Notes under the pieces: model-generated | What the model was told of the DNA's origin: nothing | The model's input: only the letters and a program-made list of their open reading frames with translations | Databases searched by the model: none | Translations under genes and position numbers: made by a program | Source: Bacillota bacterium | GTDB taxonomy: Bacteria > Bacillota > Dehalobacteriia > UBA4068 > UBA4997 | Assembly: GCA_021771915.1 (NCBI GenBank) | Contig: JAETNY010000005.1 | Span: 1 to 64,000, forward strand | Reading direction: 5' to 3' | DNA length: 64,000 bases | In this document: piece by piece, positions 1-64,000 of the stretch | Layout: every line of letters starts with the position of its first letter | Position numbering within the stretch: the first letter of the stretch is position 1

Positions 1-645
1 TTCTTCATAAGCGCAGGGCAATAAGCCGTCCTCATTAAAAGCCAAAATTTCCGTACCCGGCAGACCCAAAAGTATCGGTGAATGAGTTGCGATAAAAAAC
101 TGCGAACCGGCCGCCACACAGTTATAAATATCAACCAACAAAGTCAGCTGCCGCTGCGCTGACAGCGCTGCTTCCGGCTCGTCCAGAAAATACAGGCCGT
201 GCGGCCGAAAATGCTTTTGTGCCACCGCCAGAAAACTTTCTCCATGCGATTTTTCATGATATCTTTCCGATGCCATACTTTCCGATGCCGTATAAGCTTC
301 TTCCTGCGTCGCCACATTATAAAAGCTTTCTGCACGCAGAAAATAACCCCATTTCGGCAGCCGACAGCCGCGCACCAGACGCAGAGCCCTGTAAAGTTCA
401 GAATGTGAAGCATAGGTGCTAAAAGCATAGTTTTTAGTACCGCCCTCCGGGTTAAAACCGGACGCAATCGCCATTGCCTCCAATAAAGTAGATTTGCCGC
501 TGCCATTTTCGCCCACCATAAATGTCACCGGCCGCCGAAATTGCAGCGCCGACAAACCACTGATTGTCGGAATATCCCACAAATAACTATTTGCTTCAAT
601 TTTAGACCATTCAACAGTAAATCCCTGCACAAAAAGTTCATTCAT
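1..645 (-). CDS. AAA family ATPase (3' end cut by window edge)
   Basis: Read on the minus strand from ATG at 645, the frame stays open to base 1, giving 215 residues without a stop. A Walker A motif, GENGSGKST, lies near residue 47, and a Walker B-like LYFLDEPEAALS lies near residue 165, followed by an IATHSP switch segment. This order fits small SMC/ABC-like ATPases of the AAA_21/AAA_23 type, which act alone or beside a nuclease. The substrate cannot be told. The gene starts 7 bases after the dusB stop, so it is probably the last gene of that operon. The C-terminus is missing because the window ends, not because of a visible lesion. Confidence 0.85.
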   Translation of the reverse strand, partial: MNELFVQGFTVEWSKIEANSYLWDIPTISGLSALQFRRPVTFMVGENGSGKSTLLEAMAIASGFNPEGGTKNYAFSTYASHSELYRALRLVRGCRLPKWGYFLRAESFYNVATQEEAYTASESMASERYHEKSHGESFLAVAQKHFRPHGLYFLDEPEAALSAQRQLTLLVDIYNCVAAGSQFFIATHSPILLGLPGTEILAFNEDGLLPCAYEE

Positions 646-652
646 AAGCCTT

Positions 653-1651
653 TTATTCTCCGCTCGGCCGCAGGAAATCCGCCAACGCCGTTTCCACCTC
701 GTCCGCCGTGTTCAGCGTATTCAAGCGGCCGCGCACCGCCGCCGCGCCGGGCAAACCCTTAATATAAAACGGTAAATGACTGCGCATCACCCGAACCCCC
801 ATGTATTCTCCCTGCAATTCCACCTGTCGACGCAAATGCCGCCGCACCATTTGAAAAATTTCAGTCCGGTCAGGCGCCGGCAAGGCTGGCAGACCGGCAA
901 AATACCGCGCCAAATCTCGTACCAGCCAGGGATTACCTAAAAGACCGCGCCCAATCATCAGGCCTGCGCAATGCGTATTCTGCATACGCTCCACGCCCAG
1001 CGCCAATGTGTCAATATCACCATTGCCAATCACCGGCACCGGTAAAATATCCGCAGCTTCGGCAATCAGCTGCCAATCCGCCCGGCCGGCATAAAACTGC
1101 TCACGCGTGCGGCCATGAATAGCCAGCACCGACGCTCCGGCCTGCACCAGACGTTGCGCCAATTCCAGCACATTTTTGCTGCTGTCGTCCCAGCCCAGCC
1201 GCATTTTAACGCTGACCGGCAATCTATCGCCAACCGCGCCCACCACTGCTCGCACCAGCTGCACCGCCAATCCCGGCTGCTGCATCAGACGGCTGCCCTC
1301 GCCGTTTTTAACAATCTTTGGCGCCGGACAGCCCATGTTGATATCCAACATAAACAGCTGACCAGTCGGCCGCATTTTCTGCTCAATAATCTGCGCCGCG
1401 CGCGCCATACATTCCGGCGAAGAGCCGCAAAGCTGTACCACCAGCGGCCCTTGCTCCGTGCTCACCGGCAACATGGCCAGCGTTTTCTGATTATTATAGC
1501 AAAGCGCCATATCGCTAATCATTTCCGTATAGATAAGCCCAGCGCCCTGCTCGCGCAGGATTTCCCGAAAAGCCTGGTCGGTCAGCCCGGCCATCGGCGC
1601 GGTCACCACCGGGTTTTGCGCCAAGAACTCGCGCACCGCCGCCTTATTCAT
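653..1651 (-). CDS. dusB: tRNA-dihydrouridine synthase (DusB type)
   Basis: The flavoenzyme reduces uridines in the tRNA D-loop to dihydrouridine using NADPH. The TIM-barrel start VVTAPMAGLTDQAFR, the phosphate and FMN-binding stretch NMGCPAPKIVKNGEGS with the catalytic cysteine, the VKMRLGW strand and the IHGRTREQ motif are all present in order, and length (about 332 residues) is normal. ATG at 1651 is chosen because GGAG sits 8 bases upstream; a TTG one codon earlier is in frame. The gene overlaps the end of coaX by a few bases, which suggests translational coupling. Confidence 0.93.
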   Translation of the reverse strand: MNKAAVREFLAQNPVVTAPMAGLTDQAFREILREQGAGLIYTEMISDMALCYNNQKTLAMLPVSTEQGPLVVQLCGSSPECMARAAQIIEQKMRPTGQLFMLDINMGCPAPKIVKNGEGSRLMQQPGLAVQLVRAVVGAVGDRLPVSVKMRLGWDDSSKNVLELAQRLVQAGASVLAIHGRTREQFYAGRADWQLIAEAADILPVPVIGNGDIDTLALGVERMQNTHCAGLMIGRGLLGNPWLVRDLARYFAGLPALPAPDRTEIFQMVRRHLRRQVELQGEYMGVRVMRSHLPFYIKGLPGAAAVRGRLNTLNTADEVETALADFLRPSGE

Positions 1652-2429
1652 CAATCGCGCTCCGGTTCATATCATAGAGTATCTTCAAACCGTCCAGCGT
1701 CAGCATGCTGTCCACTACGTCCACAGTTTCCGCCACTTTGGCAATGGTGGCGGACAAGCCGCCAGTGAAAATAACCTTAACCGTACCGCCCATTTCCATT
1801 TTCAGCCGGCGCACAATGCCGTCCAGCAGGCCGGCAAAACCGTAAACCAAACCGGATTGCAGCGCCTGCACGGTGTTAGTGGCCAGCGCCCTGCTGGGCA
1901 CGTCAAACTCCACCCGGGGCAGGCGCGCCGTGGAATTGCAAAGCGCATCAGCCGAAACCGATAGCCCCGGCGCAATCACACCGCCCAGAAACTCACCGGC
2001 CGCAGAAACACAATCAAAGGTTGTGGCCGTACCAAGGTCAATAATAATCAGTGAATTGCCATACTTTGCCCGACCGGCCACACTGTTTACAATGCGGTCC
2101 GGGCCAATTTCCCGAGGATTATCCAGACAAATCGGCAAATCGGTGCGGATATCCAACGAAACAATCAACGGCGCAACATGCAGATATTTGCGGCAAAGCT
2201 TCTGCCAAACGTCAACCAACGGCGGCACAGTACTGGAAATAGCCGCCGCCGTCAGCTTGTCCAGCTGTAAACCATCTGCTTGCAGCATCGCCAGCAACAG
2301 CACCGCATATTCGTCCTCCGTTTTTTTGCGGTCACTGGCCAGCCGCCAATGATACAGACATTCTGAACCGTTTCTGTCGTAAATACCCAAAACGGTGTGT
2401 GTGTTGCCAATATCTACAACTAACAGCAT
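1644..2429 (-). CDS. coaX: type III pantothenate kinase
   Basis: CoaX phosphorylates pantothenate, the first step of coenzyme A synthesis, and is not feedback-inhibited like type I enzymes. The ASKHA-fold phosphate-1 motif VVDIGNTHTVLG is at the N-terminus, GPDRIVNSVAG lies mid-protein and the adenosine-side motifs IIDLGTATTFD and FTGGLS follow in the expected order. ATG at 2429 is preferred because AGGAG lies 8 bases upstream; an in-frame GTG at 2438 has no site of its own. The gene sits between bioY and dusB, all minus strand, grouping two cofactor genes (biotin, CoA) with a tRNA modification gene. Confidence 0.94.
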   Translation of the reverse strand: MLLVVDIGNTHTVLGIYDRNGSECLYHWRLASDRKKTEDEYAVLLLAMLQADGLQLDKLTAAAISSTVPPLVDVWQKLCRKYLHVAPLIVSLDIRTDLPICLDNPREIGPDRIVNSVAGRAKYGNSLIIIDLGTATTFDCVSAAGEFLGGVIAPGLSVSADALCNSTARLPRVEFDVPSRALATNTVQALQSGLVYGFAGLLDGIVRRLKMEMGGTVKVIFTGGLSATIAKVAETVDVVDSMLTLDGLKILYDMNRSAIDE

Positions 2430-2470
2430 AAAAAACACTCCTAACTATATGGCTTAAAAATCTGTATAGC

Positions 2471-3016
2471 TTAAAATTTATTCAGACCCCGGCTTTGCAG
2501 CATTTTGGCCGCCAACACCGCCGCGGCAATTTTTATTGGCTCAAAGAAAATGTAGGGAATACCCCCCAGCGCAAAAGCCGCACCATAGCTATCCAGCGCC
2601 AGCAGCATCTTCAGCTGCACCGCGCCGAAAAGATAGACAAAGGCCAGCCCCACCACGCAGGCCAGAATACTGCGCAGCCAGGGAAACGACTGCCCCGGCT
2701 GGCTATGCCCGGCAATCAGAGAAATAAGCGCCGCCGAAACCACAAACCCATAAAGATAGCCGCCCGTCGGCCCCAACAGCGTGCCGAAGCCGCCCTTGAA
2801 GTTAGCGAAAAACGGCAGGCCAATACCGCCGGCCAGAATGTAAACCGCAATCGTCAGCGCTGCATATTTGGGAGAAAGCAGCAGGGCAATCAGCATAACC
2901 GCCGCCGTCTGCGCCGTAATCGGCACGTTGCCCACCGGCACCGCCAGCTGGGAGCAAACCGCCAGCACCGCCACTAACACCGCCATAGTGGCTAATCTTC
3001 TAACTTTATCACTCAT
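2471..3016 (-). CDS. bioY: biotin transporter BioY (ECF S-component)
   Basis: BioY is the membrane S-component that binds biotin and docks with the shared energy-coupling module (EcfA/EcfT), which is not in this window. The 181-residue protein has about six hydrophobic segments, the early LATMAVLVAVLAVCSQ helix, the VPITAQTAAVMLIALLL segment and the GPTGGYLYGF loop typical of the family. It lies between birA and coaX. No biotin biosynthesis gene is visible here, so import is the biotin route this window shows. I did not find a clear BirA palindrome in the 132 bases upstream. Confidence 0.92.
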   Translation of the reverse strand: MSDKVRRLATMAVLVAVLAVCSQLAVPVGNVPITAQTAAVMLIALLLSPKYAALTIAVYILAGGIGLPFFANFKGGFGTLLGPTGGYLYGFVVSAALISLIAGHSQPGQSFPWLRSILACVVGLAFVYLFGAVQLKMLLALDSYGAAFALGGIPYIFFEPIKIAAAVLAAKMLQSRGLNKF

Positions 3017-3148
3017 TTTTTTGTACTTCCTAACTATTAATCTCTAAAAATAACGACTAATCAAAAGCGTTCAAGAATGGTGTAAACGCAAGGAATAAAG
3101 ATACTCAATGCAGTGGGTGTATGTAATACGCCGACAAATTGAGCAGCT

Positions 3149-4108
3149 TCAGGCAAAGAAAACGTCGCCGGTAACCAGGGTGAACTCGCCGCCATCCTCA
3201 CGCTTAACCAGCAGCGAGCCGTCCTCTTTCATATCCAGCGCTTCACCAAAAAATGTTTCATTCAGAGTAGAAATCTTGACGCGCCTGCCCAGCGTAATAT
3301 TGTTAGCCAACCAAACCCGACGAATTTCTGCAAAACCCTGCTCATATAATATAGTGTAATATTTTTCCAAATGATTAAGCAATTCCGCCGCCACCTGGGC
3401 TCTGATTACCGGTCTGTCTGGCTCCGCCAGCGCCAAAGAAGTGGCCACGTCCTGAATTTCCGGCGGCAAATCCTTATTCAGGCAGTTAATGCCAATGCCA
3501 ACCACCACCCATTCCACACTTTCCATGGAACCGTGCATTTCCGTCAGCATACCGCATATTTTACGACCGTCAATATAAATATCATTCGGCCATTTAATGC
3601 CGGCCTGATAACCCAATGCCTGCAAAGCGGCGCAGGTGGCAACAGCCGTCGTTAAAGAAATCTGCGGCGCGCGCTCCGGCTCCAGCCGGGGGCGCAAAAC
3701 CAGACTCAACCAAAGGCCCGTGCCGCTGGGACTGCTCCAGGCTCGACCCAGGCGGCCGCGTCCCTGCGTCTGCAAATCCGCCACCACCACCGCGCCGTTA
3801 ACAGCGCCCTGCTCCGCCCAGCTTTTGGCCGCAATGTTGGTGGAGTCCACCTCCGCCAGATATTTATATTCCCGGCCCAACCATTCCGTCTGCAAATAAG
3901 GCAAAACTTCTTCCTGACGCACGCCGTTGGGCAAAAGACGATAACCGCGGTTACGCACTGCCTCAATCGTATATCCCTCGTTTTGCAGACCCTTAACATG
4001 TTTCCAGACGGCCGCCCGGGATACGCCCAGCTTATCGCTCAAAGCCTCGCCGGAAATAAAATCGCCGGCCTCCAGCAGCAAGCGGAAAACATCATCACGC
4101 TTAACCAA
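3149..4108 (-). CDS. birA: bifunctional biotin ligase / biotin operon repressor
   Basis: BirA attaches biotin to carboxylase carrier proteins via biotinyl-AMP and, with its N-terminal helix-turn-helix, can repress biotin genes. The HTH is visible at residues 18-60 (LGVSRAAVWKHVKGL). The ligase core carries the biotinyl-AMP loop GRGRLGRAWSS and KWPNDIY with the catalytic lysine, then a short C-terminal SH3-like domain ending at residue 319. The full-length N-terminus means a repressor-competent form, and its neighbour bioY is the obvious target. Its own promoter is a near-perfect match at 4146-4174. Confidence 0.95.
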   Translation of the reverse strand: MVKRDDVFRLLLEAGDFISGEALSDKLGVSRAAVWKHVKGLQNEGYTIEAVRNRGYRLLPNGVRQEEVLPYLQTEWLGREYKYLAEVDSTNIAAKSWAEQGAVNGAVVVADLQTQGRGRLGRAWSSPSGTGLWLSLVLRPRLEPERAPQISLTTAVATCAALQALGYQAGIKWPNDIYIDGRKICGMLTEMHGSMESVEWVVVGIGINCLNKDLPPEIQDVATSLALAEPDRPVIRAQVAAELLNHLEKYYTILYEQGFAEIRRVWLANNITLGRRVKISTLNETFFGEALDMKEDGSLLVKREDGGEFTLVTGDVFFA

Positions 4109-4145
4109 TTATATCACCCCAAATACGGTTTTTTTACTACAATTC

Positions 4146-4174
4146 ATTATAAACCGATATTATGGAATTGTCAA
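4146..4174 (-). promoter_or_regulatory. consensus promoter for birA
   Basis: On the minus strand TTGACA (4169-4174) and TATAAT (4146-4151) are both perfect matches with a 17-base spacer, about 40 bases before the birA start. It should start the birA and probably the bioY-coaX-dusB transcript. Confidence 0.8.
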
Positions 4175-4190
4175 CCTTTTGGCAAACTAA

Positions 4191-4216
4191 AAGGGCGAGA
4201 TAAAAATCTCGCCCTT
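4191..4216. terminator. hairpin terminator between birA promoter and Cys-rich gene
   Basis: Perfect 11-base arms (4191-4201 and 4206-4216) enclose an AAAA loop. Read leftwards, the arm runs into a short T-rich stretch, so it can end transcripts coming from the Cys-rich gene and the repeat array before they enter the birA promoter. Confidence 0.7.
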
Positions 4217-4230
4217 GGCAATCGACAAAC

Positions 4231-4404
4231 GGTTTCCAACCGGCCTTGCCGGCTGGATAGGTTCACACTAAACTCTTGCTGCGCCTGCGGCTTGCAAATC
4301 GTTAAGTGTTCCCTGGCGGTTTCCAACCGGCTGCGCCGGCTGGATAGGTTCACACTAAACTCTTGCTGCGCCTGCGGCTTGCAAATCGTTAAGTGTTCAC
4401 CTAC
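4231..4404. repeat. tandem bipartite palindromic repeat, 2 x 87 bp
   Basis: Two nearly identical 87-base units. Each starts with a hairpin (CCAACCGGC, 3-base loop, GCCGGCTGG) and continues with an element bounded by GTTCACACTAA and TTAAGTGTTC, which are imperfect inverted repeats of each other, around a GC-rich core (GCGCCTGCGGC). The right-hand end touches the stop codon of the Cys-rich gene (4397-4399). The same design appears at 33331-33516 in the opposite orientation, and diverged versions at 10407-10502 and 40430-40583. Confidence 0.85.
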
Positions 4405-5281
4405 ATCCCCAGCAGCCGCTTTGCACAGAGGTGCAGTTGCATTTCCGGCAGCCGCAATCCTCATCTTCGTCGCCGGCCACTCCTCTTTTACATTTATTAA
4501 CCCTGGCCGGGTTGCCCTTGCAGCTTCTCTGTTTGTGCGGTTTATGGCCGCAAGTGCAGGGGCAGGTATCGTCGTCCATGCAGCAATAGGTGATGCAATC
4601 CTCATCGTCCTCGTCTTCTTCAGACTCAACGCCCTTGGAAGAACAGTTGCAGCAGGGAACATAGAACGGTATGCAGCCGCATCCCATCATGCAGCCCTTT
4701 TTCTTTTTATCGTCATCATCGCCGCAGCCACACCCACAGCAGCAGCCACAGGGCATACAAGGCATGCAGCAGCAGCAATCATCTGTATCGCCGGCCACGT
4801 CGCGGCAAGCACATTCCTGAGCAAATTTATAAAGTTCTGCCAGACGTTCCGCATGCCGACGCGAATCTCTAATCATGCTGAGCAAAACCTCTCGCTGCTG
4901 CATATCCGTCAGATAATAAGCCAGGTTTTCATAATCATTGCTCAACTGCATTTCATTATAAATAGCCACTTTAAGCCCCTTGCAGAAGCCTTTTGGTTCT
5001 TCAATACAAACCTCGCCAATGCAATAGCACTTACAAGTCAGCTCACGCAGAATTTGCTGAAGCAGGGCATAATGCCGGCGCTGGTCCATGCTGAACTGGC
5101 GAAACATCTCTTTATCCACCTCACACTGGGCGGTGTTCACCATGCAGCAATAGAACAACTCTGCCTCTCTGGCGCGCAGCATCACATCTTCAAAAATATC
5201 TTCCACGCCAAGCGTTCCATTGGAACACTCACAATCGTGGTAAAACGGAACATCACTACAAGTACATAATCTTCTGGCCAT
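4397..5281 (-). CDS. ferritin-like protein with very cysteine-rich C-terminal half
   Basis: No family is recognised with confidence. The first 140 or so residues form amphipathic helices like the rubrerythrin/ferritin-like fold: EAELFY, DQRRHYALL, NEMQLSNDYENL and DSRRHAERL lie in the order of the four metal-ligand helices. In both places where the family has ExxH, the Glu position reads Gln (DQRRH) or Ser (DSRRH), so a classical di-iron site is doubtful. From about residue 148 the protein turns into cysteine clusters (a CCCC run and CGCCCGCGCG) alternating with acidic and lysine runs; I count about 45 Cys in 294 residues. It has no signal peptide. An excellent AAGGAGG site precedes ATG 5281. 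Metal storage, metallothionein-like binding or a coat-type disulfide-linked protein are possibilities only. Confidence 0.8.
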   Translation of the reverse strand: MARRLCTCSDVPFYHDCECSNGTLGVEDIFEDVMLRAREAELFYCCMVNTAQCEVDKEMFRQFSMDQRRHYALLQQILRELTCKCYCIGEVCIEEPKGFCKGLKVAIYNEMQLSNDYENLAYYLTDMQQREVLLSMIRDSRRHAERLAELYKFAQECACRDVAGDTDDCCCCMPCMPCGCCCGCGCGDDDDKKKKGCMMGCGCIPFYVPCCNCSSKGVESEEDEDDEDCITYCCMDDDTCPCTCGHKPHKQRSCKGNPARVNKCKRGVAGDEDEDCGCRKCNCTSVQSGCWGCR

Positions 5282-5339
5282 AATATGGACCTCCTTTTTC
5301 TCTCTATGGAGTATTCATAATATAGCCTATTCCGCCGAC

Positions 5340-5582
5340 TCAAATCGGTGCTTGTACAACTTCTATCTTCAGCTTGCTCAATAATTTTAACAACACCGGC
5401 CGCATATCCGCCGTTACCCAGCAGCAAAGCAGCGCACGCTGCGCGTCCAGCGTGCTGACCAGCGCCAGATTATCATAGCCCTCAATAATTTTGTTCAGCC
5501 AGTCAATTTTGGCCGGCGGCACCTGCACATAAACCAATTCCTGCGCATGGCGTGCCAGCATCTCCGGAGTTATATCACTCAT
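5340..5582 (-). CDS. DUF4911 family small protein
   Basis: An 80-residue protein starting MSDITPEMLARHAQ, with AAGGAGG 6 bases before ATG 5582; longer in-frame starts lie inside the U32 gene and lack a site. It resembles the DUF4911 family of Bacillota, often found beside U32 peptidase genes, as here, where its start overlaps the U32 stop by 8 bases. The pattern (LVYVQVPPAKIDWLNKIIEGYDNLALVST, then a strand-rich C-terminus) suggests a small alpha/beta fold. Its function is unknown. Confidence 0.75.
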   Translation of the reverse strand: MSDITPEMLARHAQELVYVQVPPAKIDWLNKIIEGYDNLALVSTLDAQRALLCCWVTADMRPVLLKLLSKLKIEVVQAPI

Positions 5583-6942
5583 CAGCCGCCTCCTTGGTTT
5601 TGGCTGCTCTCTGCGGCCGCCGCAGAATACTGCCCGGCGGCAGGGCAAACGGACAGGCCAGCCAGGCATGTTGCTTGGCGTGCGGCAGACAGTCCAACTC
5701 CGCCCCGTCCTCGCTCCAGATAGCGCTTAAAGTCAGCCGGCGCACCGGCCCCTGCGGCTGAATAAACTCCACTTCATCACCCAGCCGCAAATGATTGCGC
5801 TGCTCAATATGCAGCCGCTGCCGCTCCGCGTCATAATCCAGCACCAAACCGGCAAAATCATAAACACGCTGGCTGTAACTGTTATCATAATCATAAGCGT
5901 CCGCACCCGGCGCTCCCGGAGCAGTCGCCAGACCAGCGGCCTGCGGCTCCGCCAGCGCAAAGCCTGTGAAATACTGGCGCTGGCTCAGTTTATCCAACTC
6001 AACGCCCCATTCCTGCGCGGCAATCTGCGGCTGCCAAAGCTTTTGCAAAGCCGCCGCGTCCAATTTGAAATCATGCCGCTGCCAAATCTCCCAACAAGCG
6101 TCCAACGCGTGCCGATAAACCCGGGTAACATTGGCCACATAATATGCGCTTTTCATGCGCCCCTCTATTTTCAGACTGGCCGCACCAGACAGTAAAATTT
6201 CCGGCAACAGTTCCAGCAGACGCAAATCCTTACTATTAAAAATGTAAGAACCCCATTTATCCTGTTCAATCGGCATATACTGCCCGGGACGTTTGGCCTC
6301 CTCCAGCCGATACTGCCAGCGGCAGGGCTGCGCACAATCACCCAAATTAGCGCCGCGGCCGCACAAAAAGCTGGATAACAGGCAACGTCCGGAATACGCC
6401 ATGCATACCGCGCCATGAACAAAAATTTCCAACTCAATCGGCACCGCCCGGGCAATCTGACCACATTCCGCCAGGCTAACCTCTCTGGCCAGCACCACCC
6501 GGCTGGCGCCCTGCTCCAGCCAAAACTGCGCCGTCTGGCTGTTGCTGCTGGCCGCCTGCGTGCTGATATGTCGCTCCACGCCCGGCGCCAACTCCCCGGC
6601 TAGCCGGAAAATGCCGGGGTCGGCAATAATAAACGCGTCCACACCCCACTCCGCCGCCTGCGGCAAAAGCTGGCGCAAAGCCGGCAAGTGCTGCTCATGC
6701 GCATAAACATTAACCGCCAGATAAACCTTAACCCCACTGGCATGGGCAAAATCCACCGCCGCCGCCAGTTCAGCCGCGTCAAAATTATGCGCCTGCGCGC
6801 GCAGGCTGAAATCGCTGGCGCCCAGATAAACTGCGTCCGCACCATATAACACAGCCAGGCGCAGCTTTTCCATGTCACCGGCAGGAGCCAGCAACTCTGG
6901 CTTGCTTATTGACATTTTTGTAACGTCCTGTTTAACGTCCAT
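5575..6942 (-). CDS. U32 peptidase-family protein (TrhP/YegQ-like)
   Basis: This 455-residue protein begins with the TIM-barrel signature PELLAPAGDMEKLRLAVLYGADAVYLG and carries the U32 pattern EIFVHGAVCMAYSGRCLLS with its cysteines, followed by further cysteines (FLCGRGANLGDCAQPCR). Families of this type include collagenase-like proteases and TrhP/TrhO-linked proteins for tRNA uridine-34 hydroxylation; which one applies cannot be decided here. ATG 6942 is preceded by GAGGAG at 10 bases and overlaps the mltG stop by 11 bases. The C-terminal 90 residues form a beta domain as in long U32 proteins. Confidence 0.88.
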   Translation of the reverse strand: MDVKQDVTKMSISKPELLAPAGDMEKLRLAVLYGADAVYLGASDFSLRAQAHNFDAAELAAAVDFAHASGVKVYLAVNVYAHEQHLPALRQLLPQAAEWGVDAFIIADPGIFRLAGELAPGVERHISTQAASSNSQTAQFWLEQGASRVVLAREVSLAECGQIARAVPIELEIFVHGAVCMAYSGRCLLSSFLCGRGANLGDCAQPCRWQYRLEEAKRPGQYMPIEQDKWGSYIFNSKDLRLLELLPEILLSGAASLKIEGRMKSAYYVANVTRVYRHALDACWEIWQRHDFKLDAAALQKLWQPQIAAQEWGVELDKLSQRQYFTGFALAEPQAAGLATAPGAPGADAYDYDNSYSQRVYDFAGLVLDYDAERQRLHIEQRNHLRLGDEVEFIQPQGPVRRLTLSAIWSEDGAELDCLPHAKQHAWLACPFALPPGSILRRPQRAAKTKEAADE

Positions 6943-7954
6943 TCGCTAAATGCTCCTCATAAGTTTTGGCAAAATTATGTCCACCGCTGCCGTCTTCCTT
7001 GGTGCGGTAATAATAGTACTCGGTTTCCGCCGGCTCCAGCGCCGCGTCAATACAGGACAGACCCGGCGAGCAGATAGCGCCCACCGGCAATCCCTCGTAC
7101 AAATAGGTATTATAAGGACTTTCAATTTCCAAATCCTTATATAACAGCCGCTCCTTCTGCTCGCCCAGCGCATACTGCACCGTAGCATCAATTTGCAGCT
7201 TCTGCCCCACCGCCAGCCGGTTATAAATAACGCTGGCAATCAACGGCCGCTCGTCTGCCACGCGCGCCTCTCGCTCAATCAGCGAGGCCAGAGTTACAAT
7301 CTCCTTGGCGCTCATACCCAGCTTATTTGCCTTGCGCTGGCGCTCGCTGTCCCAGATTTTATTAAACTGCGCCAGCTGCATCTTCACCAAATCTTCGGCC
7401 TGCCAGGTCACCAGCACATTATAGGTTTCCGGGAACAAAAAGCCCTCCAGCCGGTTATAATCCTCACCGTCCGGAATATAGTCATAGGGCAGTTCCATTT
7501 CCGCACAGCAGCGCAGAAAATCCTCCGCCGTACACAGGCCGGATTTTTCCCAGATATCGGCAATCTGCGGCACCGTTTTGCCCTCTGGTATCGTCACATT
7601 AACCGTGTTGTTATCGTTGCGGCCTTTTTTCAGTTCTGACAAAATCTGCGCATAACTGACCTCACCAGAAAAAACATAAGTACCAGGGCGCAAATCACCC
7701 TCCGCCTTTTCACTGCGCACATAAAGCAGGAAAGAGGGGACGTTCTTAACCAGCCCGTTATCCGCCAGCCGCCGCGCCATCGCGCCGCTGCCCATGCCTT
7801 CGTCAATCACAACCGTAACCGGCTCCGCCAGCCGCACCGTGCCCGGCAGAATATAAGAAGCCAGGCCAAAGCCAGCCGCCAGCAACAGCGCCAAAAACAG
7901 CAGCAGCGCCGGCCCCTTTTTCAGTTTTTTCTTTTTTGCAGTCTGTCTACTCAA
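6932..7954 (-). CDS. mltG: endolytic murein transglycosylase MltG (YceG-like)
   Basis: MltG cuts nascent glycan strands at the membrane and sets peptidoglycan chain length. A basic N-terminus (RQTAKKKKLKKG) and one membrane helix (ALLLFLALLLAAGFGLASYIL) are followed by a LysM-like region and the catalytic core with ASLIEREA (catalytic Glu) and the conserved end motif NTYLYEGLPVGAICSPG. TTG at 7954 is preferred: GGGAG lies 9 bases upstream. A GTG at 7987 would extend it by 11 residues without a good site. It is the first gene of the mltG-U32-DUF4911 run. Confidence 0.92.
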   Translation of the reverse strand: MSRQTAKKKKLKKGPALLLFLALLLAAGFGLASYILPGTVRLAEPVTVVIDEGMGSGAMARRLADNGLVKNVPSFLLYVRSEKAEGDLRPGTYVFSGEVSYAQILSELKKGRNDNNTVNVTIPEGKTVPQIADIWEKSGLCTAEDFLRCCAEMELPYDYIPDGEDYNRLEGFLFPETYNVLVTWQAEDLVKMQLAQFNKIWDSERQRKANKLGMSAKEIVTLASLIEREARVADERPLIASVIYNRLAVGQKLQIDATVQYALGEQKERLLYKDLEIESPYNTYLYEGLPVGAICSPGLSCIDAALEPAETEYYYYRTKEDGSGGHNFAKTYEEHLANGR

Positions 7955-8140
7955 AATAATCCACTCCCTTTTTACAAAATATACCACTATCCAAAAAACT
8001 CGTCAGTTTATATTCTAACATTATTCAACAAATTTTACAAGCCATTTTACCGGTATAAGGCAGGATAAATTTGCTAAACAGAGAATAAAACAAAAGAGAA
8101 CAAAAATAAATAATTATTGCGCAAATAGGGAGTGATAATC

Positions 8141-9076
8141 ATGGCATTAGTAAATACCAGGGATATGTTTAAAAAAGCCTATGCCGGCGGTTATGCGGTG
8201 GGTGCTTTCAACGTCAACAATATGGAGATTATTCAGGGCATCACTGAAGCCGCCCAGGAAACAAAATCGCCGCTGATTTTGCAGGTTAGCGCCGGCGCAC
8301 GCAAATATGCCAAGCATATTTATCTGGTGAAGCTGGTGGAGGCCGCCATTGAGGACTGCGGACTGGATTTGGCTCTGCATCTGGACCACGGCGAGGATTT
8401 TGCTATCTGCAAAGCCTGCATTGACGGCGGTTTTACCTCCGTGATGATTGACGGCTCCAAGCACAGCTTTGAGGACAACATCGCCCTGACCAAACAGGTT
8501 GTAGATTACGCCCATCAGTTCAACGTAACCGTGGAGGGCGAGTTGGGGCGTCTGGCCGGCGTGGAGGACGACGTTAACGTCAGCGAAGCCGACAGCTCCT
8601 ATACCGACCCAGCGCAGGTGGAAGAATTTGTCAGCCGCACCGGCGTAGACTCGCTGGCTATCGCCATTGGCACCAGCCACGGCGCTTATAAATTCAAACC
8701 AGGCACCAAACCCCAGCTGCGTTTTGATATTCTGGCAGAGGTGGAACGCCGCCTGCCTGGCTTCCCGATTGTTTTGCATGGCGCTTCCTCCGTTATGCAG
8801 GAATATGTCGCCAAGGTTAACCAGTTTGGCGGCGCTATGCCAGACGCTATCGGTGTGCCGGAGGATATGCTGCGCAAGGCCGCCAGCATGGCCGTCTGCA
8901 AAATCAATATCGACTCCGATTTGCGCCTGGCTCTGACGGCCGCGGTGCGTGAACATCTGGCCACCAATCCAGACCACTTTGACCCCAGACAATACCTCAC
9001 CCCGGCTCGTGCGGCCATTAAAGAGGTTGTGGCGCACAAAATGCGCGAAGTTCTGGGCTGCGCGGGGCAAGCCTAA
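8141..9076 (+). CDS. fba: class II fructose-bisphosphate aldolase
   Basis: The zinc-dependent aldolase interconverts fructose-1,6-bisphosphate with dihydroxyacetone phosphate and glyceraldehyde-3-phosphate. Zinc ligands and active-site residues are visible: LALHLDHGEDF (Asp and His), VEGELGRLAG (Glu), GTSHGAYK (His) and IVLHGASS (His), with the NIDSDLR phosphate site near the end. The length of about 311 residues is that of the class IIB group. ATG 8141 has GGGAG 8 bases upstream; an in-frame GTG at 8132 overlaps that site. The stop codon shares a base with the next start (TAATG), so the glycosyltransferase is translationally coupled. Confidence 0.95.
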   Translation: MALVNTRDMFKKAYAGGYAVGAFNVNNMEIIQGITEAAQETKSPLILQVSAGARKYAKHIYLVKLVEAAIEDCGLDLALHLDHGEDFAICKACIDGGFTSVMIDGSKHSFEDNIALTKQVVDYAHQFNVTVEGELGRLAGVEDDVNVSEADSSYTDPAQVEEFVSRTGVDSLAIAIGTSHGAYKFKPGTKPQLRFDILAEVERRLPGFPIVLHGASSVMQEYVAKVNQFGGAMPDAIGVPEDMLRKAASMAVCKINIDSDLRLALTAAVREHLATNPDHFDPRQYLTPARAAIKEVVAHKMREVLGCAGQA

Positions 9077-10356
9077 TGCGAATAGCCCTTTTTGCCGAAA
9101 CTTATCTGCCCAACGTCAGCGGCGTGGTGACCCATGTCCACGCTCTGCGCGTTGGTCTGGAGCGCCTTGGGCATGAAGTGCTGGTGGTCTGCGGCGATAA
9201 CAGCTATGGCCGGCATCTGCTTAAGGACAATGTGCTTTACTGCCCCGGCTTTGTATCAGAAAAATTTTATGGCTACACCCTCTCCACCCCCTGGAGCAAG
9301 CAGCGCGCCAAATATATCAGCGATTTTGCGCCGGATATCATTCACCTGCACACAGAATTTGGTATCGGCATGTTTGGCATGCACTGGGCGCTCAGTCATA
9401 ACCTGCCGCTGGTCTATACCCTGCATACCATGTATGATGATTACGTTTATTATGTGGCGCCGCACCCCTTTATCCCGGCGGCGCGCAGTCTTTCACACAA
9501 ATTCTTTGCGCGCTATATTAAAGCGGCCGATGCAATTACCGGCCCCTCGCAGAAATGTCAGGATTATGTAGACGCGCTGGGTCTGAAGCGTCATGTGCAT
9601 ATTATCCCCAACCCGGTTGAGTTGGATAAATTTGACCCGGCCAATATTGACCCGGCCGCCATTCAGGCCGTACGCACCCAGAACAATCTGCCGGAAGACT
9701 GCCAGTATGTGCTGTTTGTCGGCCGGCTGGGCCGGGAAAAAAGCGCTGATGATTTGATAAAATGCTGGGCGGCCGCCGTGCAGCCGGAAGATAAGCTTAA
9801 GCTGCTAATCGTCGGCGAGGGGCCGGTGCGCGCTGAATTGCAGCAGCTAACCACGGATTTGGGCGCTGATGACCGCATCATTCTGCCCGGCAAGGTGGAG
9901 CACGACGATATACCGCCCTATCTAGCGCTGGGCAGTCTATATGCCACTGCCTCTCTTTCCGATACCAATTCCATTTCCATGCTGGAGGGCATGGCCTGCG
10001 GTCTGCCGGTGCTGCAAAAAGACGACCCCATCAACGCCGACCAAATTCAGGAGGGTGTAAACGGTTTTGTGTTCCGGGACGCAGCGGAACTGAAGCAAAA
10101 GCTGGCCGCCTGGCAGGCGCTTCCCCCGGCGGAAAAGGCGGCTTTAAGCGCCAGTACGCGCCGGTCCGTGGCCGACCAGGGTTATGAAACGCTGGCCAAA
10201 CGCCTGCTGGCCGTCTATGCAGAAGCCATTAATGTGCAAAAGCAATCTCCACATAACGGCATGCGGCTGAAAATCACCCGTCAGCTGAAAACGGCCAAAA
10301 ACGCCATGGGGCGCTTCTATAAATTCCCAAATCTGTTCAACCAGCGAAAGGACTGA
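9076..10356 (+). CDS. GT4-family glycosyltransferase (glycolipid-synthase-like)
   Basis: A two-domain GT-B enzyme. The N-terminal acceptor domain starts MRIALFAETYLPNVSGVVTH and has DIIHLHTEFGIGMFG; the C-terminal nucleotide-sugar domain contains FVGRLGREK and EGMACGLPVL with the conserved Glu. The opening pattern resembles diacylglycerol glucosyltransferases of Bacillota, so membrane glycolipid synthesis is the best guess, though the acceptor is not proven. A basic C-terminal tail (KQSPHNGMRLKITRQLKTAKN) could help membrane binding. Its start overlaps the aldolase stop. Confidence 0.85.
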   Translation: MRIALFAETYLPNVSGVVTHVHALRVGLERLGHEVLVVCGDNSYGRHLLKDNVLYCPGFVSEKFYGYTLSTPWSKQRAKYISDFAPDIIHLHTEFGIGMFGMHWALSHNLPLVYTLHTMYDDYVYYVAPHPFIPAARSLSHKFFARYIKAADAITGPSQKCQDYVDALGLKRHVHIIPNPVELDKFDPANIDPAAIQAVRTQNNLPEDCQYVLFVGRLGREKSADDLIKCWAAAVQPEDKLKLLIVGEGPVRAELQQLTTDLGADDRIILPGKVEHDDIPPYLALGSLYATASLSDTNSISMLEGMACGLPVLQKDDPINADQIQEGVNGFVFRDAAELKQKLAAWQALPPAEKAALSASTRRSVADQGYETLAKRLLAVYAEAINVQKQSPHNGMRLKITRQLKTAKNAMGRFYKFPNLFNQRKD

Positions 10357-10406
10357 TTTTATTCCGCCCCAACATTTGCCGACAGGCCGGTTAATATGCT
10401 ATAATC

Positions 10407-10502
10407 GACCAGTCGCTACCATAAATGGTGCAACTGGTCAAAATGGTTTACACTAAGCGCTGTCTGCGTCCACTAAAGTGGCCTTGCAATCACTAAGTGT
10501 TC
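10407..10502. repeat. bipartite palindromic repeat, diverged copy
   Basis: A long imperfect palindrome (10407-10439, arms GACCAGT and ACTGGTC with inner ACCAT/ATGGT) is followed by an element from GTTTACACTAA (10446) to CTAAGTGTTC (10502). This matches the two-part layout of the arrays at 4231 and 33331, but with a different first hairpin. A close relative, sharing ACTGGTCAAAAT and the GCTGTCTGCGTCCACTAAA core, is at 40430-40583. Confidence 0.75.
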
Positions 10503-10507
10503 ACACA

Positions 10508-10544
10508 AAAAGCCCTCGGAAATATTCCGGGGGCTTTCTGTTTT
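10508..10544. terminator. bidirectional terminator between glycosyltransferase and ABC-F gene
   Basis: AAAGCCC pairs with GGGCTTT, with an inner TCGGAA/TTCCGG stem, and T-rich sequence follows rightwards. It lies between the convergent ends of the glycosyltransferase and ABC-F genes and directly follows the repeat element. Confidence 0.8.
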
Positions 10545-10555
10545 AAATCTGTTCT

Positions 10556-12514
10556 TTAATTTTCTGACATTTCCTCCAAAGTCAGCGCCACATCTTCCCA
10601 TTCAGCCATGGTGTTATCCAGCTGCTGCTGCACCTCTTGCAGCTGATTATGCAGCGCCGCGGCCTGCTGATAATCGCTGGCCAACTCTGGAGCAGCCAAC
10701 TGCGCCTCCAAATCCGCTTTTTGCGCCTCGCCGTCAGAAATCGCCTGTTCCAGACGCTGCAAGCGGTTTTGCATTTTACGCAGGTTAGCCGCCTGCTCCT
10801 TGCGCGCCTGATAAGACTGCCGCCCCGGCGCAGCGTTGTTATTAGCCTTTTCGGTTTTGCTTGCAGCCGACTCCGCGTTGGCCAAAACGCCCATTTGACC
10901 GCGCTTTTCCAGATAATATTCCCAGCCGCCGCAATATTCCGTCAGGCGGCCGTTTTCCAACACCGCCACCTTTTCCGCCAACCCGTTAATAAAATAACGG
11001 TCATGCGAGATAGCCAGAATAGCGCCGTCATAATTGCGCAAAGCCTGCTCCAGCGCTTCACGCCCGGCAATATCCAAATGATTGGTCGGTTCGTCCAGCA
11101 GCAGCAGATTCGGCCGCCCCAGCAAAATTTTCAATAACCCCAGCCGCGCCTTTTCACCGCCGGAAAGTACGTTGCAGGGCTTATCCAAATCCTCGGCAAA
11201 GAACAGAAATGCCGCCAGCGCCGTGCGCAGTTCGGTTTCCGTCAGCCGCGGATAATGATTACGCAGATAAGCCAATAAACCGTCGGAACTGTCGTCCAGC
11301 TTCTGCACCTGGTCATAATAGCCTATTTTCAGCCCCATGCCCTGAAAGACTGCGCCGCTGTCCGGCGGCAGCTGTTGCAGCAACACCCGAAACAGCGTTG
11401 TTTTGCCCACGCCGTTGGGACCCAGCAGAAATACACGCTCGCCCTTATGCAGCGCAAAATCCAGCTGCTGCAAAATCTGCTTTTCACCAAAGGCCAGACT
11501 GACCTGCTCCGCGCGCAGCAAATCCTGACCGGAGGCCGGCGCCGCCTTAAAGCGAAAATTCAACTCGGCCGGCGGCTGGTCCACCGCCACCAGCTGCTGC
11601 TCCAGCTTGGCCAGCGCTTTTTCCTTGCTGTGCGCCATAATCAGCGTTCTTTCCCGATTCCATTGCTTCTGCTGCTGAATAATCCCTTTCATACGCTCAA
11701 TTTCCCGCTGCAAATTGGCGTTATGGCGCAGGGCCGCTTCATTATCGGCCTGACTCTGCCGCTTAAAAGCAGAAAAGTTGCCTTTATAAAGCTTCAAATG
11801 ATGATTAAACAGGTGCATTGTCTGCTCAGTGGTAGCGTCCAGAAAATAGCGGTCATGTGAAATAACAATATAGGCTTTGTTCAGAGTGCGCAAAAAATCC
11901 TCCAGCCATTCCAGCGCCGTCACGTCCAAGTGATTAGTCGGCTCGTCCAGCAGCAGCAAATCAGCGTCGGACAGCAGCAGCTTGGCCAAAGCCAGCTTGG
12001 CTCTCTGGCCGCCGGAAAGTTCCAGCAGCCGGCGCGAGAAATCGCTCTCTTTAAAGCCCAAACCCAGCAGCGCTCCCTTAATGCGGCTTTGATAGGTTAG
12101 CCCACCCCGTTCCATGTAGGCCTCGTTCATGGTAAATTGCTGCTGCAAAAGCCGGTTCTGCTCGTCGGGGTCTGCCGCCAGCCCCGGCGCCTGCAGCTGC
12201 CGGTTCACCAAATCCAGCTGCTTTTCCAGCTGTTGCAGGGGCGCAAACAGCCCCAGCAATTCCTGCCAGATGCTATGTTCATGGTGTTTTAATTCCTGCT
12301 CCATAACGCCTATTCTCAAACCTTTGGGTATGATAATCTCTCCGCCCGTCGGCTCCAGCTGACCGGATATAAGCCGAAAAAGACTGGTTTTGCCAGCGCC
12401 GTTGGCTCCCACCAGTCCGGTTTTGCTTTTTTCCGCCAGCGTCAGCGAGCAATCCACCAGTACTGGCCGTTCCAGATAGGCCAGTGATAATTTATTTAAG
12501 GCAAGTATTGACAT
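10556..12514 (-). CDS. ABC-F family ATPase (Uup/YfmR-like)
   Basis: Two ABC ATPase domains in one chain without membrane segments, the hallmark of ABC-F proteins, which act on the ribosome. Domain 1 has GANGAGKTS, LSGGQRAKLALA and LLLLDEPTNHLD; domain 2 has GPNGVGKTT, LSGGEKARLGLL and the same DEPTNHLD. The linker between them (about residues 235-310) is charged and helical. After domain 2, a helical, coiled-coil-like tail (residues 570-650) resembles the Uup C-terminal domain. It could be housekeeping translation or antibiotic protection. ATG 12514 is chosen (AGGAG 9 bases upstream). Confidence 0.92.
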   Translation of the reverse strand: MSILALNKLSLAYLERPVLVDCSLTLAEKSKTGLVGANGAGKTSLFRLISGQLEPTGGEIIIPKGLRIGVMEQELKHHEHSIWQELLGLFAPLQQLEKQLDLVNRQLQAPGLAADPDEQNRLLQQQFTMNEAYMERGGLTYQSRIKGALLGLGFKESDFSRRLLELSGGQRAKLALAKLLLSDADLLLLDEPTNHLDVTALEWLEDFLRTLNKAYIVISHDRYFLDATTEQTMHLFNHHLKLYKGNFSAFKRQSQADNEAALRHNANLQREIERMKGIIQQQKQWNRERTLIMAHSKEKALAKLEQQLVAVDQPPAELNFRFKAAPASGQDLLRAEQVSLAFGEKQILQQLDFALHKGERVFLLGPNGVGKTTLFRVLLQQLPPDSGAVFQGMGLKIGYYDQVQKLDDSSDGLLAYLRNHYPRLTETELRTALAAFLFFAEDLDKPCNVLSGGEKARLGLLKILLGRPNLLLLDEPTNHLDIAGREALEQALRNYDGAILAISHDRYFINGLAEKVAVLENGRLTEYCGGWEYYLEKRGQMGVLANAESAASKTEKANNNAAPGRQSYQARKEQAANLRKMQNRLQRLEQAISDGEAQKADLEAQLAAPELASDYQQAAALHNQLQEVQQQLDNTMAEWEDVALTLEEMSEN

Positions 12515-12682
12515 TGTCAAATGCTCCTAACTGCAAAATTTTTATATTATTATAACATATATCTGTAAGATTTGTATAGCTTTACGCCGCCATTCTATGT
12601 TATAATAGTATAATTATATATTATACTTATTTTTAATCAGAAGTCAAATATAGCCATTATTTTTTCCAAAGCGAGGTAAAAT

Positions 12683-13915
12683 ATGACTAACCAACAGGAG
12701 TTAGAATTATATCAGATAAAAATGCTGTTTAACCAGCCAGCCGCCGCCGCCTTTCCGGAATGGCTGCAACCCCGGCAGACCAAAGCCGTTCAGCATTTTC
12801 ACCAAAGCCTGCCGCAATATCAGCCCACGCCGCTTTTGACGCTGCCCCGGCTGGCCGCAGAGGGCGGCGTGCAGGCCGTTTTAATTAAGAATGAAGCGGA
12901 GCGCTTTGGCCTGAATGCTTTCAAAGCGCTGGGCAGCAGCTGGGCGATTGCCCGGCTTTTGGCCGAAAGGCTGGGCTTAAATCCGGAAACAGTATGTCTG
13001 GCCGATTTAACCCAGCCGGAAATCCAATCCCGGCTGGCCGCGGAAAAAATCACTTTCTGCACCGCCACCGACGGCAACCATGGACGCGGCGTGGCCTGGA
13101 CCGCCAGCCTTTTAAACTGCCCCTGCCATATATATCTGCCGGCCGGCGCAGAGCCGGAGCGCGTACAGGCTATCGCCCAGCTGGGTGCAGAGGTTATCAC
13201 CACCGAACTTTCCTATGACGATACGGCAGCGCTGGCGCGAGAACAGGCGAATACCCATGGCTGGCTGCTGGTGCAGGATACCACCCTGCCCGGTTACACG
13301 GAAATTCCCAAACTGATTATTCAGGGCTATTCCACCATGGCCACCGAAATTATGGCGCAGCTGCAACAGCAGGAACTGCCAACCCCCACACATATTTTTC
13401 TGCAAGCCGGGGTTGGCTCCATGGCCGGAGGCATGCTGGCTTTTCTGGCGCAGGCCATGGCTCAAAGCGCGCAGCCACACCCCAAATTCATAATTCTGGA
13501 GCCCAAACAGGTTAACTGCTGTTATCTGGCGGCGCAAAGCGGCAACCCGGCCGCCAGCGTGCCGGGCGTACAGCAGACCATTATGGCCGGACTGAACTGC
13601 GGTACCCCCTGTTCAGTGGTTATGCCGCTGCTGCAGGCGCAGGCTGATTGCTTTATGGCCTGCCCGGATTTTGTCGCCGCGCACGGTATGCGTCTGGCAA
13701 ACAGTACGCAGGCGGCGCCTTTTATCTCCGGTGAATCCGGCGCAGTGGCGCTGGGCGCTATTGACCTGCTCTTGCAGCGGCCGGAAATGGCGCAGGCACG
13801 GCAAATTTTGAATATCAACACCAATTCTGTAATGCTGGGTATCAACACGGAGGGGGCAATGGCGCCAAGCGTCTGGCAGAAAATTGTCAAAGAAGGCGCC
13901 TGCCCTCTGCCTTAA
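12683..13915 (+). CDS. dpaL: diaminopropionate ammonia-lyase
   Basis: This PLP fold-type II enzyme splits 2,3-diaminopropionate into pyruvate and ammonia. The PLP lysine sits in RFGLNAFKALGSS, the cofactor-anchoring stretch is TATDGNHGRGVAW, and QAGVGSMAGGMLAF is the phosphate-binding glycine loop. Length (410) and the QYQPTPLLTLPRLA start fit DpaL/YgeX. GAGG precedes ATG 12683. It heads a run of plus-strand genes followed by three acyltransferase-like proteins. YgeX-type operons for purine or ureide catabolism are not seen around it. Confidence 0.9.
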   Translation: MTNQQELELYQIKMLFNQPAAAAFPEWLQPRQTKAVQHFHQSLPQYQPTPLLTLPRLAAEGGVQAVLIKNEAERFGLNAFKALGSSWAIARLLAERLGLNPETVCLADLTQPEIQSRLAAEKITFCTATDGNHGRGVAWTASLLNCPCHIYLPAGAEPERVQAIAQLGAEVITTELSYDDTAALAREQANTHGWLLVQDTTLPGYTEIPKLIIQGYSTMATEIMAQLQQQELPTPTHIFLQAGVGSMAGGMLAFLAQAMAQSAQPHPKFIILEPKQVNCCYLAAQSGNPAASVPGVQQTIMAGLNCGTPCSVVMPLLQAQADCFMACPDFVAAHGMRLANSTQAAPFISGESGAVALGAIDLLLQRPEMAQARQILNINTNSVMLGINTEGAMAPSVWQKIVKEGACPLP

Positions 13916-13933
13916 TAAGGAGTTTATGCTAAC

Positions 13934-14500
13934 ATGTTAGAATTAATAAATGTTCAGACGGCCAAACCGCAATATTTGCGCCGCCTGAAAAGATTATACA
14001 AACAAGCCTTTCCCTGGTATGAGCGCAAGCCCTGGCAGCTGCTTCGCCAAACCGCCGCCCGGAGGCGAGCGGAAATGCTGGCCGTGCGCGATAGTCAGCA
14101 CAATTTTTGCGGCCTGGCCATCTGCCTTTTCTGGCAGGATATCGTACTGCTGGATTATTTGGCGGTGGAGCCCAAACAGCGCAGCCATGGAATTGGCGCG
14201 CAAATTATACCGCTGCTTTTGCAGCGGTATCCGCAAAAAAGGCTGTTGCTGGAAAGCGAACGTCCCGGCGCGCCTTATACCAATCTGGCGGACTGCCGCC
14301 GCCGGTTAGCCTTTTATCAAAAATGCGGCTTACAAAATACCGGGCTGACGGTTCGCCTGTATATCAGCGAATATTTACTACTTTGGTCGCCCGGCGCCGA
14401 AGCCAACGCGCAGCCGCCCGGTTTTGCCGATTATCAGAACCTTTATAATGGACTTTTCGGTGAATTGACCGCATGGCGCTTAAATATTCGGGAATTATAA
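13934..14500 (+). CDS. GNAT family N-acetyltransferase
   Basis: The 188-residue protein has the GNAT core: a strand DIVLLDYLAVEPKQRSHGIGAQII containing the acetyl-CoA pyrophosphate-binding motif (Q-x-x-G-x-G/A pattern, here RSHGIGA), preceded by the N-terminal helices and followed by FYQKCGLQNTG. The acceptor cannot be told. It begins 18 bases after dpaL with AAGGAG 11 bases upstream and is followed at 17 bases by the DUF2156 gene, so all three are likely co-transcribed. Confidence 0.82.
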   Translation: MLELINVQTAKPQYLRRLKRLYKQAFPWYERKPWQLLRQTAARRRAEMLAVRDSQHNFCGLAICLFWQDIVLLDYLAVEPKQRSHGIGAQIIPLLLQRYPQKRLLLESERPGAPYTNLADCRRRLAFYQKCGLQNTGLTVRLYISEYLLLWSPGAEANAQPPGFADYQNLYNGLFGELTAWRLNIREL

Positions 14501-14516
14501 ACGGAGGAATAAAAAA

Positions 14517-15440
14517 TTGCCCCAAATAAATTTCAAACCGATAACGCTGGCCGATAAGCCGGCTATCAATGCGCTGCTAGCGCAAATTCACCCCATAATT
14601 GTGGAACAGTCTTTTAACACGCTTTTTCCCTGGCAGCAGCCCCATGCCTATCATTGGGCGCAGTTTGAAAACTGGCTGCTTATCCGCACCACCTATCAGG
14701 GGCGGACTTCCTTTCTGCCGCCGCTGGGGCCGGCCGAGGGCTACCAAAGGCCGCTGGAGGCGCTGGCCGCATATGCCGCAGAACTTGGTCTGCCGCAGAT
14801 TTTTACTGAGGTTACCCAGACCTGGCGCGATTTGATTATGCAGCATCAGCCGGGGCATTTTCAGATTTTCAGCGACCGCAACGCCGCCAATTATGTTTAT
14901 CGAATTGACGACCTGACCAATTTAAGTGGCAAAAAATATCATGCCCAAAAAAATATGCTTAATCATTTTAAGCGCAACTATCCAGAATATCAATTTAAAC
15001 CGCTGACGGCGGCGCTGTTGCCGGCCTGCCGTCAGGCGCTGGATTTCTGGTGTGCTTCCCGACAGAATAATAACACCAGTTTTCCCACGCTTTTGCAGGA
15101 AAGCCGCGCTATTAACCAGATGTTTGCCCATTGGGCAGACCTGGATATTTACGGCGCCTGTATATTGCTGCAAGGACAGGTGCAGGCCTTTGCGATTGCA
15201 GAAATCTTGAATGAGGATACCGTGGCCGTGCTTATCGAAAAAGCCAACAGCCAAATCAAGGGGCTTTACAGCGCTATTAATCAGATGTTTCTGGCGGAAT
15301 ACTGGCAGGATTTTACTTATGTCAACCGCGCCGAGGACTTGGGGCTGGCCAACCTGCGCCGCACCAAAATGTCCTATCTGCCGGCGCGGCTGGAAATGAA
15401 ATATATACTCTGGCCCAGCGGCTGGCACAACGCTAAATAA
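14517..15440 (+). CDS. DUF2156 (GNAT-like acyl/aminoacyltransferase) protein
   Basis: The protein matches the DUF2156 domain related to the C-terminal catalytic half of lysyl-phosphatidylglycerol synthases: KKYHAQKNMLNHFKRNYPEY, then AFAIAEILNEDTVAVLIEKAN and FTYVNRAEDLGLANLRRTKMSY near the end are its typical conserved blocks. It lacks any membrane domain, so it is a soluble stand-alone version. The start is TTG at 14517, with GGAGGA 8-9 bases upstream. Neighbouring GNAT genes on both sides suggest a small acyltransfer cluster, substrate unknown. Confidence 0.82.
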   Translation: MPQINFKPITLADKPAINALLAQIHPIIVEQSFNTLFPWQQPHAYHWAQFENWLLIRTTYQGRTSFLPPLGPAEGYQRPLEALAAYAAELGLPQIFTEVTQTWRDLIMQHQPGHFQIFSDRNAANYVYRIDDLTNLSGKKYHAQKNMLNHFKRNYPEYQFKPLTAALLPACRQALDFWCASRQNNNTSFPTLLQESRAINQMFAHWADLDIYGACILLQGQVQAFAIAEILNEDTVAVLIEKANSQIKGLYSAINQMFLAEYWQDFTYVNRAEDLGLANLRRTKMSYLPARLEMKYILWPSGWHNAK

Positions 15441-15454
15441 GGGAGGAATACAAT

Positions 15455-16399
15455 ATGTCAATCAGGCACCCCCAGCCTGGGGATATTCCCGGACTGCAAA
15501 AACTTTGGGCGGCCAGCTTTCCGGAAGACCGCGACGGCAAATTTATTCCCTGGTATTTTCAAAACCGTTTTCAGCCGGAAAACTGCTGGCTGCTGGAACA
15601 GGACGGCGAAATTGCCGCCATGTGCTTTGCGCCGGAAATTCAAATGCAGCTGACTGACGGCAAAACGACGCTGGCCGTTCCCTATATTCAGGGCGTGGCC
15701 ACCGCCGAACAGCAGCGGCGCAAGGGCTTTTGCCGCCGGCTTTTGGCTATGGCAGAGGCCGATTTGGCCGCGCGCGGCTATCCCTTTTGCCTGCTCAAGC
15801 CATTTGACCCGTCTTTTTATCAACCACTGGGCTATCGTTTTTTCTCTTATATTCGCCGCTATAATCTGCGGCTGGACGAGCATTTTCTGGCGCCCCTCCC
15901 AACGGATAAACAGCCCTGCCGGCTGGAGCATTATCTGCGCCCGGAAGCTGCGGCCGAGCCGGCGGCGGAAATTTATCAGCAATGGTGCAGGCTGGGCGTG
16001 CCGCGCGCCTTTGCCATGCGCCGCCTGGCAGACTTTACCCTGCTTTTAGCCGACCATCAGCATGACCACGGCCAGCTGCTGCTGGCCAAAAGCCGTCAGA
16101 ATGAGCCGCTGGCCTATGTGCTTTATACCGCCACCGCCGACGGCCTTTTTATCCGGGAATTAGCATTCAAGCGCCCAGAGCCGGCGCGCTGGCTTTTAAC
16201 AGCGCTGGCCGCTGATTACCGGGAGGACACGCCGGCGGCTGTAATTATCATGCCGGATAATCCGGCCTGCTGCACGCCGCTGCCGCAAACGCTGAGCGGC
16301 TGGCAGGTTTTGCCGTTTGCCATGCTAAAACGCTTGACTAAACCGGCGCAGGAGTGCTACAATAGTATAAAGAACGCTTATTTTTATGAATACTTTTAA
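15455..16399 (+). CDS. Eis-like GNAT N-acetyltransferase
   Basis: At 314 residues this is longer than simple GNAT proteins. The N-terminal domain has the acetyl-CoA signature IQGVATAEQQRRKGFCRRLL and LKPFDPSFYQPLGYRFF, typical of the Eis/YitI-type multi-domain acetyltransferases (GNAT plus a second GNAT-like half). The C-terminal region (residues 150-300) would be the second half. GGAGG lies before ATG 15455. It follows the DUF2156 gene by 14 bases. Confidence 0.8.
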   Translation: MSIRHPQPGDIPGLQKLWAASFPEDRDGKFIPWYFQNRFQPENCWLLEQDGEIAAMCFAPEIQMQLTDGKTTLAVPYIQGVATAEQQRRKGFCRRLLAMAEADLAARGYPFCLLKPFDPSFYQPLGYRFFSYIRRYNLRLDEHFLAPLPTDKQPCRLEHYLRPEAAAEPAAEIYQQWCRLGVPRAFAMRRLADFTLLLADHQHDHGQLLLAKSRQNEPLAYVLYTATADGLFIRELAFKRPEPARWLLTALAADYREDTPAAVIIMPDNPACCTPLPQTLSGWQVLPFAMLKRLTKPAQECYNSIKNAYFYEYF

Positions 16400-16443
16400 T
16401 CCTCAATATTTGATAGTGTTTTTTCATCAGGAGATATAAATAT

Positions 16444-17160
16444 ATGCCCCAAAAAAAACGCCTGCGTTTGCCCATACTGCGCCAGAAACGTCAACAGCGC
16501 CAAGCGCGCCGGACTGTTCCGCGCAAACCGCCGCGCCGTCTGCGTCAGGAAATTGTTTTAATGCTCTGCACCGCCCTTATTTTCATTCTTGGCGGTATTC
16601 TGGTTGGGCCGACCTTGCTGTCTAATCCGCAAAAAGAAATTGAAAATATGTATATTTACCAGAGAATGGTTAATACCAGCAATATCAGCGAACTTTTAGA
16701 CCAAAAAAATATCAACCTGGGCGAATCGGCCAAAATCAAATCATTGCTGCGCGATTCTCTGCCGGCCGGCATCTTTTTAAGCAGCTTCGATATCACGCTG
16801 AACAAGCTGACCATAACCTATGATTTAACGGAAGTTTCCGGCAGCACCCAGGAAAGCTATGACGAATTCTGGACAGCCGATAATACCGAACAGATTATTA
16901 TGTATAACACGGCGGCGCTTTTTGTTCTGGTGCGCAATCTGGAGATTGTGGAAATCAATGTTAAAGGCTATTCTTTTCCCACCTGTATTTTCACAGCCGA
17001 GCAGGCGGCCGATGTATTTAATCTGGAAACTCTTTCCCAAATCAGCACCGCCGTGGAATGGCAACAGGAACTTATCGTCAACGGCGTTTATGACAGCGAA
17101 ACGCGCGCCGCTTTTTTTGCCATTTATCCCTTAACCCGGCCGGCCGGCCCAATCGCCTGA
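16444..17160 (+). CDS. membrane-anchored DUF4825-like protein
   Basis: A very basic N-terminus (KKRLRLPILRQKRQQRQARR) precedes one membrane helix (residues 37-58), so the C-terminal 180 residues probably face outside. The segment EQIIMYNTAALFVLVRNLEIVEINV resembles the DUF4825 pattern of Bacillota membrane proteins, whose function is unknown. GGAGAT lies 8 bases before ATG 16444. The gene is followed at 14 bases by a small XRE regulator. Confidence 0.65.
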   Translation: MPQKKRLRLPILRQKRQQRQARRTVPRKPPRRLRQEIVLMLCTALIFILGGILVGPTLLSNPQKEIENMYIYQRMVNTSNISELLDQKNINLGESAKIKSLLRDSLPAGIFLSSFDITLNKLTITYDLTEVSGSTQESYDEFWTADNTEQIIMYNTAALFVLVRNLEIVEINVKGYSFPTCIFTAEQAADVFNLETLSQISTAVEWQQELIVNGVYDSETRAAFFAIYPLTRPAGPIA

Positions 17161-17174
17161 CAGGAGGTTTAATC

Positions 17175-17480
17175 ATGCCAGAAAATTCCAATCCATTTTT
17201 TACCGATTTGCCAGAAGCTGATTTTGCCATCAACTTCCGGCGCGCTATCAGTCAGGAATTGCTGCAACATTGCAGCGCCCAGGGGCTTACGCCCGGCCGT
17301 CTGGCGCAAAAGGCCAACATGCCCTTAAGCACCCTGAACAGCGTGCTGCACGGCGTTAGCGCCAACTCTGGCATTTTAACTCTGCTCAACGTCTGCCAGG
17401 GGCTGGGGCTGGAACTGGACGAACTTATCGCCACAGCCTGCAACGCCGCCCGAGCCGCCCAGCATAAAAACGGCCAATAA
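17175..17480 (+). CDS. small XRE-family DNA-binding protein
   Basis: A 101-residue protein that is little more than one helix-turn-helix: LTPGRLAQKANMPLSTLNSVLHG is the HTH core, followed by ILTLLNVCQGLGLELDELI as in Cro/CI-type domains. It has no effector or membrane part. GGAGG stands before ATG 17175. It lies between the DUF4825-like gene and dapF; its target is not evident. Confidence 0.82.
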   Translation: MPENSNPFFTDLPEADFAINFRRAISQELLQHCSAQGLTPGRLAQKANMPLSTLNSVLHGVSANSGILTLLNVCQGLGLELDELIATACNAARAAQHKNGQ

Positions 17481-17520
17481 TTCATATATTTCAGGTATAG
17501 GCACTAAAAAGGAGAAAAAA

Positions 17521-18396
17521 ATGACAAATAATCTTACACTAAAATTCAGTAAAATGCATGGCTGCGGCAATGATTTTATTATGCTGAACGGTTTTAGCCA
17601 AAATTTGCCCACTGATATGGGACAGCTGGCTATCCAGCTTTGCGACCGTCATTTTGGCATTGGCGCCGACGGTATTCTGGCGCTTTACCCCACTGCCGCC
17701 GCTGATTTTGAAATGCGGCTTTTTCAGCCAGACGGCTCAGAAGCAGAAATGTGCGGCAACGGTATCCGCTGTGCGGCGCTTTTTGCCCGGCAGCAGGGTA
17801 TTGTCAGCCATAACGATTTAACTGTGCAAACGCTGGCCGGCCTGATTAAACCCAGCATCAACCCGGCCGACGGCCAGGTGCGTGTGGATATGGGACTGCC
17901 GCGCCTGACGCCGGCAGAAATTCCCTGTCTTATTGAAAACAATAACGCCCCTCTTTTGAACCAGCCGCTGGAGGTTCTGGGTCGGGAGTTTAAATTCTGC
18001 GCCGTTTCCATGGGCAATCCGCATGCCATAATCTTTCTGGACTCTGCGCCGCAAAATCTGGCCGTAGAAAAATACGGCCCTCTGCTGGAGCATAACGCCA
18101 TTTTTCCCGCCCGAGCCAACATTGAATTTGCCCAGGTTCTTGACGAACATAATATAGAAGTACGCGTCTGGGAGCGCGGCGTTGGCGAAACACTGGCCTG
18201 CGGCACCGGCGCCTGCGCCACGGCGGTGGCAGCGTTGTTGACTGACCGCGCCCAAAGCCCGGTTAACATAAAATTGCCCGGCGGCACGCTGCAAATTGAA
18301 TGGCATAACGGTCAGTCCGTTTATATGACAGGCCCGGCGCAGGAGGTTTATCAGGGCGAGTTTAGCCTGACCCCGGCCGGCGAGGCGGCAAATTGA
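17521..18396 (+). CDS. dapF: diaminopimelate epimerase
   Basis: DapF converts LL- to meso-diaminopimelate for lysine and for peptidoglycan cross-links. Both active-site cysteines are present in their motifs: EMCGNGIRC in the first half and ETLACGTGACATA in the second, and FSKMHGCGNDFI opens the protein as usual. The length of 291 is slightly longer than the E. coli form (274), as often in Bacillota. AAGGAG lies 8 bases before ATG 17521. The stop overlaps the TTG start of the patatin gene. Confidence 0.95.
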   Translation: MTNNLTLKFSKMHGCGNDFIMLNGFSQNLPTDMGQLAIQLCDRHFGIGADGILALYPTAAADFEMRLFQPDGSEAEMCGNGIRCAALFARQQGIVSHNDLTVQTLAGLIKPSINPADGQVRVDMGLPRLTPAEIPCLIENNNAPLLNQPLEVLGREFKFCAVSMGNPHAIIFLDSAPQNLAVEKYGPLLEHNAIFPARANIEFAQVLDEHNIEVRVWERGVGETLACGTGACATAVAALLTDRAQSPVNIKLPGGTLQIEWHNGQSVYMTGPAQEVYQGEFSLTPAGEAAN

Positions 18397-19166
18397 GCCG
18401 CCCCCGTTTAGGTCTGGCTCTGGGCGGCGGCGGTATCCGCGGCATGGCGCATATCGGCCTGATTGAACAGCTGGATAAGCATGGTATCCGCGCTGATATG
18501 GTCGCCGGCACATCTATCGGCGCCTGCATGGCCGCGCTTTATGCCTGCAATTACAAAGGCAGTTTTATGGCCAGCTTTATGCAAAATGTTAACCTGAAAC
18601 TGATTTTGCCGCTCTCACCCTCGCTGGGCGGTCTGGTGAACGGCAAAAACTATGCAGAATTTGTCCGTTTGCTTACTAAAGGGCGAAATATTGAGGATTG
18701 CCCTATCCCCCTGCGCATTGTGGCCACAGATTTGGAAGAAAGCCGCATGGAGGTTTTTGCCGACGGCCCAATTTGGCGCGCCGTGCATGCTTCCTCCGCA
18801 GTGCCGGGCGTTTTCACGCCGGTTAAATATCGCGGCAAGGTTTATGTGGACGGTTGTCTGGTGGATAACTGCCCCTGTCAGGTTTTGCGCGAGATGGGCG
18901 CAGATATTGTGGTCGCCGTAGATTTGGACTCGCTGAAATATAATCACAGCTCCGTCAAACGGAACAACCTGATTGACGTGCTGCAACATTCTATAAACGT
19001 TATGGGGCGCAAAAATAATAGCGTTGAGCAGGCCGATATTGTTTTGCAGCCCATGAATACCAACATCTATTCCATGGACTTGAGCAAGGCCAATTATGCA
19101 CTGGAATGTGGGCGCAAGGAAGCCGCCGAGCGCATTGATGAAATTCTGGCTCTTTTGGCTAAATAA
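18393..19166 (+). CDS. patatin-like phospholipase (RssA/YlbK type)
   Basis: A serine-aspartate dyad lipid hydrolase. The oxyanion hole LGGGGIRG, the nucleophile motif GTSIG and the catalytic aspartate in YVDGCLVDN are all visible in order. The length of 257 fits the RssA/YlbK group. The start is TTG at 18393, sharing bases with the dapF stop (TTGA), so it is probably translated by coupling. No signal peptide is present, so a cytoplasmic lipase is likely. Substrate unknown. Confidence 0.9.
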   Translation: MSRPRLGLALGGGGIRGMAHIGLIEQLDKHGIRADMVAGTSIGACMAALYACNYKGSFMASFMQNVNLKLILPLSPSLGGLVNGKNYAEFVRLLTKGRNIEDCPIPLRIVATDLEESRMEVFADGPIWRAVHASSAVPGVFTPVKYRGKVYVDGCLVDNCPCQVLREMGADIVVAVDLDSLKYNHSSVKRNNLIDVLQHSINVMGRKNNSVEQADIVLQPMNTNIYSMDLSKANYALECGRKEAAERIDEILALLAK

Positions 19167-19207
19167 TTTTTCATTGCTGCGCTATTTCTTTAAATGAGGT
19201 GTTAAAT

Positions 19208-19780
19208 ATGAATAACAGTCTGGCTTACAAAGAGGATATCTGGGAAGAACTTATCAACGGTCAGACCGTGTTGGTGTCGCCCCGGCCAATCTGGAGCCAT
19301 ATTTCAGCGGCCGCCAATATTTTCTATATCTTCAGAAAATTCCTTTTTGGGCGCAAATGCACACCTATCCCCGATGGCATGGAGGTTTACCTGGACGAAA
19401 AAAACCGCTTTATTCCGGATATGATGGTGGTCTGCGACCCGGAAAAAATTCACCAGAACGGCGTTTATGGCGCTCCGGATTTGGTGGCAGAGGTACTCTC
19501 CCCCAGCACCATGAAGCGCGATAAAGGCGATAAAAAAACAGCCTATGAACAGGCCGGGGTCAGGGAATATTGGATTGTCAGCACGGAGGAAAAGTCCATT
19601 GAACAGTATTTGCTGATTGACGGTCGGTTTGTGCTGCATGAGGTTTATGCCGTTTATCCCGATTATCTGCTGGAAAAAATGACCGACGAAGAAAAAGCAG
19701 AGATTATCACCGAATTTAAATGCAGCCTCTATGATGATTTGCTTATCAAACTGGAGGACGTTTTTGAGCGCGTTAATTAG
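19208..19780 (+). CDS. Uma2 family (DUF820) putative restriction-fold nuclease
   Basis: The PD-(D/E)XK-like Uma2 fold shows its usual blocks: YEDIWEEL-type start, PDMMVVCDP (Asp), LVAEVLSPST (Glu in the ExL motif), and DKKTAYEQAGVREYWIV. Such proteins are abundant in cyanobacteria and also occur in Bacillota, mostly of unknown biology. ATG 19208 is preferred; GAGGTG immediately upstream includes an earlier GTG at 19199. A strong terminator follows, so it ends its transcript. Confidence 0.85.
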   Translation: MNNSLAYKEDIWEELINGQTVLVSPRPIWSHISAAANIFYIFRKFLFGRKCTPIPDGMEVYLDEKNRFIPDMMVVCDPEKIHQNGVYGAPDLVAEVLSPSTMKRDKGDKKTAYEQAGVREYWIVSTEEKSIEQYLLIDGRFVLHEVYAVYPDYLLEKMTDEEKAEIITEFKCSLYDDLLIKLEDVFERVN

Positions 19781-19791
19781 TTTGTTAATTT

Positions 19792-19826
19792 AAGCCCCAG
19801 CCTGTTGGCTGGGGCTTATAGTTTTC
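19792..19826 (+). terminator. terminator after Uma2 gene
   Basis: Perfect 11-base arms (792-802 and 807-817 of the 19 kb block) with a TGTT loop, followed by TATAGTTTT. Convergent with the XRE regulator gene to its right. Confidence 0.85.
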
Positions 19827-19873
19827 GTTATGCGGCTGCAATTAAATATGCGCCTACCAAAAACAAAACGTCT

Positions 19874-20383
19874 TTATTCTCGCCTAAAGGTTAAGAAAAT
19901 TCCAACAACCGCGGCAATAAAGATAAACGGCGCAACTCTGACAAAAAGCCATTCAAATGAATGAAAGACTACTCCAATAAAAGCGGTTTCCGGGCTGCCG
20001 TAATCCCAAGCCAGATAAGGGCTGCTTATTATTATCAGAACCGCATAAATTATTACGATAAGCGCACACAATGAGCCAAGCAGCCATTGAAGAAGTTTTA
20101 TTCTTGTAGTTTTTCTTTGTGCCAGCTGCAAGTTTATCACCTCCAATTTTTCAGAAATCGCTTTTAGGTTATCAGGCTCCGTTTCAACAACCGTTTCGCC
20201 AATCAATGTGCTTACGGGCGTTTCCAACACTTCCGATATACAGACTAACATATCAGAATCGGGAACTGACAATCCCTGCTCCCATTTGGAAACTGTCTGT
20301 CGTACCACGTTCAGCTTCACAGCAAGTTCCTGTTGTGAAAGTCCTTTTGATTTTCTAATTGCTTTAATGTTTTCTCTAAGCAT
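19874..20383 (-). CDS. XRE-family regulator with C-terminal membrane helices
   Basis: An N-terminal HTH (KGLSQQELAVKLNVVRQTVSKWEQGLSVPD) is joined to a helical region and two hydrophobic segments (about residues 95-125 and 140-165). Such HTH-membrane proteins occur widely in Bacillota as sensors of membrane or peptide signals. AAGGAGG lies before ATG 20383. A weak candidate promoter (TATAAT at about 20425, poor -35) is upstream. Its regulon is not apparent; the gene stands alone between two terminators. Confidence 0.82.
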   Translation of the reverse strand: MLRENIKAIRKSKGLSQQELAVKLNVVRQTVSKWEQGLSVPDSDMLVCISEVLETPVSTLIGETVVETEPDNLKAISEKLEVINLQLAQRKTTRIKLLQWLLGSLCALIVIIYAVLIIISSPYLAWDYGSPETAFIGVVFHSFEWLFVRVAPFIFIAAVVGIFLTFRRE

Positions 20384-20510
20384 TATGGCTAACCTCCTTT
20401 CTCTCAATCCTCACCACAATTATATGCCAAACTGCCCGTTGCCGCAAGCAACGCATTTTAACATTCTGGCCTAACGGCAATTTTTGTTATTCATCAACAT
20501 AATAAAAACG

Positions 20511-20540
20511 CAAAGCCCGGCTTTTTTAGCCAGGGCTTTG
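20511..20540 (-). terminator. terminator overlapping the end of the SUKH-like/TPR gene
   Basis: CAAAGCCC/GGGCTTTG arms with an inner GGC/GCC pair; read on the minus strand it is followed by GCGTTTTT. The stop codon of the 21 kb gene lies inside the hairpin loop region. Confidence 0.8.
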
Positions 20541-21800
20541 CTGTGTATTTCCGTTATCCTCAGTTTTTTGCCGCACCAGCTGTTTAATATGCTTACGCAA
20601 ATCACCGCGCAAATGCTGACAGCGTGCAATATCATATTTACATTCTTTCGGCTCCTGCTGATAAACGCTCAAGGCCTGATTATACAATTCCAGCGCTTCA
20701 CTCAACGCCGGCAAATCATCGCACAAACTGTTATCCTTACCGACCAGATTAATGGCCTGCTGCACCAGCCGTATACCCCGGGAGCGCACGCCGTCCAGGC
20801 CGACAAACTCGCATATTTTATTCATCTTGCCATAAGCCTGCTGGCTTTTTGGCTCATTTTTTTGCGCAGCATAAAAATTACCCAAAGACTGGTAAAAAAT
20901 TTTGGTTATGTCCAACATTTCTTCCAGCTTTTTCTGCAAAATCACTTCTGCTTTTTGATAAAAGCGCTCGCCCTCGTCCCACTTATGCAGTTCCTCACAG
21001 CAACGCCCGGCCAGTTTATACATATCCGCCAATTCCAGCGTATCCCTCTGCACATGCTCCAGATTTTCAAGCAGCGGCCGCGCCAGCTTCAGGGCATGGG
21101 TAAAATCCTGCTTTTGAAAAAACGCCTGCTTAAAACATTCCTTTAATTCCCAATGCTGCATACGCCGCGTAAGGTTATATACACGCTGCGGCGGCTGGTC
21201 AGGCAGACGGCTAACCGCCCAAAGTTCGTCGCTTTCATCGTCCCAGCAAATAAAGCACGGCGGCAAATTATCGGCAGCCAACAGCAGCCAAAGTTCCGGC
21301 GGCACATCGGTATTGCCTTCCCGACTGCCGACAAGATAAATGGCTTTGCGCAAATTCCCAATAACCAGCTGAACCAGAAAATCACGCAGACGCATCTGCG
21401 CCGGAACAAAATCGCTCCCGGCAGGCCGTGGGCATTCATCGTCCATAGCTTCCGAATCGTCATAATATTGGCAGTTCGCATAAAACAATTCCGGATTGGC
21501 CTCAGCAAAATCAATACGCCGAAAGGCCAGCAGCATATAAGAATCCCAGCAGCCAAAAATCACCAAATCCTCATCTGTAATATTCATCAGCCCGGGATTT
21601 GGAAAACAGTAGCTGTTAGCGTTGGTATTTACGGCAAGGCGACCATAGCCCAGTAAAAACTCCTGCAACATCGGCGGCAGAAACAGCTTGCGTTTTTTCT
21701 CCGCACTGATTATATCCCCTCGCCAAACGCCCAGCCTTTCACCGCCATAATAAATCTGCAATGCTTTTAATGGCTCAATATCAACATGCAGCAAAAGCAA
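20526..21800 (-). CDS. SUKH-like N-terminal domain plus TPR-like helices, function unknown
   Basis: Not firmly assigned. The first 110 residues (FLPPMLQEFLLGYG, then GLMNITDEDLVIFGCWDSYMLLAFRRID) resemble SMI1/KNR4 (SUKH) domains, known as immunity or scaffold modules. Residues 210-390 form paired helices reminiscent of tetratricopeptide repeats (ALKLARPLLENLEHVQRDT, DMYKLAGRCCEELHKWDEGERFYQKAE). The start is TTG at 21800; a second TTG at 21794 is spaced better from a weak GAAG site. The cysteine-rich patch PPCFICWDDE is unusual. It follows the transporter gene by 15 bases. Confidence 0.6.
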   Translation of the reverse strand: MLLLHVDIEPLKALQIYYGGERLGVWRGDIISAEKKRKLFLPPMLQEFLLGYGRLAVNTNANSYCFPNPGLMNITDEDLVIFGCWDSYMLLAFRRIDFAEANPELFYANCQYYDDSEAMDDECPRPAGSDFVPAQMRLRDFLVQLVIGNLRKAIYLVGSREGNTDVPPELWLLLAADNLPPCFICWDDESDELWAVSRLPDQPPQRVYNLTRRMQHWELKECFKQAFFQKQDFTHALKLARPLLENLEHVQRDTLELADMYKLAGRCCEELHKWDEGERFYQKAEVILQKKLEEMLDITKIFYQSLGNFYAAQKNEPKSQQAYGKMNKICEFVGLDGVRSRGIRLVQQAINLVGKDNSLCDDLPALSEALELYNQALSVYQQEPKECKYDIARCQHLRGDLRKHIKQLVRQKTEDNGNTQQSPG

Positions 21801-21815
21801 GCACTTCTTTCATTA

Positions 21816-23168
21816 TTATATTAAACCCTGCACCAGAATAACCAAAATCAGCACCGGCAGCAAGAACTGGAAATAATACTTAAATCTGTGCGACATCTTC
21901 AGACCCTCGCCGGTGTTGGCCTCGGCCATGTATTTGTCAAAACCCCAGCCCCATTTACTCACGCAGAACAGCAAATAAACCAACGAGCCCAGCGGCAGCA
22001 GCAGATTGCTGACCAGAAAATCCTCGCTGTCCAGAACATCGCGTCCGCCAATCAAATGCAGATTGCTCCACAAATTATAACCCAGCACGCAGGGCAGACT
22101 GGCCACAAAAACGAAAATCATGTTAACCAATACCGACTTCCGCCGGCTCCAACCCAGATTATCCATACAGCTGGCCAGCAGATTTTCAAACACAGCGATA
22201 ACCGTGGAAAAGCTGGCGAAACTCATAAACAGGAAGAAAAGCGAGCCCCAAAACTGACCACCGGCCATATGCGCAAAAACCTTGGGCAGAGTAATAAAGA
22301 TAAGCGATGGGCCGGCGTCTGGCTGCACGCTGAAGCTGAAACAGGCCGGAAAAATAATCAGGCCGGCCATCAAAGCCACAAAGGTATCCAGACCACAAAT
22401 ACGCACCGCCTCACTAACCAGCGTGTTGGATTTTGACATGTAACTACCGAAAATCTCCATGGCCGCAATACCCAGACTTAATGTGAAAAACGCCTGGTTC
22501 ATTGCCGCCGTGATTACACTGCCCAAACCAACCTCAGCCGCGCGCTGAAAATCAGGCAACAGGTAAAATTTAACGCCCTCCAAAGCGCCCGGCAACACCA
22601 GGCTATGCAGCGCCAGCAATACAATCAGCGCCAGCAGACCAATCATCATCACCTTGGTTATCCGCTCCAGCCCCTTGCGCAGCCCCAGACTACATACCAA
22701 AAAGCCCAGCAGCACTGTCAAACCCATAAAAATAGTCATCTCGCCGGGATTGCGCAACATCGCCCCAAAAGCGGCGTCTAACTCACTGTCCTGCAAACCG
22801 TTCAAACTGCCGGATACAAACTTAAAGAAATAACCCAGCATCCAACCGGCAACGGTGGTATAATACATCATCAACAAATAGCAGCCCAACAGACAGAACC
22901 AGCCATGTATATGCCATTTGCTGCCAGACGGCTCCAGCGCCTTATAAGCCAAAACAGCGCTCTTGCGGCTGGCGCGACCCACGGCCAACTCCATTGTCAA
23001 CACCGGCACGCCCATAATCAGCAAAAACAGCAGGTAAAACAACACAAACACGCCGCCGCCGTTTTGCCCGGCCACATAAGGAAACTTCCACACATTGCCA
23101 ATACCGATAGCACAGCCGGCGCTAACCAGCAAAAAGCCCAGTCGGGATTGAAAACTCTCTCTCTTCAT
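21816..23168 (-). CDS. NSS-family sodium-dependent transporter
   Basis: This 450-residue protein has about 11-12 membrane helices and the neurotransmitter:sodium symporter signature at the N-terminus: LGFLLVSAGCAIGIGNVWKFPYV, with the sodium-site asparagine and the unwound TM1. Bacterial members take up amino acids with sodium. The substrate is not evident. ATG 23168 follows GGGG at 9 bases. Its first 47 bases overlap the end of the DUF2284 gene in another frame. Confidence 0.92.
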   Translation of the reverse strand: MKRESFQSRLGFLLVSAGCAIGIGNVWKFPYVAGQNGGGVFVLFYLLFLLIMGVPVLTMELAVGRASRKSAVLAYKALEPSGSKWHIHGWFCLLGCYLLMMYYTTVAGWMLGYFFKFVSGSLNGLQDSELDAAFGAMLRNPGEMTIFMGLTVLLGFLVCSLGLRKGLERITKVMMIGLLALIVLLALHSLVLPGALEGVKFYLLPDFQRAAEVGLGSVITAAMNQAFFTLSLGIAAMEIFGSYMSKSNTLVSEAVRICGLDTFVALMAGLIIFPACFSFSVQPDAGPSLIFITLPKVFAHMAGGQFWGSLFFLFMSFASFSTVIAVFENLLASCMDNLGWSRRKSVLVNMIFVFVASLPCVLGYNLWSNLHLIGGRDVLDSEDFLVSNLLLPLGSLVYLLFCVSKWGWGFDKYMAEANTGEGLKMSHRFKYYFQFLLPVLILVILVQGLI

Positions 23169-23733
23169 CAAAACATACCCCTTTAATTTCTTCTGTTAAA
23201 AGCAGACCTCCAACCAGCGTCAGGTAAGCCGGCATTTCACCTTTTTCTATCCAAACCAGCGGTTGCTTAAAATAAAGTTCCGCCGTCTTGCCAACATCTC
23301 CGCCCAGAGCCTCCAAAGAATAGCGCATGCGCTCCGGCTTCCGGCAGGGCTGACCCTGTGGCCGGCTGCACCCCTCCTCACAAAGCCTGCAACTGCCGGC
23401 AGATAAAACCCAAGCGCCGGTATTTTGCTTCTCCAGATTCAAAAGCGCATCATGCAACCGGTTTTTTTCCTGCTGCAAGCCAGCCAAAAGCTGCTCAAGC
23501 GTGGTTCCCGGCAATGGCGTTAAAACACAGTTCACCAGCCACAGGCTTTTAAATCGCCGCCAAATATCCATTAGCGCAAAGTCAAAGGTCGGGCAGGACC
23601 AACGCCGATTATAATTCTCACACTGCTGGCAATAACCCAGAAATTTGTCAACATCAACACATTCCTGCAGATATTCCGCCACCGGAACCTGCGCCTGTTG
23701 ATGCTGCACCTTATAAAGAACTGATTTGACCAT
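23122..23733 (-). CDS. DUF2284 predicted metal-binding protein
   Basis: The 203-residue protein has two cysteine groups: CQQCENYNRRWSCP early and CRLCEEGCSRPQGQPCRKPERMRYSLEALG later, the conserved blocks of the DUF2284 family, thought to bind a metal or an iron-sulfur cluster. It is cytoplasmic, with no signal or membrane segments. The gene starts at ATG 23733 and overlaps the NSS transporter by 47 bases, so the two are probably co-translated. Function is unknown. Confidence 0.82.
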   Translation of the reverse strand: MVKSVLYKVQHQQAQVPVAEYLQECVDVDKFLGYCQQCENYNRRWSCPTFDFALMDIWRRFKSLWLVNCVLTPLPGTTLEQLLAGLQQEKNRLHDALLNLEKQNTGAWVLSAGSCRLCEEGCSRPQGQPCRKPERMRYSLEALGGDVGKTAELYFKQPLVWIEKGEMPAYLTLVGGLLLTEEIKGVCFDEEREFSIPTGLFAG

Positions 23734-23840
23734 TAAATCATCGTCCCCTTCCCCAAAAATTGTCTAAACATTGTAATTATATCATATTTATACACGGTTT
23801 GGCAAGTTTTTCAGAAGAAACAAAACTTTTTTAAGCATAG

Positions 23841-23880
23841 TAAAAGAGAGTCAAGGTAATTTAACCCTGACCCTCTTTTA
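23841..23880 (-). terminator. terminator 3' of tmRNA
   Basis: Long hairpin with arms AAAAGAGAGTCAAGG and CCCTGACCCTCTTTT, symmetrical enough to stop transcription from either side. It lies 16 bases beyond the tmRNA CCA end on the minus strand. Confidence 0.75.
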
Positions 23881-23895
23881 TAGTAATTAAAAATC

Positions 23896-24252
23896 TGGTG
23901 GAGGTGGCGGGATTTGAACCCGCGTCCGTAAGAGAACCCATCAAACCTTCTACGAGCGTAGTTTGTTGTTAAAATCTCGCCGCCTGATACACCACAAACA
24001 AAGTATCAAGGCCGCCAGCCCTAAAAGTTTCCCCCGGTCGCCGCCGGGCAGGCCGCGCCGGAGTAGCTTGCATAGGTGACCTCTTTGCCGCAGCCGGCAA
24101 GCTGGGCTTTGGCAGAGGTAGCAATTAAGCTGCTAAAGCGTAGTTTCTGTTGCCATTTAAAAATGACGATTGCCATAGTTTAACGGGCTGATGACGTCCC
24201 CGGCTCGCTTATCTGACCAATCCTTCCCACGTCGAATCCAGAAAACACCCCC
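23896..24252 (-). ncRNA. ssrA: tmRNA
   Basis: Transfer-messenger RNA for ribosome rescue, 357 bases on the minus strand. The ends pair as an acceptor stem: GGGGGTG at the 5' end (24246-24252) with CACCTCC before ACCA at the 3' end (23896). The tRNA-like 3' half has a T-arm with GGGTTCAAATCCC. The reading frame of the tag ends in NGNRNYALAA followed by TAA; the exact resume codon is uncertain because the upstream segment also contains a GGC-first frame that closes early. The gene lies directly downstream of smpB, its protein partner. Confidence 0.95.
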
Positions 24253-24345
24253 AAAATTTTTCTTATCATATATAATTACAATTATTATAACCAAAAACCT
24301 CCAAATTTTTGCTTATAACTTTTCTGCTTTTTTCGATTTTTATAA

Positions 24346-24807
24346 TTAAAAATCGCGGCTGCGCTCTTTTAATGTGCGCTCAATCTGGCGCTTGCTGTCG
24401 CGCTCCGCCAGCGTATCGCGCTTATCATAAAGCTTTTTGCCGCGCGCCAGCGCCAACTCCACCTTGACCAGCGCGCCGCTGAAATACAAACGCACCGGCA
24501 CCAGCGTCAGACCCTTTTCTCGCACGGCGGCATAAAGCCGGGCAATTTCAGATTTATGCAGCAGCAGCCGGCGCGGCCGCTTTTCCTCATGATTATTAAT
24601 ATTGCCAAAGGCATAGGCGCTGATATGCAGGTTATAAAGCCAAAGCTGGCCGTTTTCAATGCGCGCATAAGCGTCCTGCAAGCTGCCCTTGCCGGCACGT
24701 AGTGATTTAACCTCCGTGCCGCGCAATTCTATGCCTGCCTCATATTTTTCCAGAAACATAAATTCGTGCCGTGCTTTGCGGTTGTCGATAATTGTTTTGC
24801 CGCTCAT
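24346..24807 (-). CDS. smpB: SsrA-binding protein SmpB
   Basis: SmpB binds the tRNA-like end of tmRNA and guides it into stalled ribosomes. The 153-residue protein has the beta-barrel start DNRKARHEFMFLEKYEAGIELRGTEVKSLRAG and the C-terminal helix region with KKLYDKRDTLAERDSKRQIER. The start is ATG 24807, overlapping the RNase R stop (ATGA). The gene is immediately upstream of the tmRNA gene, the common arrangement in Bacillota. Confidence 0.97.
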   Translation of the reverse strand: MSGKTIIDNRKARHEFMFLEKYEAGIELRGTEVKSLRAGKGSLQDAYARIENGQLWLYNLHISAYAFGNINNHEEKRPRRLLLHKSEIARLYAAVREKGLTLVPVRLYFSGALVKVELALARGKKLYDKRDTLAERDSKRQIERTLKERSRDF

Positions 24808-26669
24808 GCCAAAACCTCCTCAAAGGTGATACGCCGCTCCAGCAAATCCACCGCTGTCAGGCGCACCCGCACATCATCGCCCAGCGAATAGCTGTGTTTT
24901 TTGCCGCGCAGCAGCATAATCGGTTCAATATATTGATATTCGTCGGTTGGCAGATTTAGCAGCGGAATATGCCCCTCAACACCATTTGGCAAAGCCACAT
25001 ACAACCCCTTGCCTGTAAGCCCGGATACTTTGGCCGCAAAACATTGGCCGATTTTATCCTGCATAAACAGGCAGCATTTCATTTTCACTGCCGCGCGCTC
25101 AATTTCCTCAGCCGCCAGTTCGCGCTCCGACGATTGCCGGGCGGCGGCTTCAACATAAGCCAAAACCTTAGAGGGATTAGTCGGCAGCAAATTTTTATTC
25201 TCGCCGCCATTAAGCGTCTGCTTGATGACGCGATGCACCAGCAAATCCGGATAACGCCGAATTGGCGAGGTAAAATGACAATAATATTTGGCCGCCAGAC
25301 CAAAATGGTCGCTGCGCTTGGCGGCATAAGCGGCATGACTCATACTGCGCAAGGCCAGCAGCTGCACAAAATCCGCCGTGGGCAAGCCCTCAACCTGACT
25401 TAACAGCTTCTGCACTTCTTTGGGCTTTAAATCCGCCGCGGCCGGCAGCGGCTCCAGAGAAAGCGCCAGCAAAGCCTCATTCAAAAGCGCCAAACGCTCC
25501 TCGGTCGGCCCCTCATGCACGCGATAAACCAATGGCTGATGCAAACGCCAAAAATGCTCGGCCACTGTTTCATTGGCGGAAAGCATGGCCTGCTCAATCA
25601 TCTTCTCCGCCAGCCGGCTGCTACGCTTACCCACATCGGCAACACGCCCCTGCGCGTCCAGATAAACCTTAAGTTCCGGGAACTCAAAATCCAGCGCACC
25701 ACGCCGGCGCCGTTTAGCCGCCAGCACACGCTGCAAAGCCGCCAAATCCTGCAACATCGGCAAAACCGCCGCCAGCTTGGCCTGCGCCGCCGCGTCCTGC
25801 TCCAGCAACGCCGCATTCACAGTATCATAATCCAAACGCTGTTTAACCCGAATAACGCTTTGATAAATATCATGGTTAACCAGTCTGCCGCGCGGTGTGT
25901 ATTCCATATCACAAGCCAACGCCAGCCTGTCCTGACCGGCGTTTAAGCTGCAAATGCCGTTGGAAAGTTCCTTGGGCAGCATCGGCAGCACCCGGTCCGG
26001 CAGATAAATGCTGGTGGCGCGCGCAAAAGCCTCCTGCTCCAAAGCGGAGCGCAGCGGAACATAATGCGATACGTCGGCAATATGCACGCTCAACAGGTAA
26101 TTGCCGTTATCCAGCCGCCGACAGTAAACTGCATCGTCAAAATCACGGCTGTCCACGCCGTCAATCGTTACCAGCGGCAAGTCCCGGCAATCACGCCGGC
26201 CGGCGCCCCAATCCTGCGGCTCAACCTGCTGCGGCGCAGCGGCAGCCTCCTGCAAAACATCTTCCGGAAAATCACCCGGCGCGCCAAACTGCCGCATAAT
26301 CAGCAACATATCCTCACCGGAGCCGTCCACCAGCTTTTCAGCGTCCACACGCTGCAAAACTTTCAGCACCCGGCCGGCAATACGACTCTCTTTGGTAACC
26401 TTACTTTCGTCAAGCCCACCCATGACCGCAATTTCCACCCAATCCGAGCCCTGCGCCGGGCCTACCAAATCCCGGGGGATAAAAATATCCGGCCAGCCCG
26501 GACGATGTGTGCGGACAAAACCATAGCCGGCCTGCGCCGCCATGAAATAACCCTGCATAACATGACCGGCGCGCTTCGCTTGTTTCTGTAATATTTTCTC
26601 CTTTTGCAGCTTCTCCCATTTGCGCATTCTTTCCCGACTGGCTCTGCCGCGTGAACGTCTTTTTTTCAT
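24804..26669 (-). CDS. rnr: ribonuclease R
   Basis: RNase R is a 3'-5' exonuclease that degrades structured RNA and works with trans-translation on non-stop mRNAs. After a short basic tail (KKRRSRGRASRERMRK) come a cold-shock-type OB domain (residues 40-100), the RNB catalytic core with TIDGVDSRDFDDAV (Mg-binding aspartates) and HYCHFTSPIRRYPDLLVHR, and a C-terminal S1-like domain. It is about 620 residues, shorter than the E. coli enzyme and without its N-terminal HTH. ATG 26669 has GGAGGGAG upstream and overlaps the thiI stop (ATGA). Confidence 0.94.
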   Translation of the reverse strand: MKKRRSRGRASRERMRKWEKLQKEKILQKQAKRAGHVMQGYFMAAQAGYGFVRTHRPGWPDIFIPRDLVGPAQGSDWVEIAVMGGLDESKVTKESRIAGRVLKVLQRVDAEKLVDGSGEDMLLIMRQFGAPGDFPEDVLQEAAAAPQQVEPQDWGAGRRDCRDLPLVTIDGVDSRDFDDAVYCRRLDNGNYLLSVHIADVSHYVPLRSALEQEAFARATSIYLPDRVLPMLPKELSNGICSLNAGQDRLALACDMEYTPRGRLVNHDIYQSVIRVKQRLDYDTVNAALLEQDAAAQAKLAAVLPMLQDLAALQRVLAAKRRRRGALDFEFPELKVYLDAQGRVADVGKRSSRLAEKMIEQAMLSANETVAEHFWRLHQPLVYRVHEGPTEERLALLNEALLALSLEPLPAAADLKPKEVQKLLSQVEGLPTADFVQLLALRSMSHAAYAAKRSDHFGLAAKYYCHFTSPIRRYPDLLVHRVIKQTLNGGENKNLLPTNPSKVLAYVEAAARQSSERELAAEEIERAAVKMKCCLFMQDKIGQCFAAKVSGLTGKGLYVALPNGVEGHIPLLNLPTDEYQYIEPIMLLRGKKHSYSLGDDVRVRLTAVDLLERRITFEEVLA

Positions 26670-27877
26670 ATTTGTTTCACTCCCTCCGGCGTTGCCAACC
26701 AAGTTTTGCTGGCCGCCAGCGCTTCGTCCATCAACTCTTTAACCGGCAGTTTTTCCTCCATCGCCAGCGCCTCGGCCAGCCGCGGCTTAATCTTGGGGTG
26801 CGCCGGCAAAAATACCGTGCAGCAATCCTCATAAGGGCGGATAGAAATATCATAGGTGCCAATCTGTTTGGCGCGCTCCATGATTTCCTCTTTGTCAAAA
26901 CCCACCAGCGGCCGCAAAACCGGCATCTTGGTAACATCATTGATAACATACATGCTTTCCAGCGTCTGGCTGGCCACCTGCCCCACGCTCTCGCCGGTAT
27001 AGATGCCAAGGCCAGCCGTACTGCGCGCAATGCGTTCCGCCAGCCGGAACATAAAGCGGCGCATAATCGTAATGCCGTATTCTTCCGGACAGGCGGCGTG
27101 AATAGCCTTTTGAATTTCCGTAAAATGCACACAATGCACTTTCAGTTCGCCATTCTGCCAGGGCGCCAACACCCTGGCCAAATCAAAGACCTTTTCCTGC
27201 GCGCGTTCGCTGGTGAAAGGAAAACTTTCAAAATGCACCGCCTGTACAGTCACGCCGCGTTTCATCGCCAGCCAGGCCGCCACGGGGCTGTCAATACCGC
27301 CAGAAAGCATCACCACCGCCCGGCCGCCGGTGCCAACCGGCATACCCTTAGCGCCCGGCCAGCTGCCACAGTAAACATAGGCCGCTTCATCGCGCACCTC
27401 CACCTGCAAAATATGCTCCGGCTTATGCATTTGCGCCGTAAATTTATCGCCAGTCTGGTCAAAGATATAATTGCCCACCTCCCGGCTAATCTCCGGCGAG
27501 ATGAACGGGAAACTTTTATCCGCCCGACGGCTTTCCACTTTAAACTCGCCGCCCTCCGGCAGAGTTTGCTCCAAAACGCGCAAGGCGGTTTTCTGAATAA
27601 CCGGCAATTCCTTGGTACTGGTCTGCACCGGACAGATTGCATAAATACCAAAAACCCGGCTTAAGAGCCGGCGCAGCAGGGGGAGTTCCGTATCAGCCAG
27701 CAGCGGCACCATAATCCGCCCCCGGGTATTGCGCACCTGCCGCGGCGGCAGTGCCGGCTCAGCGGCCAGCGCTCGCTCAATATTCTGCACCAGCTGCCGG
27801 ATAAACAAGTTTTTATTTTTGCCTTTTAAGCCCAGTTCACCATATTTTATCATTAAAAGCGGCTGCATTTTGCTCAT
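26666..27877 (-). CDS. thiI: tRNA 4-thiouridine synthase ThiI
   Basis: ThiI transfers sulfur to uridine-8 of tRNA and may serve thiazole synthesis. An N-terminal ferredoxin-like/THUMP region (MIKYGELGLKGKN, then FKVESRRADKSFPFIS) precedes the PP-loop ATP-pyrophosphatase motif VMLSGGIDSPVAAW. The C-terminal rhodanese domain of the E. coli protein is absent, as in Bacillus, so sulfur would come from the adjacent cysteine desulfurase. The start is ATG 27877 or ATG 27868; both have AGG-rich sites upstream. It lies 3' to the desulfurase gene. Confidence 0.93.
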   Translation of the reverse strand: MSKMQPLLMIKYGELGLKGKNKNLFIRQLVQNIERALAAEPALPPRQVRNTRGRIMVPLLADTELPLLRRLLSRVFGIYAICPVQTSTKELPVIQKTALRVLEQTLPEGGEFKVESRRADKSFPFISPEISREVGNYIFDQTGDKFTAQMHKPEHILQVEVRDEAAYVYCGSWPGAKGMPVGTGGRAVVMLSGGIDSPVAAWLAMKRGVTVQAVHFESFPFTSERAQEKVFDLARVLAPWQNGELKVHCVHFTEIQKAIHAACPEEYGITIMRRFMFRLAERIARSTAGLGIYTGESVGQVASQTLESMYVINDVTKMPVLRPLVGFDKEEIMERAKQIGTYDISIRPYEDCCTVFLPAHPKIKPRLAEALAMEEKLPVKELMDEALAASKTWLATPEGVKQI

Positions 27878-27913
27878 GCTCCTAACCTCTGTTTCTTCCA
27901 AAATTGCCACACA

Positions 27914-29062
27914 TCAAATTATGCCGCGCAAATCCTGCACAGCCTGACAAACCAGCTGAGAGGCGCGCTCGGCCTCGTCCACCGTGTTCAAATGCGAGAA
28001 ACTGAAACGCACCGTGCCCTCAATCAAATTGCGGCGCATACGCATGGCGCGCAACACATGACTCAATGTATCCTTACGGGAGGAGCAGGCCGCACCGGCC
28101 GCAACCAGCAGACCCTTTTCCTCCAGCATATGCAGCAAAACCTCGCTTTTAACGCCGTCAAAGGCCACGCTTAGAATATGCGGCAAAAGGTCTGCGCCCT
28201 CGCCATTAACACGCCAGCCGGATAAATCCTTTAAACCCTGCAAAAAAACGGCGCGCACCTGTTTTACCTGCTCAAGCCGCGTCCCCATCTGCTCTCTGGC
28301 CAATTTGGCCGCCAGCCCCAGCGCGCAAATGCCCGGCGTGTTCTCCGTGCCGGAACGCCAGCCGGCCTCCTGACCGCCGCCGTTAATGAAAGGCGGAATA
28401 CGCAGTCCCGGACGTACATAAATAAAACCAACTCCCTTGGGAGCATGCAGCTTATGACCGCTGGCCGTCAACAAATCCACGCCCAACTCGCCCACGTCAA
28501 TCGGCATTTTACCCAGCGCCTGTGAGGCGTCCACATGCAGCAATACCTGACTGCGCTTGGCGTCAATCGCCCGGCGCAGTTCCGGAATTTGCTGAATGGT
28601 GCCGACTTCATTATTCACCAGCATAATGCTGGCCATAATGGTATCAGAACGCATCATATTCTGCAAAACAGTGGGGTTCAGGCGGCCGTTGGTATCCACC
28701 GGCACCAAATCAAAGTCATAGCCCAACTCCAGCATAGCGCGCACCGTCTGAATAACTGATTGATGCTCCAGCGCGGAAACAACCATATGCTTGCCGCGCC
28801 GCGCCCGGGCTTTCATACCGCCGCGCAGCGCCATGTTGTTGGCTTCTGTGGCGCCAGAGGTAAAAATAATGTCCTGCGGCTGCGCGCCAATCAAAGCGGC
28901 AACTTGTTCTCTGGCCTCCTTAACCGCGCGTTCCGCCTGCAAACCGCGCCCATACATGGCCGAAGGATTACCATAATCCTCACACATCATGCGTACCGCT
29001 ATGTCTGCAATCTCCGGCAAAACCTGCGTGGTGGCAGCGTTATCAAAATAAATTTCCTGCAT
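27914..29062 (-). CDS. cysteine desulfurase (NifS/IscS family)
   Basis: A PLP fold-type I enzyme that turns cysteine into alanine and a persulfide. The start MQEIYFDNAATTQVLPE, the PLP lysine in SGHKLHAPKG and the active-site cysteine loop GAACSSRKDT are present; length 382. The neighbour thiI suggests it supplies persulfide for tRNA 4-thiouridine, as the Bacillus NifZ-ThiI pair does, rather than for iron-sulfur assembly, since no iscU-like scaffold is near. Confidence 0.94.
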   Translation of the reverse strand: MQEIYFDNAATTQVLPEIADIAVRMMCEDYGNPSAMYGRGLQAERAVKEAREQVAALIGAQPQDIIFTSGATEANNMALRGGMKARARRGKHMVVSALEHQSVIQTVRAMLELGYDFDLVPVDTNGRLNPTVLQNMMRSDTIMASIMLVNNEVGTIQQIPELRRAIDAKRSQVLLHVDASQALGKMPIDVGELGVDLLTASGHKLHAPKGVGFIYVRPGLRIPPFINGGGQEAGWRSGTENTPGICALGLAAKLAREQMGTRLEQVKQVRAVFLQGLKDLSGWRVNGEGADLLPHILSVAFDGVKSEVLLHMLEEKGLLVAAGAACSSRKDTLSHVLRAMRMRRNLIEGTVRFSFSHLNTVDEAERASQLVCQAVQDLRGII

Positions 29063-29121
29063 AATTAAACCCTAATTTCTTTATTTTATATTTTTTTAAA
29101 ATTTTAAGCATTTTTATCGCT

Positions 29122-29967
29122 TTATTCCGGCTTCAAATAAAACAACGCCACACAGCCGGGACCAAGATGCGTACCCACCGTGGGACCAATCTGCGAGAAA
29201 ATAACCTCGCCCAGCTGCATTTCCTGCTGAAGCTGCTCAAGCAGCCGACGCGCGCTTTCCTCCTGCATAATATAGCTGACAAAAAGCGTGGTGCTGCGAA
29301 AATCCAGACCGTCCTGCTGCACGCGCGCCGCAAGCCAGGCCAACGCTTTAGCCATGCCGCGCACTTTCTGCGCCACTTCCAGCGAGCCGTCCTGACAGAC
29401 GTTGATAATCGGCTTGATATTCAACGCCGTGGCCACGGTGGCCGCCGTAGCGCTGATGCGTCCGCCTTTGGCCAGATAAGTCAGGTTGTTAATCGCACCA
29501 TAACCCTGCGAACGGGCAATCAACCCCGGCAGGGCGGCCTTTAACTGCTCAAAATCACAACCCTCCGCCGCCAGCCGCGCCGCCGCCAAAACAATCGCGC
29601 CCTCGCCCAGCGTGGCGCTTTGCGAGTTAAACACCGCCACCTTATCCGGCGGATAATCCGCAAACAACAAACGCAGGCTGTCATAACAGCCGGAAAGGGG
29701 CTGCGCAATCGTAATAATCAAAACCTGATTACCGGCGGCCAATTCTTCATCAACCACGCTCTGATAACGGCCAATCGCCGGATAAGAGGTTGTGGGAATT
29801 TCCCGGCCGCCCACCAAACGCTCATAAAAAGCCTCCGTAGAAATTTCCGTCTGGTCGTCATAGGTTGCCTCGCCAAAGCTGATATGCATGGGCATTATCA
29901 CAATACCATACTGCGCAACCAACTCCGCCGGCAAATCACAGGCACTATCAGCAATAATTCTTATCAT
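29122..29967 (-). CDS. DegV family fatty-acid-binding protein
   Basis: DegV proteins bind a fatty acid and in some Bacillota act as FakB partners of fatty-acid kinase. The start MIRIIADSACDLPAELVAQYGI, the GREIPTTSYPA stretch (TSxP acyl-contact motif) and the C-terminal GPTVGTHLGPGCVALF are characteristic. ATG 29967 has GGGGAG upstream and shares bases with the proC stop (TAATG). A FakA-type kinase is not visible in this window. Confidence 0.92.
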   Translation of the reverse strand: MIRIIADSACDLPAELVAQYGIVIMPMHISFGEATYDDQTEISTEAFYERLVGGREIPTTSYPAIGRYQSVVDEELAAGNQVLIITIAQPLSGCYDSLRLLFADYPPDKVAVFNSQSATLGEGAIVLAAARLAAEGCDFEQLKAALPGLIARSQGYGAINNLTYLAKGGRISATAATVATALNIKPIINVCQDGSLEVAQKVRGMAKALAWLAARVQQDGLDFRSTTLFVSYIMQEESARRLLEQLQQEMQLGEVIFSQIGPTVGTHLGPGCVALFYLKPE

Positions 29968-30848
29968 TAGGCTCTCCCCATTTCCTCGCTGCGCTGCGCA
30001 CAAGCCCGGCAGGCATTCTCCACCAACCGGGGCAGGGCGCTATCCTCTGCAAAAACCTGCAAAGCGGCCGCCGTTGTTCCGCCTTTAGAAGTCACCTGCT
30101 GACGCAATTCCGACAACGGCACATCAGACCGCGCCTCCAACAGCCGGCCAACGCCAATCGCCGTCTGCCGCGCCAGAGCCTGCGCCGTCTGGCTGGACAA
30201 ACCCAAAGCTTCTCCCGCCGCCGCCAAGGCCTCGGTAAAATAATAATAGTAGGCCGGCCCACTGCCGGAAAGCGCTGTTAAGGCATGAACCTCACTTTCC
30301 TCCAGCCAAAGATACTCGCCCACCGCTGCAAAAACCTGCTCGGCCAGCTTTTTATCCGCTGCACCGGCCAGCGGCCCGGCCATCAGACCGGTAATCGCCG
30401 CCCCCACAGCGGCGGAAGTGTTAGGCATCGCGCGCACCATCGCCAATCCGGCCGGCAGGCGCTTTTCATACCAGGCCAGCGGCAGGCCGGCCGCAATCGT
30501 CAAAATCAGCTGTCCGGGCTTGAGCAGCGGCGCCAAATCCGCCGCCAAATCCGCCATGTTCTGCGGCTTAACCGCCAACAGCAGAACATCTGCCTGCGCC
30601 GCTTCGGCCAGCGTCAGCGCCGCCTGACCGCCAACTTCAGCCGCTAACTCCTGCGCTTTTTCAGCATTAACATCATAAAAGCCAAGGCGCAGGGGAACAT
30701 GCGAACAGGCCGCCAGCCCCCGGCCGATTGCCGCCGCCATGTTACCGCTGCCTAGAAAATATAACAGTTTTTTTTCTTTGCCATTATTTGGCTCAACCAA
30801 ATCCTGCTCTGATAAAGTCTGTGCCATTACAGTTTGTTCCATACGCAC
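29967..30848 (-). CDS. proC: pyrroline-5-carboxylate reductase
   Basis: ProC makes proline from pyrroline-5-carboxylate with NAD(P)H. The dinucleotide motif FLGSGNMAAAIGRGL begins near residue 30, the substrate motif VRAMPNTSAAVGAA follows, and VTSKGGTTAAALQVF closes the active site. The N-terminus is about 25 residues longer than usual. GTG 30848 fits GAGGAGG at 6 bases; an ATG at 30842 is also possible. It is translationally coupled to degV. Confidence 0.93.
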   Translation of the reverse strand: MRMEQTVMAQTLSEQDLVEPNNGKEKKLLYFLGSGNMAAAIGRGLAACSHVPLRLGFYDVNAEKAQELAAEVGGQAALTLAEAAQADVLLLAVKPQNMADLAADLAPLLKPGQLILTIAAGLPLAWYEKRLPAGLAMVRAMPNTSAAVGAAITGLMAGPLAGAADKKLAEQVFAAVGEYLWLEESEVHALTALSGSGPAYYYYFTEALAAAGEALGLSSQTAQALARQTAIGVGRLLEARSDVPLSELRQQVTSKGGTTAAALQVFAEDSALPRLVENACRACAQRSEEMGRA

Positions 30849-30874
30849 CAAATTCCTCCTCGCTATACACTTTT

Positions 30875-31855
30875 TTACTGACTAACCCGGTTAAACGCGT
30901 CTAAAGAATGTAACACCGCCAAAGGCTGGTCAATTTCCAGACCGCTGGGCAGATAATCCAGCATCTGGCCGTCTGACAGCAGCTGCACGCTGTTAATCTG
31001 CCGGTAAGGCGCCAGAGTAGCCATAAGACTATCTAATAACAGTCTTTCCTGCGCCGTACTGGCAATCTGCGCCAAACCGGCGCTGAAATTCAGCGTCAGC
31101 ATATCGTCCTGCAAGCTGACGTTTAACAGCTGCAAACCCTCCACCAGCGCCAACGAGGAATATACGCCGCTGCCCTCCGGCGGCTGACCGGCCCAAGCGT
31201 TCAGCAGCGCGGCAAAAAAATCAGCCTGCTGCTCCGCAGAATAATCGGCGGCCTGAATTGGCAGGGACAACGGCACCAGATACATGGCCTGTCCATCAAC
31301 AAAATAAACATACGCGCCGGAGGCTCCGCCTCCATAATCATTAACGGCCAGCGCCTGATACGGCTCCTCCAGCAGCGACTGGTCGTTATAATAAAGATGC
31401 AGCGCCGCCGTGGTGCCGTCCTGTTCCAGCAGTTCCATATTTACCGTGCTCCAAAAAGCCTGCAAATTAATATCCGCCAAAGTCAGCGGCACATCGCCCG
31501 TCAGGTGAATATTAACTACGCCCTCGGAAAAATACAAATCCTTCATTTTAACGCCCTGCGGAATAACCGGCTCCACAAAAGCGTCCGGCGGCCCGGCCAG
31601 CAGTTTCTCCAAAGCCACCCAAATAGTATCGCGGCTGGACTTAATCCCAAAAACCAGCGGCACCAGCAAATCGCAATCCGGGGCCTTAAAAAAAGCCGTT
31701 ACGGCAGTTTGCGGCTGTTTGGAGATTAAATCCGGCGTTAAATCGCCGCGGCCTGGATTTTCCACTTGCCGCTGCTGACAGCCGGCCAGACAGCAAATAA
31801 TCAGGATAAACAACCCAACCGCCAGCCAGCTTTTATGTTTACAACAAATTTTCAT
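30875..31855 (-). CDS. GerMN-domain lipoprotein
   Basis: An N-terminal lipobox (hydrophobic helix ending LAGC near residue 27) predicts lipid attachment outside the membrane. Two GerMN-type domains follow: LLAGPPDAFVEPVIPQGVKMKDLYFSEGVVNIHL, then a second copy around LALVEGLQLLNVSLQDDMLTLNFS. GerM-type proteins act in sporulation or cell-wall assembly and are also found in non-spore-formers, so sporulation is not proven. AGAGGA lies before ATG 31855. Confidence 0.85.
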   Translation of the reverse strand: MKICCKHKSWLAVGLFILIICCLAGCQQRQVENPGRGDLTPDLISKQPQTAVTAFFKAPDCDLLVPLVFGIKSSRDTIWVALEKLLAGPPDAFVEPVIPQGVKMKDLYFSEGVVNIHLTGDVPLTLADINLQAFWSTVNMELLEQDGTTAALHLYYNDQSLLEEPYQALAVNDYGGGASGAYVYFVDGQAMYLVPLSLPIQAADYSAEQQADFFAALLNAWAGQPPEGSGVYSSLALVEGLQLLNVSLQDDMLTLNFSAGLAQIASTAQERLLLDSLMATLAPYRQINSVQLLSDGQMLDYLPSGLEIDQPLAVLHSLDAFNRVSQ

Positions 31856-31989
31856 ACGCATATCCTCTTAAAAAATCTAAAATACAAATTTGCAGGCATT
31901 TTTCGGCAATACCAGCATACTATTAGTTATCTTATCTTTATATTATATCATATAAAAACTGATAACGCAAGCCGCAGAAAGGAGCCAAA

Positions 31990-32580
31990 ATGAACTTTAA
32001 TGCAAACTTTCAAAAACGTAAACTTCTCCGCCAGCTGATAACCCTGCTTTGTCTGGCGTTGCTGCTGCTGGCCGGCTGGCACTGGCTGAACAGCCGCCAG
32101 AATAACGACTTGTCATTTCTGCTGCCTATCTATCAGGACGGGCAGGAAATTCACCCGTCCGCTATAATCAGCGAGGACGGTCAGGTGCTGCTGCCAGTGC
32201 GCGCCATTGCCGAGCAAAACGGATGGCTCTGCCAAAGCAATGAACTTAAAAGTGAGCAAACACCGATAAGCTGCGGTTCTCTGCTGCTGCTGAATGAAAA
32301 TCCGGCTGCACCGCAGGCCGCCGATGCAGCCGCCGCCAGCGCTCCGGCTCTGGTTATCTGCTGGTATGGCAATTTGGAGGAACCGCCGGCCAATATCGGC
32401 GTTTGGCTGAACGGTCAGCTGTTAGCACTCTCCGCCCCGGGCCGTTTTTATCAAAATGAACTGTATCTACCAGAGGATTTTTTCGCCGCCGCATTTAACC
32501 TGACCTTAAAGCTGGACGATAACGGCCGCGCCAATCTGCTGCACCCCAACGAAGCGCCCCAGAGTGCGCCGCAGGCCTGA
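31990..32580 (+). CDS. secreted protein with copper-amine-oxidase-N-like domain
   Basis: A membrane or signal helix (residues 12-30) is followed by a segment with the pattern of the Cu_amine_oxidN1 surface domain: IYQDGQEIHPSAIISEDGQVLLPVRAIAEQNGW. Such domains are common on cell-surface proteins of Bacillota and are thought to mediate attachment rather than oxidation. The remainder, rich in Ala and Pro, ends in a second beta-rich piece. AAAGGAG lies before ATG 31990. Its exact role is unknown. Confidence 0.65.
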   Translation: MNFNANFQKRKLLRQLITLLCLALLLLAGWHWLNSRQNNDLSFLLPIYQDGQEIHPSAIISEDGQVLLPVRAIAEQNGWLCQSNELKSEQTPISCGSLLLLNENPAAPQAADAAAASAPALVICWYGNLEEPPANIGVWLNGQLLALSAPGRFYQNELYLPEDFFAAAFNLTLKLDDNGRANLLHPNEAPQSAPQA

Positions 32581-32644
32581 AAAACAGCCGGTAAAATTTA
32601 CTAAAAAAACCTCTTTTTTATTACGGATATTTCTTTAAAAAGAC

Positions 32645-32673
32645 TTGACAAAAAGCGGATTATTGCTTATAAT
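32645..32673 (+). promoter_or_regulatory. perfect consensus promoter of the type III antitoxin RNA
   Basis: TTGACA (32645-32650) and TATAAT (32668-32673) are both exact, with a 17-base spacer, so transcription should start near 32680. Such strength suits a short, abundant RNA antitoxin. Confidence 0.9.
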
Positions 32674-32679
32674 AATTAT

Positions 32680-32840
32680 GGTGCAGGGATAAAGTTAAGA
32701 ATTTCTGCATACAATAAGGCCGTACACGGCTTTGCATGTATGTTTTACCTCCGCGAACGACGGGGTAGTAAAAATGTAGAATATCGTTCACGTGTATGTT
32801 GGATCCCTCCTGGTTTGCTTACCATGGAGGGCTTTCTGTT
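32680..32840 (+). ncRNA. putative type III (TenpI-like) antitoxin RNA
   Basis: The interval from the consensus promoter to the hairpin terminator has no open reading frame, and the toxin gene follows 19 bases after it. It can form a hairpin (CTCCG 32749-32753 with CGGGG 32761-32765, extended by TTTTAC/GTAAAA) whose loop GAACGA (32755-32760) is complementary to TCGTTC at 32784-32789. That gives an H-type pseudoknot, the fold known for ToxI RNAs. A degenerate repeat is visible: TGTATGTT followed by CCTCC recurs after 56-58 bases. Clean tandem repeats, as in classical ToxI, are not seen. Alternatives are a small regulatory RNA or riboswitch. Confidence 0.7.
32804..32840 (+). terminator. terminator between antitoxin RNA and toxin gene
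   Basis: CCCTCC (32805-32810) pairs with GGAGGG (32826-32831), with an inner TGG/CCA pair, then CTTTCTGTTT. In type III systems this terminator is partly leaky, so some transcripts read into the toxin gene. Confidence 0.8.
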
Positions 32841-32858
32841 TATTGAGGGGGTATAGCC

Positions 32859-33329
32859 ATGCGAATTATCACCATTGATAAAAATGTGGCTGACGCCATG
32901 CACCAGCTGGATTCTGAAGTTCTTTTGAACAAACAGGGACGGCCGTGTCTGCTGGTTTTAAAGCTGCGCTATAATGGGCGCAAACAGGATTTTGCCGTGC
33001 CTTTCCGCTCCAACATACCGCCAGCCGAGCAGAAAGACAATTATTTTGCCCTGCCGCCGCGCCATACCACGCGCCCCCGGCATCGACACGGTTTACATTT
33101 TTGCAAAATTTTTCCCATTCGCAAAAAATACATACAAAAATTTTATATCGACAACAATCCGGGCATGCAAAGGGCGGAAAAGATTATCCAGAAAAATGAA
33201 AAACAGATTATCAATCAGGCACAGGCCTATCTGGACAAATATAGTCTGGGACTGCGTTCCCCCTACGCCACTAATATAGATTTACTGCTGCAATATCTGG
33301 AAGATTTGGAACAGGAAAAAGTAGCTTAG
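32859..33329 (+). CDS. type III toxin, TenpN/ToxN-AbiQ family endoribonuclease
   Basis: ToxN-type toxins are RNases inhibited by a repeat RNA cut from the transcript ahead of the gene. The 156-residue protein starts MRIITIDKNVADAM and has RPCLLVLKLRYNG with FAVPFRSNI, the conserved early strand and (R/L)SN pattern of the family, then HGLHFCKIFPIRKKYIQKF, matching the GLDFxK block, and the C-terminal helices ending in LDKYSLG. A GGGGG site stands before ATG 32859. The promoter, RNA, terminator and toxin order is that of type III loci. The exact subfamily (TenpN, CptN or AbiQ) is inferred from the pattern only. Some family members cause abortive phage infection. Confidence 0.82.
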   Translation: MRIITIDKNVADAMHQLDSEVLLNKQGRPCLLVLKLRYNGRKQDFAVPFRSNIPPAEQKDNYFALPPRHTTRPRHRHGLHFCKIFPIRKKYIQKFYIDNNPGMQRAEKIIQKNEKQIINQAQAYLDKYSLGLRSPYATNIDLLLQYLEDLEQEKVA

Positions 33330-33330
33330 T

Positions 33331-33516
33331 GAACACTTAATGAAATCGAGCCGCAGGCGATGATTGAATTTAGTGTGAACTAATCCAGACGGCGCAGCCG
33401 GTTGGAACACTTAATGAAATCGAGCCGCAGGCGATGATTGAATTTAGTGTGAACTAATCCAGACGGCGCAGCCGGTTGGAACACTTAATGAAATCGAGCC
33501 GCAGGCGATGATTGAA
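33331..33516. repeat. tandem bipartite palindromic repeat, 74 bp period, about 2.5 units
   Basis: Units begin at 33331, 33405 and 33479; the third is cut after GATTGAATT. Each holds GAACACTTAA to TTAGTGTGAAC around CCGCAGGCGA, then a hairpin (TCCA, CGGC, 3-base loop, GCCG, TGGA). In reverse complement this is the same design as the 4231 array. The first unit starts two bases past the toxin stop codon, and the third runs up to the yfbR stop. It may serve as a transcription stop between the two convergent genes. Confidence 0.85.
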
Positions 33517-33519
33517 TTT

Positions 33520-34098
33520 TTATTTTTTCAGTTCGTCCAGCGTTAAAGAAAAGGACGGCACAAAATGCTCCATAAAATACGCCACCTCTGGCCGGGCGGC
33601 GTATTTTTGCATTTTCTCGGCCGACGCCTTATAAGCCACGCCAAACTCCTGATTGCCGCAGTTTAACTCCTCGGCGCATTTCAAATAGGCGCAAAGTTTA
33701 TCGGCAATATGCACCAGTTCTTCCTCCTCAGACGGCTCCGGCTGCAAAACAGCTTGAAAATCCGCTTGCAACTCCAAAGGCAGCTTATGCGCCAACTCGT
33801 CCACCGCCGCCGCCTCCAGCGCATGAAAAACCCTTTCTATATCGCCGTTGGCATATTTAACCGGCGTGGGCAAATCACCGGTAACGGTTTCGCTGACATC
33901 ATGATAAAGCGCCAGCACGGCCACGCGTCCCTCGTCCAAACTGCCGCCAAAAAGCCGGTTTTTAATCACCGCCAGCGCGTGCGCCACCACGGCCACCTGC
34001 CAGCTGTGTTCCTGCGTGTTTTCTTCATAGGTGTTGCGCATCAGCCCCCAGCGCTTAATCAAATGCAGCCGGCTGATATATGCAAAAAAATGAAACAT
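33520..34098 (-). CDS. yfbR: HD-domain 5'-deoxynucleotidase (YfbR-like)
   Basis: YfbR-like HD hydrolases dephosphorylate deoxynucleoside monophosphates. The HD metal motif is visible as NTQEHSWQVAVVAHAL and LYHDVSETVTGDLPTPVKY, and ADKLCAYLKC follows with the last Asp ligand; length 192 matches. AAAGGG lies before ATG 34098. It converges with the toxin locus across the repeat array. Confidence 0.92.
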   Translation of the reverse strand: MFHFFAYISRLHLIKRWGLMRNTYEENTQEHSWQVAVVAHALAVIKNRLFGGSLDEGRVAVLALYHDVSETVTGDLPTPVKYANGDIERVFHALEAAAVDELAHKLPLELQADFQAVLQPEPSEEEELVHIADKLCAYLKCAEELNCGNQEFGVAYKASAEKMQKYAARPEVAYFMEHFVPSFSLTLDELKK

Positions 34099-34197
34099 TT
34101 TTGTCCCTTTCCAATCATGCGATATATTGATATATAGTAATTATAGCAAATTTTTTGCTTTTTAGCAAATTAAATCTTTGATATTTTCTTAAAAATA

Positions 34198-34226
34198 TTG
34201 TAATAAGCAGATTTATAATTTATAAT
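34198..34226 (+). promoter_or_regulatory. promoter of the pspA-zinc ribbon-SPFH operon
   Basis: TTGTAA (34198-34203), 17 bases, TATAAT (34221-34226). It lies about 45 bases before the PspA start. The sequence upstream is AT-rich with small inverted repeats (GCAAA/TTTGC). Confidence 0.65.
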
Positions 34227-34270
34227 ATATGAAGAAGATTTTCAAAAAACGCTTTTAGGGGGATATTATT

Positions 34271-34975
34271 ATGGCCAATGTTTTAACTCGTTTTGCCGAT
34301 ATTATGTCGGCCAATATCAATTCTGTATTAAGCAAGGCCGAGGCTAAAAATGCCGATAAGCTGTTGGAAAAATATATTGCGGACGCACGGCGTGACCTGG
34401 AGCAGTTGAAGAGCGAAACCGCCGCCGTTATCGCCGAGGAAATGGCGCAGGGGCGCAAACTGGCCGACTGCGAGGCGAATATCAGCAAGTATACGCAGTA
34501 TGCCGAGGCCGCAGTACGCGCCGGCAACGACGACGACGCACGCAAATTTCTGACCTATAAACAGCAGGAAAGCGCCAAACTGGCCGATTTGCAGGCCAGC
34601 TATGCCGCCGCCAAGGAAAACTCTGAAAAAATGCGGCTGATGAGCAAAAAGCTGACCGAGGAAATCAACGCGGCCGGCAGCAAAATGGCCGAATTAAAGG
34701 CCAAAATGAGCATGGCGCAAAGCCAGGAAAAAATGCAGCAGCTTAATCAGCGCATCGGCGGCGCCGGCAGCAGTCTGAATAATATGGACGGCCTTTTTGA
34801 CGCGGTACAGAAGCGCATTGATAAAATCGACGCGCAGGCGCAGCTTAATCAGGATTTGGACCCGGAAGCAGAACGTCGGGAACTGGAGCGCAAATATGCT
34901 GCCGGCGGCGGCGCAACTGGCGGTAATTCAGTTGATGATGAGCTGGCCAAACTCAAGGCCATGATGAACCAGTAA
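34271..34975 (+). CDS. PspA/IM30 family membrane-stress protein
   Basis: The 234-residue protein starts MANVLTRFADIMSANINSVL and is almost wholly alpha-helical with long coiled-coil stretches (residues 25-190), the ESCRT-III-like PspA/IM30/Vipp1 fold that binds and protects damaged membranes. It has a low-complexity GGG-containing region before the last helix. A GGGGG site stands before ATG 34271. The next two genes match the Bacillus ydjF-ydjG-ydjI order, where PspA is YdjF. Confidence 0.9.
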   Translation: MANVLTRFADIMSANINSVLSKAEAKNADKLLEKYIADARRDLEQLKSETAAVIAEEMAQGRKLADCEANISKYTQYAEAAVRAGNDDDARKFLTYKQQESAKLADLQASYAAAKENSEKMRLMSKKLTEEINAAGSKMAELKAKMSMAQSQEKMQQLNQRIGGAGSSLNNMDGLFDAVQKRIDKIDAQAQLNQDLDPEAERRELERKYAAGGGATGGNSVDDELAKLKAMMNQ

Positions 34976-34981
34976 AAAATC

Positions 34982-36178
34982 ATGCCAGAACAGCATAATC
35001 AAACCCCACGCAGTTATATCTGCGCCAACTGCGGCGGCGGCATACGCTATGATATCAGCAAGCAGCAGCTGGTCTGCTCCAGCTGCGGAACGCCTGCGCC
35101 TTTTCAGCTGAACACCACGCCGCCCACAGAGCACCCTTATGTCGAGCAGGCTATCAGCGCCAGCCGAAATGTGCCGCAGGCCGAAACCATGGAGATAACC
35201 TGTCAGAACTGCGGCGCGCAGGTTATGTTCAGCGAACATCAAACAGCCACCAGCTGCCCCATGTGCGGCTCAGCGCATGTGGCGGCAGCCAAACAGGCGG
35301 AAGGACTGCCCCCAGACGGCATTATTCCTTTTAAGGTTGACCAGTATCAGGCGCAGGAGGCTTTTCGCAAATGGGTGCGCAGCCGTTGGTTCGCCCCAAA
35401 CAGCCTGAAAAAATCCTATCAGGAGGGCAGGCTGACCCCGGTTTATCTGCCTTATTGGACGTTTGACGCGCAGGCGCAGGCCAATTATCAGGGGCGCGGC
35501 GGCCGGGTGCGCCGAGTACGCCGGGGCAAACAAAGCTACACCACTATTGACTGGTATCCGGTCAGCGGTACGGTGCGAGAGAGTTTTGATGATATTCAAA
35601 TCTGCGCCTCTGCCAACGCTCAACGAAAATTGGCCGCTCAAATTCAGCCTTTTGGCACCAGTCATGGCTGCCTGCCCTATGATGTGGCTTATCTGGCCGG
35701 CGCGCAGGCCGAGCATTACGCCATTGACCTGGACGAAGGCTATATTCGAGCGCAGGGGCAAATGGAGGCGACGCTTAACTCTGCCGCCACCAACCAAATT
35801 CTCTCGCGCGGCTTTCAACAGGCGCATATCACACGCCTGAACCCCAGCTACACCCATGTTACATATAAGCATGTGCTGCTGCCGGTCTGGCTGGCCGCGT
35901 TTACCCAGGGCGGCAAAAGCTGGCACTATGCCATTAATGGTGAAACCGGCAAGGTCAGCGGTCAGCGCCCCTATTCCGCCGTCAAAATCGGCGCAGTGGT
36001 GGCGTTAATTGTACTACTCTGTCTGCTGCTGATTTTACTTTTCGGCGAGAACTCATACGCCGCAGCTTTAGCTGATTTCACCACCAATGAATTTTCGATA
36101 TTATCAGCAATATCACCGATACATCAAACAGGAGGAACCGCAAATGGGATTTTTTGGACAGGGCCGCTCCACGGTTGA
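34982..36178 (+). CDS. zinc-ribbon membrane protein (YdjG-like)
   Basis: Two CxxC zinc ribbons open the protein (YICANCGG...CSSCG and ITCQNCGA...CPMCG). A central beta-rich domain follows (YLPYWTFDAQAQANYQGRGG, then a WYPVSG segment), and one membrane helix at about residues 338-358 (VVALIVLLCLLLILLF). In Bacillus the related YdjG helps hold the SPFH partner YdjI at the membrane. It starts 6 bases after pspA. Its last 35 bases overlap the SPFH gene; the extra tail after the helix may be poorly conserved. Confidence 0.8.
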   Translation: MPEQHNQTPRSYICANCGGGIRYDISKQQLVCSSCGTPAPFQLNTTPPTEHPYVEQAISASRNVPQAETMEITCQNCGAQVMFSEHQTATSCPMCGSAHVAAAKQAEGLPPDGIIPFKVDQYQAQEAFRKWVRSRWFAPNSLKKSYQEGRLTPVYLPYWTFDAQAQANYQGRGGRVRRVRRGKQSYTTIDWYPVSGTVRESFDDIQICASANAQRKLAAQIQPFGTSHGCLPYDVAYLAGAQAEHYAIDLDEGYIRAQGQMEATLNSAATNQILSRGFQQAHITRLNPSYTHVTYKHVLLPVWLAAFTQGGKSWHYAINGETGKVSGQRPYSAVKIGAVVALIVLLCLLLILLFGENSYAAALADFTTNEFSILSAISPIHQTGGTANGIFWTGPLHG

Positions 36179-37100
36179 GTGGCAGGAAACCCGGCCGGAT
36201 TTGCTGTTTTATAAATGGAAAGAGGACGAACTCAAAAAAGGCTCCAAGCTGATTATCCGCCCCGGGCAAAAGGCCATTTTTTACGCCAACGGCCGGGTGG
36301 AAGGCGTTTTTGAGGAGCCAGGAACTTATGACATATACAGCGAAATTGTACCGTTTTTATCCAGTCTGAAGGGTATTTTGCAGCTGCGCAGCGATACCGG
36401 CCTGCGCGCCGAGGTCTATTTCGTCAACGCCAAGGAAATGCTGTTAAAATGGGGCACCCGGCAGCGCATTATGATTCCCACCGACGCTGCGCCGGGCGGC
36501 GTTCCGGTTGGCATGAACGGCAATCTGGTAATCGAGTTTAAGGATTACCTGAAATTTATTGAGCGGATTGCCGGCATCAAACAAACCTACTCGCTGAACG
36601 ATATTTCCGAGCGTATTATAGGCGAGTTGAACCCGGTTTTGACTGAAGCCATCTTAAACGGCCAGAACCAGATTGGCATTAATGTGCTGGTTGGCCTGCA
36701 ACAGAATAACCGCGCTCTGGCGCGGCGTATCCAACAGGAACTGGACATGGAACTGCTGGATATCGGCTTTGGCGTGCGTGATTTTAATATTATCGGTATT
36801 AATTATCCGGAGAATGTGCAGCGCATGGCGGAACGCGTGGCGGCGCAGGCTTTTGTCGGCGATGTTGGCCGTTATGCGGCTATTAATATGGCCGACGGAC
36901 TGGCTAACAGTCAGGGCGGCAATGTGGCCGGACTGGCCGCCCAGTTTGCCATGGGCAACCAGCTGGCGCAGCAGATGAACGGCGCAATTAACAATAATCA
37001 GCAACCACAGCAGCAGCCGGCCGGCGACCGTTTTTGTCCCCACTGCCGCAAGATGGTGGCCTCCAAATTCTGCCCGGACTGCGGTACCCAGACCGTATGA
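36144..37100 (+). CDS. SPFH-domain protein with C-terminal zinc ribbon (YdjI-like)
   Basis: The 318-residue protein starts MGFFGQGRSTVEWQETRPD, and its residues 20-230 form the SPFH (flotillin-like) fold of the virion-core/YdjI family. The C-terminus carries a zinc ribbon (FCPHCRKMVASKFCPDCG) after a Gln- and Asn-rich linker. It is expected to act with the PspA protein at the membrane. ATG 36144 has AGGAGG 8 bases upstream; the longer in-frame start at 36087 lies inside the previous gene. It is followed directly by rsmA (ATGA overlap). Confidence 0.88.
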   Translation: MGFFGQGRSTVEWQETRPDLLFYKWKEDELKKGSKLIIRPGQKAIFYANGRVEGVFEEPGTYDIYSEIVPFLSSLKGILQLRSDTGLRAEVYFVNAKEMLLKWGTRQRIMIPTDAAPGGVPVGMNGNLVIEFKDYLKFIERIAGIKQTYSLNDISERIIGELNPVLTEAILNGQNQIGINVLVGLQQNNRALARRIQQELDMELLDIGFGVRDFNIIGINYPENVQRMAERVAAQAFVGDVGRYAAINMADGLANSQGGNVAGLAAQFAMGNQLAQQMNGAINNNQQPQQQPAGDRFCPHCRKMVASKFCPDCGTQTV

Positions 37101-38002
37101 GCCAGCGTGATAATATGAGCGAAAAGAAAATTGCCACGCCCAGCGTTACCCGGAATTTAATGCAGGCGCATACAATCCGCGCCAAAAAAAGTCTGGGACA
37201 GAATTTTATCATTGAGCCGCAGGTCATTGACAATATCGTAACGGCCGCCGGCTGCGACAAACAGGATTTGGTGCTGGAAATCGGCCCTGGTCTGGGCAGT
37301 CTGACCCAGGCGCTGTCCAATGCCGCCGGGCAGGTAATCGCGCTGGAAATTGACCAAAGCCTGATACCGGCATTGGAGCAAAGTCTGGCCGCCTGCGCCA
37401 ATGTACGGCTGCTGCACGCCGACGCCATGACCGCCGACCTGCCCCGGATTTTAGCGGAGGCTTATCAGGCCAGCCCCAACCTGCGCCCCGGCTTTATGGC
37501 TGTTGCCAACCTGCCATATTACATCACCACGCCGCTGCTGCTGCGCTTTTTGCAGCAGCCGGATTTACCTTGGCGGCGGCTGGTGTTTATGGTGCAGAAA
37601 GAACTGGCCGAGCGCATGCAGGCCGAACCCGGGAGCAAAGATTATGGCGCGCTTTCACTGGCCGTGCAATATCGGGCAAAGGCGCGGCTGGCTTTCAGCG
37701 TGCCGCCCAGCGTCTTTTTGCCGCGCCCCAAGGTGGCCAGCGCCGTTATCGTGCTGGAGCGTCTGGCTGCACCCTGCGTGCAGCCGGCTGATGAGAATTT
37801 ATTTTTCGCGGTTATCCGCGCCGGCTTTAATCAGCGGCGTAAAACCCTGCCCAACTCCTTAAGTTCCGTTTTGCAGCTGCCCAAAGAACAGGTTAACGCC
37901 GCTTTGGCCGCCGCCGGCGTCGCCCCGGAACGCCGCGCCGAAACGCTTACCATGGCAGAGTTTGCCCGGCTGGCCGATGAAATAAAAAATATAAGCGGTT
38001 AA
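37097..38002 (+). CDS. rsmA: 16S rRNA dimethyladenosine transferase
   Basis: RsmA (KsgA) dimethylates two adjacent adenosines near the 3' end of 16S rRNA. The Rossmann motif VLEIGPGLGSLTQAL, the NLPYYITTPLL catalytic motif and the FLPRPKVASAV segment are present in order; length about 300. ATG 37097 overlaps the SPFH stop (ATGA), so translation is likely coupled; no separate binding site is clear, and ATG 37115 is another candidate. Its placement in a membrane-stress operon is unusual. Confidence 0.93.
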   Translation: MSQRDNMSEKKIATPSVTRNLMQAHTIRAKKSLGQNFIIEPQVIDNIVTAAGCDKQDLVLEIGPGLGSLTQALSNAAGQVIALEIDQSLIPALEQSLAACANVRLLHADAMTADLPRILAEAYQASPNLRPGFMAVANLPYYITTPLLLRFLQQPDLPWRRLVFMVQKELAERMQAEPGSKDYGALSLAVQYRAKARLAFSVPPSVFLPRPKVASAVIVLERLAAPCVQPADENLFFAVIRAGFNQRRKTLPNSLSSVLQLPKEQVNAALAAAGVAPERRAETLTMAEFARLADEIKNISG

Positions 38003-38024
38003 TCTGAATAGTCATATTTTTTAT

Positions 38025-38062
38025 AAAAAAACCGTCACTATTTCAATTAGTGGCGGTTTTTA
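38025..38062 (+). terminator. terminator after rsmA
   Basis: AAAAACCGTCACTA pairs with TAGTGGCGGTTTTT (one G-T pair), loop TTTCAAT, and a T-rich tail follows. Confidence 0.85.
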
Positions 38063-38159
38063 TCTATAATTTCAATTCCGGCAATTTCATATTTCCGCAA
38101 GAAATATTAAGACAAATATAACTTTTTTCTGTTATAATGGCTCAAAAGGAGGTTTGCTT

Positions 38160-39014
38160 ATGCCTAATCAATCCGCGCAAATTGTAGCCAACGCACTCAA
38201 TTATATTGAACGGCAACTGAGCGCAGAACCGCGCCATGATTTTGCCGCCAAACTGGATTTGAGCAATATTGCCGGCGCAACCGGTTATTCCAAATTTCAT
38301 CTACACCGTTTGTTCAGCGTCAACACCGGCCAGACCATGCATAGTTATGTGCTGCGCCGCCGGCTGACAGAAGCCGCCAGACAACTGGTTTTTTCCAAGC
38401 AGCCGCTGATAGATATTGCCATACAAAGCGGTTATGACAGCCAACAGGCTTTTACTGCGGTATTCAAAGCCATGTACAAACTACCGCCGGCAGAATATCG
38501 CACCCGAAATGAATTTTACCCTTTGCAGCTTCCCCTGCACCTGCACACCGCGCCGCAACGGCCGCCGCAAACTATCCGCCAGGCGCGCCCGGAGGATATA
38601 CCGGACTGGTTGCAGCTGGTACGCCAGTCGGTTGCCGGTTATCCGCACTGGCATGAAGCGGACTATTGCCGCCATTTGCGCGCCTGCATTGCCCGGCAAC
38701 AGGCATTGCTTATCCCTGGCGCGCAGGGTCTGGCGGCAGCGCTGGCCTTTTCCGGCGAAAGCGGCTGCATTGATTTTCTGGCTGTTCAGCCGCAGTACCG
38801 CCAAAAGGGGTTAGCCAAAACTCTGCTGCACAAGCTGCGCCGGGATATTTTGCCGCGGCAGAACATTTTTACCACAACTTTCCGCGCCAACGACCCGGCT
38901 GAAAGCGGCCAGAGAACGGCCTTGTTAAAGCTGGGGTTTGCCGCTGATGATTTGCTGGTGGAATTTGGCTACCCCACACAACGCTTTACGCTTGAGGGTA
39001 CGTCCAATGTCTGA
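38160..39014 (+). CDS. AraC-type regulator fused to a GNAT acetyltransferase domain
   Basis: The first 110 residues are an AraC/XylS DNA-binding domain: LSNIAGATGYSKFHLHRLFSVNTGQTMHSYVLRRRL and the second helix-turn-helix in PLIDIAIQSGYDSQQAFTAVFK. After a linker rich in Pro, residues 140-285 form a GNAT domain, with IDFLAVQPQYRQKGLAKTLLHKL as the acetyl-CoA site. The fusion may couple sensing or modification of a small molecule to gene control. AAGGAGG stands before ATG 38160. Its end overlaps the MATE start by 8 bases, so the exporter is its likely target. Confidence 0.85.
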   Translation: MPNQSAQIVANALNYIERQLSAEPRHDFAAKLDLSNIAGATGYSKFHLHRLFSVNTGQTMHSYVLRRRLTEAARQLVFSKQPLIDIAIQSGYDSQQAFTAVFKAMYKLPPAEYRTRNEFYPLQLPLHLHTAPQRPPQTIRQARPEDIPDWLQLVRQSVAGYPHWHEADYCRHLRACIARQQALLIPGAQGLAAALAFSGESGCIDFLAVQPQYRQKGLAKTLLHKLRRDILPRQNIFTTTFRANDPAESGQRTALLKLGFAADDLLVEFGYPTQRFTLEGTSNV

Positions 39015-40359
39015 ACCGGCAAACAACGGCCAAAACGTGCTGGCCAACGATTTTAACGCCAAGCAACTGCTAGCTTTCGCCCTGCCGACCATGCTGATGA
39101 TGGTTTTTCTGGGGCTGTATACCATTACCGACACCATTTTTGTAGCACATTTTGTCAACACTGACGCACTGGCCGCTATCAATATCGTAACGCCCCTAAT
39201 CAGTCTGGTTGTGGGGCTGGGAACGATGCTGGCCGCCGGCGGCAACGCTATCATTTCACGCCAGCTGGGCGCAGGCCAACCGCAGCAGGCGCGGCAAAGT
39301 TTCAGTCTTATAATTTTGATTGGCGCGCTGTTTAGTCTGCTGCTGGCGCTGTTCGGCTCCCTGTTTTTGAACCAGCTGTTGCAGCTGCTGGGCGCCAGCG
39401 CCGGTCTGAAGCCTTATGCGCAAACATATTTGCGTATTCTGCTGCTGTTCTTCCCGGCCTATATGCTGCAAACTATCTTCGCCAATCTGTTCGTCACAGC
39501 CGGTCACCCGGTTTTAGGCTCTCTGCTGGCCGTTGGCTCCGGCATATTAAATATCGTTCTGGATTACATTTTTATTGCCAAAATGCAGCTGGGCATTGCC
39601 GGAGCAGCCTGGGGAACCGGCTGCGGCTATCTGCTGCCCACACTGGTGGGGCTGATTTTCTTCTCCCTACGCCGGAGGGAAACTCTGCGCTTCTGCCGCA
39701 GCCCCTGGCGGCCGGCTATAATTTCAGAAAGCTGCTTAAACGGCTCCTCGGAAATGGTCAGCCAGCTGGCCACGGCTCTGAGCGTACTGCTGTTCAATTT
39801 AACCATGCAGCAGCTGGCCGGCGACGACGGCGTGGCCGCCATTACTATTATGAACTATGCCCAGTTTCTGTTCAATACCCTGTATATCGGCTTTAGCATG
39901 GGCGTTGCGCCGATTATCGGCTATAATCATGGCAGCCGCAACCAGGCGCGCCAGCGGCGAATTTTGGGCTATTGCCTGCGCTTTATCTGTGCGGCTTCGA
40001 TTGGCCTGTTCGTCCTCTCCCTGTTCGGCAGCCGCCTTCTGATACAGGTTTTTGCCGGCAGTCAGGGGCCGGTCTATGACTTAGCTGCCGCCGGTTTCAA
40101 ATTATTTGCCAGCAGTTTCCTGTTTTCCGGGCTGAATATTTTCTGTTCCGCCATGTTCACCGCACTTTCCAACGGCCGAACCTCCGCGCTGCTCTCTGGT
40201 CTGCGCACACTGGTTTTTCTGGCTCCGGCCATTATCATCTTGCCGCGCCTCTGGGGACTGCCCGGCGTTTGGCTGGCTATACCCAGCGCGGAACTGCTGG
40301 CGCTGGCCTTTTCCCTTTTTTTCCTGCGCCGGCAATATCAACAGCTGAAAACACATTAA
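39007..40359 (+). CDS. MATE family efflux transporter
   Basis: The 450-residue protein has about twelve membrane helices and the duplicated MatE fold: early LLAFALPTMLMMVFLGLYTITDTIFVA with the GxxxxxD pattern, and the second half beginning near ISESCLNGSSEMVSQLATAL. MATE exporters expel drugs or metabolites with sodium or protons. ATG 39007 has GAGGG upstream, and an 8-base overlap with the AraC-GNAT gene suggests regulator-exporter coupling. Substrate unknown. Confidence 0.92.
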   Translation: MSEPANNGQNVLANDFNAKQLLAFALPTMLMMVFLGLYTITDTIFVAHFVNTDALAAINIVTPLISLVVGLGTMLAAGGNAIISRQLGAGQPQQARQSFSLIILIGALFSLLLALFGSLFLNQLLQLLGASAGLKPYAQTYLRILLLFFPAYMLQTIFANLFVTAGHPVLGSLLAVGSGILNIVLDYIFIAKMQLGIAGAAWGTGCGYLLPTLVGLIFFSLRRRETLRFCRSPWRPAIISESCLNGSSEMVSQLATALSVLLFNLTMQQLAGDDGVAAITIMNYAQFLFNTLYIGFSMGVAPIIGYNHGSRNQARQRRILGYCLRFICAASIGLFVLSLFGSRLLIQVFAGSQGPVYDLAAAGFKLFASSFLFSGLNIFCSAMFTALSNGRTSALLSGLRTLVFLAPAIIILPRLWGLPGVWLAIPSAELLALAFSLFFLRRQYQQLKTH

Positions 40360-40429
40360 CATAATAATTACATTATAAGATGCAATATCCGCAGTGACAT
40401 ATGTTTCCCCTTTTGAGATAATGGCAATG

Positions 40430-40583
40430 CACGGTTGCTTCACTAATCAACCAACCGCCACCCTAAAGAGCGTGACTGGTCAAAATAGTTCACACTAACT
40501 TTCCACTCGGCCCACGGCCTCGGAACTAACTCCGTATCGCTGTCTGCGTCCACTAAACTGGCCTTGCCAATCGCTAAGTGTTC
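40430..40583. repeat. bipartite palindromic repeat, diverged copy after MATE gene
   Basis: An imperfect hairpin (GGTTG/CAACC, 40433-40453) precedes ACTGGTCAAAAT and an element running from GTTCACACTAA (40488) to CTAAGTGTTC (40583), 96 bases. The core shares GCTGTCTGCGTCCACTAAA with the copy at 10446-10502, but carries about 40 extra bases. As there, a hairpin terminator follows at once. Confidence 0.7.
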
Positions 40584-40587
40584 ATAC

Positions 40588-40618
40588 AAAAAAAGACGTC
40601 CAATCCGGGCGTCTTTTT
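40588..40618. terminator. terminator between MATE and LexA-like genes
   Basis: AAAAAGACG pairs with CGTCTTTTT, with an inner CC/GG pair. It is symmetrical enough to stop transcription from both sides. Confidence 0.85.
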
Positions 40619-40649
40619 CATATATTACAGCACGGTTTTTGGCTGTAAA

Positions 40650-41264
40650 TCATTCAAAAATAATTTCATTTTTTACTACCTTGCCAATGATATGCACCGG
40701 CGTTTTTGTAGTATCATAAATTTGCGGTAAATGCTCAGGGTTGGTGGATTGCGGCATCAGCGTAATAGTACTGCCCTGCCGGTAAAAGCGCTTAACGGTA
40801 GCGTCGTTGCCGTCAATCATCACCACTGCAATCTCGCCGTTTTCCACAATATCCTGTTTGCGCACAATCAGCAAATTGCCCTCAAAAATATGAGCGGCGT
40901 CCATGCTGTCGCCTTTAACGCGCAAGGCAAAATATTCACCGGAACCGTTAACCTCCACCCAGACAAAGCCCTCCACATGCTCCTCCGCATAAAGCGGCAG
41001 GCCGGCGGAAATCCGCCCCAAAATAGGCACGCGCTGATTGGGCTGATACTCCCGAAAATCAACGTCATGCCAGCCCAAAAGTTCCGCGGGCGTAGTGTGC
41101 ATGGCCTCGGCCAGACGAGTAATTTTGTCCATGGGGATATTGGTAATCACCCCATTTTCATAGCGACTAAGCGTTTGCCGGGTTACGCCAACGCTTTTGG
41201 CCAGTTTTTCCAACGTCAAACCAAGCTCCTTGCGCCTGGCTTTCAAATAACTGCCTGTCTTCAT
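40650..41264 (-). CDS. LexA-like XRE/S24 peptidase repressor
   Basis: An N-terminal HTH (LTLEKLAKSVGVTRQTLSRYENG) is joined to an S24 autopeptidase domain: probable Ala-Gly cleavage site in GRISAGLP, the nucleophile serine in KGDSMDA and the lysine in ATVKRFYR. This is the design of phage CI-type and HdiR repressors, which cut themselves on DNA damage, rather than of canonical LexA. AGAGGTG stands before ATG 41264. It is divergent from a phage-like regulator over a shared operator region. Confidence 0.92.
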   Translation of the reverse strand: MKTGSYLKARRKELGLTLEKLAKSVGVTRQTLSRYENGVITNIPMDKITRLAEAMHTTPAELLGWHDVDFREYQPNQRVPILGRISAGLPLYAEEHVEGFVWVEVNGSGEYFALRVKGDSMDAAHIFEGNLLIVRKQDIVENGEIAVVMIDGNDATVKRFYRQGSTITLMPQSTNPEHLPQIYDTTKTPVHIIGKVVKNEIIFE

Positions 41265-41282
41265 AACAAATCACCTCTTGCC

Positions 41283-41315
41283 CGGTATTTTATCACATAC
41301 CGAACAATTTTGCAA
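41283..41315 (-). promoter_or_regulatory. promoter and operator of the LexA-like repressor gene
   Basis: On the minus strand TTGCAA (41310-41315), 17 bases, TAAAAT (41287-41292). The inverted repeat CGGTAT (41283-41288) and ATACCG (41297-41302) overlaps the -10, a plausible self-repression site. Confidence 0.6.
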
Positions 41316-41343
41316 CACTTTTTTAACAGGAAATTTAACTAAA

Positions 41344-41383
41344 GTTACTTGACAAGTAACAAATTTAGTGTTATATTTGTTAC
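41344..41383 (+). promoter_or_regulatory. operator-promoter of the ArpU-like gene
   Basis: A perfect 17-base palindrome GTTACTTG-A-CAAGTAAC (41344-41360) contains the -35 TTGACA (41349-41354); a TATATT -10 lies 17 bases on (41372-41377). A second inverted pair, GTAACAAA (41356-41363) and TTTGTTAC (41376-41383), brackets the -10. Repressor binding here would block the promoter. Confidence 0.75.
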
Positions 41384-41461
41384 ATAATCATTCGCTTGCA
41401 AGCCAAAAGTAAACTATAATTAACATTTATTTTAAATCAAAGCATTGAGGAGGTTAGCAAA

Positions 41462-41881
41462 ATGGACAAGCAAACGCTTATGCAATATCGGCAGCTGTGC
41501 CGGGAAATCAGGGAGTTGGAGGAGGAAAAGGAGGCTCTGGCCGCCGGCAATCTGCCGGGCAGCTGGCCATTGGGCATAGGCGGCCACAGCCAGGGCAAAA
41601 TCAAAGATAATGTGGGAAACTGCGCCGCCCAGCTTTGGCAGCTTAGTCAGCTTTTGGCGCAACGCTTAAACCAGCTGATTGCCCTGCGGCGTGAAATAGA
41701 GGATTTTATTGCTGATTTGCAGCCGGAGGAGCGGCGCATTTTACGGCTTTATTATATTGAGGGGCTGACCTGGGAACAAACGGCAGAGCGTCTGGAATAC
41801 AGCGTTCGCCAGATTAACCGCAAACAGCACCAGATTATGCAGCAGCTTTTCCCAAATGATACAAAAAAACAGGCCTCTTAA
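41462..41881 (+). CDS. ArpU/RinA-like (sigma-70 region 4-like) regulator
   Basis: The 139-residue protein begins with a helical charged segment (REIRELEEEKEALAAG) and ends with a sigma region 4 HTH: ERRILRLYYIEGLTWEQTAERLEYSVRQINRKQHQI. This pattern fits the DUF1492 and ArpU/RinA-type phage late-gene regulators. GGAGG stands before ATG 41462. It is controlled by the nested palindromes upstream, with the LexA-like repressor as the obvious regulator. No other phage gene is visible nearby, so its target genes are unknown. Confidence 0.8.
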   Translation: MDKQTLMQYRQLCREIRELEEEKEALAAGNLPGSWPLGIGGHSQGKIKDNVGNCAAQLWQLSQLLAQRLNQLIALRREIEDFIADLQPEERRILRLYYIEGLTWEQTAERLEYSVRQINRKQHQIMQQLFPNDTKKQAS

Positions 41882-41899
41882 CAAGAAGCCCGTTTTTTA
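41864..41899 (+). terminator. terminator overlapping the end of the ArpU-like gene
   Basis: GGC and CTT pair with AAG and GCC around the stop codon region, followed by GTTTTTT. It ends the short transcript. Confidence 0.7.
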
Positions 41900-41916
41900 T
41901 CGCAAAGCAGAATTTA

Positions 41917-42975
41917 TTAAACTTCCAAATTCAACGGCAACTCCCGGCGGAAATTAATCTCGGTATCACGCAAATACATGGTGCAAACGCCGCAGGCCAG
42001 TTCCTGACCCTTTTCATCATAAACACTGCCGGTGTATACGGCAAAATGCCCCTCCTGGCTCACCTTATCAGCCTGACCGTGCAGCTGGCCGCCCAAAGCC
42101 GCGCGCGGCTCAAAAAAGGTAATCGAGGTCTGCGCCGTAACGCAGAAATTACCGGTATGCAGAGAGGGTTTACCAATCAGAGGGTCCAGCAGAATAGCCA
42201 GCCAGGCATAATCCAGCAGACCATCAGCGTCTACATGCTGCGGCCAGATATCCATTTCCGCGCAGCCGTGACCGGGACCATACTCTGTCATGCGCATGCC
42301 TTCGCTATAATACATATTTTCATTTTCATTCATATAGGCCAGTTTCATCGGCCAATCGGCTTGCTTAAAGCAGGGACGCAGCCCCGGCACGTCATCATAC
42401 AGACCGGCTCTGGTTTCCGGATAAATCGGACGCGGACGCGCCGTGCGCCGCTCCGTTGGAAAAAACTCCGGCAAGCTGCCCGGAAAAGCCACCTCGCCTG
42501 CCAGCGGCAAAAAATCCACCCGGCCAGAAGCCACCAGAATATCCGCCGGCGTTTCCGCCTGCACCGCCGGCTGGCCAACCGCATGGTCGCCGTTTACGGA
42601 ATGGTCGCCCAGACAATGCAGTTCCACGTCAACCGTCAGCCAGTTATCCGACGCGAATTTCTGCCGGGCGATAACGCGCAACAGTCCCTCCCGTACGCCA
42701 TGATGATAATTCATGTTCAGCTTGCAGGGGCGCATTTCTCGCCCCATACTCCGCGCCGCCTTGCCGGCCGCAATCAAAATCAACGCCGCCTGCCAGCTGC
42801 CATGCAGACGCAGTTGAGAATTCAAAAAATCCGGCTTCATCTGCATTTCCACACAGGCGTAGCCCTCGGCATATTCCACCAGCTGCATGCCATACAAACG
42901 GGCGAAATTGTCGTATTCATTCATATACTGCATTTTCTGCGGCCAATCCGCCCGGGCAAAACTTACTTTTTCCAT
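41917..42975 (-). CDS. double-hotdog PaaI-like thioesterase family protein
   Basis: The 352-residue protein is an internal duplication: residues 15-160 and 205-340 each carry the hotdog-fold start (YGMQLVEYAEGYACVEM and EGMRMTEYGPGHGCAEM) and the following helix (HGSWQAALILIAAG and DYAWLAILLDPLIG). Such tandem forms exist among acyl-CoA thioesterases. The substrate is unknown. The two copies share tryptophan-containing leaders (ADWPQKMQYMNEYDN and ADWPMKLAYMNENEN), showing a recent or strongly conserved duplication. It follows pgi in the minus-strand run. Confidence 0.8.
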   Translation of the reverse strand: MEKVSFARADWPQKMQYMNEYDNFARLYGMQLVEYAEGYACVEMQMKPDFLNSQLRLHGSWQAALILIAAGKAARSMGREMRPCKLNMNYHHGVREGLLRVIARQKFASDNWLTVDVELHCLGDHSVNGDHAVGQPAVQAETPADILVASGRVDFLPLAGEVAFPGSLPEFFPTERRTARPRPIYPETRAGLYDDVPGLRPCFKQADWPMKLAYMNENENMYYSEGMRMTEYGPGHGCAEMDIWPQHVDADGLLDYAWLAILLDPLIGKPSLHTGNFCVTAQTSITFFEPRAALGGQLHGQADKVSQEGHFAVYTGSVYDEKGQELACGVCTMYLRDTEINFRRELPLNLEV

Positions 42976-42994
42976 AACAACCTCATCAAAAGCT

Positions 42995-44560
42995 TTATTT
43001 TACCAGCTTAAAAGTCAAATTGCCCTCGTCATTCGCGGCGCATTGCAGGACGGAGTCCATATTAGCCCCCAAATGACGCAGCAGATGCCAAACCTGCACC
43101 ATATCAGCATCAAGGCCGGCCGCCAGCTCCGCAGCGGTAAAGGCTTTTTCTTTATGTTCGGCCAGATATTGCAGCAAACGGTTTTTCAGTGCAATAATCT
43201 CGCCGGCCGCCTTTTTGCCAAACTCCACCGCCGGCTGATGATAAGCGTTAATGCCGACAAATGAGGCATAATAGCCCACTGCGCGCTCAAACAGTGCAAT
43301 CAACATGCCAACCGTGAATGGAGTAACCGCCGGCACAGTGATAATCAGACTGTTTTTGCCATGGTCATGCAACGCCCGGGAGGTTCCCAGCATGAAAGCC
43401 TGCAAATAATCGCCGGAGGTGCTGTCGTCACGCACAATCGGCGCTTTTTCCGGCAGGGCGCGGTCACGCAGAACCTCAATAAAAGCCACAAATACATTTT
43501 CCGGCCCGGCCACCAGCTGCTGCACATAAGAATGTTGGTCTGATGAGCCTTTGTTGCCAAAAACCGCCAGCCCCTGCTGCACTTTCTGGCCGGCCAGGTC
43601 ATATTCCTTGCCGATTGATTCCATAATCAGCTGCTGCAAATATTTGGCAAACAGCTGCAAGCGATCTTTATAAGGCAGAACCGCCATGGAAGTTCCCCCC
43701 TGACCGCCGGAAAGCAGATGCCAGCACAACGCCAGCAGCAGCGAGGGGTTTTGCTCCGGTTGCTGCCGCCCCAGCAAATCACAAGCCGCCGCGCCGTTTA
43801 ACAGAGCCCGGCAGTCGATACCCTGCAAGGCCAGCGGCAAAAGACCAACCGCAGAAAGCACCGAGGTGCGGCCGCCCACCCAATCCCACATCGGGAAACT
43901 GGCCAGCCATTTATCCGCGTCCGGCGCCGTATCAAACGCACTACCCTTTTGGGTAATGCGCACCGCATTAGCATGAAAATTCAGCCCATGCTCCGCAAAA
44001 CAGGCTTTAACCTCAACCAGACCGTTCTGCGTTTCCACCGTTCCGCCGCTTTTGCTGATAACAATAACCATGGTCTGCGCCAACTGCGGCTCCAGTTGCT
44101 GCAAAACCATATCCATGCCGTCGGGGTCAGTGTTATCAATAAAATACAGGCGCATTTTATCTTCTGCCGAGCGCAGCGCCTCTGAAACAAAAACCGGCCC
44201 CAGACTGCTGCCGCCAATGCCCACCACCAGCGCATTCTTAAACGGCTGGCCGTTGCAGGCCAAAATCTCGCCCTTATGCACGCGCGCCACAAATTGGGTG
44301 ATATCCGCCTGCACTTCTTCAATTTCCTGCCGAATTTCCGGCGTGGGCGCAAGCTGCGGCGCACGCAACCAATAATGACCCACCATGCGCTGCTCGTCCG
44401 GATTGGCAATCGCGCCGCCCTCCAGCGCGCGCATATCCGCCTGCGCCTTTCGCAGCATATCTGCCTGCGCCGGCAGTTGTGCTGCCAGGCTCTGCTGCAA
44501 ACCGTTAAAATCCAAACTTAAACCGGAAGCCTCATCAAAAAATATATTATCCTTAAACAT
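42995..44560 (-). CDS. pgi: glucose-6-phosphate isomerase
   Basis: Pgi interconverts glucose-6-phosphate and fructose-6-phosphate, linking glycogen breakdown to glycolysis. Sugar-phosphate motifs ALVVGIGGSSLGPVFV and VISKSGGTVETQ, and the GNKGSSDQHSYVQQL and GMLIALFE segments are present. The length of 521 is that of the long bacterial form, with an N-terminal extension before the first SIS domain. It is in line with the glycogen genes on the same strand. Confidence 0.95.
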   Translation of the reverse strand: MFKDNIFFDEASGLSLDFNGLQQSLAAQLPAQADMLRKAQADMRALEGGAIANPDEQRMVGHYWLRAPQLAPTPEIRQEIEEVQADITQFVARVHKGEILACNGQPFKNALVVGIGGSSLGPVFVSEALRSAEDKMRLYFIDNTDPDGMDMVLQQLEPQLAQTMVIVISKSGGTVETQNGLVEVKACFAEHGLNFHANAVRITQKGSAFDTAPDADKWLASFPMWDWVGGRTSVLSAVGLLPLALQGIDCRALLNGAAACDLLGRQQPEQNPSLLLALCWHLLSGGQGGTSMAVLPYKDRLQLFAKYLQQLIMESIGKEYDLAGQKVQQGLAVFGNKGSSDQHSYVQQLVAGPENVFVAFIEVLRDRALPEKAPIVRDDSTSGDYLQAFMLGTSRALHDHGKNSLIITVPAVTPFTVGMLIALFERAVGYYASFVGINAYHQPAVEFGKKAAGEIIALKNRLLQYLAEHKEKAFTAAELAAGLDADMVQVWHLLRHLGANMDSVLQCAANDEGNLTFKLVK

Positions 44561-44598
44561 CAGGCAAAACCCTCCCCTATCTATATTAAAGACTGCTA

Positions 44599-47500
44599 TT
44601 AACGATTGGTGGCCTTGACCAGCGCCGCCAACTCCGCCGCCAGCGTTATTTTAAACTGCTGCCAATCGGCTTGCCAGCGCCAGTTACCCAGCGCCTGACC
44701 GGGAATATTCAGACGCGCCTCATCACCCAGACCAAAAATATCCTGCAAAGGCATAATCACCAGCGGCGCCGGGCTTTGATACAACAAACGCATAATTTCT
44801 CTGGCGCGCGCTTCCGGCTCCTCCTCGCCGCTGGTATGCAGCCAGCCGCAAAGCGTCTGATTATCATGCGTACCGCTATACAACACCCGATTAGACAAAT
44901 CCTCCGCCGGCTCCTCTGGCTGTGTGGGAACTCTATCCGGCGAGAACTGATAAACCAGCATACCCGGGTAGCCGCAGATTTGCAGTAGATTATAGACCTC
45001 CTGGTCCAGCAGACCCAAATCCTCGGCGATAATCGGCAGTTTGCCCAGCCCCAGATTTTGCTCCAGAACCGCAAAAAATTCATGACCAGGGCCTTTCAGC
45101 CAACTGCCTTCTTTAGGCGTGGCATTGGCCGGAATAGCGAAAAAGGCTGAAAAACTGCGGAAATGGTCAAGCCGAATATAATCATAAGCCTGCAAAGCCA
45201 GCGCCATGCGCCGCCGCCACCACTGATAGCCGTCCGCCTGCATCTGCGGCCAGTTATAAAGCGAATGACCCCAATTCTGACCGTCCGCCGAGAAATAATC
45301 CGGCGGCACGCCAGCCCCGGCCAGCGGCCAACCATCTGCACGCAGTAAAAACAACTCCCGATGCGCCCAAACATCTGCGCTGCTGGGACCGGTATAAATT
45401 GGCACATCACCAATCAGCCGCACGCCATGCCCGTTGGCATATTCACGCAGCTGCTGCCAGGCGCGCCAGAACATAAACTGACGGCCGCGGCAACGCTCCA
45501 TTGCGTCAGCATATGTCTGCTTTAACTCCGCCAAATTCTCACGCTCACGCTCCGGCTGCGGCCAATCCTGCCAGTCCAGACCGGCTCCCTGCGGCGATTC
45601 GCTAATCGCTGCAAACAAAGCGTAATCCTCCAGCCAATCCGCTTGTTCCTGACAAAACGCCTGATAAGCGGCCATATCCTGCGGCGGCACCCGACACTCC
45701 GCCAGTTCCCAAACCTCCGCCGCCAGCTGTTCCTGCCCGGCAAAAACCGAATACGGCGTGTAAGGCGAGCCGCTTTCTCCCACCGGATTAAGCGGCAAAA
45801 GCTGCCAAACCTTTTGACCGGCCATCACCAGATAATCCACAAAACGTCTGGCCGCCGCCGGCCAACCACCCTCGGTCAGCGGCAAAGCGCTAATCGGACA
45901 AAGTACGCCGGCCGCGCGCTCCGGCCGCCACTGCGCCGGCGCCTGACGGCGGAACAGCCAGACCTGAGCAGAGAGCGGCGGCAGACTTTGCAACAAACTC
46001 TGCTGACCGGCCAAATCGACAACCTGACGGCCGGATAGAAGTTCCATGCCCCAGGCGCACTCACCCTGCATCGGCAGGGGCAGCTGCACGCTGACTGTTT
46101 CCTCCGTGTTGCGGTTGCAAACAACCAGCACTTCCTCAAAATCCGCTGCGTCCTCCTTAATCTGCCCCGATTTTATGGCCTGCGCCGACCAGAAACGGCG
46201 GCAGGCGTAAACATCATCAGCCAGAGCAAGCGGCCAGAATTCGCCCTCCTGCAAAAGCCGATATTCCTGCCGCAGATTAGCCAGCCGCCGATACCAGTAA
46301 AATAAATCTTCGTCCTCTCGCCCCCAGGGATAGGTACCGCGGTTAAACGGGTCCGGCAGACCCTCGCAGCCGGCTTCATCACCATAATACACGCAAGGCA
46401 CGCCCAGCATGGTGAACTGCAGCAAAGAGAGCAGCTTTAAGCGCTGTTTGCCCAACTGACGCTGTTCCGGAGTCAGTTCATATTCCTCGGCGGCCAGCCG
46501 GCCAGCCGGCGTGTTGCGGTCCAGCTGCGGCAAATCAGCGCCCAAAACCGTCAGCACACGCGCCGTGTCATGAGTGCCGATTAAGTTCAAATTGTTAACC
46601 AGCGCGTACGCCGGATAATTTTCCAGCTGACTGATAAAGCGCGCCGCCATATCCTCCGCATCTAATTTGCCCAGTATAAAGGCCTGAGCCGCATCACGGA
46701 AAGGATAGTTCATCACGCCATCCAATTCCTCGCCAAAGAGATAACGGCGTTTTTCGCCATAACTCTGCTTGTTGCTGGCGTCCTCCCAGACCTCGCCCAG
46801 CACCAGCGCGTCCGGCTTCTCCGCCTTGGCCGCCGCCGCCAGCCCGGCAATAAAACTGTCCGGCAGTTCATCGGCCACGTCCAACCGCCAGCCGCTGGCG
46901 CCCAGCCGCAGCCAGCGCCGCACCACGCTGTTTTTGGCTGCATAAATAAACTGCTGATAGGAGAGGTTGCTCTCCTGCACCTCCGGCAGGTCAGTCACAC
47001 CCCACCAGCCGGTATATTTTTCAGGATATTCCTGAAATTTATACCAGTCAAAATAGGGCGAACTTTCACTCTGAAAAGCGCCCACATCAGCATAGTTGCC
47101 AAACTTGTTAAAATAACGGCTGTCCGCGCCGGTATGGCTGAAAACGCCGTCCAAAATTATCCGAATACCCAGCTGACCGGCCTCCGCGCACAGGCGCTTG
47201 AAATCTTCCTCATCACCAAAAGAGGGGTCAATGCGCAGATAATCCGCCGTATCATATTTATGATTGGAAGAAGCCTGAAAAATCGGGTTCAGATAAAGCG
47301 ATGTTACGCCCAGACTTTTCAGATAAAGCAACTTACTGCGGATACCCTCCAGATTGCCGCCGAAAAAGCCCCAGCGCGTAACCTCGCCCTTGCTGTTATA
47401 GGTATAAAACGGTTTATCATACCAATTATGCTGCACAAACCGCGCCGGCCCTCGCCAGCCGTCCGGCTGTTTGGCGCGCAGCTGACAGTCCTGCCAGTTG

Positions 47501-47976
47501 TCGCCGCGGCAAAACCGGTCCGGAAAAATCTGATAGCAAATGCTGTTGCTGAACCAGCTGGAACGGTTTTCCGCCGCCAGCGGCTGCCAGACCGTTATCT
47601 GATAGGAGGGCGGCTGCTCTCGTCCCAAACTGCCCACGCCGCCCAACTGCTCCGCATTATTGCCATAAAAAAGCAGACTGCCGTCGCTCAGGCGCAGCAA
47701 AAAATAATACCAAATCAGGCCAGCCGTTTCCGTCTGTTCTATTTTGGCCGCAAAACGCCGCCCACCACTGGGAAGCTGCAAAGGCTGCATTGGCACCAGC
47801 GTTTCACCAAAGCCGTCGCGCCAAATGCGCACGGCGGCCTCCGTTATCCACTCGCCATGCCAGGCGTCCGTATCCTCACCCCAAACGTCCAACGCCAGGC
47901 GCACCGTACCGCCCACCGGCACCGCTCCAAAAGGCTGGCGATACATTGTTAAATGAGAATTATGCAAAACTTCCAT
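44599..47976 (-). CDS. GH13 alpha-amylase / GH77 4-alpha-glucanotransferase fusion
   Basis: One 1125-residue chain combines two starch enzymes. After a beta-sandwich N-domain (residues 1-130), the GH13 barrel shows GWRLDVADE (nucleophile Asp), LGEVWED (acid Glu) and LIGTHDTAR (third Asp). From about residue 690 a MalQ-type GH77 domain starts with GVLCPISALP and shows YIRLDHFRSF (nucleophile Asp), AEDLGLL and SGTHDNQT. It would hydrolyse or rearrange maltodextrins from glycogen. No signal peptide is present, so it is cytoplasmic. It lies between pgi and glgA. Confidence 0.92.
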   Translation of the reverse strand: MEVLHNSHLTMYRQPFGAVPVGGTVRLALDVWGEDTDAWHGEWITEAAVRIWRDGFGETLVPMQPLQLPSGGRRFAAKIEQTETAGLIWYYFLLRLSDGSLLFYGNNAEQLGGVGSLGREQPPSYQITVWQPLAAENRSSWFSNSICYQIFPDRFCRGDNWQDCQLRAKQPDGWRGPARFVQHNWYDKPFYTYNSKGEVTRWGFFGGNLEGIRSKLLYLKSLGVTSLYLNPIFQASSNHKYDTADYLRIDPSFGDEEDFKRLCAEAGQLGIRIILDGVFSHTGADSRYFNKFGNYADVGAFQSESSPYFDWYKFQEYPEKYTGWWGVTDLPEVQESNLSYQQFIYAAKNSVVRRWLRLGASGWRLDVADELPDSFIAGLAAAAKAEKPDALVLGEVWEDASNKQSYGEKRRYLFGEELDGVMNYPFRDAAQAFILGKLDAEDMAARFISQLENYPAYALVNNLNLIGTHDTARVLTVLGADLPQLDRNTPAGRLAAEEYELTPEQRQLGKQRLKLLSLLQFTMLGVPCVYYGDEAGCEGLPDPFNRGTYPWGREDEDLFYWYRRLANLRQEYRLLQEGEFWPLALADDVYACRRFWSAQAIKSGQIKEDAADFEEVLVVCNRNTEETVSVQLPLPMQGECAWGMELLSGRQVVDLAGQQSLLQSLPPLSAQVWLFRRQAPAQWRPERAAGVLCPISALPLTEGGWPAAARRFVDYLVMAGQKVWQLLPLNPVGESGSPYTPYSVFAGQEQLAAEVWELAECRVPPQDMAAYQAFCQEQADWLEDYALFAAISESPQGAGLDWQDWPQPERERENLAELKQTYADAMERCRGRQFMFWRAWQQLREYANGHGVRLIGDVPIYTGPSSADVWAHRELFLLRADGWPLAGAGVPPDYFSADGQNWGHSLYNWPQMQADGYQWWRRRMALALQAYDYIRLDHFRSFSAFFAIPANATPKEGSWLKGPGHEFFAVLEQNLGLGKLPIIAEDLGLLDQEVYNLLQICGYPGMLVYQFSPDRVPTQPEEPAEDLSNRVLYSGTHDNQTLCGWLHTSGEEEPEARAREIMRLLYQSPAPLVIMPLQDIFGLGDEARLNIPGQALGNWRWQADWQQFKITLAAELAALVKATNR

Positions 47977-48058
47977 CTATCAAACTTCCTTTTTATGATA
48001 TTTTTTACAAGCCATACCCCTCCATGGCTTATATTTGTTTCTTCTATATATAACGGCG

Positions 48059-49516
48059 CTATTCCGCCAGCAGTTCCTTATAAATCCGGGCGTATTCTTT
48101 GGCGGAGCGCTGCCAGCTGAAATCCTGCTGCATGGCCTGCTCCATCAGTCCTCGCCAGATTTTCGGCTCCGTGTGATACAGTTCCAACGCATTTTGCAGT
48201 GTGAAAAGCAGCTCATGCGCATTATAATTAGCAAAACTAAAGCCCGTACCCTCGCCGGTGAAGCGATTATACGGCAAAACACTGTCTTTCAGACCGCCGG
48301 TTTCTCTAACCAGTGGCAGCGTGCCATAACGCATAGCAATCATCTGCGCCAGACCACACGGCTCAAAGCGCGAGGGCATCAGCAGCAAATCACCGCCGGC
48401 ATAAAGATTATGCGCAAGATTATCGTCAAATTCACGCCGGAAAGCCACCTGCTGCGCAAAGTTTTCCGCAAACCAGCCAAAATCGTGCTCATAGCGTTCA
48501 TCGCCCAGGCCCAGTACCGCCAGCTGCAAATCAGGTTGAGATTGCAGCAGTTCCTGCAAAATATGCAGCAGCAAATCCAAACCCTTTTGCTCCGTCAGCC
48601 GGCTAACCAGAACCAGCAGCGGCGCCGTCGGGTCCTCCGGCAGATTAAGACGCTTTTGCAGTTCTGCCTTGCAAACCGCCTTGCCGCTCAAATCATCGGC
48701 TGTAAAGTTTGCCGGCAAATTTTTATCATTTTCCGGATTGTAAACCTTATAATCAATACCGTTTAAAATGCCGCACAGCTGACTGCGCCGGCGGCGGAAC
48801 ACCGCGTCCAGACCCTCGCCGTAGGAGGGCGTGCAAACCTCATCGGCATAGGTGGGGCTAACCGTCAGCAGGCGGTCGCTGTAACAAAGCGCGCCGCACA
48901 TATAATTCAAATCATTATCATAAATAAGCTGTGAAAGCGCTGGGCCGCTGGTCAGTCCCAGCAAATCGCCCAGCAGATAACCGCCAAACTGCCCCTGATA
49001 TTTCAGGTTATGCACACTGAAAACCGTCTTTATTCGGGCATATTCCGGCGAGGCCATATACTGCTCACGCAGGAAAACCGGAGTCAGCGCGGTGTGCCAA
49101 TCGTTACAGTGTACAATATCCGGCTGAAAATCCGGCAGATATTGGATACTCTCCAAAACCGCCTTGCCAAAAAAGGCCATGCGTTCCGCCTCATCACCAT
49201 AGCCGTAAAGACCGTCGCGCTTAAAATAATATTCGTTATCCAAAAAATAATAGGTCACATATTTATATTTCAGTTCCTCCACGCCGCAATATTGCCAGCG
49301 CCAGCCCACCGGCACCTTAAAATCGGCAATATGACGCAGTTTGGCCGCAAAACGCTCCGGCAGAGCCGCCGCCTTGGGCAAAATCAGGCGAATTTCCACA
49401 TTTTCTTTCTTTAAGGCCGCGGGCAGACTGCCGGCCACCTCTCCCAAACCGCCGGTTTTGAAAAACGGCGCAGCTTCAAAGGCGGCCATTAAAACCTGAA
49501 CTTTCTTTTTTACCAT
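48059..49516 (-). CDS. glgA: glycogen synthase
   Basis: GlgA adds glucose from ADP-glucose to glycogen (GT5). The ADP-glucose motif FFKTGGLGEVAGSLP is at the N-terminus, VFSVHNLKYQG and NDWHTALTP follow, and the C-terminal domain has VSRLTEQKGLDLL and MPSRFEPCGLAQ, RETGGL. Length 485 fits. It is transcribed with glgD, glgC, glgP and glgB. Confidence 0.96.
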   Translation of the reverse strand: MVKKKVQVLMAAFEAAPFFKTGGLGEVAGSLPAALKKENVEIRLILPKAAALPERFAAKLRHIADFKVPVGWRWQYCGVEELKYKYVTYYFLDNEYYFKRDGLYGYGDEAERMAFFGKAVLESIQYLPDFQPDIVHCNDWHTALTPVFLREQYMASPEYARIKTVFSVHNLKYQGQFGGYLLGDLLGLTSGPALSQLIYDNDLNYMCGALCYSDRLLTVSPTYADEVCTPSYGEGLDAVFRRRRSQLCGILNGIDYKVYNPENDKNLPANFTADDLSGKAVCKAELQKRLNLPEDPTAPLLVLVSRLTEQKGLDLLLHILQELLQSQPDLQLAVLGLGDERYEHDFGWFAENFAQQVAFRREFDDNLAHNLYAGGDLLLMPSRFEPCGLAQMIAMRYGTLPLVRETGGLKDSVLPYNRFTGEGTGFSFANYNAHELLFTLQNALELYHTEPKIWRGLMEQAMQQDFSWQRSAKEYARIYKELLAE

Positions 49517-49542
49517 TTTTTGCTATACCTCTCCAATTTATA

Positions 49543-50643
49543 TTAGATGTCGCTGTTTTTGGCAATAACCAGCGGCCGGGCTTCTGTGCCAGAAAGCTTG
49601 TTGCCGCTGCCAATCTTAACAAATTTATCACAGATAACATTTTCCAGCAGCGCGTCCGGCTGAATGATACATTTCGACATGATAACGCTATTGCGCACCA
49701 CAGCCCCCGGGCCGACATGCACGCCGCGGAATAAAATACTGTTCTCCACCGTGCCTTCTATGACGCAGCCGGTAGGCACCAAAGAATTGCGCACCTCCGC
49801 CTGGGCGCTGTATTTGGCCGGCGGATTATCTTCAATCTTGGTGCGGATTTTCGCGTCGCCGCCAAACAGTTCCTGCCGCACCTCCAAACGCAGCAAATCC
49901 TGTGAACAGCGCATATAATCAGAAATATTGTTGACCTGCCCCAGATAGCCCTCAAAAGGATAGGCATGAATAGGCAGATTTTCCAGATTTTCGCTCATAA
50001 TCTCCGTCATATCAATATGACTGAAAGTTTGATACCAGTCAATGAAATCAAGCAGCAGCTTGCGGTCAATCAGGAAACAGTCCATAAAACAGTTGGCCTC
50101 ACCAATCGTTTCTCTGGTCATACTCTTAACCATATCGCCCTCCAATTCCAAATAGAGAGCGTCTTTGGCAGTTGCTTCGTTCACCTTTTTATAAAGCATG
50201 GTTATACCGCCGCCGGCCGCTTCATGCGCCGCAAACATCGAGCGGAAATCCATATTAAACACTTTGGAACTGCCGCAGATTAAAATTGTATCTGACTTGG
50301 CACGCTCCAAAAAAGGCATATTTTTAATAATATCACGCAGCATAAAACTGCAATGCGCTCCCTTTGGGCCATAAATGGAGCCGGGCAACAGAAACAGGCC
50401 GCCATGTTTGCGGTCTAATGACCATTCCTTGCCAGCGCCCACATGGTCCAGAATAGAACGATACTGGTATGGCGTAACCACGCCAATCGTGCGAATTCCA
50501 GAATTCACCATATTAGACAAAGCAAAATCCAACAGCCGATAACGGCCGCCAAAGGGCATGGAAGCCACCGAGCGCACCGCTGTCAGCTGCCCAAAGCTAT
50601 CATCATTATAATTGCAGGAAATCATTCCCAAAATTCTGCCGGC
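49543..50643 (-). CDS. glgD: glucose-1-phosphate adenylyltransferase-like subunit GlgD
   Basis: GlgD is the non-catalytic or weakly catalytic partner of GlgC in Bacillota. It has the left-handed beta-helix C-terminus (VEGTVENSILFRGVHVGPGAVV) but in place of the GlgC nucleotide loop reads ISCNYNDDSFGQL, and where GlgC has GDHLYTMD it has GSSKVFNMD, consistent with loss of catalysis and a role as regulatory subunit. ATG 50643 has GGGAGG upstream. It is 5 bases from glgC. Confidence 0.93.
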   Translation of the reverse strand, partial: AGRILGMISCNYNDDSFGQLTAVRSVASMPFGGRYRLLDFALSNMVNSGIRTIGVVTPYQYRSILDHVGAGKEWSLDRKHGGLFLLPGSIYGPKGAHCSFMLRDIIKNMPFLERAKSDTILICGSSKVFNMDFRSMFAAHEAAGGGITMLYKKVNEATAKDALYLELEGDMVKSMTRETIGEANCFMDCFLIDRKLLLDFIDWYQTFSHIDMTEIMSENLENLPIHAYPFEGYLGQVNNISDYMRCSQDLLRLEVRQELFGGDAKIRTKIEDNPPAKYSAQAEVRNSLVPTGCVIEGTVENSILFRGVHVGPGAVVRNSVIMSKCIIQPDALLENVICDKFVKIGSGNKLSGTEARPLVIAKNSDI

Positions 50644-50648
50644 CATGC

Positions 50649-51809
50649 TTAATACCTCCCAGACCACAAATCATCAGCAACATGTTCATTATCGCCCACC
50701 ACAGCAATCGGCTGTTCTTTGTCCTGACTGCCAAAATAAGCGTTAACCTCAACCACAGCTCGCTCGCCCACAATAGCGCGCATCACTCTGGCGCCGCTCT
50801 CCACCCGGGCGCCCGGCAAAAGAATGGAATCCTCCACCTTAGCGCCGGGGCCGACATAAGCCTCTGTGCTTAAAATAGAGTTACGCACCTCGCCCAGCAC
50901 CGTGCAGCCATTGCAGACCAGAGAATTTTGCACAACTGCCTGTTCACCCACATAATGCGGCGGAAAAATATTAGCATTGCTGTAAATATTAGCGTTATTG
51001 GAAAAAATATCAAATTCACAATTTCCATCAAGCAGCGCCATATTGGCCTCATAATAACTGTCAATCGTGCCAACGTCACGCCAATAGCCGCTGAAAGCAT
51101 AGGCAAAAAGCCGCCGGCGCTGCGCCAGCAGCATGGGAATAACATTTTTGCCAAAGTCATGCTCAGACTCCTCATTGGCCGCATCAGCCTGCAAGGCTGA
51201 ACGCAGAACCGGCCAGTCAAATATGTAGATACCCATAGAAGCCAGCGTACTATCCGGCTGGGCTGGTTTTTCTGAAAATTTAACAATACGCCCCGTCGGG
51301 TCGGCCGTGATGATACCAAAACGGCTGGCCTCCTCCAGAGGCACCTCAATCACAGAAACCGTCAACTCCGCCTGGTTCTGCTTGTGAAATTCCAGCATAC
51401 GGTTATAATCCATGGTATACAGGTGGTCACCAGAGATAATCAAAACATATTCCGGGTTATAGCTGTCAATAAAATCAATGTTTTTCAGCACAGAATCCGC
51501 AGTGCCGCTATACCAGGCGCCGCCCTCCTGCGTGGCATACGGCGGCAGAACAAAAACACCGCCCTCCTGCTCATCTAAATCCCAGGGCGCCCCCGTGCCC
51601 AGATAAGAGTTCAACATCAGCGGTCGATATTGAATAAGCACGCCGACTGTGTCAATGTTGGAATTAACACAGTTGCTTAAACTAAAATCAATAATCCGGT
51701 ATTTACCGCCAAAGGCCACGGCCGGCTTGGCAATTTTGCTGGTAAGCGCGCCAAGGCGGCTGCCCTGGCCGCCAGCCAACAGCATGGCAATACATTCTTT
51801 TTTGCGCAT
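50649..51809 (-). CDS. glgC: glucose-1-phosphate adenylyltransferase
   Basis: GlgC makes ADP-glucose, the committed step of glycogen synthesis. The pyrophosphorylase loop [25 protein letters not shown] (metal Asp) and FSEKPAQ (substrate Lys) are all intact, and the C-terminal beta-helix follows. Length 386. GGAGG stands before ATG 51809. It probably forms a heteromer with GlgD. Confidence 0.96.
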
Positions 51810-51909
51810 ATGTTTAACCTCCGCTCTTGTTTTGTCATACTTTATTTTTTATTTTAACCGTACTTTTATATCAGCCCTTTCGGGCGGCTAATATTTTAAT
51901 CAGCCGCCA

Positions 51910-54321
51910 TTAAAGATGCCAGATATCTTTAACATATTCCGCAATCGTGCGGTCGCTGCTGAAATAACCAGCCTTGGCAATATTGCGCAATGAAACCTGC
52001 CGCCAGGCTCGCTCATCTTTATAAAGTTCTGAAAGACTGTTCCAGGCCGTTAAATAAGAGTCAAAATCTTTCAGTACAAAATATTCATCATTATTACGCA
52101 GCAAGGGGTCGTAAATGCCCCAGAAATCGCCGCCCACGCCGGCAAAATGACCGTTGGTAAGCTGCTCGGTAATCCTTTGCAGGCGCAAATCATTCTTGCA
52201 CTGAGTAAAGGCCAGATAACTGCCGTCCAGATAATAATTCATAACCTGCTCCGCTGTCAGGCCAAAAATACAGATATTATCCCGACCAACCTGTTCCAGA
52301 ATTTCAATGTTCGCGCCGTCCAGCGTGCCCAGAGTTACCGCACCGTTAAACATAAACTTCATGTTGCCGGTGCCGCTGGCCTCTTTGCCGGCCGTGGAAA
52401 TCTGCTCGCTGATATCGGCCGCCGGATAAATCTGCTGCGCCTTATAAACCGTAAAGTTTTCCACAAACACCACTTTAATCTTGCCCTGGCAAACCGGGTC
52501 TTTATTAACCAGTTCCGCCACGCTGCAAATCAGGCGAATAACTTCTTTGGCAAACACATAGCCGGCCGCCGCTTTGCCGGAGAAAATAAAGGTATACGGC
52601 ACCATTTCCATATTGGGATTGTCATGCAGCTGATTATACAAATCCATAATCTTAAACACATTCAACAACTGCCGTTTATAGGCATGAATACGTTTAACGT
52701 GAACATCATAAACCGATTCCGGGTCAATCACAATGCCGTTTTCCTGCTTGATAAAATCAGCCAGATGCTGCTTGTTAGCCAGTTTAACCGCCGCCAGTTT
52801 GTCCAGAAAAGCGTCGTCGTTTTCATAACGCAGCAGATTTTGCAACAGGCTGGGTTTAACACGCCATTCATCGCCAATAGCCTCGTCAATCAACCTGGTC
52901 AGGCGAGGATTGGCCTCCATCAGAAAACGCCGGTGCGTAACACCGTTGGTTTTATTATTAAAACGCTCCGGATAAAGCTTATAAAAATCTTTCATTACAT
53001 CGTTTTTCAAAATTTCCGTATGCAGCGCCGCCACACCATTAACAGAATAGCTGCCGATAACGGAAAGATTGGCCATACGCACACGGTCGTCCCAAAGAAT
53101 AGCCGTAAAGCGCAGATGGTCCTGCCAGCCCGGCCATTGCAGGCTCTCCCGGAAACGACGGTCAATTTCTTCTATAATCATATAAATACGCGGCAACAGA
53201 CGGCGCATCAAATCAATCGACCAGGTTTCCAGCGCCTCCGGCAGAACGGTATGATTGGTATAGGAAATAGTGTGTGTTGTAATATCCCAGGCTTCGTCCC
53301 AGCCCAGACCAATATCGTCCATCAAAACGCGCATTAATTCCGGCACGCAGAGCGCCGGGTGTGTATCATTAATATGGATAGCCACACGCCGGGGCAAATC
53401 CTGCCAGGCGTTATTGCCATAACGCTCGCGATAGCGACGGATAATACTGCCAATACCGGCCGCCGAAAGGAAATATTCCTGATTTAAGCGCAAAGCCTTG
53501 CCGGCTTCTGTGCTGTCCTCCGGATAAAGCACCGCCGTCAGCGCATTAATCTCATTGCGGTCACGCATGGCAACGCTGTAATCACCACGGTTAAAAGCCG
53601 CCAAATCAAAATTTTCCACCAGCGGCTTGGCATGCCACAAACGCAGTTTATTAACCGTTTTGCCCTCCCAGCCCACAATCGGAATATCATAGGGAATGGC
53701 CGCCACCGCCTTATAACCATGATGCGTAAAGGTCAGCTTGCCGTCCTGATAATGGCGTTCAATCACGCCGCCCAGGCGCACCTCCACCATATCGTCCTCA
53801 TTATGCAGCTCCCAGGGATAAGGCTTATCCAGCCAGGCGTCCGGCAGTTCTTCCTGCTGGCCGTTAACAATTTTCTGACGGAACAGACCATAATCATAAC
53901 GCAAACCCATGCCATAGCCGGCATAGCCCAGACTGGCCAGAGAATCCATAAAGCAGGCCGCCAAACGCCCCAGACCGCCATTGCCCAGACCCGGCGCCAC
54001 GCACTGGTCGCACAGATAATCCAAATCCTCACCCATCTGCTCCAGACCGTCACGCACCAAATCTTCAATACCCAAATTAATCAAATAACTTTTCAACAAA
54101 CGGCCAATCAAAAATTCCATGGAAAAATAATAAACGCGCTTGGAATTGCTGGCCAGCTGACGCTGCTGCGTCAAAACAGACTGATGCGCCGCCTTGTTGC
54201 AAATCAGCTTGGCCAAAGCCGCATACTTCTGCCAGGCGTCACAGGTTTCAAAAGCCTCGCCCACAGAACGCAAGAACTCGCCCCGATACTCTTTAATAAA
54301 TTCCTCGGTGTTCTTAAACAT
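51910..54321 (-). CDS. glgP: glycogen phosphorylase
   Basis: GlgP releases glucose-1-phosphate from glycogen chain ends. The PLP lysine lies in KEASGTGNMKFMFNGAVTLGTLDGAN, the GNGGLGRLAACFMDSLASL motif is near residue 115 and the VHVKRIHAYKRQLLN segment is present; length 803. GGAGG lies before ATG 54321. About 120 AT-rich bases separate it from glgB, so it may also have its own promoter. Confidence 0.96.
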   Translation of the reverse strand: MFKNTEEFIKEYRGEFLRSVGEAFETCDAWQKYAALAKLICNKAAHQSVLTQQRQLASNSKRVYYFSMEFLIGRLLKSYLINLGIEDLVRDGLEQMGEDLDYLCDQCVAPGLGNGGLGRLAACFMDSLASLGYAGYGMGLRYDYGLFRQKIVNGQQEELPDAWLDKPYPWELHNEDDMVEVRLGGVIERHYQDGKLTFTHHGYKAVAAIPYDIPIVGWEGKTVNKLRLWHAKPLVENFDLAAFNRGDYSVAMRDRNEINALTAVLYPEDSTEAGKALRLNQEYFLSAAGIGSIIRRYRERYGNNAWQDLPRRVAIHINDTHPALCVPELMRVLMDDIGLGWDEAWDITTHTISYTNHTVLPEALETWSIDLMRRLLPRIYMIIEEIDRRFRESLQWPGWQDHLRFTAILWDDRVRMANLSVIGSYSVNGVAALHTEILKNDVMKDFYKLYPERFNNKTNGVTHRRFLMEANPRLTRLIDEAIGDEWRVKPSLLQNLLRYENDDAFLDKLAAVKLANKQHLADFIKQENGIVIDPESVYDVHVKRIHAYKRQLLNVFKIMDLYNQLHDNPNMEMVPYTFIFSGKAAAGYVFAKEVIRLICSVAELVNKDPVCQGKIKVVFVENFTVYKAQQIYPAADISEQISTAGKEASGTGNMKFMFNGAVTLGTLDGANIEILEQVGRDNICIFGLTAEQVMNYYLDGSYLAFTQCKNDLRLQRITEQLTNGHFAGVGGDFWGIYDPLLRNNDEYFVLKDFDSYLTAWNSLSELYKDERAWRQVSLRNIAKAGYFSSDRTIAEYVKDIWHL

Positions 54322-54443
54322 CTTTTCTATTACCTCCTAATTTAATCACAGCTATTTTTTTTGAGAAAATACCTTTTAAGTTATGTGCTCATTGTATTTT
54401 TATAATATTATTCGTTTTATCGCTGATTTTATTTGCGGCGTTA

Positions 54444-56351
54444 TCATTTAACCGGTTTAATAATAAGCCCCCCCAACGGCGGCACGCGTAATGTCAGCGT
54501 ATAAGGCTGGCCGTGCATATGCTGCTTTTCTGCCGTTAAACGCCCCGGGTTCAGCTTGCCGCTGCCGCCAAACTCCGCCGCGTCGCTGTTAAAAATTTCC
54601 AGATAATCGCCGGCAAACGGCACGCCCACCTGATATTCCTGATAGCTGTCCGGCAGGAAATTAAGCAATACCAGCACAAAATCACTGCGCTGCGCACGCT
54701 CCGGCGCTTTGGCGCTACGCAGGAAAAGCAAAACCGATTGCTCCGCATTATCCGCCTCCAGCCATTTAAAGCCGTCCCAGTTATAATTCTGCCGCCAAAG
54801 CGCGTTCTCCTGCAAATAAAGCTTGTTCAGCCGCGCCACAAAATGTTTATATTGCGCATGTTTTTCATAATCCAGCAAAAACCATTCCAGCTGCTCCGCA
54901 AAACGCCATTCGATAAACTGCGCCATCTCATTGCCCATAAAATTCAGTTTGGCGCCGCTATGTGTCATCTGATAGAGATACAACAGGCGCAGATTGGCAA
55001 ACTGCCGCCAATAATCGCCCGGCATGCGGCCAATCAAAGAATGCTTGCCATGCACAACCTCATCATGAGAAAGCGGCAACACAAAGTTTTCATTAAAAGC
55101 ATACATCATGGAGAAAGTTAGCAGCCGGTGATTATAAAAACGGCCGGGAAAATCCAAAGACATATATTTCAACGTATCATTCATCCAGCCCATATCCCAT
55201 TTATAATGGAAACCCAAACCACCTTCCGCCGGCGGATAAGTAACCAACGGCCAGGCGGTGCTTTCCTCCGCAATCATGAAAACGTCAGGGAAGAAGCTGG
55301 CCAGCGTCTGGTTAAGCTGCTGCAAAAAAGCTACCGCCGTCAAATCTTCCTCGCCGCCCCGTTCATTAAAGCGTTTCAGGTTAGGCGCCCCCACACCATA
55401 ATTCAGATAAAGCATACTGCTGATACCGTCGCAGCGAATACCGTCGGCATGATAAATATCCAGCCAGAACATGGCGCTGCTGATTAAGAAACTGCGCACT
55501 TCGTTAAGACGATAATTAAATTTATAAGTACCCCATTCAATATGTTCCTCTGTTTCATAAAGGTTGGAGCCGTCAAACTGCACCAGACCATGTTCATCAC
55601 GGCAGAAATGACCAGGCACCCAGTCCAGAATCACGCCGATACCGGCCTGATGCAGACTATCCACCAGAAACATAAAATCTTGCGGACTGCCATAACGGCT
55701 AGTAGGCGCAAAATAACCGGTGGTCTGATAGCCCCAGGAGCCGTCAAAAGGGTGTTCCATAACCGGCATAAATTCCACATGGGTAAAGCCCATATCCACC
55801 AAATACCGAGGCAATTCCGCCGCCAGTTCCCGATAAGAAAGAAAACCCTCCGGATTATCCGGCGTATCCTCCTTGCGCCGCCAGCTGCCCAAATGCATTT
55901 CATAAATATTCAGCGGTTTTTCAAAGTGGCTGCCGCGACTGCGCTTATGCAGCCATTCCGTATCATGCCATTCATAAGCCAAACCGGTAACCCGAGAGGC
56001 CGTGCCGGGGCGCTTTTCCGCCATAAAGGCAAAGGGGTCCGCCTTATACATAATACGGCCGCGCCTGGTCAAAATCCGGTATTTATACAAATCGCCCGGT
56101 TTGGCCTGCGTGGTAAAAATCTGCCAGAAACCGCCAGGCAACTGGGTAAGTTCATAGCCCTCGCCCTGCCAGCTGTTAAAATCCCCCACCAGCCAGACAT
56201 GGCTGGCATTGGGCGCCCAAACGACAAAACCCACGCCCGTTTGGCCGTCTACCTCCATAATATGCGCACCAAGTTTATTATAAGCATGATAATAGGTGCC
56301 TTGATTATACAAAAAGGCCTCCGCTTCTGCTATCAATCTGAGATTAGTCAT
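54444..56351 (-). CDS. glgB: 1,4-alpha-glucan branching enzyme
   Basis: GlgB makes the alpha-1,6 branches of glycogen. A CBM48 beta-sandwich (residues 25-120, with VVWAPNASHVWLVGDFN) precedes the GH13 barrel: HADGIRCDGISSM (nucleophile Asp), FMIAEESTAWP (acid Glu) and LSHDEVVHGK. About 635 residues. ATG 56351 has AAGGAG upstream; the long open frame beyond it covers the leader hairpin. It is the first gene of the glycogen operon. Confidence 0.95.
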   Translation of the reverse strand: MTNLRLIAEAEAFLYNQGTYYHAYNKLGAHIMEVDGQTGVGFVVWAPNASHVWLVGDFNSWQGEGYELTQLPGGFWQIFTTQAKPGDLYKYRILTRRGRIMYKADPFAFMAEKRPGTASRVTGLAYEWHDTEWLHKRSRGSHFEKPLNIYEMHLGSWRRKEDTPDNPEGFLSYRELAAELPRYLVDMGFTHVEFMPVMEHPFDGSWGYQTTGYFAPTSRYGSPQDFMFLVDSLHQAGIGVILDWVPGHFCRDEHGLVQFDGSNLYETEEHIEWGTYKFNYRLNEVRSFLISSAMFWLDIYHADGIRCDGISSMLYLNYGVGAPNLKRFNERGGEEDLTAVAFLQQLNQTLASFFPDVFMIAEESTAWPLVTYPPAEGGLGFHYKWDMGWMNDTLKYMSLDFPGRFYNHRLLTFSMMYAFNENFVLPLSHDEVVHGKHSLIGRMPGDYWRQFANLRLLYLYQMTHSGAKLNFMGNEMAQFIEWRFAEQLEWFLLDYEKHAQYKHFVARLNKLYLQENALWRQNYNWDGFKWLEADNAEQSVLLFLRSAKAPERAQRSDFVLVLLNFLPDSYQEYQVGVPFAGDYLEIFNSDAAEFGGSGKLNPGRLTAEKQHMHGQPYTLTLRVPPLGGLIIKPVK

Positions 56352-56364
56352 AAGCCTGCTCCTT

Positions 56365-56408
56365 TCTAAAAAAGTAAAGCCACGCCAAACAATCAACCCA
56401 GGCGTGGC
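56365..56408 (-). terminator. terminator-like hairpin in the glgB leader (possible attenuator)
   Basis: Perfect 8-base arms GCCACGCC (56379-56386) and GGCGTGGC (56401-56408) with a 14-base loop; on the minus strand it is followed by TTTACTTTTTT and then, about 5 bases on, the glgB ribosome binding site. It stands between the promoter and glgB. Confidence 0.75.
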
Positions 56409-56484
56409 CGGCAGCACCTTAGGCTTGCCTACTTTAATTATTAAATTTTTATAATATTATTTATCGTTTTTTTATATTAATTTT

Positions 56485-56513
56485 ATTATATCACAATTCA
56501 AATAACGCTACAA
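56485..56513 (-). promoter_or_regulatory. candidate glgB operon promoter
   Basis: On the minus strand TTGTAG (56508-56513), 17 bases, TATAAT (56485-56490). The start would be near 56478, giving a leader of about 125 bases before glgB. Confidence 0.6.
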
Positions 56514-56579
56514 TGATTTTTTGGTAAAATAAGCCGAAAAAAAATTATCATTTTTTCTAAAGTGTAAAAACAAAAAAAA

Positions 56580-56613
56580 CAAGCCGGCACATTTACGCAC
56601 CGGCTTGCTTTTT
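56580..56613 (-). terminator. terminator after the RsiV-like gene
   Basis: CAAGCCGG pairs with CCGGCTTG; on the minus strand an eight-T run follows directly, a textbook intrinsic terminator. Confidence 0.9.
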
Positions 56614-56654
56614 GCGTTAAAATATTTCTGAATTTATTTATATTACCGTAAGTT

Positions 56655-57503
56655 TCAGTCCACAACTATTGGAAATTCCGGCAGGCCAGCCGCTCCGGCG
56701 GCGATTGCATATTTGGGGAAAGTTACAACCGGCGTACCGTCGGCACTGATATAAAAAGCAGTGTTTTCATCAACGCTGACAAAACCGCCCTCGTCGGCCG
56801 GGAAGAACATTGAAAAGCCCTGTTCATCAACACTGGCCGCAATCTCTCGCTGAATTGCATCATTACAAATCTGTACCCAGTCGTCGCCCAGCAACATCTG
56901 CAAAGTGATATTCTGATTTTGCGCCAAATCCAGATTATAATAATAGCGTTCCTCATGCGCCGCCACCCAACCTTCCGCCAGCGATACAACAAAGGAAACG
57001 CTGGTATCCGTCTGGCTCTTAATTTCATAATCCACTACCACATTCATTTCCCGGTCAGCCCATTCCTCCTCAGTGCCGCCAGTGGCAAAAAAAGCCTCCC
57101 GATAATCCTGCCAATCCTGAACCGCCCGTGCCAGATGCGCGTCTACCTGTTCCTGGATAGCCGCATTAACCTGCTGGGCCAAAGCGCCCTCCGCCTTTAC
57201 CTCCGGCACGCTCACCTGATAATCAATGCCGTCCTCCTGCTTTTGAAAATCACGCACAGTTAGAATTTGAAACAGCCCACTTAAAATCGGAATATCCGCC
57301 GCAATCGCCGCCGCCGTCGGTGAAAGATTTAACACGCCAAAGGTTAAGACCAAGCAGGCTGCCGCTACCGCAAAACCCTGCTTTAAACGCTTCTGCCAAT
57401 AATTCTTTTTGCCCTGCTGAATAGAGGCCTGCACAATATTTGCCAACTCCTCTGGAACGGGAACAGCTTCATATTCCGCTCTGGCTTTTTTTAATTCATT
57501 CAT
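56655..57503 (-). CDS. RsiV-like anti-sigma factor (DUF3298)
   Basis: The 282-residue protein has a short cytoplasmic N-terminus (ELKKARAEYEAVPVPEELANIV, an anti-sigma-type helix), one membrane helix (residues 42-62) and an extracytoplasmic DUF3298/DUF4163-type domain, as in RsiV, which in Bacillus holds SigV and is destroyed when lysozyme binds. Its start overlaps the sigma gene stop (TAATG), the expected regulatory pair. Lysozyme as the signal is a family inference. Confidence 0.86.
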   Translation of the reverse strand: MNELKKARAEYEAVPVPEELANIVQASIQQGKKNYWQKRLKQGFAVAAACLVLTFGVLNLSPTAAAIAADIPILSGLFQILTVRDFQKQEDGIDYQVSVPEVKAEGALAQQVNAAIQEQVDAHLARAVQDWQDYREAFFATGGTEEEWADREMNVVVDYEIKSQTDTSVSFVVSLAEGWVAAHEERYYYNLDLAQNQNITLQMLLGDDWVQICNDAIQREIAASVDEQGFSMFFPADEGGFVSVDENTAFYISADGTPVVTFPKYAIAAGAAGLPEFPIVVD

Positions 57504-57988
57504 TATATAATCTCTCCTTCCATTGAAATACGTAGCTTTTTCAAAGCGCCGTATAGCCGGGTTTTTACCGTGTTCAAGTTTACATTGGTAATCTCGCTGA
57601 TTTCTTTCAGGCTCAAATCCTCAAAAAAACGCAGCTTTATAATGGTCTGTTCCTCCAGGGACAAAGCATTGATACGGTTTATCAGCGTTTCGTCCGCCGG
57701 CAAAGGGTCTTCATAACTGCCGACTGTTAAATCCTCTGGCGCAACAGTAACCACGCGCTTTTTTTGCCGCAGCATATCCAGACAGATATTGATTAAAATG
57801 CGATTAAACCAACTGCGCATCATTTCCGCACTGCGCAGGCCGCCGCGCCCCTCCAAAGCCCGGCAGACAGCCGTCTGCACAGCGTCCAAGGCTTCTTCCC
57901 GGTTCTGCAAATAGCTGTATGCCAGCCGATAAAACCGCGCCTGATTTTCAATCAGATATTTCTCCAGCTGTGTCACAACAAATGCCAC
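57503..57988 (-). CDS. ECF sigma factor (SigV-like)
   Basis: An ECF sigma factor: region 2 with NREEALDAVQTAVCRALEG and FNRILINICLDMLRQKKR, and region 4 ending in EDLSLKEISEITNVNLNTVKTRLYGALKKL. With its RsiV-like partner it should control wall-modification genes. The start is GTG 57988, with AGGAGG 9 bases upstream; longer in-frame starts have no site. It sits upstream of the anti-sigma gene, whose terminator isolates it from the glycogen operon. Confidence 0.88.
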   Translation of the reverse strand: MAFVVTQLEKYLIENQARFYRLAYSYLQNREEALDAVQTAVCRALEGRGGLRSAEMMRSWFNRILINICLDMLRQKKRVVTVAPEDLTVGSYEDPLPADETLINRINALSLEEQTIIKLRFFEDLSLKEISEITNVNLNTVKTRLYGALKKLRISMEGEII

Positions 57989-58175
57989 CCCCAAAAACCT
58001 CCTTTCATCTCGTTCTACTTTATAGACGAACCAGCCCGGCAAAAAGTTTGCTTAATTTTAAATTAATTTTTTAAAAAAAACAAGCCCACACATTCTAGCG
58101 CAAGCTTTTTTCCTTATATTAAATTTGTACAGAAAATATTAAAAATAAATAATAAAATTTTTTCTGCGTAAACAC

Positions 58176-58227
58176 TTGTCAACCACACAAATACATGTTA
58201 AAATAAGCGAATAGACAAACTGTCTAA
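58176..58227 (+). promoter_or_regulatory. serC-serA promoter with palindrome at the start site
   Basis: TTGTCA (58176-58181), 17 bases, TAAAAT (58199-58204). A palindrome TAGACA-AAC-TGTCTA (58212-58226) sits at about +3 to +17, a position suited to a repressor. Which regulator binds is unknown. Confidence 0.65.
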
Positions 58228-58257
58228 ATATTTTTTTATGTTAGGAGATTAACGATT

Positions 58258-59352
58258 ATGACCCAGAAGCGTATTTATAATTTTTCAGCCGGTCCTTCCA
58301 TGCTGCCCCTGCCGGTGCTGGAAAAGGCCGCTGCCGAGCTGCTTAACTACAACGGCTCCGGTATGTCTGTAATGGAAATGAGCCACCGCTCTAAATTTTT
58401 TGAGGAAATAATTCAATCCGCAGAAAGCTTAATGCGCAAAGTAATGAATATTCCGGATAATTACCGCGTGCTGTTCCTTCAGGGCGGCGCCTCCACCCAG
58501 TTTGCCATGGTGCCGCTGAATCTGCTTGCCTCGCCAGAGGGTACGGCCGATTACATCGTAAGCGGCAGTTTTGCCAAAAAGGCTTATGAAGAAGCGCAAA
58601 AATTCTCGCCCAACATTAAATGTGCCGCTTCTACCAAAGCAGAAAATTTTGTCCGCGTACCCGGCCAGGACGAACTTGCACTCTCCCAGAACGCTGATTA
58701 TGTTCATATCTGCTTTAACAACACTATCTACGGCACAAAATATCCTTACATTCCGGAAACCGGCCAGGTACCGCTGGTGGCTGATATGTCCTCCTGCATA
58801 CTTTCCGAGCCGACAGACGTAAGCCGCTTTGGTCTTATCTATGCCGGCGCGCAGAAAAATGTGGCTCCGGCCGGCGTAACCATTGTAATTATCCGCGACG
58901 ACCTGCTGAAAGAGCCGTTGCCCGGCACGCCCACCATGCTGACCTACAAAACCCAGGCCGAAAACGATTCAATGTATAACACACCGCCCTGCTACCCCAT
59001 TTATATCTGTAAGCTGGTGCTGGAATGGATTGAAGAACTGGGCGGACTGACCGCGCTGGCCGAGCGCAATCAGAAAAAGGCGGCGCTGCTTTATGATTAT
59101 CTTGATAACAGCCAGCTTTTCCAGCCCGTGGCCGATAAAGCCAGCCGTTCTATCATGAACGTAACTTTCCGCACCGGCAACCCGGATTTGGACGCTGAAT
59201 TTGCCAAACAAAGCGCGGCGGCCGGCCTCTCCAACCTGAAAGGTCACCGCTCTGTTGGCGGCATGCGCGCTTCCATTTATAACGCCATGCCTTATGAGGG
59301 CGTGCAGGCGCTGGTTGATTTCATGCAGAAATTTGAACAGGAACACAAATAG
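58258..59352 (+). CDS. serC: phosphoserine aminotransferase
   Basis: SerC converts 3-phosphohydroxypyruvate to phosphoserine. The start RIYNFSAGPSMLPLPVLEKA, the PLP lysine in YAGAQKNVAPAGV and SVGGMRASIYNAM near the end are diagnostic; length 364. AGGAG stands before ATG 58258. It is followed by serA at 11 bases, so serine synthesis genes form one operon; serB was not seen. Confidence 0.96.
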   Translation: MTQKRIYNFSAGPSMLPLPVLEKAAAELLNYNGSGMSVMEMSHRSKFFEEIIQSAESLMRKVMNIPDNYRVLFLQGGASTQFAMVPLNLLASPEGTADYIVSGSFAKKAYEEAQKFSPNIKCAASTKAENFVRVPGQDELALSQNADYVHICFNNTIYGTKYPYIPETGQVPLVADMSSCILSEPTDVSRFGLIYAGAQKNVAPAGVTIVIIRDDLLKEPLPGTPTMLTYKTQAENDSMYNTPPCYPIYICKLVLEWIEELGGLTALAERNQKKAALLYDYLDNSQLFQPVADKASRSIMNVTFRTGNPDLDAEFAKQSAAAGLSNLKGHRSVGGMRASIYNAMPYEGVQALVDFMQKFEQEHK

Positions 59353-59363
59353 GAGGAAACAAA

Positions 59364-60272
59364 ATGACTGAAATAAAAATTCTGGCCAGCGACGGCATTG
59401 AAGCCGCCGCCAGAGAAAAACTGCAAAAACTGGGCTATCAGGTTGACGAACAGTTTTATGAAGCGGACGAATTGGCCGAACAGCTGAAAAACTATGACGT
59501 GCTGGTTGTGCGTTCCGCCACCAAAGTGCGCCAGCCGGTTATTGACGCGGCAGCGGCGGCCGGCCGGCTCAAGCTGATTATCCGCGGCGGCGTTGGCGTG
59601 GATAACATTGACGTTGACTATGCGGAAAGCAAGGGCATTAAAGTGCGCAATACTCCGGCGGCCTCCAGCCAGTCCGTGGCGGAGTTAGCGTTGGCGCATA
59701 TGTTCGCGCTGGCCCGTTATCTGCACATCGCCAACCACACCATGCGTCAGGGCGAATGGAACAAAAAGAAATATGAAGGCATTGAACTAGGCGGCAAAAC
59801 GCTGGGCATTGTCGGCTATGGCCGCATTGGCCGGGCGCTGGCCAAAATGGCGCAGGCTATCGGTATGCGCGTTATCGCTGCCGACCCCTTTGTTACCGCG
59901 AAGGAGATTGTGCCGCTGAACGAGTTGCTGGCGCAGGCGGATTTTATCTCCCTGCACGTTCCGGCCGCCAAGGGCGAGCCGCCGCTGATTAACGCGGAAA
60001 CGCTGGCGCAGATGAAAGACGGCGCTTATCTTATTAACACTTCCCGTGGAGCACTGGTTGACGAGGCCGCTCTGCTGGACGCGCTGAACAGCGGCAAGCT
60101 GGCCGGCGCTGCCTTGGACGTTTATGCCGAAGAGCCGACCAAAAACACCGACCTCTGCAATCACCACGGCGTTTCACTCACACCGCATATCGGCGGCTCC
60201 ACGCAGGAGGCACAGGCGCGCATTGGCGATGAAATTGTTGCCCATATTCAGGAGCACTGCCCCCTGGCCTAA
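59364..60272 (+). CDS. serA: D-3-phosphoglycerate dehydrogenase (short form)
   Basis: SerA oxidises 3-phosphoglycerate, the first step of serine synthesis. The NAD motif GIVGYGRIGRALA, the RGGVGVDNIDVDYAESKGI stretch and the catalytic TPHIGGST are present. At 302 residues it lacks the C-terminal ACT and allosteric domains of longer forms, so serine feedback at this domain is not expected. AGGAGG stands upstream of ATG 59364. Confidence 0.93.
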   Translation: MTEIKILASDGIEAAAREKLQKLGYQVDEQFYEADELAEQLKNYDVLVVRSATKVRQPVIDAAAAAGRLKLIIRGGVGVDNIDVDYAESKGIKVRNTPAASSQSVAELALAHMFALARYLHIANHTMRQGEWNKKKYEGIELGGKTLGIVGYGRIGRALAKMAQAIGMRVIAADPFVTAKEIVPLNELLAQADFISLHVPAAKGEPPLINAETLAQMKDGAYLINTSRGALVDEAALLDALNSGKLAGAALDVYAEEPTKNTDLCNHHGVSLTPHIGGSTQEAQARIGDEIVAHIQEHCPLA

Positions 60273-60290
60273 CAAAATCTCTGTTATATC

Positions 60291-60326
60291 AACCCTCGCC
60301 TGGCATAACGCCAGCGAGGGTTTTTA
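60291..60326 (+). terminator. terminator after serA
   Basis: CCCTCGCC-TGGC pairs with GCCA-GCGAGGG around ATAAC, followed by TTTTTA. Confidence 0.85.
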
Positions 60327-60464
60327 TGAACCCTCAGCGGCCGGCTTATTGGCCGTTTTTTGTCATTTTATAAACAAATTTAGCCCAAAATTCCAGTTAT
60401 AACCGGGCTTGTTACGGCATATCCTTATAATAACCAATATTATACGCAAGGAGATGTCGGAATA

Positions 60465-61316
60465 TTGTCAAACACCAGATTTAATACTTCCTTTTTTAAT
60501 AATACGTCGATAAATAATCGTTCTGTAAACGTCCGCCCTTTAAGTCAGCCTTTCAGTTTGCTGCTGGGCGTTTTGCTTTTCACCGTTTTCTGCTGTTCAA
60601 TCACCCCCAAAGCATTTGCGGCCAGCGGACAGCAGCTGGAGGGTCTTTCCGCCAAGGCCAGCTTAAAGCCGATTTACACCACGGCCGACCGAACGCCCAC
60701 CCCCATAGACAACAGCACTTTGGCCAACGCCCTGCAAAAAATCAACGGCGACGCCAGCCCGGCCGGCCAGCCGGAAACGGAACCGCAAACAGCGCCGGCT
60801 GAAGCGGCTAAAGCAAGTGAACCGACAGAAGCGACACAGCCGGCAGCGCAGACCGCCAGCGAACAGCCAGCCGAAAAACCGGCGGAAAAACCCAGCGGCA
60901 CCCTTTTGGACGTTCCCAGCGCATACAGCGCTAACACCGGCTTTAAATCCTTTATGGATTATCGCACGCTGACCAACCGGCAAAGCAAACAATACGCACT
61001 GCAACAAAGCGCCTATACTGATGAGCAGGGTTTTCGGCGTTATAACGGCTATTATATGATTGCGCTTGGCACTTATTACACCAATGGCGTGGGAGAGCGT
61101 TTTCGTATCACCTTGGAGGGTGGGCAGAGTTTTCTGGCGATTACCGGCGATATTAAAAGCGACGCTCACACCGACAGGCTGCACCAACACCGAGGCGGCA
61201 ATATTGTGGAGTTTATTGTTGACCGCAGGCATATTTCCAGTACCTGCCAGCGTATGGGCGATATGAGTTACGCCGGTTTCAGCGGCCGCATCGCCAGCAT
61301 TGAAAAATTAAATTAA
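60465..61316 (+). CDS. secreted Pro/Ala-linker protein, function unknown
   Basis: A signal segment (FSLLLGVLLFTVFCCSITPKAFA, cleavage near residue 52) is followed by a low-complexity Glu/Pro/Ala linker (residues 100-145). The C-terminal domain (YYMIALGTYYTNGVGERFRITLEGG, IKSDAHTDRLH, IVEFIVDRR) resembles a clostridial uncharacterised domain that may be 3D-like. The start is TTG 60465 after AAGGAG. It follows serA by 190 bases and has its own terminator. Confidence 0.6.
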   Translation: MSNTRFNTSFFNNTSINNRSVNVRPLSQPFSLLLGVLLFTVFCCSITPKAFAASGQQLEGLSAKASLKPIYTTADRTPTPIDNSTLANALQKINGDASPAGQPETEPQTAPAEAAKASEPTEATQPAAQTASEQPAEKPAEKPSGTLLDVPSAYSANTGFKSFMDYRTLTNRQSKQYALQQSAYTDEQGFRRYNGYYMIALGTYYTNGVGERFRITLEGGQSFLAITGDIKSDAHTDRLHQHRGGNIVEFIVDRRHISSTCQRMGDMSYAGFSGRIASIEKLN

Positions 61317-61331
61317 CAGAAATACCAAACC

Positions 61332-61366
61332 ACGCCGTCATTTACCTTTAAAATGACGGCGTTTTT
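61332..61366 (+). terminator. terminator after the secreted protein
   Basis: Perfect 12-base arms ACGCCGTCATTT and AAATGACGGCGT with a 7-base loop, then TTTT. Confidence 0.92.
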
Positions 61367-61592
61367 CAGTTAAACAATACCGCGCTTATGGGTTTACTAA
61401 AAAATAGGAAAAAATTGTTGTATAATAAATACATTTTATGAAATAACTTAAAAAATTTGCAAAAATTTTTCCCCAAATACTACACAAACACTGAAAATAA
61501 TGTTATAATAGTAGACGTAAAATTATAGGAAAAAGTGTATAGAAGTAAGACCATATTTTTTCCACGGTAACTAATGAAAGGATTGATATTAA

Positions 61593-64000
61593 ATGAAGCA
61601 CTGCAAAATCCTCCGTTATCTGTTTACGGCGGCTGCCCTGCTTTCCGGCCTGGGGTTTGGGCTGGTTGGCTCCGCACAGCCGGCGCTGGCCGTGACCGAT
61701 TTGGCGCCAAGCCATTGGGCGGCCTCCACAATTAATGCCTATGTTTCACGCGGCATTATGTCTGGTTATCCAGACGGCACATTCCGCCCGGAAGCCTCTG
61801 TTACACGCGCGGAATTCGTTAAAATGGTCAACAGCGTTTTCGGCTACAACACGCCGGCGGCCATCAGTTTCCCCGACGTCAGCGCCAGCTATTGGGGCTA
61901 TGATGAAATTGCCAAGGGCGTTTATGCCGGCTATATTAACGGCGACGAAAGCGGCAAATTCAATCCGGACGCTCCGCTGACCCGTGAAGAAGCGGCTTCT
62001 ATCATCTGCCGCATCAAGGGTTTGGCGCCCAATCAGTCCGCCAGCAGCAATTACACGGACAGCAGCCGTATTGCCAGCTGGGCCGCGCCGTATGTGGGCG
62101 CTGCCACCCAGTTTGGTTATATGCAGGGTAACGGCGACGGCACATTCAACCCCACCAAAGCGCTTACCCGAGCCGAGGCGGCCACGGTGCTGGCCAAGGC
62201 GGAATCCAGCAAAACATATACCACCACACCCGGCTCTTCAGGCAGTTCCAGCAGTTCTGGCAGTTCCAATAACAACAACAATAACGCTAACAATAATGTT
62301 TTGGGCAAGCCCGGCGTTAGCAACAGCACTAACACCGACAAAGTTAAGGATTATACCATGAGTACCCGGGATAAAACGCTGGCCAACAAAACAATTACCG
62401 GCAATCTTTATATCCCCAGCGGTATGAGTTCTTCTACCATCAATCTGGACGATTTAACCGTTGAGGGTACTGTTTATGTGCGCGGCGGCAGCACGATTGA
62501 TGTAGATGACTGCGATTTCAACAAGGTTGTGATTGACAAATCCGGCGTCAGCTTTATTACGGATACCCACTCTACCATTGATGAACTGGAGTTCTGGCGC
62601 AACGGCCGCATTGAGGGCAAAGGCTATGGCGAAGTTACCATTGCCGATAACAGCGTTTCCTCTGTTAATGTGAACGCAACCGTGGACAGCCTGCTGCTGG
62701 ACACTGACTCTGATTTGCGTCTGGGCCGAAACACCAACATTGAGGAGTTGGAGGTAACCTCCAAAGCCAACAATGCGAATGTTTATTTCTCTGGCGACGC
62801 TTATGTTGACGAGATGCGCATTTATGACCATATCGACATCACCGGCTCCGGCGAGATTAACAAAATGTATACCTATGTTTCCGGTATTTATTCCAGCATT
62901 GAGCCTAATCGTCTTATAACCTCCGGCTCCGGCACCAAACCCAGTTATACCGACCGCTATGATGATGACGATGACGATGATAACTCCAATAACAACAATA
63001 ACAATAATAATAACAACAAACCCGGCAGCAGCAACACGCCGTCTGACAAAAATCTGATTGTAACCGGCAACATTGACGGCAGCGACGCTAAAAAAGGCAA
63101 CGCCACCTATGACACCGTTACGGTTACCAAAGCCGGCGTTACAATCAGCAATATTATTATTGATAAGAATTTGACGATTGAAGCAAGCGTGGCCGATGGC
63201 AATGTAACCTTAGACCATGTTACCATTAAAGGCCAGGTTTACATTCATGGCGGCGGTCAGAATTCTATCATCTTTTCTGACTGTGCGCTGGAAAAAAATA
63301 TTTACATTGATAAAAAGCCCACCGATAAGGTAAAACAGCCTGTGGGGCTGAAGTTGAACAACGGCACCACGCTTAAGGGCGATATCATTCTGCAAAACAA
63401 CGCCAACATCACCACCAGCCCCAAGGAATACACCCTTAATAGTGTGGTGGTAAACGGCACTTTGACTGAACCGCTGAAGATTGACGCTAATATTGATAAG
63501 TTAACCGTTAATACTTCCAGCAATCTGACTATTGAATTGGATAACAGCAACATTAATAATCTGGTTGCCAAAAAAGCGCCGGTTACAGCCAAAGGCAGCG
63601 GCAACATTAACGACGTTTCCAGCGTGCCCAATCTGAATGTGGATATGCTCACGCCGCCAGACGAGAACACCAAGCCCGACCTGCCTAACTTTAAGGCCAT
63701 TATCAGCTTGAGCGGTATTCCGGAAAAGATTGAAAAAGGCGGCACTGTTCAACTGAACAATATTCAGGCTAAATATTCCGATAACAGCACCGCTACTATC
63801 AGTAATGTTGAATGGAAAGTTACTGACGACAAGGCCGGGGTGACAATAACCGATAATTTGCTGACAGCCACCAAAACAGGCAGCTTTACACTGACCGGCA
63901 CTGTGAAAAACGGTATTAGCATTGGCAAGGATTTTGTTTCCGCACCCTTTAAGGTTACGGTTACTGAGGTATTTATTTCAGCGGAGAAAATTACCGCCAA
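61593..64000 (+). CDS. S-layer-type protein with three SLH domains (3' end beyond window)
   Basis: From ATG 61593 the frame is open to the window end (802 codons). A signal peptide ends near residue 33 (PALA). Three SLH domains follow: residues 35-80 (SHWAASTINAYVSRGIMSGYPDGTFRPEASVTRAEF), 90-140 and 150-200, which anchor to the cell wall polymer. Then come Ser/Asn-rich and Asp-rich linkers (a DDDDDDD run and an Asn run) separating beta-rich repeats (ITGNLYIPSG, IVTGNIDGSD), and near the end a Big_2-like stretch. AAAGG lies upstream of the start. It probably forms the surface layer or a surface-bound protein. Confidence 0.85.
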   Translation, partial: MKHCKILRYLFTAAALLSGLGFGLVGSAQPALAVTDLAPSHWAASTINAYVSRGIMSGYPDGTFRPEASVTRAEFVKMVNSVFGYNTPAAISFPDVSASYWGYDEIAKGVYAGYINGDESGKFNPDAPLTREEAASIICRIKGLAPNQSASSNYTDSSRIASWAAPYVGAATQFGYMQGNGDGTFNPTKALTRAEAATVLAKAESSKTYTTTPGSSGSSSSSGSSNNNNNNANNNVLGKPGVSNSTNTDKVKDYTMSTRDKTLANKTITGNLYIPSGMSSSTINLDDLTVEGTVYVRGGSTIDVDDCDFNKVVIDKSGVSFITDTHSTIDELEFWRNGRIEGKGYGEVTIADNSVSSVNVNATVDSLLLDTDSDLRLGRNTNIEELEVTSKANNANVYFSGDAYVDEMRIYDHIDITGSGEINKMYTYVSGIYSSIEPNRLITSGSGTKPSYTDRYDDDDDDDNSNNNNNNNNNNKPGSSNTPSDKNLIVTGNIDGSDAKKGNATYDTVTVTKAGVTISNIIIDKNLTIEASVADGNVTLDHVTIKGQVYIHGGGQNSIIFSDCALEKNIYIDKKPTDKVKQPVGLKLNNGTTLKGDIILQNNANITTSPKEYTLNSVVVNGTLTEPLKIDANIDKLTVNTSSNLTIELDNSNINNLVAKKAPVTAKGSGNINDVSSVPNLNVDMLTPPDENTKPDLPNFKAIISLSGIPEKIEKGGTVQLNNIQAKYSDNSTATISNVEWKVTDDKAGVTITDNLLTATKTGSFTLTGTVKNGISIGKDFVSAPFKVTVTEVFISAEKITA

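Follow-up and report, generated by a model that had tools for sequence, protein, structure and literature searches.

The locus considered in the current work raises the question of which role is served by a protein whose front half resembles a ferritin-like iron protein, and whose back half is a long tail rich in cysteine. All nucleotide positions refer to the window, this being the whole 64,000-nucleotide (64-kb) stretch of DNA that was analysed.

Gene and protein architecture

The gene corresponds to a minus-strand open reading frame (ORF) at 4397-5281, which specifies 294 amino acids plus a stop codon and is composed of the following parts:

4397..5281, minus strand: coding sequence of the 294-aa protein with ferritin-like core and Cys-rich tail (stop codon at 4397-4399)
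5207..5281, minus strand: N-terminal segment, residues 1-25, with a CxC...CxC arrangement (Cys6, 8, 17 and 19), mostly disordered by prediction
4808..5206, minus strand: predicted ferritin-like four-helix bundle, residues 26-158 (Pfam PF02915, AlphaFold full and core models, Foldseek)
4400..4807, minus strand: Cys-rich low-complexity tail, residues 159-294, predicted to be disordered
5289..5295, minus strand: ribosome-binding site AGGAGGT, inside a strongly conserved 5' leader

The protein contains 45 cysteines, 14 of which lie within residues 1-160 and the other 31 within residues 161-294, in agreement with the Cys-rich C-terminal half proposed by the initial annotation. The resulting Cys fraction (15.3%) is followed by a next highest value of 10.2% among all ATG-started ORFs of at least 100 aa in the 64-kb window. 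The tail is 23% Cys and poor in aromatic residues, its cysteines being arranged in CC, CxC and CCCC groups that are accompanied by acidic and lysine runs, and it includes two conserved blocks, (Y/W)CC(M/L)DDDxCPCxCG(H/R) and C(R/K)(R/K)C.

The front half is predicted to be a ferritin-like bundle

Four helices (residues 26-50, 54-82, 99-123 and 127-158) were predicted by AlphaFold, in whose full model residues 157-294 are disordered. The Pfam Rubrerythrin model PF02915 matches residues 103-152 with 25.8 bits (cut-off 22.8), and is matched by 22 of the 25 orthologs, while a profile of the orthologs searched against the PDB retrieved ferritin-like proteins (best 2FZF, 3e-9). When modelled with the 25 orthologs, the core obtained a pLDDT of 91.9 and a pTM of 0.86, and the nearest structures returned by Foldseek for this core are ferritin-like (e.g. 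1VJX, 8W1D and 2QQY; query-normalised TM of approximately 0.7-0.8, with modest E-values of approximately 1e-3). Sequence and structure evidence concur on this fold, and the front half is confidently predicted to form a ferritin-like four-helix bundle, for which the rubrerythrin-like helix order had been read correctly from the outset.

PF02915 was the only Pfam domain found in the protein, with no match to a rubredoxin-type FeCys4 domain. The tail alone did not match any Pfam family at E-values up to 1, nor did the whole protein match NCBIfam, so that the earlier remark that no described family has this combination holds for the libraries searched. No relative of the protein was encountered in the viral contigs searched.

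The di-iron site has lost most of its ligands

The ligand positions were assigned by alignment to an ortholog (L011) in which all four glutamates are present:

5171..5173, minus strand: Ala37, at the helix-1 Glu ligand position, ligand lost
5072..5083, minus strand: QRRH (residues 67-70), helix-2 ExxH with Glu replaced by Gln, His70 kept
4952..4954, minus strand: Glu110, at the helix-3 ligand position, kept
4853..4864, minus strand: SRRH (residues 140-143), helix-4 ExxH with Glu replaced by Ser, His143 kept

Three of the four carboxylates are therefore gone and both histidines remain, and the full Glu, ExxH, Glu, ExxH set of di-iron ferritin and rubrerythrin enzymes is absent from the protein. 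The initial annotation had read the two ExxH glutamates as Gln and Ser; Gln67 and Ser140 were confirmed, and Ala37 is an additional replacement. Ala37 and Ser140 occur in all seven members of the genus that were compared, each of which also keeps the two histidines and one glutamate, whereas Gln67 is confined to the species of the window and its nearest relatives (3/7), the other four having Glu67.

Outside the genus, all four glutamates are present in 6 of 18 orthologs, these being the ones of groups f1g2, f3 and f5 and three of group f2; the ligand set is E-A-E-K in group f4, and Q-E-K-Q or similar in most of f2. On the tree of the core the simplest count is three label changes, weak branches permitting fewer. 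The sets of lost ligands are not the same (A/S, A/K, Q/K/Q), which favours an ancestral intact site with repeated loss, and the di-iron site appears to have decayed in more than one lineage of the order. Relatives with an intact ExxH site had been put forward beforehand as evidence against the proposed reading; such relatives do exist beyond the genus, yet the closest ones are also Cys-rich (approximately 9-10%) and have the promoter described below in common with the gene, so that they date the change rather than refute the reading.

Distribution, conservation and selection

The gene is present in 31 of 41 relatives and its positional ortholog lies beside birA, coaX or dus across families of the order, where the counterpart is a short (~140-200 aa) ferritin-like protein; among 43 genomes of the class, strong matches are nearly confined to this order. 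The long tail is found only in the genus of the window, which is that of Candidatus Avidehalobacter (placed by NCBI in the Peptococcaceae), in eight of nine genomes. In the ninth (G001) neither the gene nor birA was matched, the birA search being one without a positive control; since birA is also unmatched, the assembly probably does not cover this locus, and loss of the gene is the less likely explanation.

Cys content is graded, with values of 0.7-4.4% in f2, 6.5% in f5, 8.8% in f3, 9.8% in f1g2, 10-11% in f4 and 14-17% in the genus of the window, corresponding to 39-50 cysteines per protein across seven species of the genus. Among the core cysteines, 13 of 14 are present in all seven species and the remaining one in six, and Cys53, 83, 100, 157 and 159 are common to several sister families. 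Tail cysteines present in all seven genus members include those at 229, 233, 234, 240, 242, 244, 264, 278 and 281. Many Cys columns, whose spacing in relatives had been suggested as a check, are thus conserved, though the CCCC/CGC stretch of the tail varies in length and spacing between species, the later blocks being steadier.

The ratio dN/dS is approximately 0.02-0.10 for the core and, where measurable, 0.08-0.37 for the tail, dS often being saturated. Purifying selection, as judged from these codon comparisons, acts on core and tail alike, and since the whole architecture is kept in eight of nine genus genomes with dN/dS well below 1 in both halves, the ORF is not a product of chance. A plus-strand ORF (3983-5269) overlapping the gene was rejected as a shadow frame, selection acting on the minus-strand frame.

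A candidate sigma-K-type promoter in a lineage with sporulation genes

The following elements were recognised upstream of the gene:

5347..5355, minus strand: -35 element ACAAGCACC of the candidate sigma-K-type promoter, which falls within the 3' end of the DUF4911 gene lying upstream
5323..5331, minus strand: -10 element AATAGGCTA of the same promoter, reading CATANNNTR in other genus members

The upstream layout consists of ACARGCACC, 15 bases, [C/A]ATANNNTR and a near-invariant leader that extends to the start codon. The motif GCAC-N16/17-[CA]ATANNNTR, whose first -10 base was relaxed to [C/A] once the sequences had been seen (the -10 element in the own genome starting with A, not C), is present no more than 120 nt from the start in seven of seven genus members, in all four representatives of f1g2, f3, f4 and f5, and in 2 of 13 members of f2, most of which lack it. 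None of 300 dinucleotide shuffles reached the motif counts of the genus or of the sister groups. Conservation of the -35 block is not merely that of the end of DUF4911, as two loci (L007 and L008) have a different upstream gene. In previous work, AC at -35 was found to mark sigma-K and ATA to mark sigma-E (PMC3789822), and B. subtilis sigma-K promoters were described with a gap of 14-16 nt (PMC517825). The spacing observed here fits that gap, and the element is taken as a candidate promoter of sigma-K type. The 5' leader has weak predicted stems (about -4 to -5 kcal/mol) and no convincing hairpin.

Within the 64-kb window a stricter form of the motif has a single match, located at this gene; over the window and the loci together it has 13 matches, of which 10 precede the gene or its orthologs. 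Immediately in front of the cotJ coat operon, the own genome (L084) and five relatives carry the same motif form. Genome-wide, the strict pattern GCACCN{14,16}CATANNNTA gave three matches as compared to one in the control, none of them at this gene, whose -10 begins with AATA; as this pattern is without clear genome-wide enrichment, the motif alone does not define a regulon. The sigma-K-type motif also precedes two other ORFs, L040:14481 (minus strand) and L041:7505 (plus strand) (MILAACLIVGL... and MLKFKILLAIVLI..., respectively), which could possibly be further late mother-cell genes.

A separate observation concerns the positional orthologs of f2 (L017-L031), in which E-to-Q, E-to-K and E-to-Q ligand changes are combined with a Cys-poor core, mostly without the GCAC promoter. 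In several f2 orthologs a GCATANNNTR box resembling a -10 element is located 30-40 nt before the start, and the f2 protein may differ from that of the window in its role or sigma factor.

With respect to sporulation genes, the own genome carries Spo0A and SpoIVA (above cut-offs), alpha/beta SASP, sigma-K (above cut-off) and CotJB. Spo0A, SpoIVA and SASP were also identified in nearly every relative, sigma-K above its cut-off throughout the genus, and CotJB in 20 of 21 genomes. The Spo0A and sigma-K models also matched non-spore-formers below the cut-off, and so only matches above it were counted. YabG, which has been called a signature gene of sporulation (PMC10681294) and was sought here as a sigma-K control, was absent from all 21 genomes of the order (G000-G020), and CotJB was used in its place; this absence implies that the coat programme differs from those of the models. 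From its genes, the source, whose lineage is known here from assembled genomes, would be a spore-forming gut bacterium.

Genomic neighbourhood

The gene is flanked by two genes outside the proposed system:

3149..4108, minus strand: birA (biotin ligase/repressor), downstream neighbour and synteny anchor
5340..5615, minus strand: DUF4911 gene, upstream neighbour, itself preceded by a U32 peptidase gene

The U32 peptidase and DUF4911 genes (5340-6942) lie just upstream of the gene, and a U32 peptidase gene has also been reported beside csxA of Clostridium sporogenes (PMC7333573); this shared proximity may be due to chance, the link not being kept across the order. Directly downstream (4230-4398), two tandem copies of a GC-rich element are found (82 nt, 96% identity, separated by 87 nt); in L004 the gene is likewise followed by a related element, and no further copy of the core of this element exists elsewhere in the 64-kb window. 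An inverted repeat with 34-nt arms (71% complementary) at 4168-4239, between the gene and birA, is possibly a terminator.

A probable spore-surface protein and the alternatives

The protein is probably a structural component of the spore coat or exosporium, produced late in the mother cell. Fold, ligand loss, orthology, conservation, sporulation gene set and promoter-motif conservation were computed directly, and it is from these that we infer sigma-K use in vivo, expression, localisation to the spore, oligomerisation, the state of the cysteines and their disulfide cross-linking. According to the proposed mechanism, the short ferritin-like protein of the order would already have belonged to the mother-cell regulon, after which, in the genus of the window, the di-iron site would have decayed and a Cys-rich tail of ~135 residues been gained. 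The catalytically dead four-helix bundle would then serve as a folded scaffold, probably oligomerising, which is cross-linked by tail and loop cysteines into an insoluble disulfide layer. A structural role fits the loss of ligands from a core whose dN/dS stays low, and a place at the spore surface fits the combination of a conserved, ligand-poor bundle, a faster-changing tail that preserves its cysteines and a promoter motif of the late mother-cell type. Points against this reading are the lack of clear genome-wide enrichment of the strict promoter pattern, the relaxation of the -10 element after the sequences were seen, the rarity of the motif in f2 and the absence of YabG from the genomes of the order. 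Regulation and context favour the disulfide-linked coat among the three roles put forward by the initial annotation, and the ligand loss disfavours metal storage at the ferritin site.

Alternatively, though we consider this unlikely, the protein could be a spore-associated metal buffer, made at the same late stage of sporulation, in which the bundle presents a tail that binds Zn, Cu or Fe in thiolate clusters. The grouping of the tail cysteines among acidic and lysine runs would suit such a buffer, as would the invariance of several of them in seven genus members and the resemblance of CPCxCGH to thiolate/His sites; against this, the variable CCCC/CGC stretch is more in keeping with cross-linking than with a defined cluster, and neither an adjacent metal transporter or metal regulator gene nor a match to a metallothionein family (Pfam, E up to 1) was found. 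The description of the tail as metallothionein-like applies to its composition, no homology to metallothioneins having been found. The arrangement of the cysteines would nevertheless be no less suited to binding metal, and the tail may do so, whether alongside cross-linking or in its place.

A vegetative ferritin- or rubrerythrin-type protein of oxidative stress or iron metabolism, with a modified or mononuclear site formed by the retained His70, Glu110 and His143, is improbable: the genus-wide retention of these residues, the position of Rubrerythrin as closest family, the intact orthologs of f1g2, f3 and f5 and the weak matches of encapsulin-cargo ferritin models to many orthologs are set against the recurrent loss within the order of a site that here lacks three of four carboxylates, a sigma-K-type motif shared with cotJ, and the failure to match a rubredoxin-type domain. 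That the gene is decaying or spurious, its tail being functionless low-complexity sequence in drift, is scarcely credible: such drift would account for a repetitive, predicted disordered tail that evolves faster than the core, but is contradicted by the purifying selection seen, by the absence of in-frame stop codons in eight genus genomes, by the core and tail cysteines kept in all seven species and by the strong conservation of promoter and leader.

Within the spore-surface reading, a more specific and distinctly speculative picture is that of a ferritin-type oligomer devoid of iron chemistry, which forms the tile repeated across a spore layer and is welded to its neighbours by a tail of 25-36 cysteines, perhaps holding metal too, with the less Cys-rich orthologs of sister families as graded forms. 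No published account was found of a spore coat protein that combines a ferritin-like domain with a Cys-rich tail. If the spore-surface reading is true, a domain that lost its metal site and a Cys tail together provide a seemingly undescribed solution to building a spore outer layer, and the stages between an iron protein and a structural one become open to stepwise testing, since sister genera have kept the site, lack the long tail and have the same promoter motif.

Comparison with known systems

With the Rubrerythrin/ferritin-like superfamily (PF02915; TM1526 1VJX, Pfu 2FZF, B. anthracis 2QQY) the protein has in common the four-helix bundle and the ExxH positions, as detected by profile and structural matches; it differs in lacking three of four carboxylate ligands, in having the added Cys-rich tail and in the unmatched rubredoxin domain. 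Encapsulated ferritins (EncFtn/EncB) gave weak profile matches to the protein or its orthologs, but their subunit consists of two helices whereas the present protein is a single four-helix chain, and no encapsulin shell gene is adjacent (the neighbours being birA, bioY, coaX, dus, DUF4911, U32 peptidase and mltG). Metallothioneins are alike in their high Cys content (CC and CxC groups) and in the scarcity of aromatics seen in the tail, the protein being set apart by its variable Cys spacing, fused folded domain, spore-type promoter and lack of a family match.

It is already known that spore formers use unrelated Cys-rich proteins for their outer layers, self-assembling spore-surface proteins of this kind without shared homology being an established pattern (PMC7333573, PMC6101409, PMC4950064); CsxA, ExsY and CotY, for example, are unrelated Cys-rich proteins that self-assemble into disulfide-linked spore layers (PMC7333573, PMC4950064). 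The exosporium morphogenetic proteins CdeC and CdeM of C. difficile, a gut spore-former, are likewise Cys-rich with clustered cysteines. CdeC contains 37 cysteines in 405 aa (PMC7677010) and has no recognised conserved domain (PMC6101409), as compared to the ferritin-like core and 15% Cys of the present protein, which is likened to it by description and not by homology. The likeness to C. sporogenes CsxA, B. cereus ExsY and B. subtilis CotY/CotZ, for which the same disulfide-cross-linked self-assembly is proposed, is also one of description, no library match to the protein having named CdeC, CsxA or CotY. The architecture is real and conserved, and most likely represents a variant of the Cys-rich spore-surface class; on this reading, by analogy, the protein would work like CdeC, CsxA and CotY.
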